Shown here: one piece after another, positions 1 through 64,000 of the stretch
How the letters are laid out: each line of letters starts with the position of its first letter
Position numbering within the stretch: the first letter of the stretch is position 1
Assembly (NCBI GenBank): GCA_015478725.1
Contig: JADMIG010000007.1
Location: 1 to 64,000 of the forward strand
Source: Chloroflexota bacterium
Lineage (GTDB): Bacteria; Chloroflexota; Limnocylindria; Limnocylindrales; CSP1-4
Reading direction: 5' to 3'
Length of the DNA stretch: 64,000 nucleotides
Program-made: the position numbers and the translations under genes
Notes under the pieces: model-generated
Told to the model about the DNA's origin: nothing
The model's input: only the letters and a program-made list of their open reading frames with translations
Database searches by the model: none

Positions 1-51
1 AGGCTGCGACTCGGGCGAGGCTGCGACTCGGGCGAGGCTGCGACTCGGGCG
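1..51. repeat. 17-bp tandem repeat, three copies, cut by the window edge
   Basis: Three perfect head-to-tail copies of a 17-bp unit (AGGCTGCGACTCGGGCG) fill the first 51 bases, and a fourth copy breaks off after AGGC. The array abuts the stop codon of the SpoIID/FG-GAP gene and may extend left of the window. No coding role is apparent. Confidence 0.85.
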
Positions 52-56
52 AGGCG

Positions 57-2003
57 TCAGAACGCCTGGAGCGTTCCCCAGTCGAGTGTCGGGATCGTCG
101 CCCACGGGCTCTCCACGAACGACGATCCGGTGCTGAGGAATCGGTCGACGCTCGTGCCCATCCCGGGGCTGGCACCCGTGCCGGGGATCGCGCCCGTTCC
201 CGGAATGGCGCCGTCGCCCGGCGTCGCGCTCGCCCCCGGCGTGGTCCCCGCGACGCCCGTGTCGACATAGGCGGCGATGTCGGCCCGCCCGTCGCCATTG
301 AGGTCGGCGGCGGCGAGCTTGGTGCTCGTCCAGCTGAACGGCGTGGCGCTCGTCCACCACGTCTCCGTGACGAAGGTCGCGTCCGGCGTCGCGAGGAGGA
401 CGTCGATGGCGAGCTGATCCGTCCCGGTCCGGACGCCGAGGATGAGGTCGTCTCGGCCACTTCGGTCGACGTCGCCGACGAGGGGGATGAGGGCGTCGAT
501 CGGGGCGGCGACCGTCCCGAAGGTTCGGAGCGGCAGGAGGCTCGAGAGGTTCGTCGAACGCGCGACGAGTGCGGTCGTGATCGGTTCACCCGCCCGCTGG
601 TGGAGGACGATGAGATCCGCCCGTCCGTCGCCGGTCACGTCGCCGGCGAGGAACCGCGACCCGCCGAGGTCGACCGCCGCCTCCCACCAGGCGACCGGCG
701 TCGCGAGCCGTGTCCCGGTCGACCGAAGGACGAGGAGCCGCGTCGACGGGGCGACGACGGGCGTCGTGCCGGGCGCGGAGGCGGCGAACGTCTCGACGAT
801 CCCGACGTCGCCGCGTCCATCACCGTTGAAGTCGCCGGTGATGAGCGTCGTCGTGGAGGGCACGGGACCGATGGGCGGTGAGGTGGTCGGGATGGCGGGC
901 GAGGCCGGGTCCGCGGGCGGGACGGTCGCCGCGGGCGGGACGGTCGCCGGTCCGCTCGACCACCACGTGACCGCCTGGGCGAACCCGCTGCCCGTCGATC
1001 GCATGACCTGGACGGTCAGGGTCCCGTCGGGTGCGCGAAGGAGCTGCACGAGATCGAGCCGCCCGTCGCCATTGACGTCCGCCGTGGCGCGGCCGACGAG
1101 GATCGAGTCGCCGAGGACCGCGAGCGGTGTCCCGGTCTGGTCGTTCGCCGACGCGGTCGTGCTGGTGGGCGGTGCGGTCGGGGCGGCGGCACTCGCGTCC
1201 AGCCCTGCGCTCGGGGCGGGGCCGGCGGGCGCGACGACCGGCGAGGGAGACGCTGGCGCTGAGGCGATCGCGGGCGGTGGCATCCGCGGATCGGTCGTCA
1301 GGAGGCTCGCCACGATGGCGCCGCTCGTGGGGTCAGTGATGATCGCCGCTGCGTCGCCGACTCCGTCGCCCGTGATGTCGTTGAAGCCCGGGATGATGAG
1401 CGAGACGTCCGCTCCGTAGTAGCGCCGGAGGATCGTCTCCGCCGACTCACCCTGTCGCGCTGCGCACCGCGACGCGTTCATCTGCATGAGATGCCAGCCA
1501 TCCTGCTGCGAGCCGCAGGTCCCGTCGCCCGCCCGATAGCCGGTGAGGAAGAACTGGGTTCCCTTGCGGAGGGACCAGCGCCACGTCGCGTCGACGACGG
1601 CGCCGTAGATCGGGGCGATCGGCCGGGCAGGGTTGTAGACTTGATCGACCGTCGTGTCCACCACGTCGTAGCACCGGCCCACGGCATCGCGGCCGCCACG
1701 CCAGTGCATGGCGTAGTACCACCCGTACTGCTTTATGGCGACAGCCCCCGCACTCAGGGCCGCGACCGGATGGTCGGGACCCCATTCGCTCGCCATGACC
1801 GTCCGGACGTACCGTCGGAACTCGACGGTGACGGACTGGCCAGTGCCGGTCCGAAGGACCCGGATCGTGGACGGAGGCGTGATCGTGCTCTGCCACCCGG
1901 TGCATGTGCTCGCGGCTTGCGCGCTGTCGGTTGGAGGAACGAACATCGCCAGCAGCGCGAACGCGACAGCGCACGCGCCTGCCATCAGGCGCCTCTTCAC
2001 CAC
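57..2003 (-). CDS. Secreted SpoIID-domain protein with FG-GAP/VCBS repeats
   Basis: A 648-residue exported protein. Residues 1-31 form a signal peptide. Residues of about 45-200 resemble the SpoIID/LytB domain, seen in sporulation and wall-associated proteins (RYVRTVMASEW; AIKQYGWYYAM). The rest carries about six FG-GAP/VCBS-type calcium-binding repeats with DxNGDGxxD cores (for example DVNGDGRLDL, DFNGDGRGDV, DLNGDGRADI), separated by Pro/Ser/Thr linkers and, near the C-terminus, a short GAIPGTG-type repeat. The start is GTG; a second GTG follows directly and no strong Shine-Dalgarno is visible. Such proteins are probably cell-surface or extracellular. SpoIID in sporulators degrades glycan strands, but that activity is not shown here and no sporulation genes are nearby. 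Confidence 0.8.
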   Translation of the reverse strand: MVKRRLMAGACAVAFALLAMFVPPTDSAQAASTCTGWQSTITPPSTIRVLRTGTGQSVTVEFRRYVRTVMASEWGPDHPVAALSAGAVAIKQYGWYYAMHWRGGRDAVGRCYDVVDTTVDQVYNPARPIAPIYGAVVDATWRWSLRKGTQFFLTGYRAGDGTCGSQQDGWHLMQMNASRCAARQGESAETILRRYYGADVSLIIPGFNDITGDGVGDAAAIITDPTSGAIVASLLTTDPRMPPPAIASAPASPSPVVAPAGPAPSAGLDASAAAPTAPPTSTTASANDQTGTPLAVLGDSILVGRATADVNGDGRLDLVQLLRAPDGTLTVQVMRSTGSGFAQAVTWWSSGPATVPPAATVPPADPASPAIPTTSPPIGPVPSTTTLITGDFNGDGRGDVGIVETFAASAPGTTPVVAPSTRLLVLRSTGTRLATPVAWWEAAVDLGGSRFLAGDVTGDGRADLIVLHQRAGEPITTALVARSTNLSSLLPLRTFGTVAAPIDALIPLVGDVDRSGRDDLILGVRTGTDQLAIDVLLATPDATFVTETWWTSATPFSWTSTKLAAADLNGDGRADIAAYVDTGVAGTTPGASATPGDGAIPGTGAIPGTGASPGMGTSVDRFLSTGSSFVESPWATIPTLDWGTLQAF

Positions 2004-2012
2004 AGGCGGCGT

Positions 2013-2042
2013 ACCTTAGTCGGGGTTCCCACCATCCGTCAA
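2013..2042 (-). promoter_or_regulatory. Promoter of the SpoIID/FG-GAP gene
   Basis: On the minus strand TTGACG (2042-2037) is followed after 18 nt by TAAGGT (2018-2013). The GTG start lies only 9 nt beyond the -10 box, so the transcript would have almost no leader. Confidence 0.5.
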
Positions 2043-2436
2043 ACGCCCGAACGGTGGGCGGACAGCGGACGGGTCTCCGCGTGGGCAGGGGAGGGTCGCG
2101 CCACCCCGATCTGGCACGGGCCTCGCACTCCACGGGCAACCCCGCCACCCCGCCACCCCGCGACCCGTCCACACCCGGCCGCGGTTACCGTCATCCGCTC
2201 TCCAGGCGGGCGTTGGTCACCGCGATCCCGCCAGATGCGCATCCCGCGAGACGGATGGCCGGTTCGGACCGGGATCGCGTGAGGGTGCACGCACGGTTCA
2301 CCCTGACGTGGAACCTCTGGTCCATCCGATCGACGATCTTCGCCCGCCTGAGGACCACTTGACGGTTTCTGGATCCGCGCGCGCTCGCGGCGACCCGCGC
2401 CACGCTGCGCCGCCTGCGATCGGAACCGCGTTCCCC
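2043..2436. other. Non-coding stretch
   Basis: No convincing gene: the open frames here lack family resemblance and overlap on both strands. It separates the start of the SpoIID/FG-GAP gene from the stop of the Rieske gene. A weak inverted repeat (AGGGTG with CACCCT, near 2283-2306) and short GCCACCCC repeats near 2146-2160 are the only structure seen. Confidence 0.5.
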
Positions 2437-2970
2437 TCAGAGGGGAGGGAGCGAGATCTCGATCGAGCCGTCGACGATCCTGAGCGGGTAGTAGCGGAGC
2501 CGGCGGACGCGGGTGAGGCGGCGTGCCTCGGCCTTGAGGCCCGGTGGATCGACCTTGGCCTCCCGCCCGGCCGGTGACCACGACGGATGGTATGTGCCGT
2601 CAGCACCGAGTCCGCCGGTCGTGGGCATCTGAACGACCTCACCGCTGGCCAGATCGAACCGACCCTCGTGGAGCGGGCAGGCCACGACACAGCCGTCGAG
2701 GCGTCCGAGCGACAGGGGTGCGGCCATGTGCGGGCAGCGGTCGTCGACCGCGACGAGGCCGGCGGTCGTGTGGGCGATGAGCACGTCCAGGTCGCCGTGG
2801 GTGACCCGGCGTGTCGAGCCGAGCGGGAGATCCGCCACCGACAGGAAGGGCACGAAGACTGCAGCCCCCGATCCGGAGCCCGCGCCCGCTGCAGCCCGCG
2901 CTCCTGGATCCGCACTCGCACCCGGCGCGACGAGATGCGGCGGGAAGGGGAGCGGTCGGGGTCCGTCCAT
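2437..2970 (-). CDS. Rieske [2Fe-2S] domain protein
   Basis: A 177-residue soluble protein with a Rieske iron-sulfur site: CPHMAAPLS supplies the first Cys-x-His pair and CPLHEGRFD the second Cys-x2-His. This is the ferredoxin or non-heme dioxygenase type and there is no membrane helix, so it is unlikely to be a bc1-complex Rieske subunit. The first 40 residues are Ala/Pro/Gly-rich and probably disordered. The ATG at 2970 is preferred over an upstream in-frame codon at 3027, because the longer version would run through a perfect hairpin. It probably serves as an electron carrier or as the ferredoxin-like part of an oxygenase; no oxygenase subunit is adjacent. Confidence 0.8.
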   Translation of the reverse strand: MDGPRPLPFPPHLVAPGASADPGARAAAGAGSGSGAAVFVPFLSVADLPLGSTRRVTHGDLDVLIAHTTAGLVAVDDRCPHMAAPLSLGRLDGCVVACPLHEGRFDLASGEVVQMPTTGGLGADGTYHPSWSPAGREAKVDPPGLKAEARRLTRVRRLRYYPLRIVDGSIEISLPPL

Positions 2971-2990
2971 CGGTTCGATCGTCCCACAAA

Positions 2991-3023
2991 CAGCGAGACC
3001 CCGACGATGTCGGGGTCTCGCTG
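2991..3023 (-). terminator. Perfect 15-bp hairpin behind the MFS exporter gene
   Basis: CAGCGAGACCCCGAC (2991-3005) and its exact reverse complement (3009-3023) enclose a 3-nt loop. It lies 68 nt past the MFS stop, and on the minus strand it is followed by TTTGTGGG, a weak U-rich tail. It most likely ends the marR-MFS transcript before the Rieske gene. Confidence 0.7.
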
Positions 3024-3091
3024 GCATGAAGCAGGAGCGTGGATGGAAAGGAGCCCTCCCGTATGGATCGGTCCGTCGGCCTCGGCGGTCG

Positions 3092-4798
3092 TCAGTCGGC
3101 CTCGGCGGCCGTCCGCCGGGCGGTGGTCACGGCGGTCGGATCGGCCGATCCCTCTCGGGCGCCGGCAGCCACCGGAGCGGCCTGCGGCCCGAGCGATTTC
3201 CGGAGCGGGATCTCGCGAAGGAACAGGGTCGCGACGACGGCGATCGCGGCGGCGGCGACCCCGAGTCCCATGCTGTTCGCCAGGGCGATCGTGAACGCTC
3301 GATGGAAGCCGTCGATGAAGACGGACTGGAACTGCGCCGGGACCTGCTGCAGGAACGAGAGCGACCCGCTGCCGCCGACGGCCGTGAGCTGGCCGATGTC
3401 GAAGCCGGGAGGGGCGGAGGTCGGCACCATCGCGCTCGGCACGCCTGCAGCGACGAGCTGATCGTGGATGAGTCCCCACGAAAGGTTGATCCGGAAGAGG
3501 GTGAAGCCGAACGTCAGGCCGACCGTCGTGCCGATCTGGCGGAAGAGCGTGAGATCGCTCGTGGCGGTCCCGAGCTCACTGAACGAGACCGAATTCTGGA
3601 CGATGATCGTGAAGATCGCGAACGTCGGACCGATGCCGAGGCCGGTGACGAACATCCACGCCCAGAGCGCGACGTCGGGCGTGTCTGACCGCAGTTGCGT
3701 CATGAGCGCGAGACCGACGACGAGGGTCGCGACGCCGACGACGATGAGCGTCTTGTACCGCCCCGTCCGACTCACGATCTGGCCCGAGACGATCGAGCTC
3801 GCGATGAGACCGAAGAGGAACGGCAGCAGCTGGTAGCCGGAGATCGTCGCGCTCGCTCCCTGGACCACCTGGAAGTACAGGGGCAGGAAGATGATCGCTG
3901 CCCCGAACCCGAATGTGGCGAGGAAGATCGCGACCATCGACGCACTGAACGTCCGATTCCGGAACAGGTGGAGCGGGATGATCGGCTCTTCCGCCCGCGA
4001 CTCGACGACGACGAACAGGCCGAGGAAGATGAAGCCGGCGAGGATCGAACCCCAGACGGATGGGTCCGTCCAGGCGCCGTTCTCGGCGATCGTCAGGCCG
4101 ATGAGGATCGGCACGAGGCCGGCGGTGATGGTGGCGACGCCGAGATAGTCGACCTTCACCTTCTTGCCGAGCCGGACGTTCGGCAGGAGCCGCTCGATGA
4201 CGATGAGCGCGGCGAGCCCGATCGGGATGTTGACGTAGAAGATCCAGTGCCAGCTGAACGTGTCGGTGAGGAAGCCGCCGAGCCCCGGACCGACGAGGAA
4301 GGCGATGCCGAACACCGCCCCGAAGAGCCCCTGGTACTTCCCGCGCTCGGCCGGCGTGAAGAGGTCGCCGATGACCGCGAGAGCGATGGGGAAGAGGGCG
4401 CCCGCACCCAGGCCCTGGATGCCCCGGAAGAAGATGAGCTCCCACATCGTCTGGCTGAGGCCTGAGAGCGCCGAGCCGACGAGGAACAGGACGATGCCGA
4501 CGGTGAAGAGCGGCTTCCGGCCGTAGAGGTCGGACAGCTTCCCGTAGATCGGGACGGTCACCGTGCTCGTGAGGAGGTAGGCGGCGACGACCCACGTGTA
4601 CAGGTCGACGCCGTTGAGCTCGGTCGCGATCCGTGGCAGCACCGGGCCGACGATCGTCTGGTCGAGTGCCCCGAGAAACAACCCGAGCATGACCGCGAAG
4701 AGGATCTCCATCTTCGTCCGTCGGTCGAGGCCGAGAGCGGGATCCTCCGCGATCGATACGGCGGCGCCGTCCCCGTCGAATGCGTTTCCTTCCGTCAC
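3092..4798 (-). CDS. MFS drug exporter, DHA2/EmrB type (14 TM)
   Basis: A 568-residue major facilitator with about 14 membrane helices. The N-terminus shows the DHA2 signature (LGALDQTIVGPVLPRIA), followed by the MFS motif A region GKLSDLYGRKPLF and the motif C-like GPGLGGFLTD. The family expels drugs, dyes or antibiotics by proton antiport. The GTG at 4798 is chosen because GGAAGGGAAG lies just upstream and because GTG overlaps the marR stop (GTGA), which implies translational coupling. The C-terminal tail after the last helix is Ala-rich. With a MarR regulator in the same operon, substrate-induced derepression is the likely control. The substrate cannot be read from sequence. Confidence 0.9.
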   Translation of the reverse strand: MTEGNAFDGDGAAVSIAEDPALGLDRRTKMEILFAVMLGLFLGALDQTIVGPVLPRIATELNGVDLYTWVVAAYLLTSTVTVPIYGKLSDLYGRKPLFTVGIVLFLVGSALSGLSQTMWELIFFRGIQGLGAGALFPIALAVIGDLFTPAERGKYQGLFGAVFGIAFLVGPGLGGFLTDTFSWHWIFYVNIPIGLAALIVIERLLPNVRLGKKVKVDYLGVATITAGLVPILIGLTIAENGAWTDPSVWGSILAGFIFLGLFVVVESRAEEPIIPLHLFRNRTFSASMVAIFLATFGFGAAIIFLPLYFQVVQGASATISGYQLLPFLFGLIASSIVSGQIVSRTGRYKTLIVVGVATLVVGLALMTQLRSDTPDVALWAWMFVTGLGIGPTFAIFTIIVQNSVSFSELGTATSDLTLFRQIGTTVGLTFGFTLFRINLSWGLIHDQLVAAGVPSAMVPTSAPPGFDIGQLTAVGGSGSLSFLQQVPAQFQSVFIDGFHRAFTIALANSMGLGVAAAAIAVVATLFLREIPLRKSLGPQAAPVAAGAREGSADPTAVTTARRTAAEAD

Positions 4799-5379
4799 GA
4801 CGGTTCTTCCCTTCCTGTGGCTGTGGTGTGGGCGTGGGCGTGAGATCCGCGGCGGGTGTCGAGCTGGAGACACGTACCGGGGCCCTCCTCGGCGACGAGT
4901 CCGGCGACGGCGGCATGGACGTCGGCGAGTGTCAGCGCGAGCCGCTCGAGCTGAGACGGCTCGAGACGAGCGAGCAGGTGTTCCACGAGGTCGCGGCGGA
5001 TCACCTCCGCCTCATCGAGCACCGCCCGACCCCGATCGGTCAGCCGCACGAGCACGACTCGACGGTCGTCCGCGACGCGGACCCGCTCGACGAACCCGCG
5101 CTCGGCCATGCGGTCCACCATGCCCGTCGCATTCGAGAGCGAGACGTCGAGGAGGTCCGCGACCCGGCTCATCGGTGCGTCGCCGTCCCGGGCGAGGAGA
5201 CCCATGACGTGGAGATGACTCATGCTGACGCCTGCCCGCACGAGGCGTTCGGTGCCGGCGCAGCGAAGCTCGCCGATGAAGTGGTGGAGTTCGTCCATGA
5301 TGCGGTCGACGAGTTCGGGGCGTACCTCGAGGGCCGGACGATCGGCCGGAGCGGGTTCCCCGAGCATACTTCGTGTCAT
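4795..5379 (-). CDS. MarR family transcriptional regulator
   Basis: A winged-helix repressor of 194 residues. The core (SHLHVMGLLARDG, then VSLSNATGMVDRMAERG as recognition helix and VRLTDRGRAVL as wing) is typical MarR, here with a somewhat long His/Thr-rich C-terminal tail. The ATG at 5379 is chosen because a -10 box ends 7 nt upstream, giving a leaderless start; an in-frame ATG at 5367 is the alternative. The gene overlaps the MFS exporter by 4 nt. A palindrome covers the promoter and start, so it should repress itself and the exporter and may affect the divergent oxidoreductase. Confidence 0.88.
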   Translation of the reverse strand: MTRSMLGEPAPADRPALEVRPELVDRIMDELHHFIGELRCAGTERLVRAGVSMSHLHVMGLLARDGDAPMSRVADLLDVSLSNATGMVDRMAERGFVERVRVADDRRVVLVRLTDRGRAVLDEAEVIRRDLVEHLLARLEPSQLERLALTLADVHAAVAGLVAEEGPGTCLQLDTRRGSHAHAHTTATGREEPS

Positions 5380-5388
5380 GCGAAGTAT
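5366..5388. promoter_or_regulatory. Likely MarR operator (8-bp arms, 7-bp spacer)
   Basis: ATACTTCG (5366-5373) and CGAAGTAT (5381-5388) form a perfect inverted repeat around TGTCATG. It overlaps the marR -10 box, predicted transcription start and start codon, the usual place for an autoregulatory MarR site. Confidence 0.65.
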
Positions 5389-5414
5389 CGTACGCACCTG
5401 AATCATCCTGTCAA
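5387..5414 (-). promoter_or_regulatory. marR promoter
   Basis: On the minus strand a consensus TTGACA (5414-5409) is separated by 16 nt from TACGAT (5392-5387). The expected start point falls at or one base before the ATG at 5379, so the mRNA would be leaderless. Confidence 0.65.
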
Positions 5415-5451
5415 GGACAATCATCGACGTCGACTGGAGGAATCACTCCCG

Positions 5452-6408
5452 ATGCGCTTCGCCCTCATGCACGAGCCCCAGCAGGGAGCGTCCTACGCGG
5501 ACCAGCTCGCCCTCGCCCGGAGGGCGGAGGCGGCCGGCTTCGAGGCGATCTTCCGTTCCGATCATTACGAGAGCTTTCCCGGGCCGGCGGATCGACCGAC
5601 GACGGACGCATGGGCCGTCATCGCCGGCCTCGCCCGGGAGACGACGACGATCCGCCTCGGGGTTCTCATGTCGCCGGTGACGTACCGCCTGCCGGGCAAC
5701 CTCGCGAAGATCGTCACGACCGTCGACGACATGAGCGGCGGCCGGATCGAGGTGGCCCTCGGCGCCGCCTGGCACGAGAACGAGCATCGGCGCCACGGGT
5801 TCCCGTTCCCGCCGATCGACGATCGGGCGACGATGCTCGAGGAGCAGCTCGAGATCCTCGACGGGCTCTGGAACCAGCCGGACGGCTGGTCGTTCAGCGG
5901 GCGGTTCTACACCGTCGCGGACGCCCGGCTCCGGCCGCGCCCGAGCCACCGGATCCACGTCCTCGTGGGCGGCGAGGGATCGCCCCGCTCGATGCGGATC
6001 GCCGCCCGATTCGCCGACGAGTTCAACCTATCGAGCGCCTCACCGGAGCGCGCGATGGAGCGATCGGCGCAGCTCGACGACGCGTGCCGGGTGATCGGTC
6101 GCGATCCGGCGACGATCCGGCGATCGGCGATGGTCGGCGTCCTCGTCGGCGCGGACGAGGGCGAGTTCGCCCGGCGGGTGGACACCCTGCGCTCGCTGCT
6201 CGGCAGCGACGAAGGCTCGGCGGCGTCGACCGAGGCATGGCTGGCCGAACGTCGCACGCGATGGATCGTCGGCACGCCGGATGAGGCTCGGGCGATGGTC
6301 CGACGGTACGCCGCGGCCGGCCTCGACCGGATCATGCTCCAGGACTTCCTGCCGTGGGACCTCGAGATGGTCGACCTGCTCGGCCGGGAGCTCATCGGAC
6401 GCGTCTGA
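5452..6408 (+). CDS. LLM-class F420-type oxidoreductase
   Basis: A 318-residue luciferase-like monooxygenase-family TIM barrel. Family features include the N-terminal FALMHEPQQG strand, the RSDHYESFPG segment, SPVTYRLPGNLAK, the SGGRIEVALGAAWHENEH loop and HVLVGGEGSPRSMRIAARFAD. Many such proteins use coenzyme F420 rather than FMN; the substrate is unknown. The ATG at 5452 has GGAGG 11 nt upstream; the frame stays open further left, through the region antisense to marR, but that part has no family resemblance. It is divergent from marR with only 72 bp between, so the MarR operator may influence it. Confidence 0.85.
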   Translation: MRFALMHEPQQGASYADQLALARRAEAAGFEAIFRSDHYESFPGPADRPTTDAWAVIAGLARETTTIRLGVLMSPVTYRLPGNLAKIVTTVDDMSGGRIEVALGAAWHENEHRRHGFPFPPIDDRATMLEEQLEILDGLWNQPDGWSFSGRFYTVADARLRPRPSHRIHVLVGGEGSPRSMRIAARFADEFNLSSASPERAMERSAQLDDACRVIGRDPATIRRSAMVGVLVGADEGEFARRVDTLRSLLGSDEGSAASTEAWLAERRTRWIVGTPDEARAMVRRYAAAGLDRIMLQDFLPWDLEMVDLLGRELIGRV

Positions 6409-6448
6409 GCCGGCCGGCGCTCGGCGGGCGTTCGACCGATGGCGCGAG

Positions 6449-7663
6449 TCAGCCCTCGGCGGCGTCCGCGGCCGCGAGGTACCGCGGATCGTCGCGGCGG
6501 ATCGGGTCGGGGTCCGTGCCGCGGGCTCGGGCGATCCGCTCGGTGAGCAGCTGGAGCGGCGTCGCCGATCCGAGGAGCGCCGCGACAGGAGCCGGCAGAT
6601 CGGGTGCCTCCGGGACGATGAGGCGGCCGGCGGGCGTCGCGGTGGCCTCGAGCCGGGCAGCGACGTCGGCAGCGAGGATCGCCGCGGCAGGGATGCCGAT
6701 CTCGTGGGCGGCAGCGAGCGCCTGTCGAGCTCGCGCGACCCGTTCGTCGCGAGCCGTCCGGTCGGTGAGGACGAGGACGAGCCCGGTCATGGCGTCCGTG
6801 GCCGGCAGATGGCCGTGAAGCAGCGTCTCGAGATCGCGGTAGGCGCTCGGGATCCAGGCCGCCTCCTCGATCTTGAGGGTGAGCTCACGGCCCGCCGGAC
6901 GATCCGCTCCCGAGGCGACGACGATGAGTCGCGCCGATGCCGCGAGCGCCCGGGCGGCCAGGTCCGCCGCGTCGGCCTGGGTTGCGGCCGCGGCGAGGAG
7001 CTCCCGGATGGTGACCGCGTCCGCTGGCCGCCCCGTGAGTGCCGCGCCGACGGCCGTGCCGGCGATGAGCGGGGAGAGATAGCCGACGGTGTGGCACCAG
7101 CTTTGGTCGAGCTCCTCGGTCACAAGGACGATGTCGGCGAGGGCCGCACCGGGGGAACGATCTGTCACCGTGACGAGGGCGACTGTCGCCCCGGCGGTGC
7201 GGGCAGCGGTCATCGCCCGGTTCGTCGCGCCGGTCGCGCCCTCATGCGAGACCGCGATGAGGAGCCCACCCGCCTGCGGCTCCAGCGCCGCCTCGAACGC
7301 CTGGGCAGCGACCGGGCCGGAACCCGGAAGGCCTGCCCCTCGCATCGCGTCGCGGAGGATCTCGACGATCCCAAGGGCGCCGTGCTCGGAGGTCCCGCAG
7401 CCGGTGACGACGATCGGCTCGCCGCGGACGGCCGTGTCGGCGAGGGTCCGGGCGAGCCGAGCCGCCGGTCCGTCGGCTCCGGCCAGGCGTTCGAGGATCC
7501 GGAAGGCGACCAATGGCTCGGCCGCGATCATCTCCGCCATGTGATGCGGCGGTCCGTTCCGCCGGCTCGGCATGGATGTGGACGCCCATGGGTCCGGCGG
7601 GCCCGGAAGGGGGTCCTCGATGCGGCGCCTCGTCGATTCGGTCGGTCCGCCGGTGTTCGTCAT
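6449..7663 (-). CDS. SIS-domain sugar isomerase-like protein
   Basis: A 404-residue protein built of two SIS (sugar isomerase) domains, at about residues 70-210 and 230-370. The first has the phosphosugar-binding loop VVTGCGTSEHGA and the AVSHEGATGAT segment, as in the isomerase half of GlmS and in AgaS/FrlB-type deglycases. There is no glutaminase domain, so it is not a full GlmS. It probably acts on an aminosugar phosphate. TATCAT ends 6 nt before the ATG, which suggests a leaderless message. The first 40 residues are Pro-rich, so an internal start is possible. Convergent with the oxidoreductase on its left. Confidence 0.75.
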   Translation of the reverse strand: MTNTGGPTESTRRRIEDPLPGPPDPWASTSMPSRRNGPPHHMAEMIAAEPLVAFRILERLAGADGPAARLARTLADTAVRGEPIVVTGCGTSEHGALGIVEILRDAMRGAGLPGSGPVAAQAFEAALEPQAGGLLIAVSHEGATGATNRAMTAARTAGATVALVTVTDRSPGAALADIVLVTEELDQSWCHTVGYLSPLIAGTAVGAALTGRPADAVTIRELLAAAATQADAADLAARALAASARLIVVASGADRPAGRELTLKIEEAAWIPSAYRDLETLLHGHLPATDAMTGLVLVLTDRTARDERVARARQALAAAHEIGIPAAAILAADVAARLEATATPAGRLIVPEAPDLPAPVAALLGSATPLQLLTERIARARGTDPDPIRRDDPRYLAAADAAEG

Positions 7664-7669
7664 CGACCG

Positions 7670-7675
7670 ATGATA
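7670..7675 (-). promoter_or_regulatory. -10 box of the SIS gene (leaderless type)
   Basis: TATCAT on the minus strand lies 6 nt before the ATG at 7663. No clear -35 box. Confidence 0.45.
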
Positions 7676-7776
7676 GGCTGCGGACTTCGATGGGACGGAC
7701 CCGGTGCGCGGGCCGCGACGTGACCGCGCGCGCCGCGCGCCAGCGTGCGAGCGAGAGCGAAAGCGACGGAGGAACG

Positions 7777-8685
7777 ATGAAGGTCGGCGTCATGGCGCCC
7801 CAGGGCTGGAAGGGTGAGTACGACGGCTGGGGTGCGGCGGACGCCTGGGCTCGGACCGTCGAGCTCACTCGCGAGGCGGAGCGCCTCGGCTTCGAGTCCG
7901 TCTGGGTCTTCGATCACTTTCACACGGTGCCCGTCCCGACGGACGAGATGACCCTCGAGTCGTTCTCGACGATCACGGCGCTCGCGATGGTTACGTCACG
8001 TGTCCGCCTCGGCCACATGGTCGTCTGCACCGGCTTCCGGAATCCGGCACTCACGGCGAAGCTCGCCTCCACGATCGACGTCATCTCCGGTGGTCGCTTC
8101 GAGCTCGGCATCGGGGCCGGCTGGAAGGAGGACGAGTGGCTGGCCTACGGGTACGGCTTCCCGCCGCTCGCCGAGCGGCTCGGCGCCCTCGGCGATCACC
8201 TCGCGATCATCAGCCGGATGTTCGCGCCGGGACGGGCCACGTACAGCGGCACCTACGCCAGCGTTCGTGAGGCGATCAACGAGCCGAAGGGCATCCAGCG
8301 CCCGATCCCGATCGTCGTCGGTGGCAACGGCCGGAACGTGACGTTCCGCTACGCCGCGCGGTACGCCGCCGAGATCAACCTCGTGTATCTCGATGCGGCG
8401 GAGGTCGCGGCGGCGCTGCCGATCATCCATCAGCGCTGCGAGGAGGAAGGTCGCGATCCGTCCACGCTGCTCGTCTCGCTGTACTGCGACGACGACGACG
8501 TCCGGGCGGTCGGGGATGAGCGCGCCGAGCGGCTCGCGGAGTTCGCCCGCCTCGGGCTCGATCGGATCGTTTGTTTCCCGAGCCGCTGGGACCTCTCGGT
8601 GGAGGGGCTTGAGCGCTTCGCCGACGATTGCCGGGCGGCGGGACTCGATCTGTCTGCGGTCGGGGAGGCGGTCGCGGCGGAGTAG
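7777..8685 (+). CDS. LLM-class F420-type oxidoreductase
   Basis: A 302-residue luciferase-like TIM barrel, a second family member 1.4 kb from the first but clearly divergent from it. Landmarks are SVWVFDHFHTVP, TSRVRLGHMVVCTGFRNP, the SGGRFELGIGAGWKEDEW loop and PIPIVVGGNGRNVTFRYAARYA. The GHMV...RNP pattern resembles the TIGR03560-type F420-dependent branch. Start ATG at 7777 has GACGGAGGA just upstream, so this gene has a conventional leader. It is divergent from the SIS gene across 113 bp. Substrate unknown. Confidence 0.85.
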   Translation: MKVGVMAPQGWKGEYDGWGAADAWARTVELTREAERLGFESVWVFDHFHTVPVPTDEMTLESFSTITALAMVTSRVRLGHMVVCTGFRNPALTAKLASTIDVISGGRFELGIGAGWKEDEWLAYGYGFPPLAERLGALGDHLAIISRMFAPGRATYSGTYASVREAINEPKGIQRPIPIVVGGNGRNVTFRYAARYAAEINLVYLDAAEVAAALPIIHQRCEEEGRDPSTLLVSLYCDDDDVRAVGDERAERLAEFARLGLDRIVCFPSRWDLSVEGLERFADDCRAAGLDLSAVGEAVAAE

Positions 8686-9106
8686 TGGCCACGCCGGGAC
8701 GACGAGACTCGGCGCGACGACCAGGCTCGGCGGGGCAACCAGGCTCGGCTGGCGCTTCGTCCACCGTGCTGCCGGCGGCGCGCGCTGCGGCCACGCTGCC
8801 GATCAGCGTGCCGATTCGGCCATATTCACACCCGGCGAGCGTACGGACGGCCGATCGGGTGGCGACCAGGGACCGTTGCAGACGGAGGCGGCCAAACGCA
8901 CGCGGACGCATCGCGATACGTGCGCGAATGGCCGGTCCGATGGATGCGACGATCCCGACACGCGCCGGACCTGCGCGAGCAGCCGACCGAACGCCCGTGG
9001 GGCGAACATCTGGCCGGATACTCATCGGCCCCGGCGTCGCGCCGAGCGTCGCGCTGAGGCCCGCTCGCGGTTCCGCGGTCGGACCTGCGTGGGCGTCGGC
9101 TCGAGT
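8686..9106. other. Non-coding stretch with degenerate repeats
   Basis: No supported gene in 421 bp. Positions 8701-8750 hold three imperfect copies of an approximately 17-bp unit ending in CTCGG (GACGAGACTCGG, GACGACCAGGCTCGG, GCAACCAGGCTCGG). The rest is GC-rich with overlapping spurious frames. Confidence 0.5.
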
Positions 9107-9520
9107 TCAGCGAGCGCGCAGTCGTCCGATGCGGCGCACCGGGGCGTAGCGGAACCAGGCCCGCGCGACCAGCCGGTCGAGCGCGACCGGGCCGTAGCGG
9201 CGCGAATCGATGGAGGCGTCGTCCGCATCGCCAAGGAGCCACGCCTCGTCCGGCGAGAGGCGGATCGTCACGAGCCGCTCGTCACCCGTGTCCGGATCCG
9301 TGACGGGCACGTCCGCCACGACCTCCCCCGGACCCGCCGCGACCCGCTTGAGGGCGAGAAGCTCGGTCCCGGGCTCGCGGACGACGACGATCGAGCCGTG
9401 CCGGGGCCAGCGGCGGACGGTCGGGTCCGTGAGGAGCCAGTCCCCGGGCTCGATCCCCGGACGCATGCTGCCCTCGACGACGGCGACCCGCCACGGCCCA
9501 CGAAGTCGGGCCGGGATCAT
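9107..9520 (-). CDS. sodX: Nickel superoxide dismutase maturation protease (S26 family)
   Basis: A 137-residue S26 serine protease without a membrane anchor. The catalytic Ser18 lies in VVEGSMRPGIEPGD and the general-base Lys58 in LLALKRVAAGPGE; the conserved box GDADDASIDSRRYGPV matches the GDN...DSRxxG motif of signal peptidases. Type I signal peptidases normally carry a membrane helix; short soluble versions next to sodN are the known SodX/CbiX-type proteases that cut the SodN leader to expose the nickel-binding His. It lies 77 bp downstream of sodN on the same strand, which strongly supports the role. Confidence 0.87.
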   Translation of the reverse strand: MIPARLRGPWRVAVVEGSMRPGIEPGDWLLTDPTVRRWPRHGSIVVVREPGTELLALKRVAAGPGEVVADVPVTDPDTGDERLVTIRLSPDEAWLLGDADDASIDSRRYGPVALDRLVARAWFRYAPVRRIGRLRAR

Positions 9521-9597
9521 CGGCGGTCGCGGGTCCGGTGCCGCCGGCGTGAGGCGCCGGCCGGAGTCGACCGGAACCGCCCGCTCCGGCTCCGTGG

Positions 9598-10017
9598 CTA
9601 CTTCTTCGTCGACCAGAAGATGTCGGCGAACTCCTTGACCGCCGCCTCGAGCTGGGCCGCGGCATCGGCGTCGATACCCTGCTTGTTCTTGCCGGCGAGC
9701 TTGAGGATGTTCCAGACCTTCGTGTGGAGCTCGGGATTCGCGGCGAGGTGCTCCGGCTTGAAGTAGTCGGACCAGATCACCTGGACCTCATGCTTCACGA
9801 GCTCGGCGTGCTGCTCCTTGACCTGGACGCAGCGGATGAACGTGTTCCGATCGGCGACGGCCGTGGAGCCGGGGTCGATCTTGCCGATGAGCTCGACCAT
9901 CCTGGCGACCGTCCGGGCGGCGAGCTGCGCCTGGGCCGGGTCGTAGATGCCGCACGGGATGTCGCAATGGGCCCGGACCGTGGTCGACGGGGCGAGCAGG
10001 TGGGTAAAACGGGACAT
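9598..10017 (-). CDS. sodN: Nickel-containing superoxide dismutase
   Basis: A 139-residue precursor. Residues 1-16 are the leader to be removed; the mature protein begins HCDIPCGIYDPAQ, the nickel hook in which the new N-terminal His, Cys2 and Cys6 bind Ni and Tyr9 gates access. The remainder is the four-helix bundle (ARTVARMVELIGKI; NTFIRCVQVKEQHAE). It disproportionates superoxide in the cytoplasm. The ATG at 10017 follows GGAGGAG by 4-5 nt; an upstream frame extension to 10113 is Arg-rich and rejected. Nickel-dependent control by a Nur-type Fur protein is known in Streptomyces; no Nur gene is in the window. Confidence 0.95.
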   Translation of the reverse strand: MSRFTHLLAPSTTVRAHCDIPCGIYDPAQAQLAARTVARMVELIGKIDPGSTAVADRNTFIRCVQVKEQHAELVKHEVQVIWSDYFKPEHLAANPELHTKVWNILKLAGKNKQGIDADAAAQLEAAVKEFADIFWSTKK

Positions 10018-10084
10018 GGATCTCCTCCGGGTGCGGACGCATCTCCGGCGTCGCCGGGTCTGGCGGCTGCGCGGTGTCGGCTCC

Positions 10085-10113
10085 ATGGTCGGAGTGGCCC
10101 GCGAAGCTGTCAA
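10085..10113 (-). promoter_or_regulatory. Probable sodN promoter
   Basis: On the minus strand TTGACA (10113-10108), 17 nt, then GACCAT (10090-10085). The leader to the sodN ATG would be about 60 nt. GTCAAA (10109-10114) and TTTGAC (10134-10139) form an inverted repeat with a 19-bp spacer covering the -35 box, a possible metal-regulator site. Confidence 0.45.
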
Positions 10114-10226
10114 ACGCGGTCAGCCCGAGGCCATTTGACGGACGGCGCCCGACTGGGGCATCCTCGGAACGGCGACGCGTGCCCCGACGCCCGGAGTCTC
10201 AGCCCACCCGAACCCGGGAGCGAAGG

Positions 10227-12320
10227 ATGTTCCTGCACCGCCTCCGCGCCGCCCGGACGGCCGTCATCGTCATGGCCGTCGTCCTCTTCGCGACGCCCGC
10301 GATCCCGACACCCGTCGCGGCGGACGTTCCGCTCGCCCCGCTCACGGTGGACCAGGTGACGCATCGGCTCTCGAAAGACGTCTTCGGGTACCTGCCGTAC
10401 TGGGAGCTCGACGGCGGGACGGACGCGAATCTCCGCTATGACCTCCTCTCGACGATCGCGTTCTTCGGCGTGAACGCCAACTCCGACGGCACGCTCAACA
10501 CGGGTCTTCCCGGTTACACGGCATACCTGAGCGCGAATGCCACGACGATCATCCAGCACGCCCACGCGATGGGTGTCCGCACCGTCATAACGTTCCAGTC
10601 GTTCGGGACCTCGAAGAACGCCGCCTTCTTCACGAACCCGACGGCCCAGGCGACCGCGATCCAGCAGCTCGTCGCGCTCATGCAGGCGCGCGGAGCGGAC
10701 GGCGCGAACGTCGATGTCGAGGAGATCAGCGGGACGTACTTCCCGGCCTACGCATCGTTCGTCGGCGCGCTCCGGCAGGCGGCCATCGCCGTCAACCCGA
10801 ACGCCCAGGTGACCGTCGCCACGAACGCGGCGACCTCGGGGGCGCGGATGGCCGCCGCGGCGGTCGGGGCGGGCGCCGACCGAGCCTTCCTCATGGGCTA
10901 CAACTACCGGACGGGTGGTTCGAGCCCCGCCGGTTCGATCGACCCGCTCGTTCGTGCCGGGGGAGGGTTGAGCCTCACGACGACACTCGACACCTACGCG
11001 AGCTACGGGGTGCCGATGGATCACGTCATCCTCGGCCTGCCGTTCTATGGCATTACCTGGCCGACCATCTCGGCCGACCTTCGGGCCCCGGCGCAACCCG
11101 CTTCGACCTTCTACGCATCGCTCTTCCTGCCCAGCTCCCTCCCCGGCTCGGCTGCCGGGGCGACGATGGACTACGACCCGGTGGAGCAGTCCGCCCGCCT
11201 GACGATCTTCGATCCGGTGGCGCAGACGTGGTACCAGACCTACTACGACGATCCGATGGCGCTCACGGTCAAGCTCGCCCTCGTCAACCAGCGCGGCCTC
11301 GCCGGCGCCGGGTTCTGGGCGCTCGGGTACGAGCAGGGCCAGCCGGGTTACTGGGACTCCGTGACGAACGCCTTCGGCGCCTCGAAGCTCAGCGCGGTCG
11401 TCATCACGCCCGGTGCGACGAAGGGCCTCGACGTCACGGTGAGCCCGGTCTGGCAGGACGTCGGTTCGCCGACGACCTCCATCCGACTGTCGAACGACGG
11501 TGTGAACTGGTCGGCGTGGCTGCCGATCTCGGCGAGCGTGCCCTGGCAGCTCGCGGCCGGCCTGCCGGACGGTCCCCGAACCGTGTCCGTCCAGATCTTG
11601 AACGCGATCGGCGGGATGTCGTCTGTCGTGAGCGGTGAGGTCATCGTGGACACCGTGGCGCCCGTCGCGACAGCGCCGACGGTGGCGGCCGCCGTCGGTA
11701 CGACTGCGGGCACGGCCGGCGACACCGCGGCGGTGGTGAGCTGGTCCGCCGCCGATGCCGGCAGCGGCGTCGCGAGCTATCTCCTCGAGATGAGCCAGGA
11801 CGGCGCGCCGTTCACGCCGGTGACCCTGCCGACGGCTGCGGCGACGAGCGTCGCGACCCATCTCGTGCCCGGGCACCTCTATCAGTGGCGGGTCACCCCC
11901 ACGGACGCCGCCGGCAACGTCGGCGCCACCGTCACGGGCCTCCCGATCCGGCCGCAGGTCTACCAGGAGATCTCGGGGGCGATCCGCTACACGCCGTCAT
12001 GGCAGCGGTACGCGTCGAGCCCGGCGCTCGGCGGGGCCGCCACGTGGAGCGCGGTCACCACCGCGACCGCGACGTTCACGTTCAGCGGCAGCTCCGTCGC
12101 GCTCATCGCGCCGCTCGGCCCGATCCGCGGCGTGGCCAAGATCATCATCGACGGGGTCCCGGTGACGAGCGTCAACCTCTACTCGACGTCCGGTCATTCG
12201 CGGCAGGTCGCCTGGGTCCGATCGTGGCCGACCTACGGTCCGCATACGATCGCCCTGCGGGTGCTCGGGACGGCCCGCCACCCCCGGATCGACATCGACG
12301 CCTTCATCGTCCTCCGCTAG
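10227..12320 (+). CDS. Secreted GH18 (chitinase/YaaH-like) protein with beta-sandwich C-terminus
   Basis: A 697-residue exported protein. Residues 1-32 are a signal peptide ending in VAA. Residues of about 50-345 are a GH18 barrel (DVFGYLPYWELDG start; active-site strand RGADGANVDVEEISG in place of DGxDxDxE, keeping the catalytic Glu; LGLPFYGITWPT). The rest comprises a region with Ig/FnIII-like repeats (SIRLSNDGVNWSAWLPI; SYLLEMSQDG...YQWRVTPTDAAGN) and a final beta-sandwich (ATFTFSGSSVALIAPLGP), probably for binding glycans. GH18 enzymes cut beta-1,4-GlcNAc polymers; wall or chitin turnover is plausible. Start ATG has GGGAG just upstream. Confidence 0.85.
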   Translation: MFLHRLRAARTAVIVMAVVLFATPAIPTPVAADVPLAPLTVDQVTHRLSKDVFGYLPYWELDGGTDANLRYDLLSTIAFFGVNANSDGTLNTGLPGYTAYLSANATTIIQHAHAMGVRTVITFQSFGTSKNAAFFTNPTAQATAIQQLVALMQARGADGANVDVEEISGTYFPAYASFVGALRQAAIAVNPNAQVTVATNAATSGARMAAAAVGAGADRAFLMGYNYRTGGSSPAGSIDPLVRAGGGLSLTTTLDTYASYGVPMDHVILGLPFYGITWPTISADLRAPAQPASTFYASLFLPSSLPGSAAGATMDYDPVEQSARLTIFDPVAQTWYQTYYDDPMALTVKLALVNQRGLAGAGFWALGYEQGQPGYWDSVTNAFGASKLSAVVITPGATKGLDVTVSPVWQDVGSPTTSIRLSNDGVNWSAWLPISASVPWQLAAGLPDGPRTVSVQILNAIGGMSSVVSGEVIVDTVAPVATAPTVAAAVGTTAGTAGDTAAVVSWSAADAGSGVASYLLEMSQDGAPFTPVTLPTAAATSVATHLVPGHLYQWRVTPTDAAGNVGATVTGLPIRPQVYQEISGAIRYTPSWQRYASSPALGGAATWSAVTTATATFTFSGSSVALIAPLGPIRGVAKIIIDGVPVTSVNLYSTSGHSRQVAWVRSWPTYGPHTIALRVLGTARHPRIDIDAFIVLR

Positions 12321-12322
12321 CG

Positions 12323-12766
12323 ATGCGCGACCACGGAGACGGGTCGGTGCCACACCACCACCATCCGGCGCGACTGCAGACGGAGGAGGCGGTCCTCGAC
12401 ATCGGGGGCGACATCGGTGCGCTCATCCTCTACACGGACCCCGAGGATCGGGGCCGCGAGATCGAGGTGAGCCCCATCGCTGCCGACGGCGAGGTCGCCG
12501 GTCCGCGGACGCACACGGCCATCCATGAGCGTCTGGTTGGTGCGCGCACGGTGTTCGCCGGGCTCTACCCGCAGCTGCGGGCCGGGACGTACCGGCTCTG
12601 GGCGGACCGAGCCGGAGCCGTGGACACCGTGACGATCGTCGGCGGGCAGGTGAGCGAGGTCGACTGGCGGACGGGTTCGGAAACGGCGCAGACGGCGGGG
12701 ACGGCGGAGCCCGACGCCGAGGCGCCGGGCTCCGAAGTTCGAGCGATCGAGCGGGGCGGAGCCTAG
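12323..12766 (+). CDS. Conserved hypothetical small beta-rich protein
   Basis: A 147-residue protein I cannot assign. It begins with a His-rich patch (PHHHHPARL), then shows a pattern of short beta strands (VLDIGGDIGALILYTD; REIEVSPI; TVFAGLYPQLRAGTYRLW; VDTVTIVGGQVSEVDW) that suggests a carboxypeptidase-regulatory or Ig-like fold. Similar proteins occur in actinobacteria without known function. The ATG lies 2 nt after the GH18 stop, so translation is probably coupled. Its stop shares the palindrome CTAG with the convergent DUF4331 gene. Confidence 0.65.
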   Translation: MRDHGDGSVPHHHHPARLQTEEAVLDIGGDIGALILYTDPEDRGREIEVSPIAADGEVAGPRTHTAIHERLVGARTVFAGLYPQLRAGTYRLWADRAGAVDTVTIVGGQVSEVDWRTGSETAQTAGTAEPDAEAPGSEVRAIERGGA

Positions 12767-14121
12767 CTCGACGGCGTGTCGTACCCGTCGAGGGGTACGC
12801 CGAGGTACGGGAACTCGCTCGTGTAGCGATCGCTCCCCGGGACGGTCCCATCCTTGAGGAGCGCGGCCGCTCCATCCGGAGTGAACGACGGATCCACGAG
12901 CGGGATGGTCGCCCCGGCGACGGCGCGGAGCTCGATGGCCACCGTGTCGTCGAAGACGCGCCGGCCGTTCGGGAACCCGGCCGCGTCGCCGGCGATGAGC
13001 CCGATTGGGTTCGGGCTCGTGGATGGCGGGATCGCGAGGTTGAGGCGAAGCATGTCCGCCTGGGTGGACCGGGTGTAGTTCTGGAAGCCGGGGACGACGC
13101 CCGACGGGATCCCCGTGAGGAGGATCGCCTCGAGGTCGGCGCGCGGCTTCGTGTAGGCGGCAAGCTTCGGGAAGACGCCCGGATAGAGGACCGGCAGGAG
13201 CCCGGCCAGCTCCGGATGCGCGACGTACCCGGAGAACTCGCTGTCGCCCGAGGGCTGGAGGGAGTTCCAGCGGTCCTTGTGGGCCATCGGGACGATGACC
13301 TCATTGAAGAGTGGGTTGCCGAGGCGGGAGACCTGGACCCATGGGCCGCTCTCCGTCTGGGTGTCACGGTCGCGGATCTGGGCCTTGCGGCGACTCGCGC
13401 TCGTCCAGACCCCGATGACGGACCGCGTGTTCGCCACGTTGGTCGGGTTCATCCCGTCCCGTGTCAGCTGGGACTTCGGGACCTGGATGGCGATCGAATG
13501 GACGTTCGCGGCCTTCGTCGCGTCGACCCCGGGGGCGGCCATCGTGGGGATGAGGTGGAGGTTCTGGAAGGGTCGGAGGTCGCCGAGGTCGAAGATCGAC
13601 CCGAGGTCCACGAAGAAGCCATCCCGGCGCTGGCCGGCGAAGACCTTGATGCCGCCCGGCAGGGTGTGGACGGCCGCCGCGGCGAGGGAGGCGTAGTCGG
13701 GCGTCGACCGCGGCCCGATGTTGACCGGCGGGCACGCGAGATGCTGCCCGAGGACGGTCGCCTTGCCATTGACGATCCGGACGACCGAGTAGAACTGGCG
13801 CCGGTTCCAGTTAGGGCTGTCCAGGCTGTCGATCGGTCCGGTGTTGTAGAGGAACGTGTTCGTGTTCGGGAGCGAGGTGGCGAACCGGAAGCGATAGACG
13901 ATCTCCGCCTCGGTGTCCGCGTCGTTGTCGATCTTGATCTCATAGAGGACGTCGTCGCCGAACTCGTAGAAGTTCGGACCGCCGGCCGGGCCCTCGAAGG
14001 GGATGTAGTTGGCGATGATGGTCACGGTGTCCGGGGCGTCCGGGCTGACGAACGCGTAGAGGTCCGTGCTGTCGGCGACCGGATCCTTCGAGATCGCCGG
14101 CGCTTCGCGATGGGACGACAT
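12763..14121 (-). CDS. DUF4331 family protein
   Basis: A 452-residue protein of the DUF4331 family, recognised by its opening SSHREAPAISKDPVADSTD and by DLYAFVSPDAPDTVTIIANY, followed by long beta-rich stretches. The function is unknown; the family often appears beside exported proteins and in predicted surface modules. No signal peptide is present, whereas the small protein encoded just upstream carries a Tat signal, so the two may be exported or assembled together. The ATG at 14121 starts 4 nt after the stop of that partner. The convergent neighbour shares its CTAG stop, giving a 4-bp tail-to-tail overlap. Confidence 0.85.
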   Translation of the reverse strand: MSSHREAPAISKDPVADSTDLYAFVSPDAPDTVTIIANYIPFEGPAGGPNFYEFGDDVLYEIKIDNDADTEAEIVYRFRFATSLPNTNTFLYNTGPIDSLDSPNWNRRQFYSVVRIVNGKATVLGQHLACPPVNIGPRSTPDYASLAAAAVHTLPGGIKVFAGQRRDGFFVDLGSIFDLGDLRPFQNLHLIPTMAAPGVDATKAANVHSIAIQVPKSQLTRDGMNPTNVANTRSVIGVWTSASRRKAQIRDRDTQTESGPWVQVSRLGNPLFNEVIVPMAHKDRWNSLQPSGDSEFSGYVAHPELAGLLPVLYPGVFPKLAAYTKPRADLEAILLTGIPSGVVPGFQNYTRSTQADMLRLNLAIPPSTSPNPIGLIAGDAAGFPNGRRVFDDTVAIELRAVAGATIPLVDPSFTPDGAAALLKDGTVPGSDRYTSEFPYLGVPLDGYDTPSS

Positions 14122-14125
14122 GGGG

Positions 14126-14440
14126 TCAGGCCTCCGATCCGGCGGTTCGGGCGCCGGCAAGGAGTCGGGAGACGAGCGCGCGGTCGCGGTAGACGACCTC
14201 GCGCGTGCCGACGTAGATGACGACCTCGCCCGTGGAGGCGTTCCGGACGTGGGCGACGACGTCATCGCCCACGGCGCTGAGGTCTGGCTCGAGGTCGCGG
14301 CGGCTCGGGGTGGCCGGCGCCGACGCGCGGGCGATGCCGCCGAGGGCCGATGCACCGCCGGCCGCGGCGATGCCCGCGGCGGCGGCCACGCCGAGCGAGG
14401 CTGAGGTGAGGAACTTCCGTCTCGTGACGGGATCAGGCAC
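14126..14440 (-). CDS. Small Tat-exported protein paired with DUF4331
   Basis: A 104-residue protein with a twin-arginine signal (TRRKFLTSASLGVAA, cleavage probably near ARASA) and a short mature domain (VAHVRNASTGEVVIYVGTRE, then YRDRALVSRLLAGA). The mature part resembles small domains encoded next to DUF4331 genes; the function is unknown. GTG at 14440 is chosen because AGGAAGGG lies 5 nt upstream; an ATG at 14467 is in frame but precedes that ribosome binding site. Four bases separate it from the DUF4331 start, so the two form an operon. Tat export suggests a folded or cofactor-bearing cargo. Confidence 0.75.
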   Translation of the reverse strand: MPDPVTRRKFLTSASLGVAAAAGIAAAGGASALGGIARASAPATPSRRDLEPDLSAVGDDVVAHVRNASTGEVVIYVGTREVVYRDRALVSRLLAGARTAGSEA

Positions 14441-14571
14441 GGGAACCCTTCCTTTCAGTGGCTGCATGGATGGCGCGGTGACGATCGTCCGGCCGTCCGC
14501 CCTCCCTTCTCCTGCTCGCGGTCCGGGATGATCGCGGGTCGACCTCGTATTCGCAGCGCCGGCCTCCATGG

Positions 14572-14597
14572 ATCGCTCCCAGATTGCTGGGAGCGAT
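14572..14597. promoter_or_regulatory. Perfect 11-bp inverted repeat between divergent genes
   Basis: ATCGCTCCCAG (14572-14582), loop ATTG, CTGGGAGCGAT (14587-14597). It lies midway between the Tat/DUF4331 operon and the cupredoxin gene and could be an operator for both or a leader hairpin of the cupredoxin mRNA. Confidence 0.5.
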
Positions 14598-14692
14598 ATC
14601 CGCCCTCGGGTGTGCCAATCTCGGCGCCGCAGGGATCCGGTCAGCGTCGCGTGCCCACGAGGACGCACTGGTTCCGCGGAGGAGAGGGAACC

Positions 14693-15793
14693 ATGCGGGA
14701 GCACCGATTCCGGCGCGCGGTCGCCGGACCTGCCATCGCCATGCTCGTCGCGGGTATCGGCGCCGCGGGGCCCGTCGCGGCGGCGACGCCGCAGACGTGG
14801 AACCTGGACGCGGGGGCCGGCGACGCGACCGGCGTCTCGGCCGCGAAGTTCTACACGCCGACGCTCACGATCGATGCTGGCGACACCGTCACCTGGAAAG
14901 TTGGCGGGAACGCCCACACGATCGCCTTCCTCGCGCCGGCCCAGGCACTCCCCGGGCCCGAGGATCCGAGCTCCCACGCCCCGGCCGGTGGCACCTCGTA
15001 CGACGGCACCACGTTCACGAACTCCGGGATCGTCGTGCCCGCGCCCGGCCACAACACGTACTCCCTCACGTTCCCGACGAGTGGGTCCTACGCCTACCAC
15101 TGCCTCATCCATCCGGGGATGTCCGGCAGCCTCACCGTCAATCCGGCGGGGACCGCCTATCCGCAGGATCAGGCAGCCGTCACGGCCGCCGCGCAGACCG
15201 CCGAGGCGGCCGACATCGCGACTGGGCACCAGCTCGAGACCACCTTCACGCCCACGTCGACGACCAACGCGGACGGCACGAAGACCTACTCGCTCGCCGC
15301 CGGCGTCGGAGCGAATGGGATCTCCATCCTCCGGTTCATCTCGTCATCGCTCCACGTCCGTGTCGGCGACTCCGTCACCTGGACGAACGTCGACAGCAGC
15401 GGTGAGCCGCACTCGGTCTCGTTCGGGACGGAACCCCACGGTCCCACCGCGAACGCGCCCGCCGGCGGCTCCACCTACGCCGGTGGCTCGGCGTTCGTGA
15501 GCTCCGGCCTGTTCCTCGGCGCACCGATCCCCGGTCCGCACGCGTACACGCTGAAGTTCACCAAGGCGGGTTCGTACAACTACATCTGTGTGCTCCATGA
15601 CGTCGTGGGCATGGTCGGCTCGATCAATGTCGCGGCGACGACCACGGGCAGCAACCAGCCGCCGCCCACCTCGATGGCTCCCGTGGCGCCGACCGGTGGA
15701 GGCGGGTCGCCGTTGCTCCCGCTTCTTGCCGGTGCGGCCTTCGCAGCCTTCGTTCTCGTGAGTCTCAATCGTCGGCGGGTTCGCGCCGACTGA
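14693..15793 (+). CDS. Membrane-anchored double cupredoxin
   Basis: A 366-residue surface protein: signal peptide (1-30), two plastocyanin-like blue-copper domains, a Pro/Thr linker and a C-terminal membrane helix (LLPLLAGAAFAAFVLVSL) followed by basic residues. Copper ligands are visible in both domains: His in NAHTIAF with Cys/His/Met in YHCLIHPGMSG; and His in EPHSVSF with Cys/His/Met in YICVLHDVVGMVG. It probably shuttles electrons at the outer face of the membrane. GGAGGAGAGGG precedes the ATG. A copper partner, the multicopper oxidase at 62091-63302, is far away, so the redox partner is unknown. Confidence 0.85.
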   Translation: MREHRFRRAVAGPAIAMLVAGIGAAGPVAAATPQTWNLDAGAGDATGVSAAKFYTPTLTIDAGDTVTWKVGGNAHTIAFLAPAQALPGPEDPSSHAPAGGTSYDGTTFTNSGIVVPAPGHNTYSLTFPTSGSYAYHCLIHPGMSGSLTVNPAGTAYPQDQAAVTAAAQTAEAADIATGHQLETTFTPTSTTNADGTKTYSLAAGVGANGISILRFISSSLHVRVGDSVTWTNVDSSGEPHSVSFGTEPHGPTANAPAGGSTYAGGSAFVSSGLFLGAPIPGPHAYTLKFTKAGSYNYICVLHDVVGMVGSINVAATTTGSNQPPPTSMAPVAPTGGGGSPLLPLLAGAAFAAFVLVSLNRRRVRAD

Positions 15794-15827
15794 CCTGCGG
15801 GCGGGGGGCGCGCCGCACATTGACCTC

Positions 15828-15857
15828 GACGGCCGGAACGGCGACGTTCCGGCCGTC
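15828..15857 (+). terminator. Hairpin after the cupredoxin gene
   Basis: GACGGCCGGAAC (15828-15839), 6-nt loop, GTTCCGGCCGTC (15846-15857): a perfect 12-bp stem 34 nt past the cupredoxin stop. No U-tract follows. It sits immediately before the LysM gene promoter. Confidence 0.55.
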
Positions 15858-15873
15858 GGCCGTTCCGGCCGGG

Positions 15874-15879
15874 TATCAT
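15874..15879 (+). promoter_or_regulatory. -10 box of the LysM gene (leaderless type)
   Basis: TATCAT ends 7 nt before the ATG at 15887; no Shine-Dalgarno is present. Confidence 0.45.
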
Positions 15880-15886
15880 CGGCAGC

Positions 15887-17257
15887 ATGGCCGATCGCCC
15901 AGCCGCCCCGTCCGAGCGGGCTCCGGCCTGCCCGTTCGTCGCATATGAGGATGATCGCGACGAACGGTCGGATCGTCCGGACCGCCGCCATCGCTGCTAT
16001 GCGGAGACTGTCCCCGCCCCGCGCGCCATCGCCCACCAGGAATCGTTCTGCCTCTCCTCGACCTTCCCCACCTGCCCGACATTCCAGGATTGGGCCCGGC
16101 ATGAGGCGGCGAGGCCGCGCACGATGTCGCGGCAGGATCAGCGGGCTGGGGATCGCGAGGACGCTGCGATGGCCGGGCAGGTGGGAGTGATCGCATCCAC
16201 CGAGGCGGCGGGTCCGGACGACGTCCCTGCGGCCGGCCTCGATGTTCCCGACTCGGCGGCGCGCTCGGAGGATTCGCGTCCGTCGGGCACGGCGAGGGAT
16301 TGGGCCGGGCCGCCCCCGTGGCTGAGCGCGCGATCCGCGGCGCGGGGCAGGCCTCCCCTCGACTCGAGGCCGGGAGCGACGTCCGCCGCCGCGGCAGTCC
16401 CCGACGCAGACCCGGACGCGACCCCGGCTCGGGCGCCGGCGGACCCTGCGGCTGGACTCGCTGCCTCGCGGTGGCTCGCCGACGTGCAGCCCGGCGACGA
16501 GGGACTCGATCTCGCGGCCGGTGAACACGGCCGGGCATCGCCGGGCACGTCGTCACCGACCGCTCCCGGCGCGGGGGGCGCCGAGCGGGCGGCTGCACCC
16601 CGCGATCCCATCTGGACGACACCGATCGTTGCCGTCGACGCCGAGCCCCTCGCTGGAGTGCCCCACAGGGACCTCACCGAGCTCGTCTCGAAGACACGAT
16701 CCGGGGGACGACGTGCAGTGCGACCGCCATCGACGCGCCCGATCGTCGGTCAGGCTCGGCCGGTGACGAAACGCCCGCCCGAGGAGGAGGGGCCGAGCTG
16801 GGAGCGACCGCGGCGGTTCGAGGCCTACCCGACGCTGCGGACCCGGGTGGGGATGCCCGCGATCCCACGGATCGCCGTCGCCGCGATCGCGCTCGTCGTG
16901 GCCGCTGTCGTGCTGTTCATGGCCCCGGCGCTCTTCTTCAGCAAGGGCGATCAGGCGGTCGTGGCGACCCCGAGCCCGAGCGTCGCGCCGAGCGTGTCCT
17001 TCGCACCGACCTCGACCCCGGCGCCCACCGAGCTGACGTACGTCATCAAGGCGGGCGACACGCTCGGCCGGATCGCGAGCCACTTCAATGTCACCCAGAC
17101 GCAGCTGCTCCAGGCCAACCCGCAGATCAAGGACCCCAACAGGATCGCCATCGGCCAGGTGATCGTCATCCCTGGCTCCGCGGCCTCCCAGGTCATCGTC
17201 TCGGGGCCCACCGGCCCGAGCGTCGCCCCCGGCGCGTCATCGTCCACCGGTCCCTGA
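15887..17257 (+). CDS. Single-pass membrane protein with extracellular LysM domain
   Basis: A 456-residue protein. The first 75 residues hold four spaced cysteines (ACPFVAYEDDRDE...RHRCYAE...SFCLSSTFPTCPTF) that could bind a metal or cluster. A long Ala/Pro-rich, probably disordered region follows, then a membrane helix at about 325-347 (IAVAAIALVVAAVVLFMAPA), a Ser/Pro linker and a C-terminal LysM domain (YVIKAGDTLGRIASHFNV; QLLQANPQIKDPNRI). LysM binds peptidoglycan or chitin GlcNAc. The Cys-rich end would face the cytoplasm. No enzymatic domain is seen. Probably a sensor or envelope tether. Confidence 0.8.
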   Translation: MADRPAAPSERAPACPFVAYEDDRDERSDRPDRRHRCYAETVPAPRAIAHQESFCLSSTFPTCPTFQDWARHEAARPRTMSRQDQRAGDREDAAMAGQVGVIASTEAAGPDDVPAAGLDVPDSAARSEDSRPSGTARDWAGPPPWLSARSAARGRPPLDSRPGATSAAAAVPDADPDATPARAPADPAAGLAASRWLADVQPGDEGLDLAAGEHGRASPGTSSPTAPGAGGAERAAAPRDPIWTTPIVAVDAEPLAGVPHRDLTELVSKTRSGGRRAVRPPSTRPIVGQARPVTKRPPEEEGPSWERPRRFEAYPTLRTRVGMPAIPRIAVAAIALVVAAVVLFMAPALFFSKGDQAVVATPSPSVAPSVSFAPTSTPAPTELTYVIKAGDTLGRIASHFNVTQTQLLQANPQIKDPNRIAIGQVIVIPGSAASQVIVSGPTGPSVAPGASSSTGP

Positions 17258-17286
17258 GCGGGTCGCGACGATCCGCCGGACCGGCC

Positions 17287-17616
17287 TCAGCGTGGGGCGA
17301 GGTTGATCGCGGTGATCCGACCCGCCTCGACGCGGAAGGTCGCGTCGATGTGCTGCGTCGGCGCTCCCGGTCTGAGAACGAGGATGTCCGCTTCGTACGA
17401 GGTGCCGGTGTCGCGAACCTGACCCGGGATCATCTTGAGGCCCTTGTCACCGCGGATGAACCAGCCGCCGACCCGATCGCGCCCGCGGAGCGTCTGGGCG
17501 CTGTCGCCGACGTGCACGCGCATCTCCGCCATCTCGTCCATGAGCGCGACGGCACCCTCGCGGTCTCCCGCGTTCAGCCGCTCGAAGAAGACGTCCATTG
17601 TCTCGACCGCACCCAT
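17287..17616 (-). CDS. SnoaL/NTF2-like protein
   Basis: A 109-residue single-domain protein with the cone-shaped NTF2-like pattern: helix (MDVFFERLNAGDREGAVALM), then strands MRVHVGD, GGWFIRG, SYEADILVL and HIDATFRVEAGRITAINL. The family contains ketosteroid isomerases, polyketide cyclases and many binding proteins of unknown role; no specific activity can be assigned. TACACT lies 8 nt before the ATG at 17616 and no Shine-Dalgarno is present, so the transcript is probably near-leaderless. Confidence 0.7.
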   Translation of the reverse strand: MGAVETMDVFFERLNAGDREGAVALMDEMAEMRVHVGDSAQTLRGRDRVGGWFIRGDKGLKMIPGQVRDTGTSYEADILVLRPGAPTQHIDATFRVEAGRITAINLAPR

Positions 17617-17624
17617 CGGGTCGG

Positions 17625-17630
17625 AGTGTA
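17625..17630 (-). promoter_or_regulatory. -10 box of the SnoaL-like gene
   Basis: TACACT on the minus strand, 8 nt before the ATG at 17616. Confidence 0.4.
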
Positions 17631-17676
17631 GCCGACGGGCGGCTTGGTGCCTGGAGCGTAGCCCTCCCGCGAACGT

Positions 17677-18099
17677 TCAGCGGAGCCCGGCCACCTTCCG
17701 CCCGAAGTTCGCCATGCCGAGGATCGTCGACACGACGCTCACGACGATCGAGCCGAGCAGGGCCGCGATGAGCGCCTCAGAGCCGAGCGTCGGGGGGAAG
17801 CCGCCGACGGTGAATGGGATGGCGAGGCCGGTCTTGGCGATCCAGGCGACGAGGAGGAAGAGCGCAGCGTTGATGACGAAGGCGAACAGGCCGAGGGTGA
17901 CGAGCGTGATCGGGAACGACAGCGCCCGGACGATCGGCTTGACGTACGTGTTGACGAGGGCGAAGACCAGCGCGACGATCCCGACCTTCACCCAGCCGAT
18001 CCCGAGCGGCCCGAGGATGAGGTGGATGTTCGGGATGATCTTCGCCGCCACGATGAGTGCCACGGCGTTGATGACGATCCGAACGACCCAGTCGATCAT
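17677..18099 (-). CDS. Phage holin family 4 (YvlD-like) membrane protein
   Basis: A 140-residue integral membrane protein with four hydrophobic helices (IVINAVALIVAAKIIP; VKVGIVALVFALVNTY; LVTLGLFAFVINAALFLLVAW; ALIAALLGSIVVSVVSTIL). It matches the Phage_holin_4_2/DUF360 family, which despite its name is a common chromosomal membrane protein of unknown function in non-lysogenic bacteria. GGAGGATCGCC precedes the ATG. No phage genes are nearby, so there is no reason to call it a lysis protein. Confidence 0.8.
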   Translation of the reverse strand: MIDWVVRIVINAVALIVAAKIIPNIHLILGPLGIGWVKVGIVALVFALVNTYVKPIVRALSFPITLVTLGLFAFVINAALFLLVAWIAKTGLAIPFTVGGFPPTLGSEALIAALLGSIVVSVVSTILGMANFGRKVAGLR

Positions 18100-18230
18100 C
18101 GGCGATCCTCCGACTCCGGCCGACGAGGATCGAGCCGAGCGGCTCGACAGCGTCGGATGCGCTCGATGATGATGGCAGACGAGCCTGCAGCCGTCTGCCG
18201 GCCGATGCCACCCTGCCGGGAGGATGTTCC

Positions 18231-20012
18231 GTGACCACCTTCGCCGATCGCGTCGCCGCCTGGCTCGACGAGTTCCTGGCCCTCGACCCCGTGAGCGCCA
18301 CGGCCATCGGCGACCACCGTTCCGACGATCGCTGGCCGGACATGACGGAGGCGGGACGCGCCGCCCGCCTGGCGTTCGCCGATCGATGGCTCGATGAGCT
18401 TGGGGCCATCGACCCCAGCGCCCTCTCGCGGGACGACCTCGCCGACCGAGACGTCCTCGTCGGCGAGCTCGCGGCGATGCGGTTCCGCGATACGGATCTC
18501 CTCGAGGACCGCTGGGATCCGCTCAGCTGGGTCTATCTCCTCGGCGGCGGACTGTTCCCGTTGCTCGCCCGCGGATTCGCACCGCTCGCGGTGCGCTTGA
18601 ACGCTGCCGCCGGTCGGCTCGAGGGGATCGCGGACGTGCTCGCTGCGGCTCGTTCGCAGCTGGTCGGGACCGCCGGGCGGCCGGTCTCGCGCCTGCACAC
18701 GGAGACGGCGATCAGGCAGCTCGCCGGGATCGGTGAACTCGGCGACGAGGCGCTCGCGGCTGCCGAGGGCGCGCCCGACGATCCTGCGGTGGTGGCGATC
18801 GTGCCCAGGATCCGGACCGCGGTCACCGCCGCGCGCGAGGCGCTCGCGGCCTTCGAGACGTACCTCGGCGAGGTCGTCCTGCCACGGGCGGAGGGCGAAG
18901 GTCAGCTCGGTCCATCGCTGTTCGAGGCGAAGCTCCGCCACACCCTGCGGAGCGACCTCGGGGCGACCGAGATCCTCGCCCGCGCGGAACGCGAGGCGGC
19001 GACGGTCCGGGCCGAGATGATCCGCATCGCCCGGACGCTCTGGCCGGCATGGGTCCCGGACCGGCCACTGCCCACGGCGGACAAGGCCGGGAGTGCCGCC
19101 GCCGCGGAGCAGGCGATCGTCCATGGCGTCCTCGACGCCATCGCCATCGAGCATCCCCGGACGGACGAGCTCCTCGACGCCTGCCGCTCGGAACTGACGC
19201 GGATCGAGGCATTCTGCCGGGATCGCGAGATCATCGGGCTCGCGGACGAGCCCCTCCAGATCATGTGGACCCCGGTCTTCCTGCGGGCGTTCGGCGGCGC
19301 GATGCTCGACTCGCCGGGCCCGCTCGACACGGGCGAGAAGGCGTTCTTCTGCATCACCCCGATCCCGGACGACTGGACGGCCGAGCAGGCCGAGAGCCGC
19401 CTTCGCGAGGACAACGATCGACACATCCGGGTCCTCACCATCCACGAAGCGGTGCCCGGGCACTACCTCCAGGGTGTCTACGCCAACCGCTGTCGATCGC
19501 TCCCCCGGACGGCCCTCTGGTCCGGTGTCTTCGCCGAGGGCTGGGCGGTCTACATCACCCAGGTGATGATGGACCTTGGCTACGGGGCCGAGGATCCGGC
19601 CCTCATGCTCGTGCACTGGAAGTTCTACCTGCGGGCGGCGATCAACGCGGTCATCGACGGCCGGATCCATGGTGCCGGCATGACCGAGGACGAGGCGGTC
19701 CGGCTCATGATGGACGACGGCTTCCAGGAGGAGTCGGAGGCCCGCAACAAGTGGCTCCGGGCACGACTTTCCTCGACCCAGCTCTCGACGTACTTCGTCG
19801 GCTCGGTCGAGTTCTGGGAGATCGAACGCGAGGCCCGCCGTCGGGCGGCCGTCGCATCCGGCGATCCACGTGGCGCTGCCTCGGTCCCGGAGCCGCGTGT
19901 GGTCGGCGGCTTCGGTCCGACGCCCGGCTTCCGCTACCGCGAGCACCTCGAGACGGTCATCTCGCACGGCACGCCGCCGCTGCCGATCCTCCGCCGACTC
20001 CTCTTCGACTGA
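18231..20012 (+). CDS. DUF885 family metallopeptidase-like protein
   Basis: A 593-residue, mostly helical cytoplasmic protein of the DUF885 family. Near residue 405 it has IHEAVPGHYLQ, an HExxxGH motif typical of the family and resembling zinc peptidase sites, followed by FAEGWAVYITQVMMDLGYG, which may give the third ligand. Many are annotated as probable carboxypeptidases, but substrates are rarely known. The N-terminal part (FADRVAAWLDEFLALDPVSATAIGDH) is characteristic. GTG at 18231 has GGGAGG 7-8 nt upstream. It is divergent from the holin-like gene. Confidence 0.85.
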   Translation: MTTFADRVAAWLDEFLALDPVSATAIGDHRSDDRWPDMTEAGRAARLAFADRWLDELGAIDPSALSRDDLADRDVLVGELAAMRFRDTDLLEDRWDPLSWVYLLGGGLFPLLARGFAPLAVRLNAAAGRLEGIADVLAAARSQLVGTAGRPVSRLHTETAIRQLAGIGELGDEALAAAEGAPDDPAVVAIVPRIRTAVTAAREALAAFETYLGEVVLPRAEGEGQLGPSLFEAKLRHTLRSDLGATEILARAEREAATVRAEMIRIARTLWPAWVPDRPLPTADKAGSAAAAEQAIVHGVLDAIAIEHPRTDELLDACRSELTRIEAFCRDREIIGLADEPLQIMWTPVFLRAFGGAMLDSPGPLDTGEKAFFCITPIPDDWTAEQAESRLREDNDRHIRVLTIHEAVPGHYLQGVYANRCRSLPRTALWSGVFAEGWAVYITQVMMDLGYGAEDPALMLVHWKFYLRAAINAVIDGRIHGAGMTEDEAVRLMMDDGFQEESEARNKWLRARLSSTQLSTYFVGSVEFWEIEREARRRAAVASGDPRGAASVPEPRVVGGFGPTPGFRYREHLETVISHGTPPLPILRRLLFD

Positions 20013-20028
20013 GGAGTGCCGGGCCGAT

Positions 20029-23000
20029 CTACCGGTCGATCGACAGGTCGGTCCGCCCGGCACGCGGCCGGCGCGGGCGGCGGCGCGTGGGCGGCCGCGC
20101 GGCGAGCGCCGCCTCGACGAGGTCGACCCGATAGCCGCTCGCCGCGGCGGCGCGTTCGATCGCCTCGAGGTCCGCCGTCAGGGTGGCCCGTCCGGAGCGG
20201 CGACCCGGCGCGGGGTTCGCCGCCGACCCGGCCCGGGCGAGAGCTGTCACGAGGGCCACGCCCTCCGCGGTGAGCCAGTCGTGGCCGTCCCACGGATGGA
20301 CGCCGAGACTCGCCGCGAGGTCCGGGTCGCGGAGCCATGTGCGCAGTCGCGTGGCCGGACCGCCGCTCGCCGGCCGTTCTCCCTGCCGGGCGAGCGCGAA
20401 GAGGAGCCATGTGCGGTGGACGGCGGTTCCGGCCAGCGCCCCTTGCCCCATCGCGTCGAGGGCCCGCTCCGCGGCCGGCCCGAGTCGCAGCTCGCTGAAC
20501 CACGCCCGGTTCGTCGCGGACGCATCCACGGCGTCACCGAGCCGTCCGAGCGGCGCGAGGATCGCCCACACGCGAAGCGCTGCGGCGGTCGCCGGGTCGA
20601 CCACACCCGCAGGCCGCGTCGCCGGTCGTCCGCGCCCTGGGCCGCGGGAGAGCCGATCCACCGCCTCCGCCGCCGTCCGGATCGCCGCGACGACCTCGCC
20701 GTCGGTGGCTCCGCCGGCGCTGCCGGTCGCCGCCCGTATGGCGGCCACGAGCGCGGGCGCGCTCTCGATGTGGGCCATCGTCGCAGCCAGGGCGCCGTGG
20801 AGCGGGGCGAGCTCGAGGTCACGAAGGGCGCCGTCGAGCGACGGCGTCCCACTCCCGCCGAGCGACGCGGCGAGGCGGGACCAGCGGCCGTCGAGGTCGT
20901 CGACCACGGTCGCCCAGTCGGCGTACACGCGATAGTCGTAGGCCTCCACGTCGACCGCCAGGCCGTCGCGGACGATGTCGCGCGCCGGCCAGAGGTACTC
21001 GCGACCTGTCCGAAGCTCGCGGGCGCGGATGAACGAGGACGCGAGTCGCCCGTCATCCGGATCGCCGCGCCAGAGGTCGAGACCGTCGGCGAGCGTCCGT
21101 CGCCGGAGCGATCGTTCGCCGCTGGCCGGATCGGCCGCCGAGTAGCCGACGGAGTCGCGGATCCGGCCGCCGATCCGCGCGAACCGGTTGTGGTAGACGA
21201 CGAGCGAGCGCTCGCCGCGCGGACCCAGATTTGAGTACGCGAAGACGTCCTCCCGCACGCTGCCGTCGTCGCCGACGACGTCGTAGAGGAGGAAGTCCTT
21301 CGACCCGGCGAACCATGCCCGGCGGTGGAGGAGCGGGACGATCTCGCGCTCGTAGCGAGCGCTTAGGCCCTCGTCGGCGGGCTCGTCCCAGGCGGCCCGC
21401 CCGAACTCCATCCCGTAGCGCTCGCGGAAGCCCTCGAACTGGCCGTGGCCGAGCATCGGCAGGCCGGGCATCGTGGCCATGAGGGTCGCGACCCCGAAAT
21501 GCTTGTCACCGGTCCCGAACTGCTCGACCGCGGTCTTCTCGTCCGGATTGCTCATGAAGTTGACGAACCGGCCGAGGATCTGCGGGTCGAACTCGAGGGT
21601 CTCCCGGACGACCCGCCGGTACGTCGCGTTGTCCTCGTCGCGGAGGAGATTCATGAACGCGCTGTTGTAGACCCGGTGCATCCCGAGGGTCCGGACGAAG
21701 TAGCCCTCCATGAGCCAGAACGCCTCGGCGAGGAGGAGCGTGCCCGGCGCCTCGGCGGCGACACGGTCCACGACCTCGCGCCAGAACTCGATCGGGATCG
21801 CCGCCTCGAAGTCGCGCTTCGCCATGGCGTGCTCGGCTCGCGACGGGATCGCCCCGTCGCTGCCCGGGAGCGGATGCCAGAGCCGTTCGATGTGCCGTTT
21901 CGCGAGCACCATCGCCGCGTCGAAGCGGATGACCGGAAACTGGCGGGCGACGTGGAGGATGGTCTGGACCACCGCCTCGCGGACATCCGCCCGGAGGAAG
22001 TCGAGCTGCGCGGTGTCGTTCCACGGGAAGCTCGTCCCATCGTTGCCGTGATAGACGTACCGCTCATCACCGGTCCAGCGATCGGCCCGCTTGAAGACGA
22101 CCGCGGCGTCCGAGTCGTCCCAGTAGTGGTCCTCGAGCACGATCGCGACCCGCTCGTCGGAGGACAGGTCGGGGCCGTTGTACGTGTAGGCGGGGAACGG
22201 TGGCCGCGGCACGGACAGGAACCAGTCCGGATGCTCGGCGACCCACCGCGAGTCGATCCCCATGTGGTTCGGGACCATGTCGCTCGCGAGCCGGACGCCG
22301 CGGGCGGCCGCGCGCGCAGCGAGGTCGGCAAGGCCCGTGGGTCCGCCGAGGTCCGCTGCGATGACGTAGTCGTCGAGGGCGTACGCGGAGGCGAGCGCGT
22401 CCGGGTTGCCGCGACGGCGCTTGATCTCGCGCGAGGCCCGGCTCCGCTCCCACAGCCCGATGAGCCAGAGCCCCGTCACGCCGCGCCGGGCGAGCCGGTC
22501 GAGCTCCGCATCCGGGATCGCGGCAAGCGAGCGGATCTCGCGTCCGTACGATCGCGACAGCTGGTCGAGCCAGACGTGGGTGCTCTTCGCGATGAGGACG
22601 AGCTCGGGCATCCACGCCACGTCGTTGCTGAACCGCTCCGGCTCCGGGTCGGGCGCGAGCCCGCCGTCGCGGTCGAGGCCGAGGTGGAGGGCGCCGAGCC
22701 CACCTCCCGGTCCAGGGGTGGCCCACTGACGGCCGAGACCGGCCGCCTCCTCCGCGATGACCCCGAGCCCGACGATGAGCCGGTCGAGCAACCCACGACC
22801 GCGGCCGCCGCCGAGGAGCGCTGCCCAGCGGTCGCGGATGTACGCGAGCTGGCCGGCGAGCGAATGGGGGGCCGCCCCGGCAGGGGCGCGGAGGAGGCTG
22901 ACGAGATCCTCGCCTTCCGGGCCGATCGGCGCGGCGGTCGCGAAGTGGCGGGTCAACGCCGCGACGACGTCGCCGTAGCGGGCTCCCGGCGCGCGCGTGA

Positions 23001-23454
23001 GCGGCCGGTCGTCCACGAGGACCCGGAGATTGCCGAGCGCCGGGTTCGACGCGACGAGCCACGTGAGGAGGAGCTCCCGGATCGCCGCCTCGTCGGGATC
23101 CTCGGGCGGCGGGAAGGTCGCCCGGTGGGCAGCGAGGGTCGCGTCCGTCGGCGGATCGCCGATCTCCGCCCGCACGTCGCGCACGGCCGAGGCGAAGGCG
23201 GTCGGGTCGATCTCATCGAGGTATCGCTCCACGACGACGCGGTGGACCTCGTCGAGGAGGCCAAGGGCGAGGACGTCGCCGGCGACCACGCGCGCGCCGG
23301 GCCGGGCGAGCGCGAATCGATGGGCCACGTCGCGGGCCACGACGGGCTCTGCGAGACGGACCGGCTCCACCTCCCGACCGTCGCCGTCGAGGGCGAGGGT
23401 CGCCCGCGCCGCGGCGGCGAGACGGATCCCGTCGGCGATCGCGGTCCGGGCCAT
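20029..23454 (-). CDS. Large GH13 alpha-amylase family enzyme
   Basis: A 1141-residue glycoside hydrolase with a central GH13 barrel between long family-specific N- and C-terminal regions. Region I is RLASDMVPNHMGID, region II VIRFDAAMVLAKRH with the nucleophile Asp, region III LLLAEAFWLMEGY with the acid/base Glu, and region IV FMSNPDEKTAVEQF with the third Asp. No signal peptide, so it is cytoplasmic. It acts on alpha-glucans; hydrolase, transglucosylase or isomerase cannot be told apart. The ATG overlaps the stop of the upstream GntR gene (TGATG), so it is co-translated with its likely regulator. The last 40 residues are Arg/Ala-rich. Most GH13 enzymes are 450-700 residues, so the extra mass is notable. 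Confidence 0.85.
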   Translation of the reverse strand: MARTAIADGIRLAAAARATLALDGDGREVEPVRLAEPVVARDVAHRFALARPGARVVAGDVLALGLLDEVHRVVVERYLDEIDPTAFASAVRDVRAEIGDPPTDATLAAHRATFPPPEDPDEAAIRELLLTWLVASNPALGNLRVLVDDRPLTRAPGARYGDVVAALTRHFATAAPIGPEGEDLVSLLRAPAGAAPHSLAGQLAYIRDRWAALLGGGRGRGLLDRLIVGLGVIAEEAAGLGRQWATPGPGGGLGALHLGLDRDGGLAPDPEPERFSNDVAWMPELVLIAKSTHVWLDQLSRSYGREIRSLAAIPDAELDRLARRGVTGLWLIGLWERSRASREIKRRRGNPDALASAYALDDYVIAADLGGPTGLADLAARAAARGVRLASDMVPNHMGIDSRWVAEHPDWFLSVPRPPFPAYTYNGPDLSSDERVAIVLEDHYWDDSDAAVVFKRADRWTGDERYVYHGNDGTSFPWNDTAQLDFLRADVREAVVQTILHVARQFPVIRFDAAMVLAKRHIERLWHPLPGSDGAIPSRAEHAMAKRDFEAAIPIEFWREVVDRVAAEAPGTLLLAEAFWLMEGYFVRTLGMHRVYNSAFMNLLRDEDNATYRRVVRETLEFDPQILGRFVNFMSNPDEKTAVEQFGTGDKHFGVATLMATMPGLPMLGHGQFEGFRERYGMEFGRAAWDEPADEGLSARYEREIVPLLHRRAWFAGSKDFLLYDVVGDDGSVREDVFAYSNLGPRGERSLVVYHNRFARIGGRIRDSVGYSAADPASGERSLRRRTLADGLDLWRGDPDDGRLASSFIRARELRTGREYLWPARDIVRDGLAVDVEAYDYRVYADWATVVDDLDGRWSRLAASLGGSGTPSLDGALRDLELAPLHGALAATMAHIESAPALVAAIRAATGSAGGATDGEVVAAIRTAAEAVDRLSRGPGRGRPATRPAGVVDPATAAALRVWAILAPLGRLGDAVDASATNRAWFSELRLGPAAERALDAMGQGALAGTAVHRTWLLFALARQGERPASGGPATRLRTWLRDPDLAASLGVHPWDGHDWLTAEGVALVTALARAGSAANPAPGRRSGRATLTADLEAIERAAAASGYRVDLVEAALAARPPTRRRPRRPRAGRTDLSIDR

Positions 23455-24563
23455 CAGGCGGTGCGCGTCTGGACGGCCGCCGTGCGTTCGGCCTGGGCCC
23501 GTTCGATCGCCCGCCGGAGGAGCTCGAGTCCCGATGGGTCGAACTCGTAGAGCCACTCGCGGATCCGTTCCGGTCGTTCGAATCGCGTGTCGAGGCCGAG
23601 GTTGAGCGCCTCCCGGGAGAGGAGGATGAGATCCGCCTCGCGGTCGATGCGGCTCATGTCGCCGTCCGCCTCCAGGGAGGCCATGACGACGGCGACGCCG
23701 GTGGTGCCGGAGATTGCGAGCGTCTCGCCGATGTTGCTCGCGCCGCGCGCCGAGGCGCAGACGAGGCCGACGGTCGCTCCCGGCGCCAGGGCGGCGATCT
23801 CCTGGACGAGCTCGACGTAGCCCGGCCCCACGAGCATCGCGACCACCGGAACGCGACCGGCGACGAGCGCCTGCGCCTCGTCGGCGTGGAACGTCGTCGT
23901 CGCGACGAGGTCGTAGTGGAAGCGGTCGAGCCGCTCGGAGAGCTCGTCGAGGAGCGTCCCCTCGGCCGCGACCACGTCCGGGAACGCTGCCGCGATCCGT
24001 TCCGCGTCGTACGCGGCATCCGCGTTCGTGCACTCGGCGAAGAGGACGTTGACGTGTGGCCCCGGCCGCTTGCGCTCGGTCGCCGCGCCGAACGTCGCCG
24101 TGGCGACCTCGTCGGCGGTGAAGCCCGCCTGGGCTGCTCGCCGGATCATCTCGGCGACGAGGCCGGCGAGGGCCTCCGCGCCGCGACGCTGCGGCGGTCG
24201 ATCGGCGACGTGGGTCCCCGCTCCGTGGCGGCTCGTCACGTACCCCGCGTCGGCCAGCCGCTTGTATACCGCCCGGATCGTGTTCGGGTTGACCCGGAGG
24301 GCCGCGCCGAGCTCGCGGACCGGGGCGAGACGGGCGCCGGGCAGCAGCCGGCCCGAGTCGATCTGGTAGGCGAGCTGCCAGTAGATCTGGGTGGAGATCG
24401 GGACGTCCGAACCACGCTCGACGTCGAGCGGGCTCGACGTCCGCGTCGCCGGCGAGGCCGCGACGGACGGCGGGGTGGAGTCGACGGACTCAGCCGAGGG
24501 CTCGGGGGGGGCGGGTGGTGACTCGTGTCTTGACACAGTACGCTGGTCCAAGTATCGTTCCAC
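23454..24563 (-). CDS. GntR-type regulator with a ligand-binding-like C-terminal domain
   Basis: A regulator of up to 369 residues. Residues of about 50-120 are a GntR winged helix (PISTQIYWQLAYQIDSGRL; RVNPNTIRAVYKRLADAGYV). The C-terminal 240 residues have alternating strands and helices (VNVLFAECTNADAAY; YDLVATTTFHADEAQ; TVGLVCASARGASNIG) like a periplasmic-binding/LacI-type fold rather than FCD or UTRA. The start is uncertain: the GTG at 24563 lies inside the divergent promoter region, and the first 45 residues are Pro/Ser-rich and low in complexity, so a later GTG may be used. It is fused by TGATG overlap to the GH13 gene, suggesting control of alpha-glucan breakdown. Confidence 0.8.
   Translation of the reverse strand: MERYLDQRTVSRHESPPAPPEPSAESVDSTPPSVAASPATRTSSPLDVERGSDVPISTQIYWQLAYQIDSGRLLPGARLAPVRELGAALRVNPNTIRAVYKRLADAGYVTSRHGAGTHVADRPPQRRGAEALAGLVAEMIRRAAQAGFTADEVATATFGAATERKRPGPHVNVLFAECTNADAAYDAERIAAAFPDVVAAEGTLLDELSERLDRFHYDLVATTTFHADEAQALVAGRVPVVAMLVGPGYVELVQEIAALAPGATVGLVCASARGASNIGETLAISGTTGVAVVMASLEADGDMSRIDREADLILLSREALNLGLDTRFERPERIREWLYEFDPSGLELLRRAIERAQAERTAAVQTRTA
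24530..24558 (+). promoter_or_regulatory. Promoter of the small membrane protein
   Basis: TTGACA (24530-24535), exactly 17 nt, TATCGT (24553-24558). This is the best -35/-10 pair in the window. Transcription would start near 24565 with a leader of about 36 nt. Confidence 0.65.
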
Positions 24564-24567
24564 TTGG
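24548..24567. promoter_or_regulatory. Candidate GntR operator
   Basis: CCAAGT (24548-24553) and ACTTGG (24562-24567) form an inverted repeat with an 8-bp spacer. It overlaps the -10 box of the plus-strand promoter and the first codons of the GntR reading frame, so one bound dimer could control both directions. Confidence 0.5.
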
Positions 24568-24600
24568 CCTAGTCAACTATAGCAACAGGAGGCGTTCCCG

Positions 24601-24738
24601 ATGAACGCGCTCATCATGCTCGTCTTCATCGTCGCAGGTCTCGCCATCCTCGGCGTGGTCGCGGCGACGCTCGGCGTCGACTCGCGCTTCGACTCTCGCG
24701 ACCCGCACGCACCCGCCGATCCGGTCGGACTCTTCTGA
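24601..24738 (+). CDS. 45-residue single-helix membrane protein
   Basis: A small gene with strong support: AGGAGG 7-8 nt before the ATG and a consensus promoter upstream. The product has one hydrophobic helix (LIMLVFIVAGLAILGVVAAT) followed by a short polar tail with DSRFDSRDPH and ends GLF. No known family is recognised. It is divergent from the GntR-GH13 operon and probably under the same operator. The role is unknown; size and topology fit a regulator or subunit of a larger membrane complex. Confidence 0.7.
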   Translation: MNALIMLVFIVAGLAILGVVAATLGVDSRFDSRDPHAPADPVGLF

Positions 24739-24743
24739 TCGGC

Positions 24744-24764
24744 GGACCCGGCCTCGCCGGGTCC
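24744..24764 (+). terminator. Hairpin after the small membrane protein
   Basis: GGACCCGGC (24744-24752), loop CTC, GCCGGGTCC (24756-24764): perfect 9-bp stem 6 nt past the stop. No U-tract. Confidence 0.6.
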
Positions 24765-24811
24765 CTGAACCGACATACCCCGCGCCGCCCACCCGGCCGG
24801 CGCATCCTCTC

Positions 24812-24843
24812 GTCAGCCCGTGGTTCGCAGGCCACGGGCTGAC
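24812..24843 (-). terminator. Hairpin after the GH57 gene
   Basis: GTCAGCCCGTGG (24812-24823), 8-nt loop, CCACGGGCTGAC (24832-24843): perfect 12-bp stem 39 nt beyond the GH57 stop on the minus strand. Confidence 0.6.
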
Positions 24844-24882
24844 GGATTCCCGGGCCATGACGGGGTCGCCCGCCTGGTCGAT

Positions 24883-27096
24883 TCAGCTCCGGTCCCGATC
24901 GCGGCTCGTCGCAACCAGCTGTTCGACGGTGACCGACCGGCGTTCGCCCGGGGCCAGCCGCATGGGCCAGACGGCGACGAGGGCGCTTCCCTGGTAGGTC
25001 CGCTCGAACCCGTATTCGGAGTTCGAGACGGTCTCGATCGGCGACCACCAGACCGCTGCGGCGGGTTCGATGGATGTCGTCAGTCGGAGGCCGACATGGT
25101 CGTTGCCGCTCGCGATGCGGGTCGTATCTCCCCGCTCGCCACCACCGTCGTGCGCCGTCCGTTCGCCGTCGATCTCGTAGAAGGCGGCGGGATTGCCACC
25201 ACCACCGAGCATCATGAGCGCCCATTCGACACCGAGGTCGGCGACCGCCTCCGTCGCAGAGCGGTTCTCGAGCGTGACGTGGAGCCGGATGGTGGGCGCG
25301 CGCCGATCGCCGTCGAACGTGATGCGCTTCTCGATCCGGAGGGTGCCGCCGTCGCTGTCGAGCCGGACGTCCCGGCCGAGGACGATGGCGCCTTCGCCGA
25401 GGTGGACGACGTCGTACGCGCCGTCACGGGCGTCCGCGAGCTCCTCCGCCCGTGCCTCGGCGAAGGCCAGTGCGGTCGTTCCGGGCGTGAAGAGGTGGAC
25501 GAGTCCGGAGCGGCGCTCGTACCCGTCGTAGCGGACGTGGGCGGCAAGGCCGGGTTCGCGCGCGCGCACGACCTCGTGGATGGACGACACCGCGCCGCCG
25601 TTCGTGCCGTTGCCGGGCTCGACCGCCTCCGCCGCGGCGCTGGCGGCGCGAGCCGCCGCGGCGTCGGTCTCGATGAGCCGGACGTGGTACGCCTCTCGCC
25701 GGCGACGAAGGACGGACGTGAGGGCGTGGCGCACCGGCCGGATGTCCCACGACGCGATGCCGCCGCCACCGGCCGGATCGACGACCACGACCTGGCCCGG
25801 CGCGGTGACGAGGATCTCGGCGACGCCGTCGAGGTTCGTGTCCGCCCGCACGATCCCGTCGACGACGATGCCGGACGAGCGGGCGACCGCGTCGGCGAAG
25901 TCCTCCGCGGCGATGAGGTGCTCGTACGTCGCGAGCCGCATGTGGGTGATGTAGATCCCGCCGAAGACACCGTGCCAGTAGCAATCGTTGCTCTGGCCCT
26001 GGAGCAGCTCGGCGGTCGCGAGGTCCGCCAGGCGGCGGATCTCCGGCTCCCCGTCGTCGGCGAGCTCGTGGGCACGGGCGACCTTGTCGGAGGTCCGAAG
26101 CATCTGCTTGTGGAGCTCGTTGATCTCGCGGTACTTGACCTGGAAGTTGCGCCAGAAGCCGCCGCGAAGCCAGCGCGCCTCGGGCCGCCCCTCGCGCTCG
26201 GCCCGGACGAGCGCCGCCTCGAACACCGTACCCTCGTCCACCGGAAGCGCCCACTCGCCCATCTCCGCGTACGAGGAGGTCGGGATGTAGGCCCGGCCGA
26301 CGGGCCGCTCCCGCTCCATCCACTCGCTCGGGGTGACGAGCTCGAGCCACGTGGCGTTCGCGGCGAGGGCGCTGAAGAATCGATCCACCCACTGGCCGGC
26401 ACCCCAGCAGTGCTCGAACGTGCCGGGCCACGAACCGAACTTCTCGCCGTCGTCGCCCATCGTCCCGAGCAGGTGGCCGTCGTCCGTGGCGTGATCGCGG
26501 AGGTAGGCGATCGCTTCGTCGACGTCACCGAACGGGAGCCGATAGCGGAGGCCCTTGTCCGAGGCGAAGATCGTCAGGAGGCGGCCCTGATCGTCCGTGG
26601 TGTAGGTGCCCCAGAGGCGCGATTCGTCGATCGACGCGGCCCGCAGATGGGTGTCGTCGAGGATCGTCCAGCGATAGCCGGCGTCGACGAGGCTCACCGG
26701 CAGGTCCGGCTCCCAGACCCGCTCGGCGAGCCAGGCACCGTGAGGCCGGCGACCGCCGATCCGCTCGATCGCGTCGGCCATCCGGATGAGCTGGGCGAGG
26801 CGATCCCGCTCGGGGAGCGAGGCCAGCACAGGCTCGTAGTAGCCACCGCCGAGGAGCTCGACCCGGTCGGCGGCCACGAGTCGACCGAGGCGCTCGAGGA
26901 ACTCGGGCCGCTCGGCGGCGAACCAGTCGAGGAGGGCGCCGCTGTAGTGGAGGGCGAGGCGGACGTGGGGATGGCGCTCGAGGGCCGCGACGAGCGGCTC
27001 GTAGGCCCGTTCGTAGACCTCCGCGATGACCCAGCCGAAATTGCCGACGGGCTGGTGGTTGTGGAGCACGAGGGCCAGGGAGACGCGATGCCCCAT
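24883..27096 (-). CDS. GH57 4-alpha-glucanotransferase-type enzyme
   Basis: A 737-residue cytoplasmic GH57 enzyme. All five family regions are present: HNHQPVGNFG (12-21), GGGYYEP (83-89), AWLAERVWEPD with nucleophile Glu125, GDDGEKFGSWP (214-224) with the catalytic Asp, and YWHGVFGGIYITHMR. The middle and C-terminal parts match the DUF1925 and DUF1926 domains of the Thermococcus 4-alpha-glucanotransferase, so it probably transfers or cleaves maltodextrin units. GGAG precedes the ATG at 27096. It is divergent from the LacI gene, sharing the AAACCGGTTT operators, and so is probably repressed by LacI together with the importer. Confidence 0.88.
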   Translation of the reverse strand: MGHRVSLALVLHNHQPVGNFGWVIAEVYERAYEPLVAALERHPHVRLALHYSGALLDWFAAERPEFLERLGRLVAADRVELLGGGYYEPVLASLPERDRLAQLIRMADAIERIGGRRPHGAWLAERVWEPDLPVSLVDAGYRWTILDDTHLRAASIDESRLWGTYTTDDQGRLLTIFASDKGLRYRLPFGDVDEAIAYLRDHATDDGHLLGTMGDDGEKFGSWPGTFEHCWGAGQWVDRFFSALAANATWLELVTPSEWMERERPVGRAYIPTSSYAEMGEWALPVDEGTVFEAALVRAEREGRPEARWLRGGFWRNFQVKYREINELHKQMLRTSDKVARAHELADDGEPEIRRLADLATAELLQGQSNDCYWHGVFGGIYITHMRLATYEHLIAAEDFADAVARSSGIVVDGIVRADTNLDGVAEILVTAPGQVVVVDPAGGGGIASWDIRPVRHALTSVLRRRREAYHVRLIETDAAAARAASAAAEAVEPGNGTNGGAVSSIHEVVRAREPGLAAHVRYDGYERRSGLVHLFTPGTTALAFAEARAEELADARDGAYDVVHLGEGAIVLGRDVRLDSDGGTLRIEKRITFDGDRRAPTIRLHVTLENRSATEAVADLGVEWALMMLGGGGNPAAFYEIDGERTAHDGGGERGDTTRIASGNDHVGLRLTTSIEPAAAVWWSPIETVSNSEYGFERTYQGSALVAVWPMRLAPGERRSVTVEQLVATSRDRDRS

Positions 27097-27125
27097 ATCG
27101 ACTCCGTGTTTTCCGAGCGGACACC

Positions 27126-27154
27126 TTGACGGCCGACGGACGACCTGCTAGCCT
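27126..27154 (+). promoter_or_regulatory. Promoter towards lacI
   Basis: TTGACG (27126-27131), 17 nt, TAGCCT (27149-27154). The predicted start point near 27161 falls inside the first operator, so repressor binding would block initiation. Confidence 0.55.
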
Positions 27155-27159
27155 CCCCT

Positions 27160-27182
27160 AAACCGGTTTGCTAAACCGGTTT
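27160..27182. promoter_or_regulatory. Double LacI-family operator
   Basis: Two identical 10-bp palindromes, AAACCGGTTT at 27160-27169 and 27173-27182, separated by GCT (13-bp period). The CG-centred even palindrome is the classic LacI-family site. The pair lies between GH57 and lacI. Confidence 0.8.
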
Positions 27183-27268
27183 GGTGCGGTCATGATACAC
27201 GTCCCTCGAGGGCCGCTCACCCGTTTTCGCAGCCGCGTCGTCTCGCTGACGCCAGGGATCGACGACCG

Positions 27269-28348
27269 ATGGAGGTTGGCGACCGCGTGGATCACCTGAC
27301 CCGGCGCCCGACCATCTCGGATGTTGCCGAGGCAGCGGGCGTATCGAAGACCACCGTGTCGTTCGCCTTCAATCGACCGGATCGACTGGCGGCGGAGACG
27401 GCGACCCGGATCCGATCGGTGGCCGACACGCTTGGTTACCGGCCGCATCCGGTGGCCCGGATGCTCTCCCAGGGACGAACGGGGACGATCGGGGTCCTGA
27501 CGCCGCAGGCGCTGGCGATCGTGTTCGAGAACCCGTATTTCGGGACGTTCAATGCGGGCGTGGCGGCGGCGGCCGAGGCAGCCGGATACGCCCTCCATTT
27601 CATCTCCCCGCTGCAGGGCTCGCTCGCCCGGGCGGTCGGACGGGCGACCGTCGACGGGGTGGTGGCTGTCGGCCTGTCAGCCGATCACCCGGAGGTCGAA
27701 CAGATCCGCCGCGCCGGCCTGCCGATGGTGCTCGTCGACTCGACCGCGTTGCCCGATCAACCGTCGATCGAAGTCGACGACGAGGGCGGGGCACGACTCG
27801 CGGCGGAACACCTGCTCGGGCTGGGCCATCGCGCGTTCGTGGTCCTGTCCATCGAACCGTCGGAGCGGGCCGGCGGCGAGGACCCCGACGGCGTCCCGGC
27901 CCGGCGACTGCGCGGCTATCGAGCGGCGCTGGCGGCGACCGGGATCGCCCTCCCCGATGAGGCGATCGTCACCTCCGAGGCGACGATCCCGGGCGGCGCC
28001 GCGTCGTTCGCCGAGGCCTGGGATGCCGGCCAGCGCCCGACCGCCGTCCTGGCGATGAGCGATGCGACCGCGGTCGGGGCGATGCGGGCGGCCCGCGCGC
28101 GGGGCCTCCGCGTGCCGGCGGACCTCAGCGTCGTCGGCTTCGATGACGTCGACCTCGCCCGCTTTGCCGACCCCGAGCTCACGACGATCCACCAGCCGAT
28201 CGCCCGGAAGGGCGAGGAGGCCGTTCGCCTGCTCATCGCGATCCTCGGCGGCGCGGCTGGCGCGCCGATCCACGAAACCCTCCCCACCCGGCTCGTGGCC
28301 CGCGCGTCCACGGGGCCCGCGCCGATCGACCGACGCTCGGCCGACTGA
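27269..28348 (+). CDS. LacI family regulator of maltodextrin use
   Basis: A 359-residue repressor. Residues 14-60 are the LacI helix-turn-helix and hinge (PTISDVAEAAGVSKTTVSFAFN, hinge LGYRPHPVARMLS); residues 70-350 are the periplasmic-binding-like sugar domain (TIGVLTPQALAIVFENPYFG; MSDATAVGAMRAARARG; SVVGFDDVDLARF). It would bind the double AAACCGGTTT site and respond to a maltodextrin. ATG at 27269 is kept; an alternative GTG at 27287 has GGAGG 11 nt upstream and would remove six residues without loss of domain. Its position between GH57 and the importer supports the role. Confidence 0.85.
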   Translation: MEVGDRVDHLTRRPTISDVAEAAGVSKTTVSFAFNRPDRLAAETATRIRSVADTLGYRPHPVARMLSQGRTGTIGVLTPQALAIVFENPYFGTFNAGVAAAAEAAGYALHFISPLQGSLARAVGRATVDGVVAVGLSADHPEVEQIRRAGLPMVLVDSTALPDQPSIEVDDEGGARLAAEHLLGLGHRAFVVLSIEPSERAGGEDPDGVPARRLRGYRAALAATGIALPDEAIVTSEATIPGGAASFAEAWDAGQRPTAVLAMSDATAVGAMRAARARGLRVPADLSVVGFDDVDLARFADPELTTIHQPIARKGEEAVRLLIAILGGAAGAPIHETLPTRLVARASTGPAPIDRRSAD

Positions 28349-28511
28349 AGGAGGTGCCCACGAGCCATCTACCGGTCGATCGCCGTCCACGCCCTGCCAT
28401 CGAGCGATGGCGAGGCCTCGCCCGGCCGAACGAACAGCGCGTCCCACCGCCGACGCGGACCGAAGATCGGTCCGGGCGGCAAGGCCACATGACGGAGGAG
28501 GTCCCACCAGG

Positions 28512-29789
28512 ATGCTGAGGAACACTCGATTCGGCGCACTCATCGCCGCAGCGGCGATGGTCGCCACGGCGTGCAGCGGCGCCGCCACCCCATCGCCGAG
28601 CGGGAGCGCCGCCGCGTCCGCCGCGACGTCCGCCCCGCCCTCGGCCGCCACATCGGCGGCGGCCAGCCCGAGTACGGCAGCCCTCACCGGATCGTTGACG
28701 ATCTGGGAGGCATACGGTGCGTCCGGCTCGGCCGAGAAGGACGCCTTTGACAAGATCGTCGCGGCGGTGATGGCCGCCAACCCCGGCCTGAAGGTCACGG
28801 TGACGGACGTTCCGTTCAACAACCTCTTCACGAACTTCGAGACCCAAGCCGCTGCTGGCGCGGGGCCGGACCTGTACATCGCCCCGAATGACAACCTGCC
28901 GACCGAGGCCCGCGCCGGGCTCCTCGTCGACCAGAGCTCGCTCGTTGCGACGCTCAAGGCCCCGCCGTACAACACGTCCGACGTCGCCATCAACGCGGCG
29001 ACGGTGGACGGCAAGCTCTATGAGATCCCGGAGTCGATGAAGGCCGTCGAGCTGTTCTACAACAACTCGATCCTCACCACGGCGCCGGTCACGACCGGGG
29101 ACTGGAAGGCCAACGCGAGCAAGCTCGGCTGGGTCTATGGAGCGAACGGTGGCGGCGCCTACTACCTGTGGGGCATCTTCTCGTCGTTCGGCGGGACGAT
29201 CATGGATCCGAGCACGGGCAAGTGCACCGCCACCAAGGGTGGCGTCGCCGACGCCCTCAAGTGGCTGCAGGACATGAAGGCCGCCGGGATGCACTTCTAC
29301 CAGAACGACAATGACGCCAAGGCGGATCTCATCTCCGGGAAGATCGCCGGCTTCATCGACGGCCCGTGGCAGTCGGGCGACCTGTCCAAGGCCCTCGGCA
29401 GCAAGCTCGCCGTGACGGCCGGGCCGAGTGGCCCGGGTGGCGCGTGGGCTCCCCTCACCGCTCCGGACGGCTTCTACATCAACTCCGCCTCACCGAACAA
29501 GGACCTGGCTGCGCAGTTCGCGCTCCAGTTCCTCCTCCCGGCGAACGAGCAGATCTTCGCGAACGCCGGTCACCTGCCGGCGAACACGACGCTCCAGCCG
29601 TCCGATCCGATCGCCCAGAGCTTCGCCGCGCTCATGCCGAAGGGCTTCCCGCGGCCGACGCTCAAGCAGCTAAACAACTACTGGGGCAACTTCGGCAACG
29701 CCCTCGTCGCCGTCATCGACAAGGGCACCGACCCGAAGGCCGCCGTCGCCACCGCCTGCGCGGCGATGGACAAGGCGAACGGCCTGTAA
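28512..29789 (+). CDS. Maltodextrin-type ABC substrate-binding lipoprotein
   Basis: A 425-residue family 1 solute-binding protein. The signal ends in a lipobox (VATAC, Cys21), so it is a lipid-anchored binding protein. A Ser/Ala-rich linker of about 35 residues precedes the domain (LTIWEAYGASGSAEKDAF; AGAGPDLYIAPNDNLPTEARAGL; GKIAGFIDGPWQSGDL), typical of maltose/maltodextrin binders (MalE). GGAGGAGG lies about 12-20 nt upstream. First gene of the importer operon; a strong hairpin follows it. Confidence 0.88.
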   Translation: MLRNTRFGALIAAAAMVATACSGAATPSPSGSAAASAATSAPPSAATSAAASPSTAALTGSLTIWEAYGASGSAEKDAFDKIVAAVMAANPGLKVTVTDVPFNNLFTNFETQAAAGAGPDLYIAPNDNLPTEARAGLLVDQSSLVATLKAPPYNTSDVAINAATVDGKLYEIPESMKAVELFYNNSILTTAPVTTGDWKANASKLGWVYGANGGGAYYLWGIFSSFGGTIMDPSTGKCTATKGGVADALKWLQDMKAAGMHFYQNDNDAKADLISGKIAGFIDGPWQSGDLSKALGSKLAVTAGPSGPGGAWAPLTAPDGFYINSASPNKDLAAQFALQFLLPANEQIFANAGHLPANTTLQPSDPIAQSFAALMPKGFPRPTLKQLNNYWGNFGNALVAVIDKGTDPKAAVATACAAMDKANGL

Positions 29790-29828
29790 GGGAGGCGCCC
29801 CACGGCGTACCCTCGAAGTCACGCGCTC

Positions 29829-29860
29829 GGTCGGGGCGCCGGTAAACCGGCGCCCCGACC
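29829..29860 (+). terminator. Intra-operon hairpin between binding protein and permeases
   Basis: GGTCGGGGCGCCGGT (29829-29843) and its exact reverse complement (29846-29860) with only AA between: an almost uninterrupted 14-15 bp stem. It lies 39 nt past the binding-protein stop and before the permease genes, as in maltose operons where it keeps the binding protein in excess. Confidence 0.65.
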
Positions 29861-29891
29861 CACATCCTGCCGACCGCGGAGGAGGATCGTC

Positions 29892-29918
29892 ATGGACGCG
29901 AAGAGATCGTCGAGATGA
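29892..29918 (+). CDS. Eight-residue leader ORF overlapping malF start
   Basis: ATG at 29892 follows GGAGGATCGTC, encodes MDAKRSSR and stops in the TGA of ATGA, which contains the permease start codon. The permease itself has no good ribosome binding site, so its translation probably depends on ribosomes ending this ORF. Confidence 0.5.
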   Translation: MDAKRSSR

Positions 29919-30931
29919 CCGCCGCCGCCGCCAGTCCCGGGGCGCTGCCGCGACGATCGGTCTGGCAGCGGACGCGGGACAGCCGGACCGCCTACCTGTT
30001 CCTGCTGCCCGCGCTGCTGGTGATGGCGATCATCACCTTCTACCCTCTCGTCTTCCAGGTCTGGATGTCGTTCACGGACTACGGCCTGACGAACCTGCGC
30101 TACAACGCGCCTGCCCCGAACTTCGTGGGCCTCCAGAACTACCAGAGGATCCTCGACAACAACATCGTCCTCCCGAACTTCGATTTCCTGCGGATCCTCG
30201 TCTTCAACCTCTTCTGGGCCCTGTCGAACGTGGCCTTCCATCTTGTGATCGGGGTGGTCGTCGCGCTCGTCCTCAACATCGAGGGTCTCCGCTTCAAGCG
30301 TTTCTATCGCGCGATCTACATCCTCCCGGTCGTCATACCGCCGATCATCGTCGCCACGGTCTGGCGGAACCTGTTCGATCCCCAGTACGGTGCGATCAAT
30401 CAGATCCTCAGCGGCGTCGCCGGCATCCTGTTCAAGGCACCGCCGGTGACCCTCGACTGGTTGAATCAACCGAATCCGATCGTCGCCCTTGGACCGTTCA
30501 TCCTGCCGCTCGCGTACTTCGCGCTCCTCGCGGCGAACGTGTGGCTCGGCTGGCCGCTCAATTCGGTCGTCGCGACGGGTGCACTCCAGAGCATCCCGCG
30601 CGACCTCTACGAGGCGGCGGAGATGGACGGTGCTGGTTGGCTGCAGAAGTTCAGGACGGTGACCCTGCCGTTCCTGAGGCCGGCGATGCTGCCCTACGCG
30701 ATCTACGGTTTCATCATCACCTTCAACCTCTTCTACCTCTCGTACTTCATGTCCGGAGGCGGTCCATTCGGGCAGACGGAGCTGCTCGTGACGATCGCGT
30801 ACCGCCTCGTCTCCGAGCAACATTTGTATGCGGTCGCGGCGGCGTTCGCGATCTTCGAGTTCTTCATTCTCCTCGGGATCACGCTCATCACGAACCGGTT
30901 GGGGAAGGCGACGGCCCGCTATGACGCTTGA
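29915..30931 (+). CDS. ABC sugar permease, MalF type
   Basis: A 338-residue membrane permease with six predicted helices, beginning RTAYLFLLPALLVMAIITF. The EAA loop that docks the ATPase is DLYEAAEMDGAGWLQKFRTV, followed by LPFLRPAM. It lacks the extra periplasmic loop of E. coli MalF and matches the short sugar permeases of Gram-positive type operons. The start overlaps the short leader ORF by ATGA. It forms the channel with MalG for import of sugar delivered by the lipoprotein. Confidence 0.88.
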   Translation: MTAAAASPGALPRRSVWQRTRDSRTAYLFLLPALLVMAIITFYPLVFQVWMSFTDYGLTNLRYNAPAPNFVGLQNYQRILDNNIVLPNFDFLRILVFNLFWALSNVAFHLVIGVVVALVLNIEGLRFKRFYRAIYILPVVIPPIIVATVWRNLFDPQYGAINQILSGVAGILFKAPPVTLDWLNQPNPIVALGPFILPLAYFALLAANVWLGWPLNSVVATGALQSIPRDLYEAAEMDGAGWLQKFRTVTLPFLRPAMLPYAIYGFIITFNLFYLSYFMSGGGPFGQTELLVTIAYRLVSEQHLYAVAAAFAIFEFFILLGITLITNRLGKATARYDA

Positions 30932-30973
30932 CATGCGATCCCGACCCACCGAGCCCACATGGAGGTCGAAGCC

Positions 30974-31912
30974 ATGACGTCCCAGGCGGTCGCCGCCGAG
31001 CGCGGCATGAGCCGGCCGCTCGCCGACGCGCACATCGCGGGAAGGCGGCGGCCCGGCCGCTTCGGGCGGCAGCTCGTCCTGCAGCTCATCTGCATCGCGA
31101 TCGCGGTGACGGTGCTGTTCCCGATGGTCTGGATCCTCGCGATGTCGCTGGATCCGCGGAATATCTCGCGTCCCGACTCGCTCTTCCCGCCGGGCGCCTC
31201 GCTCGACGCCTACGCCAGAGTGATCGCGCGGCCGACGTTGAATCCCGTGTCGTTTGCTCGGCTCGCACTCAACAGCGTGATCATCGCCCTCCTCATCTCG
31301 GCCGCGAGCGTGTCGATCGGCGTCCTCGCGGCCTATGCGTTCTCACGGCTCCGGTTCCGCGGGCGGGAGATCCTCATGATCGCCATCCTCGCGGTGCTCA
31401 TGCTCCCGGCCGTCGCCGCGCTCGCGCCGCTCTTCGTCATGTTGGGGAAGTTCCAATTCGGGACGTTCAACCTCCGCTCGTCGCTCTTCGGTGTGGCGCT
31501 CGCGGTGACGGCGAGCCAGCTGCCCTTCGCGATCTGGAACATCAAGGGCTACCTCGACACCATCCCGAAGGAGCTCGAGGAGGCCGCGACGGTGGATGGG
31601 GCGGGTCGTTTCCAGGCGTTCCGCTACGTCATCCTTCCGCTCGCGACACCGGTCCTCGCGGTCACCGCGTTCTTCGGCTTCATCGCCGGCTGGACCGAGT
31701 TCCAATTCTCGTTCCTGTTCCTCGTCGGCGACACCAACCTCTGGACGTTGTCGATGGCGCTGAACGGAATGGTCGGACAGTACGCCGCGAGCACGCCCTG
31801 GTCGCAGTTCGCGGCGTTCGCGATCCTCGTCGCCCTGCCGGTCATGGTCGTCTACATGTTCCTCCAGAGGTACATCGTGTCCGGGCTCGCCATCGGCGGC
31901 GTGAAGGGCTGA
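30974..31912 (+). CDS. ABC sugar permease, MalG type
   Basis: A 312-residue permease with six helices. The EAA loop is ELEEAATVDGAGRFQAFRY, then VILPLATPVLAV. ATG at 30974 has GGAGG 8 nt upstream and is preferred to an in-frame ATG at 30959. Conserved C-terminal AIGGVKG ends the protein as in many MalG homologues. The operon has no ATPase gene nearby, so a shared MsmK/UgpC-type ATPase elsewhere in the genome must power it. Confidence 0.88.
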   Translation: MTSQAVAAERGMSRPLADAHIAGRRRPGRFGRQLVLQLICIAIAVTVLFPMVWILAMSLDPRNISRPDSLFPPGASLDAYARVIARPTLNPVSFARLALNSVIIALLISAASVSIGVLAAYAFSRLRFRGREILMIAILAVLMLPAVAALAPLFVMLGKFQFGTFNLRSSLFGVALAVTASQLPFAIWNIKGYLDTIPKELEEAATVDGAGRFQAFRYVILPLATPVLAVTAFFGFIAGWTEFQFSFLFLVGDTNLWTLSMALNGMVGQYAASTPWSQFAAFAILVALPVMVVYMFLQRYIVSGLAIGGVKG

Positions 31913-31947
31913 GCGAACGAGGATCGAGCCGAGCGGTCGCCCTGCGA

Positions 31948-33660
31948 GTGCGCGCCCGGAAGCTGGCGGTCGTCATCCTGGCGGCCGTCGTCGGCGCCTG
32001 CGCTCCGCTCGCGTCGGGCAGCCCCGTCTCGCCGGCCGGTCCCGGTTCATCGAGCGCAGCCGTCGTGTCCGCCGCACCCGGAGGAGGATCCGCGGCGCCG
32101 CCGTGTCCGGCGTCGGCGGCCGAACCGGTCCCGGCCCTCGGCCAGCCAGGCTGGTGGGTCGACCGGGTCTTCTACGAGGTCTTCGTGCGGAGCTTCGCCG
32201 ACTCGAACGGCGACGGCGTCGGAGACCTCCGAGGCCTCATCTCGAAACTCGACTACTTGAACGACGGGAATCCTGGCACGACGTCCGACCTCGGCGTCAC
32301 CGGACTGTGGCTCATGCCGATCATGCCGTCGCCGTCCTACCACGGGTACGACGTGACCGACTACGAGGCGGTGAACGCCGCGTATGGGTCGTTGGCCGAC
32401 CTGCGGACCCTCGTCCGTGAGGCGCATCGGCGCGGCATCGCCGTCATCCTCGACATGCCGTTCAACCACACCTCGAGTCAGCATCCGTGGTTCGTGGACA
32501 GCCGAACCCCCGGCTCCACCCACGCCGATTGGTACGTATGGGCCGACAGTCCGGGCGGGACGAACTGGTTCCCCGACGGCAAGCGCTTCTACTACGCGGC
32601 CTTCGGGCCGAACATGCCGGACCTCAACTTCCGGGACCCGGCGGTCACGGAGGCGATCGATTCGATCGCGTCCTTCTGGCTCGGCGACGTCGGCGTCGAC
32701 GGCTTTCGGCTCGACGCCGCGAAGTACCTGGTCGAGGACGGTGCGGTCACCCAGAACACCCCCGAGACGCACGCCTGGCTCGGTTCGTTCCGCCGGACGG
32801 TCGAGGCGACCCATCCGGGCTCGCTCCTGCTCGGCGAGGTCTGGGACACCTCGGCGACGAGCGCGAGCTATGTCCCGAATGCCCTCGACATGACGTTTGA
32901 CTTCGGGCTCGCCGGGGCGTACGTGGCTGCCGCCAACGGCGGACAGGCCTGGGGCCTGGCCGGGATTCTCGGGCGCGTGGTCGCCCTCTATCCTCCGGGC
33001 GGATTCGGGGCGTTCCTCACGAACCACGACATGGACCGCCTGGCGACGCAGACCGGCGGCGACCCGGCGCGGATGCGACTGGCCGCGGACCTCCTCCTCA
33101 CCGGGCCGGGCGTGCCGTTTGTCTACTACGGCGAGGAGATCGGGATGAGCGGCGCCAAGCCGGATCCACGGATCAGGACGCCGATGCGCTGGACGTCGGC
33201 GCCGCGGACTGCCGGATTCACGAGCGGCACTCCCTGGGAGCCGCTGTCGGGCGATGCAGCGACGATCGACGTCGCCGACGAGAGCGCCGATCCCGGCTCG
33301 CTGCTCAGCCACTATCGGACGCTCATCGCGCTGCGGGCGGCGCATCCCGCATTCGCCCACGGCACTCTCGTCGTCGCCGGGAGCTCGTCGGGGTCCGTCC
33401 TCGCCACGATCCGCCGGTCCGCCGATGAGACGCTCCTCGTCCTGGCCAATCTCGGGACGACCGCCGTCACGAACGAGACCGTGAGCCTCGCCTCCGGGCC
33501 GCTCTGCGGGACTCCGGCGGTCCGCGTCGTCTATGGCTCGGGCGGCGTGACGGGTGATCCGCCGTCCCCCATCATCACCGCGACCGGCGGCCTCGCTCCC
33601 TACCGGCCCATCGCGAACCTCGCCCCCCAGAGCGTCACGGTCCTGGCCTTCGGTCCGTGA
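31948..33660 (+). CDS. GH13 alpha-amylase lipoprotein
   Basis: A 570-residue surface enzyme. Residues 1-18 form a lipoprotein signal ending VVGAC (Cys18), followed by a Ser/Ala/Pro linker. The GH13 barrel has region I DMPFNHTSSQHPWF, region II GVDGFRLDAAKYL with nucleophile Asp, region III LLLGEVWD with acid/base Glu and region IV FLTNHDMDR. WWVDRVFYEVFVRSF is the usual opening. It probably cuts external starch or maltodextrin for the adjacent importer. The start is GTG with a weak ribosome binding site, 35 nt after MalG; the frame continues upstream in shadow of MalG and is rejected there. Overlaps a GTG (GTGA) that begins the next frame. Confidence 0.85.
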   Translation: MRARKLAVVILAAVVGACAPLASGSPVSPAGPGSSSAAVVSAAPGGGSAAPPCPASAAEPVPALGQPGWWVDRVFYEVFVRSFADSNGDGVGDLRGLISKLDYLNDGNPGTTSDLGVTGLWLMPIMPSPSYHGYDVTDYEAVNAAYGSLADLRTLVREAHRRGIAVILDMPFNHTSSQHPWFVDSRTPGSTHADWYVWADSPGGTNWFPDGKRFYYAAFGPNMPDLNFRDPAVTEAIDSIASFWLGDVGVDGFRLDAAKYLVEDGAVTQNTPETHAWLGSFRRTVEATHPGSLLLGEVWDTSATSASYVPNALDMTFDFGLAGAYVAAANGGQAWGLAGILGRVVALYPPGGFGAFLTNHDMDRLATQTGGDPARMRLAADLLLTGPGVPFVYYGEEIGMSGAKPDPRIRTPMRWTSAPRTAGFTSGTPWEPLSGDAATIDVADESADPGSLLSHYRTLIALRAAHPAFAHGTLVVAGSSSGSVLATIRRSADETLLVLANLGTTAVTNETVSLASGPLCGTPAVRVVYGSGGVTGDPPSPIITATGGLAPYRPIANLAPQSVTVLAFGP

Positions 33661-33725
33661 CGGTCGACTCCGGATCGGCCAGCCCCGCCCAGCACCGCTC
33701 TCGACCCCATCAAGCAGAGGAGACC

Positions 33726-35234
33726 ATGCCGCACGGATCGATCGACACGCCCGCCTGGGTCCGCGACGCGGTCTTCTATGAGATCTTCCCGGATCGCTTC
33801 GCCCGGAGCCGGCGGGTCCGGCAGGCCGGCGAGTTCGAGCCGTGGGATGCGCCGCCGACCGCGCATGGCTTCAAGGGCGGCGACCTCCTCGGCATCGCCG
33901 AACGGCTGGCGGAGCTTGCCGAGCTCGGGATCACGGCGCTCTACCTGACGCCGATCTTCTCGTCCGCCTCGAACCACCGCTACCACGCCTACGACTACCT
34001 CGTGGTGGATCCGCTCCTCGGCGGCGACGCCGCGCTCGGCGAGCTCCTCGACGGGGCACATGCGCGGGGCATGCGGGTCATCCTCGACGGGGTGTTCAAC
34101 CACGCCGGCCGCGGGTTCTGGCCGTTCCACCACGTCCTCGAGGCGGGTGGCAACTCGCCGTACCGCGACTGGTTCCTCCTCGATTCGGAGGTCCTCGCCG
34201 GCTCGCGCGAGCTCAATGCGTACCCGGACCGGGGCGGACCCACGACGGCTCATGCTCCGCTCGGCTATCGCGCCTGGTGGGGCCTGGCCGCCCTGCCGAA
34301 GCTCAACGTCGCGAACCCGGATGTCCGCGAATACCTCCTCCGGATCGCCGAGCACTGGCTCCGCTTCGGGATCGACGGCTGGCGGCTGGACGTTCCGGCG
34401 GAAATCGACGATGCGGCGTTCTGGCGAGAGTTCCGCCGCCGCTGCCGGGCGGTGAACCCGGACGCCTACCTCGTCGGCGAGATCTGGGACGAGGCGCCGG
34501 ACTGGCTCCGCGGGGACCGGTTCGATGCCCTCATGAACTACCCGCTCGGGACGTCCATCCTCGGCTTCGCCGGCGGCGACGGCCTCGACCGCGCGGTCGT
34601 CGATCGCCACGACACGTACCGGCGGATGGTCGCGCCGCTCGACGGGCCGGCGTTCGCCGCCCGGCTCGCCCACCTGTTCTCGGTCTACGACCCGGCGATC
34701 ACCGCGGTCCAGCTCAACCTCATCGGGAGCCACGACACACCACGGGCGCTCACCGTCCTCGGCCGCGACCGGGCCGCGATGCGGATCGCCACGATCCTCG
34801 AGCTCACGCTGCCGGGGGCGCCGTGCATCTACTACGGCGACGAGATCGGGATGGAGGGCGGCAACGACCCGTCCTGCCGGGGTGCCTACCCGGTCGATCC
34901 GCTCGCCGGCGACCGCGACCTCCGCGCGTTCACCCAGGCCGCGATCGCCGCCCGGCGGGAGCACCCGTCGCTCCGGCGCGGCACCGTCCGGCCGCTCGCC
35001 GCCGCCGACCGCGCCGTCGTCCTGCTCCGCGAGGCGGACGGTGGACGGGCGATCGTCGCGGTGAACGCGGGACCGGGGCCGGCGGACCTGACGTTCGACC
35101 TCCCGGATCGGCCGTGGCGGGGATCGCGGCCGGTCGGACTCCCGGGCTGGGAATCGCGGGACCTCGAAACGACCGGCGAACGATCGAGGATCGTCATCGC
35201 GTCCCGCTCGGCGTCGATCGTCCTCGAGGCCTGA
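33726..35234 (+). CDS. GH13 neopullulanase/cyclomaltodextrinase-like enzyme
   Basis: A 502-residue cytoplasmic GH13 enzyme. It opens AWVRDAVFYEIFPDRFARS; region I is LDGVFNHAGRGF, region II GIDGWRLDVPAEI with the nucleophile, region III LVGEIWDEAP, region IV LIGSHDTPRAL, with YYGDEIGMEGG after it. This pattern is that of neopullulanase, cyclomaltodextrinase and maltogenic amylase, but the usual N-terminal starch-binding domain is absent. It would process imported maltodextrins. ATG at 33726 has AGAGGAGA just upstream; the frame extends to a GTG at 33657 overlapping the previous stop, less likely. Confidence 0.85.
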   Translation: MPHGSIDTPAWVRDAVFYEIFPDRFARSRRVRQAGEFEPWDAPPTAHGFKGGDLLGIAERLAELAELGITALYLTPIFSSASNHRYHAYDYLVVDPLLGGDAALGELLDGAHARGMRVILDGVFNHAGRGFWPFHHVLEAGGNSPYRDWFLLDSEVLAGSRELNAYPDRGGPTTAHAPLGYRAWWGLAALPKLNVANPDVREYLLRIAEHWLRFGIDGWRLDVPAEIDDAAFWREFRRRCRAVNPDAYLVGEIWDEAPDWLRGDRFDALMNYPLGTSILGFAGGDGLDRAVVDRHDTYRRMVAPLDGPAFAARLAHLFSVYDPAITAVQLNLIGSHDTPRALTVLGRDRAAMRIATILELTLPGAPCIYYGDEIGMEGGNDPSCRGAYPVDPLAGDRDLRAFTQAAIAARREHPSLRRGTVRPLAAADRAVVLLREADGGRAIVAVNAGPGPADLTFDLPDRPWRGSRPVGLPGWESRDLETTGERSRIVIASRSASIVLEA

Positions 35235-35270
35235 CCGGCCGGCCTCGGGCGCCCTCCTGCCGGGGAGCGC

Positions 35271-37472
35271 TCAGCCGGCCTCCGTGACGATCCGCTCGCG
35301 GCCGGGAGCGGCGACCGCGACCCCCGCCGCCGGCAGGTACATCCGCTCCGTGTACTCGTGGAGCATCCGTGTCATCGAGAACCGCCAGATCGTGCTCGCG
35401 ATCGACGCCCGCATGAGGGTGACCCAGGCTCGCGGGAGCCCGCTTCGGTCGCGGTCGTAGTAGCGCGGGACCACCTCCTCCTCGAGGATCCGGTAGAGGT
35501 CCGTGGCGTCCGCCCAGTCCTGGGCACCCTCGTCCGGGTTCGTCTCCCGCCCACCGATCGCCCAGCCGTTCGAGCCCGTCCAGCCCTCGTCCCACCAGCC
35601 GTCGAGGACGCTGACGTTCACGACGCCGTTCGCGGCCGCCTTCATGCCGGACGTTCCGGACGCCTCGAGCGGCCGGCGCGGGTTGTTGAGCCAGACATCG
35701 ACACCCTGGACGAGGAAGCGGGCGATCCGCATGTCGTAGTCCTCGAGGATGAAGACGCGACCGCGGAGCTTCGACGATCGTGATCGGGCGAAGATCTCCT
35801 GGATCACCTGCTGGCCCGGTCTGTCCGCCGGATGGGCCTTGCCGGCGAAGACGACCTGGACCGGCCGCTCGGTGTTCCAGACGAGCCGCTCGAGGCGGTC
35901 CATGTCGCTGAAGATCATGCCCGCCCGCTTGTACGTCGCGAAGCGCCGGGCGAAGCCGATCGTCAACGTGTCCGGGTCGAGCACCCGCTCGAGCTCCTCG
36001 AGCACGGACGGTGCCTCACCGTGGCGGCCGAACTGGGCCTGCAGGCGGCCGCGGGCGAAGATCGCGAGCTCGAACTTCTGGCGCCGGTGCGCTTCCCAGA
36101 GATCGGCATCGGGGATCCGGTCGAGGCGCTCCCACCAGCGCCGGGCGTCCGTCTTCCCGTCGAGATCGTCGAGGTCCGCATCGAGATAGCGGGAGAAGAG
36201 GTCGCGCAGCGGCCGGCCGAGCCACGTGGGGCTGTGGATGCCGTTCGTGATGCCGGCGATCGAGCCGTTCATGACGCCGTGCCATGTCGCGTTCGCGGTG
36301 GCCGCGTGGAGCTGGCTCACCGCGTTCGCGGCGTTCGTGAGGCGGAGGCTGAACGCGGTCATGTCGAACTGCTGGGGATCGCCGTCCACGCCGCGGCCGA
36401 TCTCGAGGATCCGCGCGGTCGGCACGCCACCGGTCCCCGGCCGGCCGTCGCCGTCGAGGAGCGGTCCGGCGACGCGTCGCACGAGCTCCACATCGAACCG
36501 CTCGTTGCCCGCCGAGATCGGGGTGTGGATCGTGAAGACACTGTCGCGCCTGACCCGGGCGAGCGCCTCGTCGAGCTCGAGACCGGCCGCCACGAACTCG
36601 CGAGCCCGTTCGGCGAGGAGGAATGCGCTGTGGCCCTCGTTGAGGTGCCAGACCGCCGGATCGATGCCGAGGGCACGGATCGCCCGGACCCCGCCGACGC
36701 CGAGGACGAGCTCCTGGTGGAGGCGCATCTCGCGGCCCCGGACGTAGAGGATGTGGGTGATCGGGCGGTCCGCCGGATCGTTCTCCGGGGTGTCCGAATC
36801 GAGGAGGAGGACCGGCACCCGGCCCACTTGGGCGAGCCAGACCGCGATCGTCAGCGTCCGCCCGGGCAGCTCCAGCTCGACGGTGAGCAGATCGCCCTCC
36901 GGATCGACGACCCGCAGGAGCGGATGGCGGGTGAGGTCGAAGTCCGGGTAGGCGTGCTCCTGGTGGCCGTCCGCGTCGATCGTCTGGCGGAAATAGCCCT
37001 GGCGGTACATGAGCCCGATCCCGACGAGCGGGAGGGCCATGTCACTCGCCGACTTCATGTGGTCGCCGGCGAGGACGCCGAGGCCGCCGGAGTAGATGCC
37101 GAGGCTCTCGTGGAACCCGTATTCGGCACAGAAGTAGGCGATCGGACCGCGGAGAGCGGCGGCGTGGCGCCGATGGAACCAGTGGTCGGCGCCGTTCGCC
37201 ATGTAGCGGTCGAAGTCGCCGATGACCGACTGGTACTCGGCCATGAACGCCGGATCGTCGAGGAGGTGGCCCCAGACGACGGAGCCGGACAGGACCGGGA
37301 TCGGGTCGCGGTAGCGGGCCCAGGCGGCCCCGTCCACCCGGCTGAAGAGGTTCTTCGCCGCCGGGTGCCACGACCACCAGAGGTTGTACGAGAGGCGGCG
37401 GAGGCCCTCGAGCTGCGGCGGGACGCGGAGGGTCGCACCGGGCAGCGTCGGTATGCGGACGATGGAGTCCAT
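35271..37472 (-). CDS. glgP: Glycogen/alpha-glucan phosphorylase (short type)
   Basis: A 733-residue GT35 phosphorylase of the short alpha-glucan phosphorylase group (TIGR02094 type), with the N-terminal DUF3417-like segment (GLRRLSYNLWWSWHPAA). The pyridoxal phosphate lysine lies in ASGTSGMKAAANGVVN; substrate-site segments include YFCAEYGFHES, LNEGHSAFLLAER and FARRFATYKRA. It releases glucose 1-phosphate from alpha-1,4-glucan ends. TATCAT lies 8 nt before the ATG. Divergent from glgA across 92 bp, an arrangement allowing joint control of storage and mobilisation. Confidence 0.93.
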   Translation of the reverse strand: MDSIVRIPTLPGATLRVPPQLEGLRRLSYNLWWSWHPAAKNLFSRVDGAAWARYRDPIPVLSGSVVWGHLLDDPAFMAEYQSVIGDFDRYMANGADHWFHRRHAAALRGPIAYFCAEYGFHESLGIYSGGLGVLAGDHMKSASDMALPLVGIGLMYRQGYFRQTIDADGHQEHAYPDFDLTRHPLLRVVDPEGDLLTVELELPGRTLTIAVWLAQVGRVPVLLLDSDTPENDPADRPITHILYVRGREMRLHQELVLGVGGVRAIRALGIDPAVWHLNEGHSAFLLAERAREFVAAGLELDEALARVRRDSVFTIHTPISAGNERFDVELVRRVAGPLLDGDGRPGTGGVPTARILEIGRGVDGDPQQFDMTAFSLRLTNAANAVSQLHAATANATWHGVMNGSIAGITNGIHSPTWLGRPLRDLFSRYLDADLDDLDGKTDARRWWERLDRIPDADLWEAHRRQKFELAIFARGRLQAQFGRHGEAPSVLEELERVLDPDTLTIGFARRFATYKRAGMIFSDMDRLERLVWNTERPVQVVFAGKAHPADRPGQQVIQEIFARSRSSKLRGRVFILEDYDMRIARFLVQGVDVWLNNPRRPLEASGTSGMKAAANGVVNVSVLDGWWDEGWTGSNGWAIGGRETNPDEGAQDWADATDLYRILEEEVVPRYYDRDRSGLPRAWVTLMRASIASTIWRFSMTRMLHEYTERMYLPAAGVAVAAPGRERIVTEAG

Positions 37473-37480
37473 GGCCGCGA

Positions 37481-37486
37481 ATGATA
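37481..37486 (-). promoter_or_regulatory. -10 box of glgP
   Basis: TATCAT on the minus strand, 8 nt before the ATG at 37472. Confidence 0.4.
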
Positions 37487-37552
37487 CGGCCCGCAGCGGC
37501 CCGCTCGGCCTGTTGACGGCCGCGCGGCCCGCGCGGCCCGACGCGCGCTCGC

Positions 37553-37558
37553 TACCAT
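37553..37558 (+). promoter_or_regulatory. -10 box of glgA (leaderless type)
   Basis: TACCAT followed by 6 nt and the ATG at 37565. Confidence 0.42.
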
Positions 37559-37564
37559 GCCGCC

Positions 37565-39133
37565 ATGCGGATCGCCTTCATCGCCGCCGAGTGCGAGCCC
37601 TGGGCCAAGACCGGCGGCCTCGGCGATGTCGTCGACGCGCTCGCGCGGGCGCTGCCGCAGGCGATCCCCGGGCCGGACGGCGCGCCGGTGGACGGGCCGG
37701 TGGACGTCTTTCTGCCGCGCTACCGGAGCGTGGCGGTCCCGCCGGGCGAACACCCGACCATCGTCGTCCGCGTCCCGGACCCGCTAGCCGTGCACGGCTC
37801 GACGGAGATCCGGGTCCTGTCGATCGCCGGCGACGGCTACCGGCTCCGCCTCGTCGATCACCCGGCGGCGTTCGACCGGGACGGCCTGTACGGCCATCCG
37901 GACGATGCGTGGCGCTTCGGGATCCTCTGCCGGGCGGCGCTCGAGGCGTTGCGGAGCGACGCGGCGGCTCCCGGGGGCGTCGCCGTCGACGTCCTCCATG
38001 TCCACGACTGGCATTCCGGTCCTGCGCTCATCGAGCGGGCCGGCCGGCTCGCGGCGGATCCGGTGATCGGCCGGGCGAGCGCCGTTCTCACGATCCACAA
38101 CCTCGCGTACCACGGTTGGGTGCCGCTCGCGGACCTCGGCCAGCTCGGCCTCGCGCCGGGCGACGGCATCGTGGCCCCGGGTGCCGTCGGCGTCGACCTC
38201 CTCTGGGACGCGATCGAACGGGCCGACATCGTCAACACCGTGAGCCCGGGCTTCGCCGTCGAGGCGCTGACGCCGGAGTTCGGCTTCGGCCTCGATCCCA
38301 CCCTCGTGGCGAAGGGCGATCGCTTCGTCGGCATCCTCAACGGCCTCGACACCACCCTCTGGGATCCGGCGACGGACGCGGACCTCGCCGCGCCGTACGA
38401 CCGATCCGATCGGTCCGGGAAGGCCGCCTGCCGGGCCGACATGCTGCGCCGGCTCGGGCTCGATCCGGCCGATCCGTCACCCGTCCTCGGGACGATCGGG
38501 CGGCTCGATCCGCAGAAGGGCTTCGACATCCTCGCCGACGCCGCCCCGCGACTCGTCGACGGTGGCGCGCGGATCGTCATCCAGGGGAGCGGCGACCCGA
38601 TCATCGCCGGCCGGCTCCGGGCGCTCGCCGGGGCTCGCCCATACCAGGTCGCGTTCGTCGAGCGATTCGACCGCGCGATGGCGCGCCGGATCTACGCGGG
38701 CTCGGACCTGTTCCTCATGCCGTCGCGCTTCGAGCCGAGCGGCCAGGGTCAGATGATCGCCCTCCGTTACGGGACGCCGCCCGTCGTCCATGCGACCGGC
38801 GGCCTTCGCGACTCGGTGATCGACGAGGACGACCATCCTGGCCACGGGACCGGGTTCACGTTCCGGAACGCGACGCCCGAGGGCCTCATCTGGTCGGTCG
38901 GCGAGGCGACCGAGCGGTTCGAGGCCCGCGCTCCCGGGCCCACCGGCTGGGACGCCATCGTGGACCGCGCGATGGCGGTCGATTTCGACTGGCGGACCGG
39001 CTCGGCGCCCCGCTATCTCTCGCTGTACCGCCGGGCGATCGAGCTCCGCCGCGCGGCCCTCACTGCGCGACGCGCGCGGCCGCGTTCCACGATCCGTCGG
39101 CGAACCGCCACGGTGAAGCGCGGCGGCGCCTAG
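37565..39133 (+). CDS. glgA: Glycogen synthase (GT5)
   Basis: A 522-residue GT5 glycosyltransferase with two Rossmann domains. The ADP-glucose loop is AKTGGLGDVVDALARALP near the N-terminus; LTIHNLAYHG, TVSPGFAVEALTPEFG and IGRLDPQKGFDILADA follow, and FLMPSRFEPSGQGQMIALRYGTPP forms the nucleotide-sugar site. It elongates alpha-1,4-glucan. No ADP-glucose pyrophosphorylase or branching enzyme gene lies in the window. The last 20 residues are Arg-rich. Leaderless-type start. Confidence 0.93.
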   Translation: MRIAFIAAECEPWAKTGGLGDVVDALARALPQAIPGPDGAPVDGPVDVFLPRYRSVAVPPGEHPTIVVRVPDPLAVHGSTEIRVLSIAGDGYRLRLVDHPAAFDRDGLYGHPDDAWRFGILCRAALEALRSDAAAPGGVAVDVLHVHDWHSGPALIERAGRLAADPVIGRASAVLTIHNLAYHGWVPLADLGQLGLAPGDGIVAPGAVGVDLLWDAIERADIVNTVSPGFAVEALTPEFGFGLDPTLVAKGDRFVGILNGLDTTLWDPATDADLAAPYDRSDRSGKAACRADMLRRLGLDPADPSPVLGTIGRLDPQKGFDILADAAPRLVDGGARIVIQGSGDPIIAGRLRALAGARPYQVAFVERFDRAMARRIYAGSDLFLMPSRFEPSGQGQMIALRYGTPPVVHATGGLRDSVIDEDDHPGHGTGFTFRNATPEGLIWSVGEATERFEARAPGPTGWDAIVDRAMAVDFDWRTGSAPRYLSLYRRAIELRRAALTARRARPRSTIRRRTATVKRGGA

Positions 39134-39195
39134 AATCGCGGCCGACCGATCGGCGCCCGGGGGAGTCCGAACGGCGCCCGAGCGCGGAGGATCCC

Positions 39196-39585
39196 ATGTC
39201 GAACCAGTTCGTCGTCCAGCTTTCCAATCGGCCCGGGGGACTTGCGACGCTCGCCGAATCGCTCGCCGCCCGGGGGGTCGATCTTCGCGCCATCGGCGGC
39301 GGCGGGATCGGCGATCTCGGCCACATCATCCTCACCACCGCGGACGACGCGGCGACGCGGGCCGTCCTCGAGGAGGGTGCCTACACGTTCATCGAAGGCG
39401 AGTCGATCCTCGCCGAGGTGAACGATCGGCCGGGCGGCATGGCGACGATCGCACGGGCCCTCGCGGACGCCGGGGTCAACATCTACGGCCACCTCTTCCT
39501 CGGCCGATGGGGCGACCGGGCGATGTTCGCCTTCGTCGTGGACGATCCGGTGACGGCCCGCCCGATCCTCGAACGGAAGGGCTGA
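39196..39585 (+). CDS. Double ACT-domain protein
   Basis: A 129-residue protein made of two ACT-type domains: NQFVVQLSNRPGGLATLAES (1-65) and SILAEVNDRPGGMATIARAL (70-129). The RPGG turn is the amino-acid binding edge of ACT domains. No enzyme domain is attached, so it may be a regulator or amino-acid sensor. GGAGG lies 7-8 nt before the ATG. It follows glgA but has its own ribosome binding site, and the link to glycogen is probably only positional. Confidence 0.75.
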   Translation: MSNQFVVQLSNRPGGLATLAESLAARGVDLRAIGGGGIGDLGHIILTTADDAATRAVLEEGAYTFIEGESILAEVNDRPGGMATIARALADAGVNIYGHLFLGRWGDRAMFAFVVDDPVTARPILERKG

Positions 39586-39595
39586 ACCCGGGCGG

Positions 39596-40021
39596 TCAGC
39601 CGATGAGCCGCGCGATGGCCGGTGTGGCCGGATCGATCCACGCCAGGCCCGGGACCGAGGCAAAGGCCTGATCGGCGGAGACGAGCGCCTCCGCGCCGCG
39701 ACCGAGCGCTACCGCAGCGAGCACGGCGTCGAACGCGCCGAGCTCAGGGTGGCGCTCGAACAGCTGAAGGCCGCGCTCCTGGTCGTCCGAGGTCGTCATG
39801 AGCGGGCTCAGGGCGGCGACGTAGTGACGCGCGATACGCACGGCGTCCGACCGCGATCGGCGGCGCGCCCGGATGTGCGTGAACTCCTGGATCGCCTCGA
39901 TCGTGGTCGTCGCCTCCAGACGCCCCTCCGCGTGAGCCGCCAGGAGGCGGCGGCAGGGCTCACGAAGGGGATGCTCCTCGCCGACGGCGTAGGCCAGGAC
40001 CGTCGTGTCGAGGAGGATCAT
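39596..40021 (-). CDS. vapC: PIN-domain toxin, VapC family (module 1)
   Basis: A 141-residue PIN-domain ribonuclease. The acidic site is visible: Asp5 in LLDTTVLAY, Glu in TTIEAIQEFTH, Asp in LGAFDAVLAAVAL and Asp in LVSADQAF. VapC toxins cleave specific tRNAs or rRNA. It overlaps the antitoxin stop by 4 nt (ATGA). It is clearly paralogous to the toxin of module 2 (shared EHPLRxPCxRLLA and LEAxT...IQE blocks). Confidence 0.85.
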   Translation of the reverse strand: MILLDTTVLAYAVGEEHPLREPCRRLLAAHAEGRLEATTTIEAIQEFTHIRARRRSRSDAVRIARHYVAALSPLMTTSDDQERGLQLFERHPELGAFDAVLAAVALGRGAEALVSADQAFASVPGLAWIDPATPAIARLIG

Positions 40022-40269
40022 CCCGAGCGCTCGCGTGCGTCGTCGAGCTCGCGTCGAAGCTCACCCGGTTGCGCGGGCACCGGCATCGGCTCGGCTGCCA
40101 GGATCTGCGCGATGGCGCTCCGGCGGAGATCGGCGTCCGCCGGGAGCTGGTCGATCGCGTCGCGGATGACCGCGGCCACGGAGACTCGACGGCGCTCGGC
40201 CTCAGCGGCCACCTTGCGGTAGCGCGGCTCGTCGAGAAGGACGTGAACGCGGCGTTCCAGATTGCGCAT
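40018..40269 (-). CDS. vapB: VapB-type antitoxin (module 1)
   Basis: An 83-residue protein. The N-terminal half forms a ribbon-helix-helix-like DNA-binding region (NLERRVHVLLDEPRYRKVAA; RRRVSVAAVIRDAIDQLP); the C-terminal tail would bind VapC. ATG at 40269 is chosen over 40275 because TAGCGT then lies exactly 6 nt upstream, the pattern found at many genes here. An inverted repeat overlaps promoter and start, expected for autorepression by the VapBC complex. Confidence 0.82.
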   Translation of the reverse strand: MRNLERRVHVLLDEPRYRKVAAEAERRRVSVAAVIRDAIDQLPADADLRRSAIAQILAAEPMPVPAQPGELRRELDDARERSG

Positions 40270-40288
40270 GTGCATACGCTAGCACATG
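40267..40288. promoter_or_regulatory. vapBC operator and -10 box
   Basis: CATGTGC (40267-40273) and GCACATG (40282-40288) form a perfect inverted repeat with 8-bp spacer. The spacer contains the minus-strand -10 box TAGCGT (40281-40276). Confidence 0.6.
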
Positions 40289-40349
40289 AAAGTCCCCCAC
40301 ACGCGGGCGACCGGGTCGGAGGAGCCGGCGAGAGGTCGCGGGAGGTCGA

Positions 40350-40355
40350 TAGACT
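40350..40355 (+). promoter_or_regulatory. -10 box of the VOC gene (leaderless type)
   Basis: TAGACT followed by 7 nt and the ATG at 40363. Confidence 0.45.
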
Positions 40356-40362
40356 GCGCTCG

Positions 40363-40716
40363 ATGATTCGCGTCGGTTCGATCGTTCTCCGCGTCGACGA
40401 TCTGGCGCGCCAGACGCAGTTCTGGGCAGCAGCGCTCGACTACGTGCCGCGCGAGGAAACGAGCGACGATTTCGTGCTGCTGCGCCCGAGGGACGGTGTC
40501 GGGCCGAACCTCTCGCTCGATCGGGTGCGCTCGAAAGTGCAGGTGCCGCCTCGCATCCATCTCGATCTCTACGCCGAGGACCAGGCCGGCGAGGTCGAGC
40601 GGCTCATCGCACTGGGTGCCACCGAGGTGCACTGGGACAAGCGCCCGGCGGACGCTGACTACGTCATCCTGGCGGACCCGGAGGGCAACCGCTTCTGCAT
40701 CGTGGACGCGGGTTGA
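40363..40716 (+). CDS. VOC/glyoxalase superfamily protein
   Basis: A 117-residue single VOC-fold protein with the two beta-alpha-beta-beta-beta modules (GSIVLRVDDLARQTQFWAAA; RIHLDLYAEDQAGEVERLIA; YVILADPEGNRFCIVD). The usual metal ligands are only partly visible (His in RIHLDLY, Glu in PEGNRF). Members include glyoxalases, dioxygenases and antibiotic-binding proteins; the specific function is unknown. It is transcribed against the two flanking vapBC modules and has its own leaderless-type promoter. Confidence 0.78.
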   Translation: MIRVGSIVLRVDDLARQTQFWAAALDYVPREETSDDFVLLRPRDGVGPNLSLDRVRSKVQVPPRIHLDLYAEDQAGEVERLIALGATEVHWDKRPADADYVILADPEGNRFCIVDAG

Positions 40717-40772
40717 GGCCAGCCCGCGACGCGCCCGCGGATCGTCCCGTCGCGGACGGGATCAGTCGCGGA

Positions 40773-41195
40773 TCAGCCCTGGATCGACCCGTCGTCGGGC
40801 GCGATCCGGCGGATCTCCGAGACCGCATCGAAGCCGCGATCCGGGCTGACGATCTCGCGGATCCCCTCCTCGAGGCAGGTCGCCACGTGGACCAGGTCGC
40901 GCGCCGCAAGCGCGGTGTAGCGTCCGACGAGGTCCGGCATGCGTCGCATGACCGCATCGGTGATGGGCAACACGGGGGCGAAGAGATCGAGTGCATCGCG
41001 CGCCATGGCCGCGCCCACGTCCGGGCGCCGCAGGGCGCTGAACCGATGCAGGATCTCCTGGATCACCTCGGCCGAGGTCACTGCCTCCAGGCGTTGCTCG
41101 GCGACGCGGGCCAGGAGACGCTGACACGGGTCGCGCAGCGGGTGTTCGGCTCCCGCCGCGTACATGATGATCGCCGTATCAACGAAGACGGTCAT
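40773..41195 (-). CDS. vapC: PIN-domain toxin, VapC family (module 2)
   Basis: A 140-residue PIN ribonuclease with Asp6 in VFVDTAIIMYAAG, Glu in TSAEVIQEILH, Asp in AARDLVHVATCL and Asp in VSPDRGFD. Start ATG at 41195 overlaps the antitoxin stop by ATGA. It is a diverged paralogue of the module 1 toxin. A frame extension upstream lies over the antitoxin gene and is rejected. Confidence 0.85.
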   Translation of the reverse strand: MTVFVDTAIIMYAAGAEHPLRDPCQRLLARVAEQRLEAVTSAEVIQEILHRFSALRRPDVGAAMARDALDLFAPVLPITDAVMRRMPDLVGRYTALAARDLVHVATCLEEGIREIVSPDRGFDAVSEIRRIAPDDGSIQG

Positions 41196-41437
41196 CCGCG
41201 TCCGCGGTCCGCGCCTCGTACGATCTCGTCCTTCATCCGCTCCCAGTCGTCGACCGGCGCCCCGATCGAGGTCAGCGACTCGAGCGCTTCCTGCCGGGGG
41301 CGGGCGCGAGGCAGCGTATAGGCGTCGACCGCGTCGCGGATCACCGCCCCTACCGAGCGCCTCTCCCGTGCCGCGATGCGCACCAGTCGTGCCCGCTGTC
41401 CGGGCGTCAGGAGCACCTGGGTTCGTTCGGTCAACAT
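41192..41437 (-). CDS. vapB: Antitoxin of VapC module 2
   Basis: An 81-residue protein with an RHH-like N-terminus (TERTQVLLTPGQRARLVRIA; RRSVGAVIRDAVDAYTL) and a C-terminal tail (APVDDWERMKDEIV). The VGAVIRDAVD segment matches VAAVIRDAID in module 1, supporting common origin. TATAGT lies 6 nt before the ATG with no ribosome binding site, so the message is probably leaderless. Confidence 0.82.
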   Translation of the reverse strand: MLTERTQVLLTPGQRARLVRIAARERRSVGAVIRDAVDAYTLPRARPRQEALESLTSIGAPVDDWERMKDEIVRGADRGRG

Positions 41438-41443
41438 GCACAG

Positions 41444-41449
41444 ACTATA
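41444..41449 (-). promoter_or_regulatory. -10 box of vapBC module 2 (leaderless type)
   Basis: TATAGT on the minus strand, 6 nt before the ATG at 41437. Confidence 0.5.
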
Positions 41450-41508
41450 ACATGTGACCTGACCAGCGTCGCGGTGGACCGCGGCTGACCCCGATGTGCG
41501 CGTGAGCT

Positions 41509-42168
41509 CTATGTCCGTGTAGTCGGCACCCCGAGGCCCACCGGGCAGCTCACCCCGGTGCTGTGGTCCGGACAGTAGCCGTTCGGGTTCTTCTCGAGGT
41601 ACTGCTGGTGGTAGTCCTCGGCGTAGTAGAACGGGGCCGTCGACACCTCCGTCGCGATGCTGCCGTAGCCGGCCTCGGTGAGTCGTTCCTGGTAGGCGGC
41701 GCGTGACGCCTCGGCCACCTGTCGCTCGGCGTCATCCGCGACGACGATGAGCGAGCGGTATTGCGTCCCAACGTCGTTGCCCTGGCGCATCACCTGGGTG
41801 GGATCGTGTGCCTCCCAGAAGACCTTGAGCAGCTGTTCGTAGGAGACCTTCGCCGGGTCGTAGACCACGAGGACGACCTCGGCGTGGCCGGTCGCGCCGG
41901 AGCACACCTCGCCGTAGGTCGCGTTCGACGTGTAGCCGCCGGCGTACCCGACCGCGGTCGAGACGACGCCCGCCGTCCGCCAGAAGTCGCGTTCGGCACC
42001 CCAGAAGCAGCCGAGACCGAAGATCGCGGTCTTCGTCCCATCCGGGAACGGCGGGACGATCCGTTCGCCGCTGACGAGATGGCGCTCGGCGACGGGCATC
42101 GGGTCCGGTCGGCCGGCAGGGGCGGACCCGGGGGAGGGCATGGACGGCTGACGTCGGAAGAGGAACAT
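41509..42168 (-). CDS. msrA: Peptide-methionine (S)-S-oxide reductase
   Basis: A 219-residue MsrA. The catalytic Cys lies in [41 protein letters not shown] and YFYAED-like [21 protein letters not shown] complete the site, and a resolving Cys lies in TGVSCPVG. It repairs oxidised methionine using thioredoxin. The first 40 residues are a Pro-rich extension without membrane signal. TAGACT is 6 nt before the ATG. Single-gene transcript. Confidence 0.93.
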
Positions 42169-42174
42169 GGCCGC

Positions 42175-42180
42175 AGTCTA
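42175..42180 (-). promoter_or_regulatory. -10 box of msrA (leaderless type)
   Basis: TAGACT on the minus strand, 6 nt before the ATG at 42168. Confidence 0.45.
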
Positions 42181-42260
42181 CGCGGCGTCCGTGACGGTCC
42201 GGTGACCAACGGGCGCGAGATCGCCGGCGACGAACAAGCGCCGATCGCGGCCGACGAGCT

Positions 42261-43520
42261 TCAGCCGATCGCGCCGTGGTACCGCGTCTTGAGCGCGGCG
42301 ATCCGCCGCCAGGAGGCGTCGATCCGGGCCTCCGTGATCCTCCCGGCTGCGACGGACTCGGCGATCATGGCGATCGTCGTCTCCACGATCTCGGCGTCGT
42401 ACAGCTGCTGGTTCGCGATCGTGAGTATGTCCGTCCCGGCGAGGATCGCCCGCTCGACCGCCGTCTCGTAGCCGTAGACCTTGCGGAGCGCGCCCATCTG
42501 GAGGTCGTCGCTGAGGACGACCCCCTCGAATCCGAGGCTCGTCCGGAGGAGACCGTCGATCACTGCACTGGACAGGGACGCGGGATACGTCCGGTCGAGC
42601 TTCGCATCGAAGACGTGGGCGACGAGGACGGCGTCCGCCGCGCCGGCGGCGACGATCGCGCGGAACGGCTCGAGCTCGGCGGGGGTCCACGTCGTCGTCA
42701 CGTCCACCCAGCCGAGGTGGCTGTCCGCGGTCGAGGAGCCGTGGCCGGGAAAGTGCTTGATCGTGCCCGCCACGCCGGCGTCGTGGAGGCCGGCGAGGAA
42801 CGCGAGGCCCTGCCGCGTGACGACGGCCGGATCCGCGGAGAAGCTCCGCTCGAGGGCGCCGATCGCCGGGCTCGTCGGGTTGACATCGACGTCGACGACC
42901 GGAGCGAGGTCGAGGTCGATCCCCGCGGCGGCGAGGGTCTTCCCGATCGCCCGGGCACGCTGCCGCGTGTAGGTCGCGTTGTCACGGGTGCCGAGCGCGG
43001 CGGCCGAGACGGTGGCGGGGAAGCCCCGGGCCGTCGTCAGGCGGTCCACCTCGCCACCCTCCTCGTCGATCGCCACGAGGAGGGGGACGTGGGCCACCGC
43101 CCGCAGACCGGCCACGAGGGTCCGGAGCTGTGCCGGCGACGCGACGTTCCGGGAGGAGCTGCCGCTCGGGCCATCGGTGTCGAAGAGAAGGACGCCACCG
43201 AGCCCGCGCTCCCGGATGTCCACCACGGTCGTGGCGGCCTGCGCGACGGTGAGGCCACGGAACCCCACGAGGAGCATCTGGGCGATCTTCGTCCGGAGGT
43301 CCGGGCCGGCTGGCACGACGATCGTCGGCGAGGCGCGGGTCGTGGACGGCGAGGCGGTCGCGCCGGGGCTTCCCGACCCTGCGGGGGCAGGTGATCCGGA
43401 CGCCGCGTCCGCGCAGGCCGCGGCGGCCATCGCGATGACCGCGGCCCCCGCCAGCCGAAGGAACGAACGGCGCGAGAGGACCTCGGGCGGTCGTGGGCGC
43501 AGCGGGCCGGCGGGACTCAC
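42261..43520 (-). CDS. GH3 beta-N-acetylhexosaminidase-like Tat lipoprotein
   Basis: A 419-residue exported GH3 enzyme. A twin-arginine motif (SRRSFLRLAGA) precedes a lipobox (AAAC), so it should be exported folded and lipid-anchored. The GH3 barrel shows KHFPGHGSSTADSHLG, the NagZ-type loop with His acid/base, and SDDLQMGAL with nucleophile Asp; LLVAIDEEGGEVDRL is also typical. It likely removes GlcNAc from peptidoglycan fragments or chitin. The GTG start at 43520 lacks a clear ribosome binding site and is uncertain. Confidence 0.85.
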   Translation of the reverse strand: MSPAGPLRPRPPEVLSRRSFLRLAGAAVIAMAAAACADAASGSPAPAGSGSPGATASPSTTRASPTIVVPAGPDLRTKIAQMLLVGFRGLTVAQAATTVVDIRERGLGGVLLFDTDGPSGSSSRNVASPAQLRTLVAGLRAVAHVPLLVAIDEEGGEVDRLTTARGFPATVSAAALGTRDNATYTRQRARAIGKTLAAAGIDLDLAPVVDVDVNPTSPAIGALERSFSADPAVVTRQGLAFLAGLHDAGVAGTIKHFPGHGSSTADSHLGWVDVTTTWTPAELEPFRAIVAAGAADAVLVAHVFDAKLDRTYPASLSSAVIDGLLRTSLGFEGVVLSDDLQMGALRKVYGYETAVERAILAGTDILTIANQQLYDAEIVETTIAMIAESVAAGRITEARIDASWRRIAALKTRYHGAIG

Positions 43521-43605
43521 CGGGTCATCATCGACGCTCCGCGACCGTGCGGTCCAGAATGGGATCCGGCGCGTCTCGTCAGCCGTCGCCTGGAGGGAAC
43601 CTGGG

Positions 43606-44583
43606 ATGCATCTCGATCGCCGGTTCGCGAACGCCGGCGTCTTCCTCGTGGCCCTCGGTGCCGTGCCGCTCGCCCTGCAGGCCGGTGCGATCGACGCGTC
43701 GAACGTCGCCGACGCCTGGCGCCTCTGGCCGATCCTCCTCATCCTCGCCGGCATCGGGATCCTGCTCTCGCGGACGAGCCTCCGAGCTGCCGCCGGGCTC
43801 CTCGCGGCGCTGACGATCGGCCTCATCGGCGGCGGCCTCATCGGCGCCGGATGGCCAGGCTTCGGCGCCATCGGCTGCGGTGGTGGTTCGGGCGGCTCGG
43901 CGTTCACCTCGTCGACGGGCGATCTCGGAAGCTCCAGCGCGTCGGTCGACCTGACGGTCGGCTGCGGCGATCTCCAGGTGACGACCCGGCCCGGCACGAC
44001 CTGGTCATTGAGCGGCACGAGCGCGGATGGGCGGACGCCGGCGGTGTCGGCCGATCCCTCGTCGCTCCGGATCCAGAGCCAGCGGGGCGGGGGCTTCTTC
44101 GACCTCGGGGCGGCACGGTCGACGTGGGATCTCGCTCTCCCGACCGCACCCGCGCTCGATCTCGGGCTCACGCTCAACGCCGGAACCGCACGGCTCGGTC
44201 TCGGCGGCGCGCGGCTCGGCTCCGTCGACGTGACCGTGAATGCCGGATCGGGCCGGATGGACCTGTCCGGGGCGACGGCCCTGGGATCCGTCGGGGCGAC
44301 GGTGAATGCCGGCGAGCTGCTCATCGGCCTGCCGGCCCAGAGCGCCCAGGGGTCGTTCACGGTCAACGCCGGGCACCTCGGGATCTGCGTCCCGGCCGGG
44401 GTGGGGCTGCGGGTCCAGACGAGCGGCGCCCTCGGTGGTAACAACCTTGCCGACCGCGGTCTGGCAGGTAGCGGCGACGTCTGGACCACGCCGGGCTACG
44501 ACGCTGCGCCGGTGAAGATCGACATCGACGCGACGATCAACGCCGGGAACCTCGAACTCGACCCGAACGGAGGCTGCTCGTGA
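43606..44583 (+). CDS. LiaF-like membrane protein with beta-helical adhesin-type domain
   Basis: A 325-residue protein. The N-terminus has three to four hydrophobic segments (NAGVFLVALGAVPLALQ; LWPILLILAGIGILLSR; AAAGLLAALTIGLIGGGLIG) of the DUF5668/LiaF type; the C-terminal 200 residues form repeated short strands with NAG motifs (LTLNAGTARLGL, VTVNAGSGRMDL, ATVNAGELLIGL, FTVNAGHLGICV) as in LiaF C-terminal and DUF4097-type repeats. GGAGGG precedes the ATG. GTGA overlap with the next gene. In Firmicutes LiaF tunes cell-envelope stress signalling; no histidine kinase is adjacent here. Confidence 0.75.
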   Translation: MHLDRRFANAGVFLVALGAVPLALQAGAIDASNVADAWRLWPILLILAGIGILLSRTSLRAAAGLLAALTIGLIGGGLIGAGWPGFGAIGCGGGSGGSAFTSSTGDLGSSSASVDLTVGCGDLQVTTRPGTTWSLSGTSADGRTPAVSADPSSLRIQSQRGGGFFDLGAARSTWDLALPTAPALDLGLTLNAGTARLGLGGARLGSVDVTVNAGSGRMDLSGATALGSVGATVNAGELLIGLPAQSAQGSFTVNAGHLGICVPAGVGLRVQTSGALGGNNLADRGLAGSGDVWTTPGYDAAPVKIDIDATINAGNLELDPNGGCS

Positions 44584-45290
44584 ACGACCGCCTGTATCGC
44601 TCGACTTCCGACCGGATGCTTGCCGGGGTGGTGGGTGGGCTCGCCGACCGGCTCGATCTCGACCCGTCGCTCGTTCGGGTGGGCTGGGTCCTCCTGACGA
44701 TCGTGTCCGGCGGCATCTTCTTCGTCATCTACATCGTCATGTGGCTCGTCGTTCCGGAGGAGCCTGAGGGCTGGATGCCGGGCTGGGCGCCGGGAGCCCC
44801 GGCCGGACCGGGTGAGCCGGGCGGGCCGGCGATGGCTCCGGGCTGGGCGCCGGGAGCCCCGGGCGGGCCGGCGATGGCTCCCACGGTGGAACCCGGTGCC
44901 ACTCCCGGACCCGGACCGGCAGGCGGGCCGAGCCCGGTCGGAGGCCCGCCCCTCGCGGGCCCCGGTCCAGCGGGTCCCTCCGGCCCTGGGTGGACCGCGG
45001 GGCCTGGGTGGACGGCGGGACCGGCTGGTCCCGGTTGGACGGGCGGGCCCGATCCGTGGAGTCGACAGGCCCGCCGTGAGGCCCGGCGCGCGGCCCGTCG
45101 CGCGCGACGGGATTCAGGAAGCGGCGCCCTCGTCATCGGCGTCATCCTCATCCTCGTCGGGGCATACGCCCTCGCCCGAACCTTCATCCCGCAGCTCCAG
45201 CTGGACCGCTACTGGCCGGCCGCCCTCGTCGTCCTCGGCGTCGTCCTCATCGCGGGCTCGTTGCGACGGGGCGGGCCGGCGCCGGGCTGA
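44580..45290 (+). CDS. PspC-domain protein with Pro/Gly-rich linker
   Basis: A 236-residue membrane protein. Residues 3-62 are a PspC domain (LYRSTSDRMLAGVVGGLADRL; VFFVIY-like helix GGIFFVIYIVMWLVVPEEP); a 100-residue Pro/Gly-rich linker follows, then a basic stretch and two C-terminal helices (LVIGVILILVGAYALARTF; ALVVLGVVLIAGSL). PspC proteins sense or relay envelope stress. GTG start overlaps the LiaF-like stop, so the two are coupled. The linker contains a recent 60-bp duplication. Confidence 0.8.
   Translation: MNDRLYRSTSDRMLAGVVGGLADRLDLDPSLVRVGWVLLTIVSGGIFFVIYIVMWLVVPEEPEGWMPGWAPGAPAGPGEPGGPAMAPGWAPGAPGGPAMAPTVEPGATPGPGPAGGPSPVGGPPLAGPGPAGPSGPGWTAGPGWTAGPAGPGWTGGPDPWSRQARREARRAARRARRDSGSGALVIGVILILVGAYALARTFIPQLQLDRYWPAALVVLGVVLIAGSLRRGGPAPG
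44781..44881 (+). repeat. Internal 60-bp duplication in the PspC linker
   Basis: A 22-bp block starts at 44781 and recurs at 44841; a 19-bp block at 44821 recurs at 44863. Together they encode two near copies of an PGWAPGAP...GPAMAP unit. The near identity at DNA level points to a recent slippage event. Confidence 0.7.
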
Positions 45291-45316
45291 GCCGGTGCCT
45301 CGGCGGAAGGCTCGGA

Positions 45317-45340
45317 GGCCTGGCGGCGAAGCGCCAGGCC
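45317..45340 (+). terminator. Hairpin after the PspC gene
   Basis: GGCCTGGCG (45317-45325), 6-nt loop, CGCCAGGCC (45332-45340): perfect 9-bp stem 26 nt past the stop; no U-tract. Confidence 0.55.
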
Positions 45341-45742
45341 GGCTCAGAGGCGACGCCGGCCGGAATCGAGACGCCGGTTCGGCCCGAACTCCGCTAATCA
45401 CTCCCGGGGGACCGTTACGCGACTCGGCAGGGTCCGTGCGGCCCCCGGCGGCACCCTTTCCGGGCCGGATTCCCACGATCCGAGAAACCGAGCGGTCCGT
45501 TCATGCACGTCGGGGCATGAGCGCCGGAATCCGGGCGTCGGTTCCTGGATAGCGCCCGGCACGCGAGAGTCAGGCCGGATTCGACCTCACCGTACCGGCC
45601 CGAGCGGGTCGCGCTCCAGGGCGAGTCGCCGATCCATTCGCCGAGCGGCTTCCTCGCGCTGCTCGAGCGCTACGGGCAGTAGGGGCCGGTCGCGAGGGAC
45701 CGGTCGCGCCCGCGCGGTGTCGTCGGCTACGATGGCGGCCGC
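45341..45742. other. Non-coding stretch before tRNA-Gly
   Basis: No supported gene in about 400 bp. A small inverted repeat TCATGC...GCATGA lies near 45502-45522. TACGAT at 45728-45733, nine bases before the tRNA, is the likely tRNA -10 box. Confidence 0.5.
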
Positions 45743-45818
45743 GCGGGAGTAGCTCAGTCGGTAGAGCGTCAGCCTTCCAAGCTGAATGTCGCGGGTTCGA
45801 GACCCGTCTCCCGCTCCA
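45743..45818 (+). tRNA. tRNA-Gly (anticodon TCC)
   Basis: A complete cloverleaf of 76 nt with encoded CCA. The acceptor GCGGGAG pairs with CTCCCGC (45808-45814). The anticodon stem TCAGC/GCTGA encloses CTTCCAA, so the anticodon is TCC (45776-45778). The T arm is CGGGTTCGAGACCCG with the GTTCGA loop. Confidence 0.97.
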
Positions 45819-45864
45819 CGCTCCTGTTCATCGACGACCTGCCCAGCCGCGTTTGCCAACAGCG

Positions 45865-45897
45865 GCGTGAGCGGTAACCTGCTGATACCGCTCACGC
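45865..45897. promoter_or_regulatory. Perfect 12-bp inverted repeat between tRNA-Gly and the HTH gene
   Basis: GCGTGAGCGGTA (45865-45876), 9-nt spacer, TACCGCTCACGC (45886-45897). It ends 11 nt before the HTH start codon. It could be an operator for the HTH protein, a tRNA-distal hairpin, or both. Confidence 0.55.
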
Positions 45898-45908
45898 TGG
45901 AGAGACCG

Positions 45909-46175
45909 ATGGACAAGCTCTACTACACTCCCAGGGAAGTCGCGGTGGCCCTCGCCATGAGTGATGACGCTGTTCTCGATCTCATCGACCGGGGCGAGCT
46001 TCCAGCGTTGCGGGTGTCGCCTCGGATCATCCGCATTCCCATCGCGGCGTTCGACCGTTGGCGAGCCGGGCTCTCGCCCAGGCGTCGGCGTGTCGCCATC
46101 CGTTCGGCCCCCAGGAAGGTCGTGATCGGAGCTGGTGAGAGGCTGCCGGAAGGAGCTCGGGCGCTGAGCCAGTGA
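45909..46175 (+). CDS. Excisionase-type helix-turn-helix protein
   Basis: An 88-residue protein with a MerR/excisionase-like HTH_17 domain (YYTPREVAVALAMSDDAVLDLIDRGELPALRVSPRIIRIPIAAFDRW), the kind annotated as DNA-binding excisionase family. The basic C-terminus (SPRRRRVAIRS) would aid DNA binding. GGAGAG precedes the ATG. Although the fold occurs in phage Xis proteins, no integrase lies nearby and the gene may be a small chromosomal regulator. Its place right after a tRNA gene is typical of integration sites. Confidence 0.75.
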   Translation: MDKLYYTPREVAVALAMSDDAVLDLIDRGELPALRVSPRIIRIPIAAFDRWRAGLSPRRRRVAIRSAPRKVVIGAGERLPEGARALSQ

Positions 46176-46211
46176 CCGCGCCCCGATCGCCTCGGGATCC
46201 GACCCCCCGCG

Positions 46212-47798
46212 TCAGTGGACCCGCGACTCCATCCCGGCCCAGAACGGCTCGCGGAGCTCCGCCTTGAGGACCTTGCCGGTGCCACCCTTCGGGAGCGACT
46301 CGCGGAACTGGATCTCGCGGGGGACCTTGAAGACCGCCAGCCGGCTCCGGCACCAGGCGCGGAGCTCCTTCGCCGAGACGGTCGCATCCGGCTTGCGGAC
46401 GACGAGCGCCACGGGCACTTCGCCGCGCGCGTCGTCCGGGGCGGCGATGACGGCACATTCGAGGACCGCCGGATGGGCGCCGATCGCGACCTCGATCTCG
46501 ACGGACGAGATGTTCTCGCCGGCCGAGATGATGATGTCCTTCGAGCGGTCCTTGATGAGGAGGTAGCCGGCGGCGTCCATCGTGGCCATGTCGCCGGTGT
46601 GGAGCCAGCCGTCGCGGATGGCGGCGGCGGTCGCCTCCGGGTCGCGGTAGTAGCCGTCCATGACCGTGTTGCCGCGGACGACGATCTCGCCGATCTGCTC
46701 ACCGTCCGGCCGGACGTCGCGACCTTCTCCGTCGACGACGCGGATCCGCACGCCGGGGATCGCCCAGCCGGTCATCGCCTGGCGCTCCACCCGCCGCTCC
46801 GGCGGCTCGGCCGCGGTGAGCGCGGTCCGCGGCTGGGCGAGGGTGATGATCGGGGAAGTCTCTGTGAGGCCATAGCCGACGATCGCCCGGACGCCGAGCT
46901 CGGATTCGAGCGAACGGATGAGCGCCGGCGAGGCGGGCGACCCGCCGACGATGACCTGGCGGAGGCTTGAGAGGTCGTACCGGCTACGCTCGCGGTGGTT
47001 GAGGAGCGCGGTGAAGATGGACGGCACCGCCAGGAGCCGGGTGACCCGATGGCGGGCGACGAGCTCCATGAGGGCGGCGGGATCGAAGCGGCGGAGCATG
47101 ACGTGCCGGCCGCCGATCATGGTGAGGAAGTGCGGCGTCCCCCAGCCATTGACGTGGAAGAGCGGCACGACGTGAAGGACGACATCGTCCTCCGTGAACC
47201 CGAGGCCGAGCTGGGCGGCGAGGCTGTGGAGGTAGAGCTCGCGATGCGTCATCGCGACGCCCTTCGGAAGCCCGGTCGTGCCGCTCGTGTAGAAGAGCTC
47301 CGCCATCGCGTTCTCGTCGATCACCGGATGGAGTGGCTCGGTGGATGCGGAGGCGAGGAACGCCTCGTACTCGTGGTCGGCGATGCCGTCGGACTCGCCG
47401 TCGAGGATGACGAAGGCCGGTCGGGACGCGAGCTGCGGCCCGATCGATTCGACCAGCGGCCGGAAGTCCGCGTGGAACGCGACGATCCGGGAGCCGGCGT
47501 GGTCGAGGATGTATGCGATCTCCGCCGGCGCGAGGCGGATGTTGATCGGGTTGAGGACGGCCCCGGCCTCGAGGACGCCGTAGTAGGCCTCGAGCAGGTG
47601 GTGCGTGTTGTAGGTGATGAAGGACACCCGGTCCCCGGCCTCGACGCCAAGGAGCCGGAGGGCGTTCGCCAGCCGATGGGTCCGCTCCGCGAACGCTCGG
47701 TACGTGTACTCGCGATCCCCGTCGACGACGCCGATCCTGTCGCCGAAGAACGTCTCCGCCCGGTCGCGGAACTCGAGGACGGAGAGTGGGACGAACAC
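46212..47798 (-). CDS. Fatty-acyl/aryl-CoA synthetase (AMP-forming)
   Basis: A 528-residue ANL-superfamily adenylating enzyme. The ATP loop is LFYTSGTTGLPKGVAMTH; VGYGLTETSPI, WLHTGDMATMD and the C-terminal hinge DRSKDIIISAGENISS follow, and the catalytic Lys lies in PKGGTGKVLK. The sequence resembles medium- or long-chain acyl-CoA synthetases; chain length cannot be fixed. GTG start with AAGGAGG 7-8 nt upstream. It lies 43 bp after lysA on the same strand and could be read through from the dap operon, but it has its own ribosome binding site. Confidence 0.9.
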   Translation of the reverse strand: MFVPLSVLEFRDRAETFFGDRIGVVDGDREYTYRAFAERTHRLANALRLLGVEAGDRVSFITYNTHHLLEAYYGVLEAGAVLNPINIRLAPAEIAYILDHAGSRIVAFHADFRPLVESIGPQLASRPAFVILDGESDGIADHEYEAFLASASTEPLHPVIDENAMAELFYTSGTTGLPKGVAMTHRELYLHSLAAQLGLGFTEDDVVLHVVPLFHVNGWGTPHFLTMIGGRHVMLRRFDPAALMELVARHRVTRLLAVPSIFTALLNHRERSRYDLSSLRQVIVGGSPASPALIRSLESELGVRAIVGYGLTETSPIITLAQPRTALTAAEPPERRVERQAMTGWAIPGVRIRVVDGEGRDVRPDGEQIGEIVVRGNTVMDGYYRDPEATAAAIRDGWLHTGDMATMDAAGYLLIKDRSKDIIISAGENISSVEIEVAIGAHPAVLECAVIAAPDDARGEVPVALVVRKPDATVSAKELRAWCRSRLAVFKVPREIQFRESLPKGGTGKVLKAELREPFWAGMESRVH

Positions 47799-47841
47799 GG
47801 CGAGCCTCCTTCGCGGTCACGATACTCGGCCCGCGGGCGCG

Positions 47842-49197
47842 TCACCGAACCATCGCGACGCCCCCGCCGGGGCGGCTCGCGGACGGCTCGTCCGTCGTCG
47901 CCCACGGGACGATCTGGCGGTCGAGCCACTCGGCCGGCTCCATCCGTGGCCGGATGAGCGCGGCCCGACCGTCCCGGATCGCGACTTCCGCCGGCATCGG
48001 GTGGGAGAGGAACAGCGGCATCGACTCGGCGAATCCGTAGGCGCCGACGTCGAGGACGGCGACGAGATCGTCCGGCCGTGGGGCCGCCATGACGGTCGAC
48101 GCGGCGAGCACGTCGAGCCCGGAGCAGAGCGGTCCGGCGATCGTCACCCGCGTCGGCTCAGCGGCACCGGCTGCCCGGTCCGTGAGCCGCTCCCCGGTCC
48201 GGGGCAGGAGCCGGATCCGGTGCTCCTGGCCCACGAGGACCGGACGGAGCAGGTGATTGATCCCGCCATCGAGGATCGCGACGGTCGAGCCGTCGACGGC
48301 CTTCGTGTCGACGATTCGGGCGACGTACGTTCCGGCCGGGCCGACGAGATACCGCCCGGGTTCCACGAGGATCCGCAGGCCTCGGGTCGCCGGGTCCGCG
48401 GCGACGCGCTCGGTGAGTGAGGCGAGGCGGCGCGCCAGCTCGTCGAGATCGAGCGCTCGTTCGTCCGGCCGATACGGGATGCCGAGCCCGCCGCCGACGT
48501 CGACGAGCCGGAGGCGGAAACCAGCCTCCGCGGCCATGGTCCGGCCGAGGTCCACCACCCAGGCCGCGTGGTCGGCGAGTGCCGCCGCGTCGAGGACGTT
48601 CGAGGCCCCGAAGGCGTGGATCCCGAGCGGCTCGAGGTGCGGCGACCGGGCCGCCGCGACGGCCGCGGCCCGCAGGTCCGCGAGGCCCATCCCGAACTTG
48701 CCCGCCCCCGCGTCACCGACGATCCGGAGGCGCTCGAGCTGGGCCGCACTCGGGACGGCCGCCCGAAGCAGGACCGGGACGCGCCGCCCGCTCTCCGCCG
48801 CCAGGCGTTCGAGGCGCTCGAGCTCGCCGGGCGACTCGACGGTGATCGCCCGAACGCTCGCCTCGACAGCGGCCCGCAGTTCGTCGGTCCGCTTGCCAGG
48901 GCCGGTCACGACGATGCGCGACGGGTCGATCCCCGCCCGACGAGCGGTCTCGAGCTCGCCGCCCGACGCGACGTCCGCCCCGAGGCCGAGCGAGCCGAGG
49001 AACGACACGACCGCCAGCGCCGGGTTCGCCTTCACCGCGTAGGCAAGCTCGAACGCCGGCGGGAGTGCGGCGACGAGCGCGGCGACCTGCCGCTCGATGA
49101 CGGCGAGGTCGTAGACGTAGAGCGGCGTGCCGAACGTCTCGGCCAGTGTCGCCAGATCGGTGGGTGCCGCCACCTCGATCGCCGCCGGTGCCGTCAT
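47842..49197 (-). CDS. lysA: Diaminopimelate decarboxylase
   Basis: A 451-residue fold type III PLP enzyme. Lys56 in LAYAVKANPALA binds PLP; DVGGGLGIPY and EPGRYLVGPAGTY bind phosphate and substrate; GPLCSGLDVLA supplies the active-site Cys from the partner subunit. It converts meso-diaminopimelate to lysine, the last step of the pathway. The start overlaps the dapD stop by ATGA. Other members of this fold act on ornithine or arginine, but the dap context settles the assignment. Confidence 0.9.
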   Translation of the reverse strand: MTAPAAIEVAAPTDLATLAETFGTPLYVYDLAVIERQVAALVAALPPAFELAYAVKANPALAVVSFLGSLGLGADVASGGELETARRAGIDPSRIVVTGPGKRTDELRAAVEASVRAITVESPGELERLERLAAESGRRVPVLLRAAVPSAAQLERLRIVGDAGAGKFGMGLADLRAAAVAAARSPHLEPLGIHAFGASNVLDAAALADHAAWVVDLGRTMAAEAGFRLRLVDVGGGLGIPYRPDERALDLDELARRLASLTERVAADPATRGLRILVEPGRYLVGPAGTYVARIVDTKAVDGSTVAILDGGINHLLRPVLVGQEHRIRLLPRTGERLTDRAAGAAEPTRVTIAGPLCSGLDVLAASTVMAAPRPDDLVAVLDVGAYGFAESMPLFLSHPMPAEVAIRDGRAALIRPRMEPAEWLDRQIVPWATTDEPSASRPGGGVAMVR

Positions 49198-50036
49198 CGG
49201 AGCGCCTCCTCGAGCGCCACCCGGGCGTCCGTGCCGGCGTCGCGGTACTTCACGACGAGGGCGGTCGAGACGGACAGGCCGTGCGTCCGGGCGAACGTCC
49301 CGTCGAGCGTGCGCGATCCGGGGACGACGACCGCCCGCGGCGGGATCGCGAGCGGCGCGTCGGCCGTGCCGGTGAGCACGTCGTCCGTCGTGAGGTCGTA
49401 GAGGCGCGACGTCCCGGTGAGGATCGTCCCTGCCGCGAGGACCGCCTCGGCCCCGACGAGGACACCCTCGAAGAGCCCGCACTGGGCGCCGACGAACGCG
49501 CCATCCTCGACCACGACCGGCCGTGCCCCCGGCGGCTCGAGGACGCCGCCGATCTGGACGCCCGCGGCGAGGTGGACGCGAGCACCGATCTGGGCGCACG
49601 AGCCGACGAGGACGTGCGAGTCGATCATCGTGTCCTCGCCGATCCAGGCGCCGACGTTGACATACGACGGCGGCATGACGACGACGCCGGGTCCGAAATG
49701 GACGCCGGCCCGGATGGTGGTCCCGCCCGGGACGATCCGCCACGGCCGACCGGCTGCGGCGGCGGTCTCGGCGAGCGGTCCGTCGAGGAGCGTCTTGAGC
49801 GGGAGGCCGGCCCGGTCGCGGAACTGGAAGACGCCGCCGAGGTCGCGATCGACGGTGGTCCGATCGGCGAAGCGGGCGAGGATCGCCGCCTTCACGGCGA
49901 TGTCGACGCGCCAGCCGCCGGGCACCGCGGGGTCCGGCCAGGCGGCGCGGACCCGGCCGGCGTCGAGCTCATCGAGGATCGTCCGCGGATCCAGCGCCGC
50001 CGCGGACCCTGGCCGGCCGGGCCCAGGCGCGATCAC
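49194..50036 (-). CDS. dapD: Tetrahydrodipicolinate N-succinyltransferase
   Basis: A 280-residue left-handed beta-helix acyltransferase. Hexapeptide repeats run from IRAGVHFGPGVVVMPPSYV through IGARVHLAAGVQIGG to EAVLAAGTILTG, after a helical N-terminal domain that binds substrate. It makes N-succinyl-2-amino-6-ketopimelate, so the organism uses the succinylase branch. GTG start overlaps the dapA stop (GTGA). DapD is ordinarily about 270-300 residues, so it is complete. Confidence 0.9.
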   Translation of the reverse strand: MIAPGPGRPGSAAALDPRTILDELDAGRVRAAWPDPAVPGGWRVDIAVKAAILARFADRTTVDRDLGGVFQFRDRAGLPLKTLLDGPLAETAAAAGRPWRIVPGGTTIRAGVHFGPGVVVMPPSYVNVGAWIGEDTMIDSHVLVGSCAQIGARVHLAAGVQIGGVLEPPGARPVVVEDGAFVGAQCGLFEGVLVGAEAVLAAGTILTGTSRLYDLTTDDVLTGTADAPLAIPPRAVVVPGSRTLDGTFARTHGLSVSTALVVKYRDAGTDARVALEEALR

Positions 50037-51025
50037 GCGACCACTCCCGCCGCGACCGCGGTCCCTGCCGTCCGGGTTCGGCCGGCCGGCGTCTCGATGA
50101 GCCCGGCATCGCGGAGCACGGCCGCGAGCCTCGCTCGGGCCGGTTCCTCGAGCGGGAGGAGCGGACCGCGGACCGCGTCGCTGCGGAGGATGCCCATGAG
50201 GGCCAGGGCGGCTTTCGCCGGGACGGGATTCGGCGCGTCCATGAAGTTCGCCCGGAAGAGGGACAACCAGCGGGTGTGAAGGCGGCGCGCGGTCTCGAAG
50301 TCGCCGGAGCGAGCCGCGGCGCAGAGGGCGACCATCTCGCCCGGGATCTCGTTCGAGGCGACGGAGATGACGCCGTCGCCGCCCATGACGAGGACCGCGA
50401 GCGTCCAGGCGTCGTCGCCGGCGAGGACCGCGACGTCGCGCGGGCGATCACGGCAGATGACCGCGATCTGGTCGAGGTTCGCCGACGCCTCCTTGATCCC
50501 GATGACCCGCGGATGCTCGGCGAGCCGCAGGAAGACGTCCGCAGGGACGTTCGAGCCGGTCCGCGACGGCACGTTGTACACGACGATCGGCAGATCGCCC
50601 TCGTCGGCGACGGCGCGGAAGTGCGCCTCGAGCATCCGCCCGTCCGGCCGGTTGTAGTACGGCGCGACGACGAGCGCGGCGTCCGCCCCGAGCTCGGCGG
50701 CCCGGCGGGTGGCCCGGATCGTCGCTGCGGTGTCGTTCGTGCCGGTGCCGGCGACGACCGTCACCCGCGAGCGCGACGGTCGTTCGGCCGCCGTCTCCAC
50801 GGTGAGGGCGACGATCCGCTCCCGCTCCCCGGTCGAGAGGGTCGGCGCCTCGCCGGTGGTGCCGCACGGGACGAGGCCGTCGATGCCGGCGAGGATCTGC
50901 CAGCGGACGAATTCGCGGAGGGTCCCCTCGTCCACGGCGCCGTCGGCTGTGAACGGGGTGACGAGGGCGGTGAAGGCGCCGCGGAGCGCGGGGCGGGTCG
51001 CGGGTCGGCTGGTGCGAGGTGACAT
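50033..51025 (-). CDS. dapA: 4-Hydroxy-tetrahydrodipicolinate synthase
   Basis: A 330-residue class I aldolase-fold enzyme. The Schiff-base Lys lies in VIGIKEASANLDQ, the catalytic Tyr in VVYNVPSRTGSN and the Thr pair in PCGTTGEAPTLS. It condenses pyruvate with aspartate semialdehyde. The N-terminal 17 residues and the C-terminal 20 are Arg/Ala-rich extensions. AAAGGA precedes the ATG by about 9 nt. An 8-bp tandem repeat separates it from dapB. Confidence 0.93.
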   Translation of the reverse strand: MSPRTSRPATRPALRGAFTALVTPFTADGAVDEGTLREFVRWQILAGIDGLVPCGTTGEAPTLSTGERERIVALTVETAAERPSRSRVTVVAGTGTNDTAATIRATRRAAELGADAALVVAPYYNRPDGRMLEAHFRAVADEGDLPIVVYNVPSRTGSNVPADVFLRLAEHPRVIGIKEASANLDQIAVICRDRPRDVAVLAGDDAWTLAVLVMGGDGVISVASNEIPGEMVALCAAARSGDFETARRLHTRWLSLFRANFMDAPNPVPAKAALALMGILRSDAVRGPLLPLEEPARARLAAVLRDAGLIETPAGRTRTAGTAVAAGVVA

Positions 51026-51041
51026 CGGAGGGATCCTTTCG

Positions 51042-51113
51042 GTGGTCGGGTGGTCGGGTGGTCGGGTGGTCGGGTGGTCGGGTGGTCCGGTGGTCGGGTG
51101 GTCGGGTGGTCGG
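51042..51113. repeat. Nine tandem copies of an 8-bp unit inside the dap operon
   Basis: GTGGTCGG is repeated nine times without interruption (51042-51113), the sixth copy differing at one base (GTGGTCCG). The array fills the space between the dapB stop (51116) and the dapA ribosome binding site. Copy number could change by slippage. Confidence 0.92.
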
Positions 51114-51115
51114 CG

Positions 51116-51892
51116 TCAGCCGGCCCGGGCGAGGGCGACAGCCTGAGGCGCGATGAGCTCGTCGACGATCGAGGTGAACTCGACGATCCCCGGCGTCCGC
51201 GGGGCGGCGATCAGCCAGTCCACCGCGGCGAGCGCGCCGGCGACATAGGCCGATCGATCGCGGGCGGTGAGCCGGAGCTCGATCGTCTCGCCCGGCGCGT
51301 CGAAGCCGACGAGGTGCATGCCGGGCGATGAGCCGGCTCGCACGACCGCGACATCGAGCTCGTCCGGTGCGAGTGGCCCGTCGTCGCGCGGATCGTGGAG
51401 GCGTCGCTTCCTCGGGTGCGCCGCGAGGATGCGGCGCGAGAGCTCCCTTGCGGTCCCGGACGGCCGGTCCAGCTTGGACCGGCGATGCCATTCGAGGAGA
51501 TACGGGTCGAAGGCGTCGATGGGACCGAGCAGCTCCACCGCTCGATCGACGAGCCGACCGAACAGCGCGACCCCGAGACTGAGGTTCGCGCCGACGACCG
51601 CCGTCGCGCGATGGTCGCGAAGCGCGGTGTCGACGGCCGATCGGTCGCCGTCCCAGCCGGTGGTCGCGATGACGAACCGGCGGCAGCCGGCGGCGAGCGC
51701 GGCGGCGACATCGCCGACCACCGCATCGCCGCGCGAGGCGTCGATGGCGAGGTCCGGTTCGTTCAGGTCCCGCGGGTCATGGCGGCCCGTCGCGGGCCGG
51801 CCGAGGACGCGGGGCGGTGCGCCGCCGCGTTCAGCGAAGCCGGCCGCGATCGCCCGGCCCAGGCCTCCATCGCCGAAGATGATCGTGTCCAT
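51116..51892 (-). CDS. dapB: 4-Hydroxy-tetrahydrodipicolinate reductase
   Basis: A 258-residue DapB. The nucleotide loop is IIFGDGGLGRAIAAG; the substrate site LLEWHRRSKLDRPSGTA matches HHxxKxDxPSGTA. It reduces the DapA product with NAD(P)H. ATG at 51892 is chosen because GAGGG lies 8 nt upstream; the frame continues 17 codons further upstream but without support. First gene of the operon dapB-dapA-dapD-lysA. A long structured leader precedes it and can sequester its ribosome binding site. Confidence 0.9.
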   Translation of the reverse strand: MDTIIFGDGGLGRAIAAGFAERGGAPPRVLGRPATGRHDPRDLNEPDLAIDASRGDAVVGDVAAALAAGCRRFVIATTGWDGDRSAVDTALRDHRATAVVGANLSLGVALFGRLVDRAVELLGPIDAFDPYLLEWHRRSKLDRPSGTARELSRRILAAHPRKRRLHDPRDDGPLAPDELDVAVVRAGSSPGMHLVGFDAPGETIELRLTARDRSAYVAGALAAVDWLIAAPRTPGIVEFTSIVDELIAPQAVALARAG

Positions 51893-52112
51893 GTCGTCGT
51901 CCCTCGTGGTCGAGGGGCCGGTGGTTCGGAGACTTCGTCGCACAGAACGAACGAGCCGCGGTCACCCGTTGGTGTCCGCGGCCCCTGAGCCTCCGTCCCG
52001 GAGGCCCCATTCGGTCGTCTGTGCGCGCCGATCAGAGCCCCAGGGCCCGTGCCTCCCGACAGGGCCGCCAGAGCTTCTGCTTCGCCTGCTGGTCGAAGGA
52101 GGAGCGCATCGC
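51893..52112 (-). promoter_or_regulatory. Structured leader of the dap operon with alternative folds
   Basis: About 220 nt of leader on the minus strand. (1) The dapB Shine-Dalgarno GAGGG lies in a hairpin CCCTCG/CGAGGG (51916-51911 with 51906-51901). (2) CGGCCCCT (51920-51913) is exactly complementary to AGGGGCCG (51986-51979); forming it would break hairpin 1. (3) AGGGGCCG shares bases with hairpin 51982-51971/51966-51955 (12 bp, one mismatch), which would prevent 2. (4) A second hairpin sits at 52005-51999/51995-51989 and an 8-bp closing helix joins 52025-52018 with 51946-51939. The result is sequestor/anti-sequestor logic like a translational riboswitch or T-box. No known class was recognised with confidence. 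Confidence 0.6.
52032..52109 (-). CDS. 25-codon leader ORF of the dap operon
   Basis: ATG at 52109 lies 9 nt after the -10 box and the frame runs to TGA at 52034-52032, just before the closing helix of the leader. The product begins MRSSFDQQAKQKLW and ends RALGL; it has two Lys codons close together and no recognised domain. It may be a regulatory leader peptide or a small protein, or it may not be translated. Confidence 0.4.
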   Translation of the reverse strand: MRSSFDQQAKQKLWRPCREARALGL

Positions 52113-52118
52113 CCGCGC

Positions 52119-52147
52119 ACCATACGCGATGCGTGGAATATGCGCAA
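52119..52147 (-). promoter_or_regulatory. Promoter of the dap operon
   Basis: On the minus strand TTGCGC (52147-52142), exactly 17 nt, TATGGT (52124-52119). The expected start is near 52112. A hairpin (52105-52112 with 52126-52133) covers the -10 box and could be a protein-binding site. Confidence 0.5.
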
Positions 52148-52203
52148 TGGTTTCATTGCCGGTCGCGAGAATCCGGTCGCGGGGCGCGCGCGGCGGGCGG
52201 CGG

Positions 52204-52209
52204 TACCAT
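52204..52209 (+). promoter_or_regulatory. -10 box of the class V aminotransferase gene (leaderless type)
   Basis: TACCAT followed by 6 nt and the ATG at 52216. Confidence 0.45.
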
Positions 52210-53939
52210 CCACCCATGTCCGAACCGGCGAGCCTCATCGAGACCATCCGCGCCTCCGTCATCGGCGAGGACGAGGCGGTGGCGGGGCCCTTCGGGGTTC
52301 GGCGTGTGACGTACGCGGACTACACGGCGTCCGGCCGATCGCTGACGTTCATCGAGGACTACATCCGGGACGCGGTCCTGCCCCTCTACGCGAACACGCA
52401 CACCGAGTCTTCGGGCACCGGCCTGCAGACGACACGCTTCCGCGAAGAGGCCCGGCGGATCATCCGCGATGCGGTCGGCGGCGGCGACGCGCACGCCGTC
52501 ATCTTCACCGGATCGGGCTCGACGGCCGCCGTCAACAAGCTCGTCGCCGTGCTCGGCCTGCGCATCCCGGCCGAGCTCGACGATCGCTACGGCCTGTCGG
52601 CCCGGATCCCGTCCGCCGAGCGGCCGGTCGTCTTCGTCGGGCCGTTCGAGCACCACAGCAACGAGCTCCCGTGGCGGGAGTCGATCGCCGACGTCGTCGT
52701 CATCCGCGAGGACGCGGACGGCCACATCGATCCGGCCCACCTCCGCGACGAGCTCGAGCGCCACGCGGACCGGCCGCTCCGCATCGGCAGCTTCAGCGCC
52801 GCGAGCAACGTCACCGGCATCGTCTCGGACACGTACGGCATCGCCCGGCTCCTCCACGAGCACGGCGCGCTCTCGTTCTGGGACTTCGGGGCCGCGGCGC
52901 CCTACGTCTCGATCGAGATGGATCCGCCGGACGACCCACTCGCGTACAAGGACGCGATCTTCATCTCGCCCCACAAGTTCATCGGCGGTCCGGGCACGCC
53001 CGGCGTCCTCGTCGCGCGGCGGGAGCTGTTCCGCAACCGGGTCCCCACGATGCCCGGCGGCGGGACCGTCGCCTACGTCAACCCGACCGAGCACGTCTAC
53101 CTCGTCGACATCGAGCACCGGGAGGAGGGCGGCACGCCGGCGATCGTCGAATCGATCCGGGCGGGCCTCGTCTTCGGGCTCAAGGCGGCGGTGGGGGAGG
53201 CAGCGATCCGCGAGCGGGAATCGTCGTTCATCCGCCGGGCGATCGATCGGTGGAGCCGTCACCCCGACATCGAGATCCTCGGCAACCAGGCCGCGGAGCG
53301 CCTGTCGATCGTCAGCTTCGTCGTCCGCCACGACGGCCGATACCTCCACCACAACTTCGTCGTGGCGCTCCTCAACGATCTGTTCGGCATCCAGTCGCGG
53401 GGTGGCTGCTCGTGCGCCGGGCCGTACGGCCACCGGCTGCTCGGCATCGACCTCGAGACGTCCCACGAGTTCGAGCGCGAGATCGGCCGGGGCTGCGAGG
53501 GGATCAAGCCCGGCTGGGTCCGGGTCAACTTCAACTACTTCATCAGTGAAACGATCTTCGAGTTCATCCTCGCCGCGATCGAGCTCGTCGCCTCCGACGG
53601 CTGGCGCCTCCTGCCGCAGTACGCGTTCGATCCCGCGACCGGGATGTGGCGCCACGCCGGCGGCGTCGTCGAGCCGCCACTCTCGCTCGACGACATCGGG
53701 TACGAGGGCGGCCGGATGACGTATCGGGCCCACCGGCACCGCGAACCGGAAGCGCGGCTGGCGGACCATCTCGCCGAGGCGCGAGCCCTGCTCGGATCAC
53801 CGCCGCCGCCGATCCGTGCCGCGACGGATGCGTCTCGTTCGCTCGCCGTCGGGCCGGACTTCGAGACACTCCGCTGGTTCTGGCTCCCGCACGAGGTGGA
53901 GGTCTCGCCGCACGCCGTCGGGGCCTCGGACTCCGGGGA

Positions 53940-54722
<783 letters not shown>

Positions 54723-54884
54723 CGCCGATCCCTCTTCCGCAAGCAGCTCCGGTGCCGGAGAGCATACCGACCGTTCGGGAGTCTACGCGTCGGGTGCGTG
54801 CCACAGGCGATCCAGCGCGCAGACCCTCAGGGGTATCGTGGGTTCTTGACGAACGTTCACGGCGTGGAGGGAGGGCTGTCAAAC

Positions 54885-55628
54885 GTGTCGACGCTCGTTC
54901 GACCGGTACCCTGGCTCGCCGCCCTCGTCCCGATGATCGCCCTCTCGCAGACGATCATCGGCCTGATCGCCGGCGTGGTGTGGATCGCCATCATCGCCTC
55001 GTTGCGGATCGCAGGCCGCGGCCGGGATCGCGCCGCACGCATGCGCCTGGACCTGGTCCTCCTCCTTGGTTGCGTGGCTGCCTTCGTTCTCGGTGGCCTG
55101 TACTTCGCACCAGCGGCAGCGGCGTTCTGGCTGCTGGACCGAAGCGGACCAGACAGGGCGGAGGGAGTGGACGCTTCGCCGCTCGTGGCATCGAAGCGTC
55201 CGCCCTCGCTCTACCTTGGACTCGTCTCGTGTGCCGTCGGGTTCGCCGGCATCGCCGCGTTCCTGCTCCTGCCGACGTACACGTCCGCGTCCTCGACTTC
55301 GACGAATCCGGGCGTCACGACGATGACCGGCAGCAGCGCGCTACAGATCGGCCTGGACCCGCAGGCGATCGTGGCCCTCGCGCTCATCGCTGCGCTCTTT
55401 GCCGTCGTGGGCATGGGCTCCCTCATCACCACGCGAAGCCATCGATCGAGCCGGGCACTCGTGGGATCGGCCGTGCTGGGTCTGCTGATCGCGACCGTCG
55501 TGGGCGGATTCTCGATCGGGCTCTTCATCGCACTAGGCGCGCTGCTCGCCTTCGTGGCGTTCACGCTGTCGCTGGGTGAAACGGTGAGCGAGGACCCATC
55601 CTCGAGCGCGACGTCGAAGGCAGGTTAG
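54885..55628 (+). CDS. Multi-pass membrane protein of unknown function
   Basis: A 247-residue protein with about six hydrophobic helices (LAALVPMIALSQTIIGLIAGVVWIAIIASL; LVLLLGCVAAFVLGGLYF; LGLVSCAVGFAGIAAFLLL; IVALALIAALFAVVGMG; VGSAVLGLLIATVVGGFS; LGALLAFVAFTLSL). No family is recognised. GTG at 54885 is chosen because GGAGGGAGGG lies 9-15 nt upstream; a GTG at 54864 is possible. Base use is a little less biased than in neighbours. It is divergent from fabI. Confidence 0.6.
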   Translation: MSTLVRPVPWLAALVPMIALSQTIIGLIAGVVWIAIIASLRIAGRGRDRAARMRLDLVLLLGCVAAFVLGGLYFAPAAAAFWLLDRSGPDRAEGVDASPLVASKRPPSLYLGLVSCAVGFAGIAAFLLLPTYTSASSTSTNPGVTTMTGSSALQIGLDPQAIVALALIAALFAVVGMGSLITTRSHRSSRALVGSAVLGLLIATVVGGFSIGLFIALGALLAFVAFTLSLGETVSEDPSSSATSKAG

Positions 55629-55938
55629 GCAACCAGCGAGGTCCGCGCCGCGCGCGCGTCTCGTGCATGTCAGGCTCGGCTTCCTCGGCGTGAGGGAAGA
55701 GCGGCCGTCTGGTTCCGAGGGCCCGTCGAGCGTGGGCGCGCGGCGTTCCGATCGCGTCCCGATCGGGACGAGGGCTCGCCGGACGGTCGGCCGGTCGCGA
55801 GAGCGGTCCTACCACGCATGGGGCCCGTATCCGGCGCGACCCAGGCAACCGTGCACTCTCCGCCCCAGCCGCGCCCGCCGCCCCGCGGCCGCCCGCGGCT
55901 GGCCGCGGCCGCCCCGCCCGATGCGGTACCGTCGCGGC
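55629..55938. other. Non-coding stretch
   Basis: No gene supported in 310 bp. Positions 55870-55925 are extremely GC-rich with repeated CCGCGG/GGCCGC elements able to fold into strong stems. TACCGT at its end is the -10 box of the HAD gene. Confidence 0.5.
55927..55932 (+). promoter_or_regulatory. -10 box of the HAD gene (leaderless type)
   Basis: TACCGT followed by 6 nt and the ATG at 55939. Confidence 0.42.
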
Positions 55939-56790
55939 ATGTCTCCGCTGAGCAGCGTCCGCGGCCTCCTCCTCGACCTCGATGGTGTCCTCGTCCTTCG
56001 CGGAGCGGCGATCCCCGGGGCTGCCGATGCGCTCGCCGAGATCGACCGTCGCGGGATCCCCTATCGGGTGGTGACGAACACCTCGCTCGTCAGTCGGGCG
56101 ACGCTCGCCCGGTGGGGGCGGGGCCTCGGGATGGACATCGCCCCGCAGCGGATCCTCTCCGCGCTGTCCGTGAGTGCGGCATACACCGCACGCACCTATC
56201 CCGGTCGGCCGATCCTGGTCCTGGGTTCCGCGGATGCCCGCACCGAATTCGCGGGCCAGCGGCTCCTCGAGGCGGAGGAGGCGGATGCGCCGGATGCCGA
56301 GGCGGCGGCCGTCGTGGTCGGGGATTCGCCGGAGGTGGCGACGTTCGAGAACCTCAACCGGGCCTTCCGACTCATCCGGCACGGTGCCCGGCTCATCGGC
56401 ATGCACAAGAACCGCTGGTGGCTGACAGCGGCCGGCCCCACCCTCGACTCCGGTGCCTACGTCGCGGGGCTCGAGTTCGCCGCCTCCGTCCGGGCCGTCA
56501 TCCTCGGCAAGCCGTCGGCGGCCTTCTTCCGCGCGGCCGCCACCGACCTCGCCGTCGAGATCGCGTCGTCCTCGGGGCGCCGCGCGACCCGAAACGATCT
56601 CGCGATGGTCGGCGACGACCTCTGGACGGACGTCCTCGCGGCGCAGCGGTCGGGCCTCCGCGGCGTCTTCGTGCGTTCGGGGAAGCACGGCCAGGCCGAG
56701 CTCGACCGGGCGGCGACGGCCCGCCGCGGCGGAGGTGTTCCCGACCTCGTCGCGGCCTCCCTGGCCGAGGTCGTGGCGGCGCTAGACTAG
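55939..56790 (+). CDS. HAD-IIA phosphatase (NagD/HDHD2-like)
   Basis: A 283-residue HAD hydrolase of subfamily IIA. Motif I is LLLDLDGVLVLRG (nucleophile and acid/base Asp), motif II VVTNTS, motif III Lys in ILGKPSAAFFRAA and motif IV AMVGDDLWTDVLAAQRSGLRG. The C2-type cap lies between motifs II and III. Such enzymes dephosphorylate nucleotides, sugars or p-nitrophenyl phosphate; substrate unknown. Its last codons contain the -10 box of the next gene. Confidence 0.85.
   Translation: MSPLSSVRGLLLDLDGVLVLRGAAIPGAADALAEIDRRGIPYRVVTNTSLVSRATLARWGRGLGMDIAPQRILSALSVSAAYTARTYPGRPILVLGSADARTEFAGQRLLEAEEADAPDAEAAAVVVGDSPEVATFENLNRAFRLIRHGARLIGMHKNRWWLTAAGPTLDSGAYVAGLEFAASVRAVILGKPSAAFFRAAATDLAVEIASSSGRRATRNDLAMVGDDLWTDVLAAQRSGLRGVFVRSGKHGQAELDRAATARRGGGVPDLVAASLAEVVAALD
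56783..56788 (+). promoter_or_regulatory. -10 box of the P5C dehydrogenase gene, inside the HAD stop region
   Basis: TAGACT followed by 6 nt and the ATG at 56795. The box occupies the last codons and part of the stop of the HAD gene. Confidence 0.45.
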
Positions 56791-56794
56791 GCCG

Positions 56795-58375
56795 ATGACG
56801 ACCGACGCCCGCCCACGCCTGAAGATCACCTACGCCACCCTCCGCAACGACAACGACGAGCTCCACGCGCAGTTCGAGGCGGGCCTCGAGAAGGTCCGCG
56901 CGTCGCTGCTCGGCGGGTACCAGCGGAACTTCATCGGTGGCGTGGAGCGCGACGGCGACGGGACGTTCGAGAAGCGCTCCCCGATCGACCAGTCCGTCAT
57001 GGGGACGTTCGCCCGCGGCAGCCGGGAGGACGTCCGGGCCGCCATCGCGGCAGCTCGCGAGGCGTTCCCGGCCTGGAGCCACCGACCGTGGCAGGAGCGG
57101 GTTACGCTCCTTCGCCGGGTCGCGGACGTCATCAGCGAGCGCCAGATGGAGTTCGGGGCGCTCCTCTCGATGGAGGTCGGCAAGAACCGCCTCGAGGCGC
57201 TCGGCGACGTCGAGGAGACCGCCGACCTCATCCGCTGGTCGTGCGACATGATGGAGCGCAACCACGGCTTCGACGATCCGATGGGCAACCTCGGCGACCC
57301 GGCCGTCCACACCCGGAGCGTCCTGCGGCCGTACGGCGTGTGGGGCGTCATCAGCCCGTTCAACTTCCCGTTCGCCCTGTCCGGCGGACCGGCCGGCGGC
57401 GCGCTCGTGGCCGGCAATACGGTGGTCTACAAGCCGAGCTCGGACGCCCCGATCTCCGGCCAGTGCCTCCTCCAGGCGATGCGCGCGGCGGGCGTCCCGG
57501 ACGGCGTCTTCAACCTCGTCATGGGCCCCGGCGAGTCCGTCGGGGCGGAGCTCCAGGAGAACGACGGGGTCGACGGGATCGTCTTCACCGGCAGCTTCGA
57601 GGTGGGCTTCCACCTCTACCGGCACTTCGCCCGCCGCTACCCGAAGCCGGCCATCGTGGAGATGGGCGGCAAGAACCCGGCGATCGTGTCGCGCCACGCC
57701 GATCTCGACGAGGCGGCCGAGGGAGTCATGCGGGCCGCCTTCGGCTTCAGCGGCCAGAAGTGCTCGGCGAACAGCCGGGTCTACGTCGAGCGCCCGGTCC
57801 TCGCCGACTTCACCCGTCGCCTCATCGAGAAGACGGAGGCGATCACGATCGGCGACCCGGTCGATCGGCGCAACTGGCTCGGGCCGGTCATCAACGCGAA
57901 GGCGGTCGATCGGTATGCCGAGGCGGTCGTCGAGGCCCGCCGCGATGGACGCCTCCTCATCGGGGGTGAGCGAGTGACGGAGAACGGCCTCGATGCGGGC
58001 TTCTTCGTCGCCCCGACGGTCGTCGGCGACCTGCCGGCGAACCATCGGCTGTTCCACGACGAGCTGTTCCTCCCGTTCACGGTCGTCGCCGCGGTCGACT
58101 CGATCGACGAGGCCCTCGACCTGTCGAATGCCCACGAGCTCGGGCTCACGGCCGGCTTCTACTCCGAGGATCGGGCCGAATGCGACCGCTTCCTCGATCG
58201 GATCGAGGCCGGCGTCGTCTACGTCAACCGGCGGGCCGGCGCGACCACCGGCGCCTGGCCGGGGATCCAGCCGTTCGGCGGCTGGAAGGGCTCGACCGCG
58301 ACCGGCAAGGCCGGCGGCGGCTTCCACTACGTCCAGCAGTTCATGCGCGAGCAGAGCCAGACCGTCGTCGACTGA
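56795..58375 (+). CDS. 1-Pyrroline-5-carboxylate dehydrogenase
   Basis: A 526-residue aldehyde dehydrogenase of the RocA/PutA C-terminal type. NAD-binding and catalytic elements: SPFNFPFALSGGP, FTGSFEVGFHLYRHF, general base Glu in IVEMGGKNPAIVS, catalytic Cys in GFSGQKCSANSRVYV and PFGGWKGSTATGKAGGG. It oxidises glutamate semialdehyde/P5C to glutamate. No proline dehydrogenase is adjacent. It may instead feed from the class III aminotransferase downstream (ornithine or related substrates). Confidence 0.88.
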   Translation: MTTDARPRLKITYATLRNDNDELHAQFEAGLEKVRASLLGGYQRNFIGGVERDGDGTFEKRSPIDQSVMGTFARGSREDVRAAIAAAREAFPAWSHRPWQERVTLLRRVADVISERQMEFGALLSMEVGKNRLEALGDVEETADLIRWSCDMMERNHGFDDPMGNLGDPAVHTRSVLRPYGVWGVISPFNFPFALSGGPAGGALVAGNTVVYKPSSDAPISGQCLLQAMRAAGVPDGVFNLVMGPGESVGAELQENDGVDGIVFTGSFEVGFHLYRHFARRYPKPAIVEMGGKNPAIVSRHADLDEAAEGVMRAAFGFSGQKCSANSRVYVERPVLADFTRRLIEKTEAITIGDPVDRRNWLGPVINAKAVDRYAEAVVEARRDGRLLIGGERVTENGLDAGFFVAPTVVGDLPANHRLFHDELFLPFTVVAAVDSIDEALDLSNAHELGLTAGFYSEDRAECDRFLDRIEAGVVYVNRRAGATTGAWPGIQPFGGWKGSTATGKAGGGFHYVQQFMREQSQTVVD

Positions 58376-58399
58376 CGCGGGACGGCCGAAGCGCTCGGC

Positions 58400-58405
58400 T
58401 ATACT
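58400..58405 (+). promoter_or_regulatory. -10 box upstream of the class III aminotransferase gene
   Basis: TATACT, about 66 nt before the GTG start; unlike its neighbours this gene has a leader. Confidence 0.4.
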
Positions 58406-58471
58406 CGCCGCGCTATCCAGACTGGATGATTCGTATCCATCCGGCGCTCCACCAACGCTCCGAGGTGCCCC

Positions 58472-59776
58472 GTGACGTCGACGGCGACGCGGCTCGCGCA
58501 AGCTCCCACCGTGCCCCACATCGTGACCGAGCTGCCCGGGCCGAAGGCGCGCGCCCACATCGCGTTCGACGAGGCATGGACGTCGCCGAGCCTGCCGCGG
58601 GCCTATCCGATCGTGCCCGTCCGGGGCGAGGGCCTCGTCGTCGAGGACATCGACGGCAATCTCTTCCTCGACTTCGCGGCCGGCATCGCGGTGAACTCGA
58701 CCGGGCATTCCCATCCCGCGATCGTCGAGCGGGTCCAGCGCCAGGCTGAGCAGCTCATCCATTTCAGCGCCTCGGACTTCTACCTCCCGATCTACCCGGA
58801 GGTCTGCCGCGAGCTCGCCCGGATCGCCCCGATCGAGGGCCGCGCGCGTGCCTATCTCGGCAACAGCGGGACGGAGGTCGTGGAGGCGGCGATCAAGCTC
58901 GCCCGCCACGCGACGGGGCGGCAGTACATCGTCGGCTTCCTCGGCGCGTTCCACGGCCGGACCTACGGGAGCGTCTCGCTTACCGCCTCGAAGGCGAAGT
59001 ACCACGCCGGCTTCGGGCCGCTGCTCCCCGGCGTCTACCACGCCCCGTTCGGGGCGGTCGCCGACCTGCGCTGGTTCGACGAGGTCCTCTTCGACAAGCT
59101 CGTCCCGGCGGACGAGGTCGCGGCGATCTTCGTGGAACCGATCCAGGGCGAGGGCGGCTATATCGTCCCGGAGGACGGTTTCCTCGAGGGGCTCCGGGCG
59201 ATCTGCGATCGGCACGGCATCCTTCTCGTCGCCGACGAGATCCAGTCCGGGGCCGGGCGGACCGGCCGCATGTGGGCCGTCGACCATTGGGGCGTGAAGC
59301 CGGACATTCTCCTCACCGCCAAGGGGATCGCGTCGGGCATGCCGCTCGGCGCGCTCGTCGCCCGCGCGGAGCTCCTCGAGGCGTGGGGTCCGGGCGCCCA
59401 CGGTTCCACGTACGGCGGCAATCCGCTCGCCTGCGCGGCGGCCCTCGAGACGATCCTCCTCCTCGAGGGTGGGCTCGTCCAGAATGCGGCCGAGCGCGGG
59501 CGCCAGGCGATGGCCGGGCTCGACGCGCTCCTCGCGCGGCACCCGGGCCTCGTCCGGGAGGTTCGCGGGAAGGGCCTCATGATCGGGATCGAGTTCGATA
59601 CGGCGGCCCATGCGGACGCGGTCCAGACCGCCGCCTTCCAGCGCGGCCTCCTCATCCTCGAGTGCGGCAGGTCGACCGTCCGGATGTCGCCGGCACTCAC
59701 CGTCAGCGCGGCCGAGATGGAAACGGCGCTCCGCCTCTTCGGCGAGGCCGTGGCGGACGTGGCCGGGCGCGGCTGA
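58472..59776 (+). CDS. Class III aminotransferase (4-aminobutyrate/ornithine type)
   Basis: A 434-residue PLP aminotransferase. DFAAGIAVNSTGHSHP opens the core; GNSGTEVVEAAIKLAR binds PLP phosphate; FHGRTYGSVSLTASK; FVEPIQGEGGYIVP; ADEIQSGAGRTG with PLP-contacting Asp; and the Schiff-base Lys in LLTAKGIASGMPLGA. Closest in pattern to 4-aminobutyrate and acetylornithine aminotransferases; the exact amine donor is uncertain. GTG start at 58472. Its neighbours suggest amino-acid catabolism. Confidence 0.88.
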   Translation: MTSTATRLAQAPTVPHIVTELPGPKARAHIAFDEAWTSPSLPRAYPIVPVRGEGLVVEDIDGNLFLDFAAGIAVNSTGHSHPAIVERVQRQAEQLIHFSASDFYLPIYPEVCRELARIAPIEGRARAYLGNSGTEVVEAAIKLARHATGRQYIVGFLGAFHGRTYGSVSLTASKAKYHAGFGPLLPGVYHAPFGAVADLRWFDEVLFDKLVPADEVAAIFVEPIQGEGGYIVPEDGFLEGLRAICDRHGILLVADEIQSGAGRTGRMWAVDHWGVKPDILLTAKGIASGMPLGALVARAELLEAWGPGAHGSTYGGNPLACAAALETILLLEGGLVQNAAERGRQAMAGLDALLARHPGLVREVRGKGLMIGIEFDTAAHADAVQTAAFQRGLLILECGRSTVRMSPALTVSAAEMETALRLFGEAVADVAGRG

Positions 59777-59815
59777 GCGGCGTCGGAACGGGCGCCGGCC
59801 GCTCGGCCGGTCGCG

Positions 59816-59821
59816 GATAAT
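59816..59821 (+). promoter_or_regulatory. -10 box of the CoA-transferase operon (leaderless type)
   Basis: GATAAT followed by 6 nt and the ATG at 59828. Confidence 0.45.
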
Positions 59822-59827
59822 CGGCCG

Positions 59828-60751
59828 ATGGCCGGCTCCAAGGTCGCTTCCATGCGGGACGCCGTCGCGGAGCTCGTTCGAGACGGCGACACCGTCGCGA
59901 TCGAGGGCTTCACCCACCTCATCAGCTTCGCCGCCGGCCATGAGATCATCCGCCAGCGGAAGCGCGACCTCACCCTCGCCCGCCTGACTCCGGATCTCAT
60001 CTATGACCAGATGGTCGCCGCCGGCGTCGCCCGCAAGCTCATCTTCAGCTGGCTCGGAAACCCCGGTGTCGGCGGGCTCAACGCCATCCGCCGACGCATC
60101 GAAGACGCTGACCCGGCGCCGCTCGAGATCGAGGAGTACAGCCACTTCGGGATGGTCGGCCGCTACACGGCGGGGGCGGCGAACCTGCCGTTCTACCCGC
60201 TCCGGAGCTACTTCGAGACGGACATGCCGGTCGCCAACCCGCTCATCCGACCGATCGAGTCGCCCTACGGCGACGGGGTGGTCTATGCCGTCCCGCCGCT
60301 CCGGCCGGATGTGACGATCGTCCACGCCCAGCGGGCCGACGCGCGAGGCGACACGCAGGCCTGGGGCCTCCTCGGCTGCCAGAAGGAGGCGGCGTTCGCG
60401 GCCGACCGGGTGATCGTGGTCGTGGAGGAACTCGTCGACGAGGCGGTCATCCGGGCCGACCCGAACCGGACGATCATCCCCGGGCTCATCGTGGACGCCG
60501 TCGTCGTGGAGCCCTTCGGGGCGCATCCCTCGTACGTCCAGGGCACCTACGACCGCGACAACCGGTTCTACCGCGACTGGGATCCGATCTCTCGCGACGA
60601 GGCGGCGATCCAGGCCTGGCTCGGCGAGTGGGTCTACGACCTCGACGGCCGCGCCGCCTACACGGAGCGGTTCGGGGCGGAGCGAGTCGCCGCCCTCCAG
60701 CCCTCGGGCACCGCACCGTCCGGCTCGGTCGACTATGGACGGTACGGCTGA
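59828..60751 (+). CDS. CoA-transferase family I, subunit A (glutaconate type)
   Basis: A 307-residue subunit of a family I CoA-transferase. VRDGDTVAIEGFTHLISFAAGHEIIRQ opens it as in GctA; LIFSWLGNPGVGGLNAIRR is the glycine loop and IVHAQRADARGDTQAWGLLG a conserved strand. Family members move CoA between acids such as glutaconate, 3-oxoacids or ring-cleavage products. TGATG overlap with subunit B. Substrate cannot be named; glutaconate CoA-transferase resemblance is by pattern only. Confidence 0.83.
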   Translation: MAGSKVASMRDAVAELVRDGDTVAIEGFTHLISFAAGHEIIRQRKRDLTLARLTPDLIYDQMVAAGVARKLIFSWLGNPGVGGLNAIRRRIEDADPAPLEIEEYSHFGMVGRYTAGAANLPFYPLRSYFETDMPVANPLIRPIESPYGDGVVYAVPPLRPDVTIVHAQRADARGDTQAWGLLGCQKEAAFAADRVIVVVEELVDEAVIRADPNRTIIPGLIVDAVVVEPFGAHPSYVQGTYDRDNRFYRDWDPISRDEAAIQAWLGEWVYDLDGRAAYTERFGAERVAALQPSGTAPSGSVDYGRYG

Positions 60752-61539
60752 TGGGCCCGAATGCCGGTGTCGCCTTCACGAAGTCGGAGATGATGATCGT
60801 CGCCGCCGCGCGGGAGCTCGCCGGCCAGCACGTCTGCTTCGTCGGCGTCGGCCTGCCGAACATCGCCGTCAACCTCGCCAAGCGAACGGTGGCGCCGGAC
60901 CTCGAGCTCGTCTACGAGGCCGGGGTGTTTGGGGCCGAGCCCGCTCGCCTCCCGCTCTCCATCGGCGACCCCACGATCGTCACCGGGGCGACCGCGGTGA
61001 CGAGCATGTGGGACCTCTTCAGCCTCTACCTTCAGGGCGGGCGGATCGACGTCGGGTTCCTCGGCGCGGCGCAGATCGACCGCTTCGGCAACATCAACAC
61101 GACCGTCATCGGCGAGTACGACCATCCGACCACCCGGCTGCCGGGGTCCGGCGGCGCGTGTGAGATCGCCATCAACGCCCGCGAGGTGTTCGTCATCATG
61201 CGCCAGAGCCGGCGCAGCTTCGTCGAACGGATCGACTTCCGGACGTCGCCCGGCAATCTCGGCGGAGCGGAGAACGCCGCCCGGATCCGGCGCGCCCAGG
61301 GCTGGCTCGGCAGCGGCCCGTCCGTCGTCGTGACGGACCTCGGCGTGTACCACTTCGACGAGAGCGGCGAGATGCGGCTCGACGCGCTCCACCCGGGCGC
61401 CACGCTCGACGATGTGCGGGCCACGATCGGCTGGGAGCCGAAGGTCGCGGTGGAGCTGGCGACGACGGCGCCGCCGAGCGAGGAGGAGCTGCGCCTCGTC
61501 CGCGTCGAACTCGATCCCGATGGTGCCTACACGCGCTGA
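60751..61539 (+). CDS. CoA-transferase family I, subunit B (glutaconate type)
   Basis: A 262-residue partner of subunit A. KSEMMIVAAARELAGQHVCFVGVGLPN opens it; the loop LVYEAGVFGAEPARLPLS contains the Glu expected to form the CoA thioester; GAAQIDRFGNINTTVIG is typical of the B chain. It starts one base inside the stop of subunit A (TGATG). The pair acts as a heteromer in the cytoplasm. It closes the catabolic block begun by the HAD and dehydrogenase genes. Confidence 0.83.
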   Translation: MGPNAGVAFTKSEMMIVAAARELAGQHVCFVGVGLPNIAVNLAKRTVAPDLELVYEAGVFGAEPARLPLSIGDPTIVTGATAVTSMWDLFSLYLQGGRIDVGFLGAAQIDRFGNINTTVIGEYDHPTTRLPGSGGACEIAINAREVFVIMRQSRRSFVERIDFRTSPGNLGGAENAARIRRAQGWLGSGPSVVVTDLGVYHFDESGEMRLDALHPGATLDDVRATIGWEPKVAVELATTAPPSEEELRLVRVELDPDGAYTR

Positions 61540-61572
61540 GGGCTGGCGGCGGCCGGCGCACGAGGAGGAGGG

Positions 61573-62094
61573 TTACCCCGCCGGTGTCGACGTCCCGGAA
61601 GGCGCGTCCGGCGCGATCGGGTCGTCGAGCGGACGGACGACGAGGACCGGGCACGGCGCGTGGCGGATGACGTGGTCCGAGACCGAGCCGAGGATGGACC
61701 GCCCGACGCCGCCGCGGCCGTGCGTACCGACGACGATGAGGTCCGCGTGCTCGGCATCGGCAGCGGCGACGATCCCGTCGCCCGGCTCGCCCTCCCAGAC
61801 GAGGAACGTCGCGTCGGCGCCCGCCGATCGGGCGCGGATGACGAGGTCGCGGGCGGCGATCGCCCGCTGCTCGCGTTCCTCGACCGGGCGGACTCGCCCG
61901 CGGCCGGCGAGCGGGAGGCCGCGCCGCGTGTCGAGCACGTTGACCACGAGGAGCCGGGCGTCCAGGCGGACGGCGAGGTCGATCGCCTCGTCCGTCGCCC
62001 GTGAGGAGGACCGCGACAGGTCCGTCGCGAGAAGGACCGTCTCCTGGCGAGACCGGATCGGTGCCCCGTACGGGGAGTGGCCCACCGCGGTCAC
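61573..62094 (-). CDS. Universal stress protein
   Basis: A 173-residue single UspA domain: TVLLATDLSRSSSRATDEAIDLA, RLLVVNVLDT, ADLIVVGTHGRGGVGRSILGS and VIRHAPCPVLVVR. The G-x2-G-x9-G(S) ATP-binding pattern (THGRGGVGRSILGSVS) is intact. GTG at 62094 is chosen because it overlaps the multicopper oxidase stop (GTGA); in-frame codons upstream lie inside that gene. Usp proteins respond to nutrient or oxidative stress. Operon with the oxidase. Confidence 0.85.
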   Translation of the reverse strand: MTAVGHSPYGAPIRSRQETVLLATDLSRSSSRATDEAIDLAVRLDARLLVVNVLDTRRGLPLAGRGRVRPVEEREQRAIAARDLVIRARSAGADATFLVWEGEPGDGIVAAADAEHADLIVVGTHGRGGVGRSILGSVSDHVIRHAPCPVLVVRPLDDPIAPDAPSGTSTPAG

Positions 62095-63302
62095 GACACG
62101 ATGAGTGCGGTGACCATGCCGAACATGCCGTGCTGGCCCTCCGCGTGGGTGAGGATGTGGCAATGGAAGGCCCACGCGCCCGGGTTGTCGCAGTCGATCA
62201 CGACGTCGTAACGCTCACCGGGGTTCACGCCGAGCGTGTCGCACCGGAACGCCGCTGATCCGAGCGGCCAGCCGTCGCGAGCGACCACCTGGAAGTGCAT
62301 CCCGTGGAGATGCCACGGGTGGGTCATGAGACCCTCGTTCATGAACCGGATGAGGACCTTCTCGCCCTTCTTCGCGACGATCGGCGCGGTCGCCGGGAAG
62401 CCCCGGCCGTTGATCGTGAAGCCGCCGATCTCGTCGTTGCTGATCCAGACGACCTCCTGGGTCACCCCGTACAGCGCGTCGTAGCGCTGCTTCGGGTCCT
62501 TCGGCTCGACGATGAACGCGCCGAGGAGACCCCGGCCCACCTGGTCCGTGGCGTTGTGGTGCGAGTGGTACATGTGCGAGCCGAACGGCTGGGCGACGAA
62601 CTCGTAGGTGAAGCTCGCTCCGGGCACGATCGGCGGCTGGGTGATGAGCGGGACGCCGTCCATCGCGTTCGGCAGATGCTGGCCGTGGAAGTGGACACTG
62701 GTCGTCTCGGCGAGGTTGTTCGTGAAGGTCGCCCGGACGAGGTCGCCCTCCGTCACCCGGAGGATCGGCCCGGGCCACGTGCCGTTGTAGCCGAGTGCAT
62801 CGACCGGATCGCTCATCGCGTCGATCCGGTGGCTGATCCTGTCGATCGTCAGATCGAAGACCCTGGCGCTCTCGACGATCCTCGGCGCGAGCGGCTGGTT
62901 GCCGGCGCCCGTGACCTTGGCGTACTCGCCGCCGAGGAACCGGTCGACGGCTGCCTTGGCCGCCACATCGTGCTCGCTCCATCCGGCAGGGATCGACGCT
63001 GACGGCATCGCGCTGGCGGCGGGCGATCCGCCGGCCGTCGCCGATCCGGACGCGGTGGGCAGGGCGGCCGATGCGGCGGGCGAACCGCCGCTCGATCCGG
63101 ACGCACCCGATGATCCGGCCGCGGTGGTCGACGGAGCCGGCGGGTACGTCCAGCCCGCCTGGCCGATGGGTGAGCAGGCGGCGACCGCGGCCGCGATGAG
63201 GCCGCCTCCGGCGAGGACGGAGCCGCGGAGGAATCCGCGGCGGCTGAGCGACGGGCCATCGGGGAGCGGGTGGTGCAGGTCGCCCTGCGGCAGCGTATCC
63301 AT
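62091..63302 (-). CDS. Two-domain multicopper oxidase, Tat lipoprotein
   Basis: A 403-residue exported oxidase. Twin-arginine motif SRRGFLRGS then lipobox AVAAC; a 70-residue Ser/Ala/Pro linker follows. Copper motifs are HFHGQHLP, HMYHSHHNA, HPWHLHGMHFQV and HCHILTHAEGQHGM, the last with the type 1 Cys, His and Met. Only domain 2 has the type 1 copper Cys. With two cupredoxin domains it resembles small-laccase-like trimeric oxidases rather than three-domain laccases. It may oxidise phenols, Cu(I) or Mn(II). The ATG at 63302 has no clear Shine-Dalgarno. Confidence 0.88.
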   Translation of the reverse strand: MDTLPQGDLHHPLPDGPSLSRRGFLRGSVLAGGGLIAAAVAACSPIGQAGWTYPPAPSTTAAGSSGASGSSGGSPAASAALPTASGSATAGGSPAASAMPSASIPAGWSEHDVAAKAAVDRFLGGEYAKVTGAGNQPLAPRIVESARVFDLTIDRISHRIDAMSDPVDALGYNGTWPGPILRVTEGDLVRATFTNNLAETTSVHFHGQHLPNAMDGVPLITQPPIVPGASFTYEFVAQPFGSHMYHSHHNATDQVGRGLLGAFIVEPKDPKQRYDALYGVTQEVVWISNDEIGGFTINGRGFPATAPIVAKKGEKVLIRFMNEGLMTHPWHLHGMHFQVVARDGWPLGSAAFRCDTLGVNPGERYDVVIDCDNPGAWAFHCHILTHAEGQHGMFGMVTALIVS

Positions 63303-63421
63303 GCCGCGAATCGTGCGCGCTGGGCACGTGGTGCGTGACGTGACGTCCGGCCCGTTTCGAGGGGCCGGAGGGCGTCTGCCTGCGGTGGTGAGGACGTCCG
63401 CCTGCGGTTGTGAGGGCGGTC

Positions 63422-63427
63422 TACACT
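63422..63427 (+). promoter_or_regulatory. -10 box of the GAF gene (leaderless type)
   Basis: TACACT followed by 7 nt and the ATG at 63435. Confidence 0.45.
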
Positions 63428-63434
63428 CCGGGCG

Positions 63435-64000
63435 ATGATCGACGAACCGACTGCGCGTCCGACCGATCCGGCGCCGCGAACGTCCGCTCCGCCCGCCGCC
63501 GCGCTCGAGGCCCTCAACGAGGCCGCCCGGAGCATCGCCGGTGTCCTCGACGTGGAGCGGGTCCTGCAGCTCATCGCGGACCGCGTCCGGGAGCTCGTGG
63601 ACGCCCGATATGCCGCTCTCGGCATCGTCCATCCTGACGGCCACCTCGAACGGTTCATCACCAGCGGACTCACCCGGATCGAGCGCGAGGCGGTCGGGGC
63701 CCTGCCGCGCGGTCACGGCATCCTCGGCCTCATCATCCGCGAGGGCCGTTCGTTCCGGATCGCGGACATCGCGACCGATCCACGACGGGCGGGCTTCCCA
63801 CCGAACCATCCGCCGATGCATTCGTTCCTCGGTGTGCCGGTCACGGTCCGCGGTCGACCGGTCGGCAACTTCTACCTCACCGACAAGATCGGGGCAGCGG
63901 AGTTCTCGGAGGTGGACGAGCGACTCGCCGAGATGTTCGCCCTGCACGCCGGGATCGCCATCGACAACGCCCGCCTCCATGAACAGGTCGAGCAGCTCGC
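63435..64000 (+). CDS. GAF-domain sensor protein (cut by window end)
   Basis: The first 188 residues of an open frame. A disordered 25-residue start is followed by a helix (EALNEAARSIAGVLDVERVLQ) and one GAF domain (DARYAALGIVHPDG; PRGHGILGLIIREGRSFRIADI; SFLGVPVTVRGRPVGNFYLT; FALHAGIAIDNARL). The wording NFYLTDK and GVPV resembles the GAF domains of DevS/DosT-type histidine kinases, so a kinase or phosphatase domain probably follows. The 3' end is outside the window. Confidence 0.8.
   Translation, partial: MIDEPTARPTDPAPRTSAPPAAALEALNEAARSIAGVLDVERVLQLIADRVRELVDARYAALGIVHPDGHLERFITSGLTRIEREAVGALPRGHGILGLIIREGRSFRIADIATDPRRAGFPPNHPPMHSFLGVPVTVRGRPVGNFYLTDKIGAAEFSEVDERLAEMFALHAGIAIDNARLHEQVEQL

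Follow-up and report, generated by a model that had tools for sequence, protein, structure and literature searches.

The region upstream of dapB in the window, the whole stretch of 64,000 nucleotides of Chloroflexota DNA analysed here, very probably encodes a transcription attenuator of the trp/his kind, mediated by the ribosome and responsive to lysine. This reading draws on features of the compared sequences, namely a short leader ORF with its control codons, a promoter, terminator hairpins, three co-varying alternative pairings (1:2, 2:3 and 3:4) and paralogues with exchanged codons, from which translation of the ORF, stalling of the ribosome and the direction of the response to lysine are predicted. 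The sequence-only reading of the same region had proposed a cis-acting RNA with mutually exclusive structures controlling dapB, and this part is retained. That reading had, however, taken the element for a translational riboswitch. The evidence favours transcription attenuation, sensed by a ribosome on the Lys codons of the leader ORF (52109-52032), over a ligand-binding aptamer that acts on the Shine-Dalgarno sequence; the sequence-only reading had overlooked this ORF.

Promoter and downstream genes

The promoter elements and the genes following the leader were localised as follows:

52142-52147, minus strand, -35 hexamer TTGCGC
52119-52124, minus strand, -10 hexamer TATGGT, with a 17-nt spacer from the -35 hexamer and 9 nt 5' of the leader ATG
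51116-51892, minus strand, dapB (PF05173, 1.1e-22)
50033-51025, minus strand, dapA (TIGR00674, 5.8e-88)
49194-50036, minus strand, dapD (NF008808, 1.1e-73)
47842-49743, minus strand, frame containing lysA (TIGR01048, 4.3e-89)

The strings named in the sequence-only reading were all found at their places on the minus strand (TTGCGC at 52147-52142, TATGGT at 52124-52119, AGGGGCCG at 51986-51979, CGGCCCCT at 51920-51913 and CCCTCG...GAGGG at 51916-51901). Its promoter, TTGCGC-17-TATGGT, is kept in about 60 relatives, and the consensus at nearly all loci consists of TTG(ACA/CGC/CAT) followed, after a spacer of 17 or 18 nt, by a NATNNT-like -10 hexamer. The gap between the -10 hexamer and the start of the leader ORF was 9 nt in 38 of 61 relatives, and almost all of the remainder had a gap of 6-10 nt. 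Since the promoter of the window lies 9 nt before the ATG, the dapB leader mRNA is probably leaderless, with a 5' end that, judging from this geometry, would lie at or adjoining the leader ATG. A simple scan for promoter and terminator consensus sequences called nothing in the window, showing that single-sequence scanning misses the dapB leader element.

The PF05173 match bore out the earlier assignment of the downstream gene as dapB; its start is 51892, and the match of its product to TIGR00036 scores below the cutoff of that model. The dapB, dapA, dapD and lysA genes presumably make up one operon, of predicted extent, under the control of the leader. Between dapB and dapA the window contains a tandem GGTCGGGT-type repeat (about 51035-51105), and a different, GTCCGTTCG-like repeat was seen near the same place in locus L002.

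The leader ORF and its control codons

Two features define the coding part of the leader:

52032-52109, minus strand, leader ORF of 25 codons, MRSSFDQQAKQKLWRPCREARALGL and stop, with a counterpart in 64/64 non-redundant dapB loci
52074-52082, minus strand, control codons AAG CAG AAG (Lys-Gln-Lys; Lys10 and Lys12), with the Lys positions kept in relatives

As relatives we used 64 non-redundant dapB upstream regions, which came from the same family and class and also from contigs of Chloroflexi bacterium and Candidatus Limnocylindrales bacterium. A short ORF was present in each of these Limnocylindria regions (64/64) and ended about 100-160 nt 5' of dapB, its pattern being Lys-x-Lys (or Lys-Lys), usually followed by Trp-Arg-Pro-Cys-Arg-Glu-Ala-Arg and a stop. 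None of the 62 leader peptides analysed had fewer than two lysines (two in 26, three in 35 and four in one), compared with a lysine content of 0.83% of residues in the DapB proteins. When positions were counted from the Arg of the GCGG motif, lysine occupied position -3 in 59 of 61 peptides and position -5 in 56 of them, with position -4 between them free to vary and with both AAA and AAG in use. The control codons number only two or three, and their spacing to the P1 hairpin, the stop codon and the terminator is consistent among the dapB relatives.

Differences among relatives showed no excess at third positions, either near the N-terminus or in the RPCREARA stretch of the ORF, suggesting that, once the reading frame and the Lys codons are set aside, the constraint acts on the RNA and not on the peptide. 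The ORF is predicted to be translated and the ribosome to stall on the Lys codons, and the earlier suggestion of lysine or tRNA as the signal is upheld in that lysine or charged tRNA-Lys is the sensible one. The high conservation of RPCREAR in the dapB group could also be expected of a ribosome arrest peptide, the nascent RPCREAR... sequence responding to a ligand while in the exit tunnel and thereby stalling the ribosome. We consider this very unlikely, because the same stretch lacks the third-position excess, the nucleotides encoding it build P1 and the A' segment described below, the divergent loci L003 and L004 (RSWLEAWTP) and L018 lose the peptide and retain the hairpin, and the paralogues keep the RNA chassis with control codons changed to suit the pathway.

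Alternative structures of the leader RNA

The structural elements of the leader are the following:

52033-52079, minus strand, extended P1 hairpin (pairing 1:2), with its core at 52066-52044 and a GGGA loop
52060-52068, minus strand, A' segment GCGGCCCTG, overlapping the 5' arm of P1 and complementary to the 5' arm of the terminator
52035-52048, minus strand, segment 2 GGGCCCTGGGGCTC, the final codons of the leader ORF
51987-52008, minus strand, P2 hairpin (pairing 3:4) GGGGCCTCCGGGACGGAGGCTC, whose 5' arm is segment 3
51953-51986, minus strand, terminator hairpin AGGGGCCGCGGACACCAACGGGTGACCGCGGCTC
51943-51954, minus strand, weak U-tract with 4 T in 8 nt
51901-51916, minus strand, hairpin over the dapB Shine-Dalgarno sequence

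The dapB leader folds better than its dinucleotide shuffles (z -3.65; 0/200 as good). The energies calculated for the window were -31.0 kcal/mol for the extended P1, whose lower stem reaches into the Lys codons, -14.4 kcal/mol for the P1 core, -24.1 kcal/mol for 2:3, -15.1 kcal/mol for P2, -21.5 kcal/mol for the terminator and -17.1 kcal/mol for the pairing of A' with the terminator 5' arm (A':T5'). Among the dapB relatives the consensus of P1 is GGCCC-UGYC-GGGA-GGCA-C-GGGCC and that of P2 is GGCCUCC/GGAGGC.

Since the positions of P2 and segment 2 differ from one subgroup to another, RNAalifold recovers little, namely the terminator and part of P1 from the whole alignment, and covariation among relatives, proposed earlier as a check of the stems, was therefore assessed by a swap test, in which the arms were exchanged among 27 dissimilar representatives in 2000 permutations and native was compared with swapped pairing. 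Native arms beat swapped ones for the extended P1 (1:2; z -3.9, 0/2000), for 2:3 (z -5.4, 0/2000), for P2 (3:4; z -4.7, 0/2000) and for the terminator (z -3.4, 0/2000), but not for two helices of the sequence-only reading, its anti-sequestor and closing helix. In three control pairings among the same 27 representatives native arms were no better than swapped ones, which limits but does not abolish the concern that the swap test breaks phylogeny. The mutually exclusive pairings 1:2, 2:3 and 3:4 all co-vary in these tests. For P1 and the terminator, pair counts in the alignment were in accord, with a covariation score of 0.139, against 0.123 +/- 0.004 for shuffles and 0.098 or less for slid controls; ten pairs were changed on both sides in P1 and the terminator of the fixed alignment, and none in P2.

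The hairpin at 51982-51955 described in the earlier reading proved to be universal in relatives, with pairs changed on both sides, but its role appears to be that of a terminator hairpin, as T-rich sequence follows it in most of them. It lies about 40-90 nt 5' of dapB (GGGCCGCG ... CGCGGC), and relatives mostly have 4-7 T in 8 nt after it; the window's own tail, with 4 T of 8, is weak and goes unrecognised by the simple terminator scan. The same hairpin bears on the possibility of a T-box reading tRNA-Lys directly, for which a resemblance of GGGTGACCGCGG to a T-box sequence by eye could be cited, together with a T-box-like match before trpE in the same genome (L023; G000:C32:17701-17981, minus strand; 59.5 bits, below the gathering score). 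In relatives, what had been called T-box-like actually makes up the loop of the terminator hairpin together with its 3' arm, no RF00230 match was found at the dapB locus, and GGGTGACCGCGG lacks UGGN, as the sequence-only reading had itself remarked, with no UGGN bulge present; a T-box is thus practically negligible as an explanation.

A translational riboswitch, in which binding of a metabolite or tRNA would toggle between a sequestor of the Shine-Dalgarno sequence and an anti-sequestor, is also highly improbable here. Its sequestor hairpin is present in the window, has lower energy than shuffles and recurs loosely in relatives, the Shine-Dalgarno sequence lying in its 3' arm in 51 of 62, but its covariation was marginal (50/2000) and it is missing in some subgroups. 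Among the 27 representatives, the anti-sequestor, formed by the terminator 5' arm and the strand before the Shine-Dalgarno sequence, did not co-vary (562/2000), nor did the 8-bp closing helix (451/2000 permutations as good). The earlier statement that the element is not a lysine riboswitch holds, since RF00168 gave no match either at its gathering threshold or with E relaxed to 5, and an Rfam scan of the element at gathering and relaxed thresholds returned chance matches only and no family. A riboswitch would, moreover, leave the conserved ORF, the Lys codons, the terminator and the Met and Cys paralogues unaccounted for. As a second, translational layer compatible with the attenuator, the Shine-Dalgarno hairpin might also limit dapB translation. 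Its recurrence and marginal covariation point in this direction, but we think such a layer rather unlikely, given that the hairpin is not universal and that in GC-rich genomes hairpins of this sort may arise fortuitously.

For the attenuator itself, a further element is the exact complementarity of A' (GCGGCCC) and the terminator 5' arm (GGGCCGC), which are invariant in the alignment of the Lys, Met and Cys leaders. The swap test for A':T5' gave 44/2000, a figure in which near-invariance leaves little covariation support. A rod-shaped antiterminator built on A':T5' would fit the folds, and we lean towards its detailed geometry, although the exact shape of the rod is beyond proof by covariation. 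Thermodynamic folding of full-length leaders in the different ribosome states was taken as a guide to this geometry and not as proof; the terminator was still favoured in most states and sequences, which means that the leader would have to switch kinetically, as the trp attenuator does.

Methionine and cysteine versions of the leader

A covariance model built from the dapB leader element (R1) matched the dapB copies in Limnocylindria and, in the same genomes, a further tier of paralogous loci. In front of metY, the product of which is O-acetylhomoserine sulfhydrylase (TIGR01326), the leader carries Met-x-Met in 23 of 24 loci and Ile-Cys-Met in the remaining one, the middle residue of Met-x-Met being Cys, Ser, Ala or Gln. 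The genome of the window contains one of these copies (L162; G000:C1:9315-9451, minus strand), in which a leader reading ...MCMRWRPRRAEDGV and stop precedes metY. Cys-x-Cys was found before a cysE-like gene in all four cysE loci read (L195, L198, L209 and L215), where the best match of that gene is to TIGR01172, below its cutoff, and where cysK (TIGR01139) follows in L195 and L198; leaders of this group end in CSCPRRPRRR, CFCPQRPRRRR and CLCPRRRPRRRR, each followed by a stop. Further copies with Met/Cys codons were detected at the following loci:

L206, L205, L167, L169, L168, L179, L213, L196, L210, L211 and L212, further Met/Cys-codon copies

The genes preceded by these copies are those for sulfite reductase, carbonic anhydrase, OsmC-like and DUF4395 proteins and PALP enzymes. 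The second-tier loci L182, L183, L186 and L194 were set aside as looking like chance or unrelated matches, and relaxing the R2 model to E 0.3 added mostly short or weak chance matches below about 25 bits.

In the Met family the A' segment lies +14 from the first control codon, just as it does in the Lys version, and swap tests again showed that 2:3 and 3:4 co-vary, with 1:2 weakly supported (100/2000). The control codons follow the regulated pathway, as codon-sensing attenuation predicts and as a ligand-binding riboswitch, a T-box or an arrest peptide would not; this was the most stringent test of the attenuator. As one joint proposal, we consider it likely that duplication has distributed a modular chassis (control codons - GCGGCCC - P1 - P2 - GGGCCGC terminator) among the Limnocylindria, and that an exchange of its control codons between Lys, Met and Cys has placed dapB, metY, cysE-cysK and further sulfur genes under its control, that these are the first lysine- and methionine-codon leader-peptide attenuators, replacing lysine and SAM riboswitches, and that a lysine version arose independently in Blastocatellia.

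Proposed mechanism

Transcription would begin at the leader ATG or immediately 5' of it, and the leaderless mRNA would then be bound by a ribosome. With plentiful lysine, the ribosome would pass Lys10 and Lys12 and reach the stop codon, where segment 2 would be masked or refolded into P1, giving the form with P2 and the terminator and ending transcription before dapB. With scarce charged tRNA-Lys, it would stall on the Lys codons and block the lower stem of P1, lowering the stability of this hairpin from -31 to -14 kcal/mol; since a ribosome in this position would remove the lower stem, the balance would tip from 1:2 to 2:3. Segment 2 would then pair with the 5' arm of P2 (about -24 kcal/mol), P2 would be lost, and the terminator 5' arm would be drawn into the long antiterminator rod (A':T5'), allowing dapB-dapA-dapD-lysA to be transcribed.

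Comparison with known systems

Leader-peptide attenuation is an established kind of regulation, known from trp, his, thr, leu, ilv and cys. The dapB leader resembles the trp (E. coli trpL), his, thr, leu and ilv attenuators in having a short ORF with pathway-matched control codons, the 1:2, 2:3 and 3:4 alternatives and a terminator hairpin before the first structural gene. The Limnocylindria leaders differ from the trp type in their use of lysine, methionine or cysteine codons, in having two control codons with one codon between them, in an ORF that is probably leaderless, in the reuse of one chassis with exchanged codons and in a terminator 5' arm that is also complementary to the segment right after the control codons.

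Like the Cys-x-Cys version, the polycysteine sORF attenuators of mycobacteria (Canestrari et al. 2020, cited in PMC13236596) and the cys leader peptides (PMC1262725) have Cys-codon short ORFs before sulfur genes. The mycobacterial leaders are leaderless (cited in PMC13236596), as the Limnocylindria leader ORF probably is, and this arrangement ties the two together. The cys leaders of PMC1262725 have no obvious terminators, whereas the Limnocylindria chassis has a terminator hairpin as well as Lys and Met versions. In the same survey of Actinobacteria, no RNA elements were found for lysine and methionine operons, which elsewhere are under L-box and S-box riboswitches (PMC1262725). The lysine riboswitch (RF00168, L-box) and the SAM riboswitches (S-box) likewise exert cis-RNA control over lysine or methionine genes, but the dapB leader has no aptamer match, and sensing by codons is proposed for it. 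The putative leader peptide SEP5 of S. meliloti also holds three Lys codons; unlike the dapB leader, it has six Thr codons too and precedes an aspartate dehydrogenase gene, and it is put forward, in an excerpt of PMC10117765, as a proposal without an attenuator structure. A terminator survey of 2010 added Firmicutes to the leader-peptide systems, which had previously been known only from Proteobacteria and Actinobacteria (PMC2965389).

The literature searched contained no attenuator with lysine or methionine control codons for which a structure was defined, and none from Chloroflexota; the Lys and Met specificities and the modular scaffold are apparently new, as is the phylum. RNA control of lysine and methionine genes is described in that literature as riboswitch-based, and the present results point to codon sensing in uncultured bacteria. 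The series of control codons changing on a constant RNA scaffold provides the codon-sensing model with a test made by nature, and a scaffold with exchangeable codons could be a part for programmable amino-acid sensors.

Distribution and other leader elements

Of 177 Limnocylindria genomes, 85 contained the element according to the R1 model, and when 400 genomes were sampled across the phylum, clear R1 scores were obtained in members of Limnocylindria only. Matches elsewhere in the phylum, with E no lower than 0.005, seem to be due to chance.

A different Lys-codon leader ORF (KRVKR.G.DPP.PEE) was seen about 90-200 nt 5' of dapB in five Blastocatellia-type genomes of Acidobacteriota (L216-L220). 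These leaders have a strong terminator directly before dapB (CCCCTCGAAACCCTCGGTTTCGAGGGGCTTTTT in L219), and their GGGGCCCGATCC is complementary to GGATCGGGCCCC at the base of the terminator. It looks like the same principle, arisen independently. In another Limnocylindria family, two successive terminator-like hairpins with T-runs precede ABC-transporter-like genes (L184, L185 and L214), and these are possibly another leader element.
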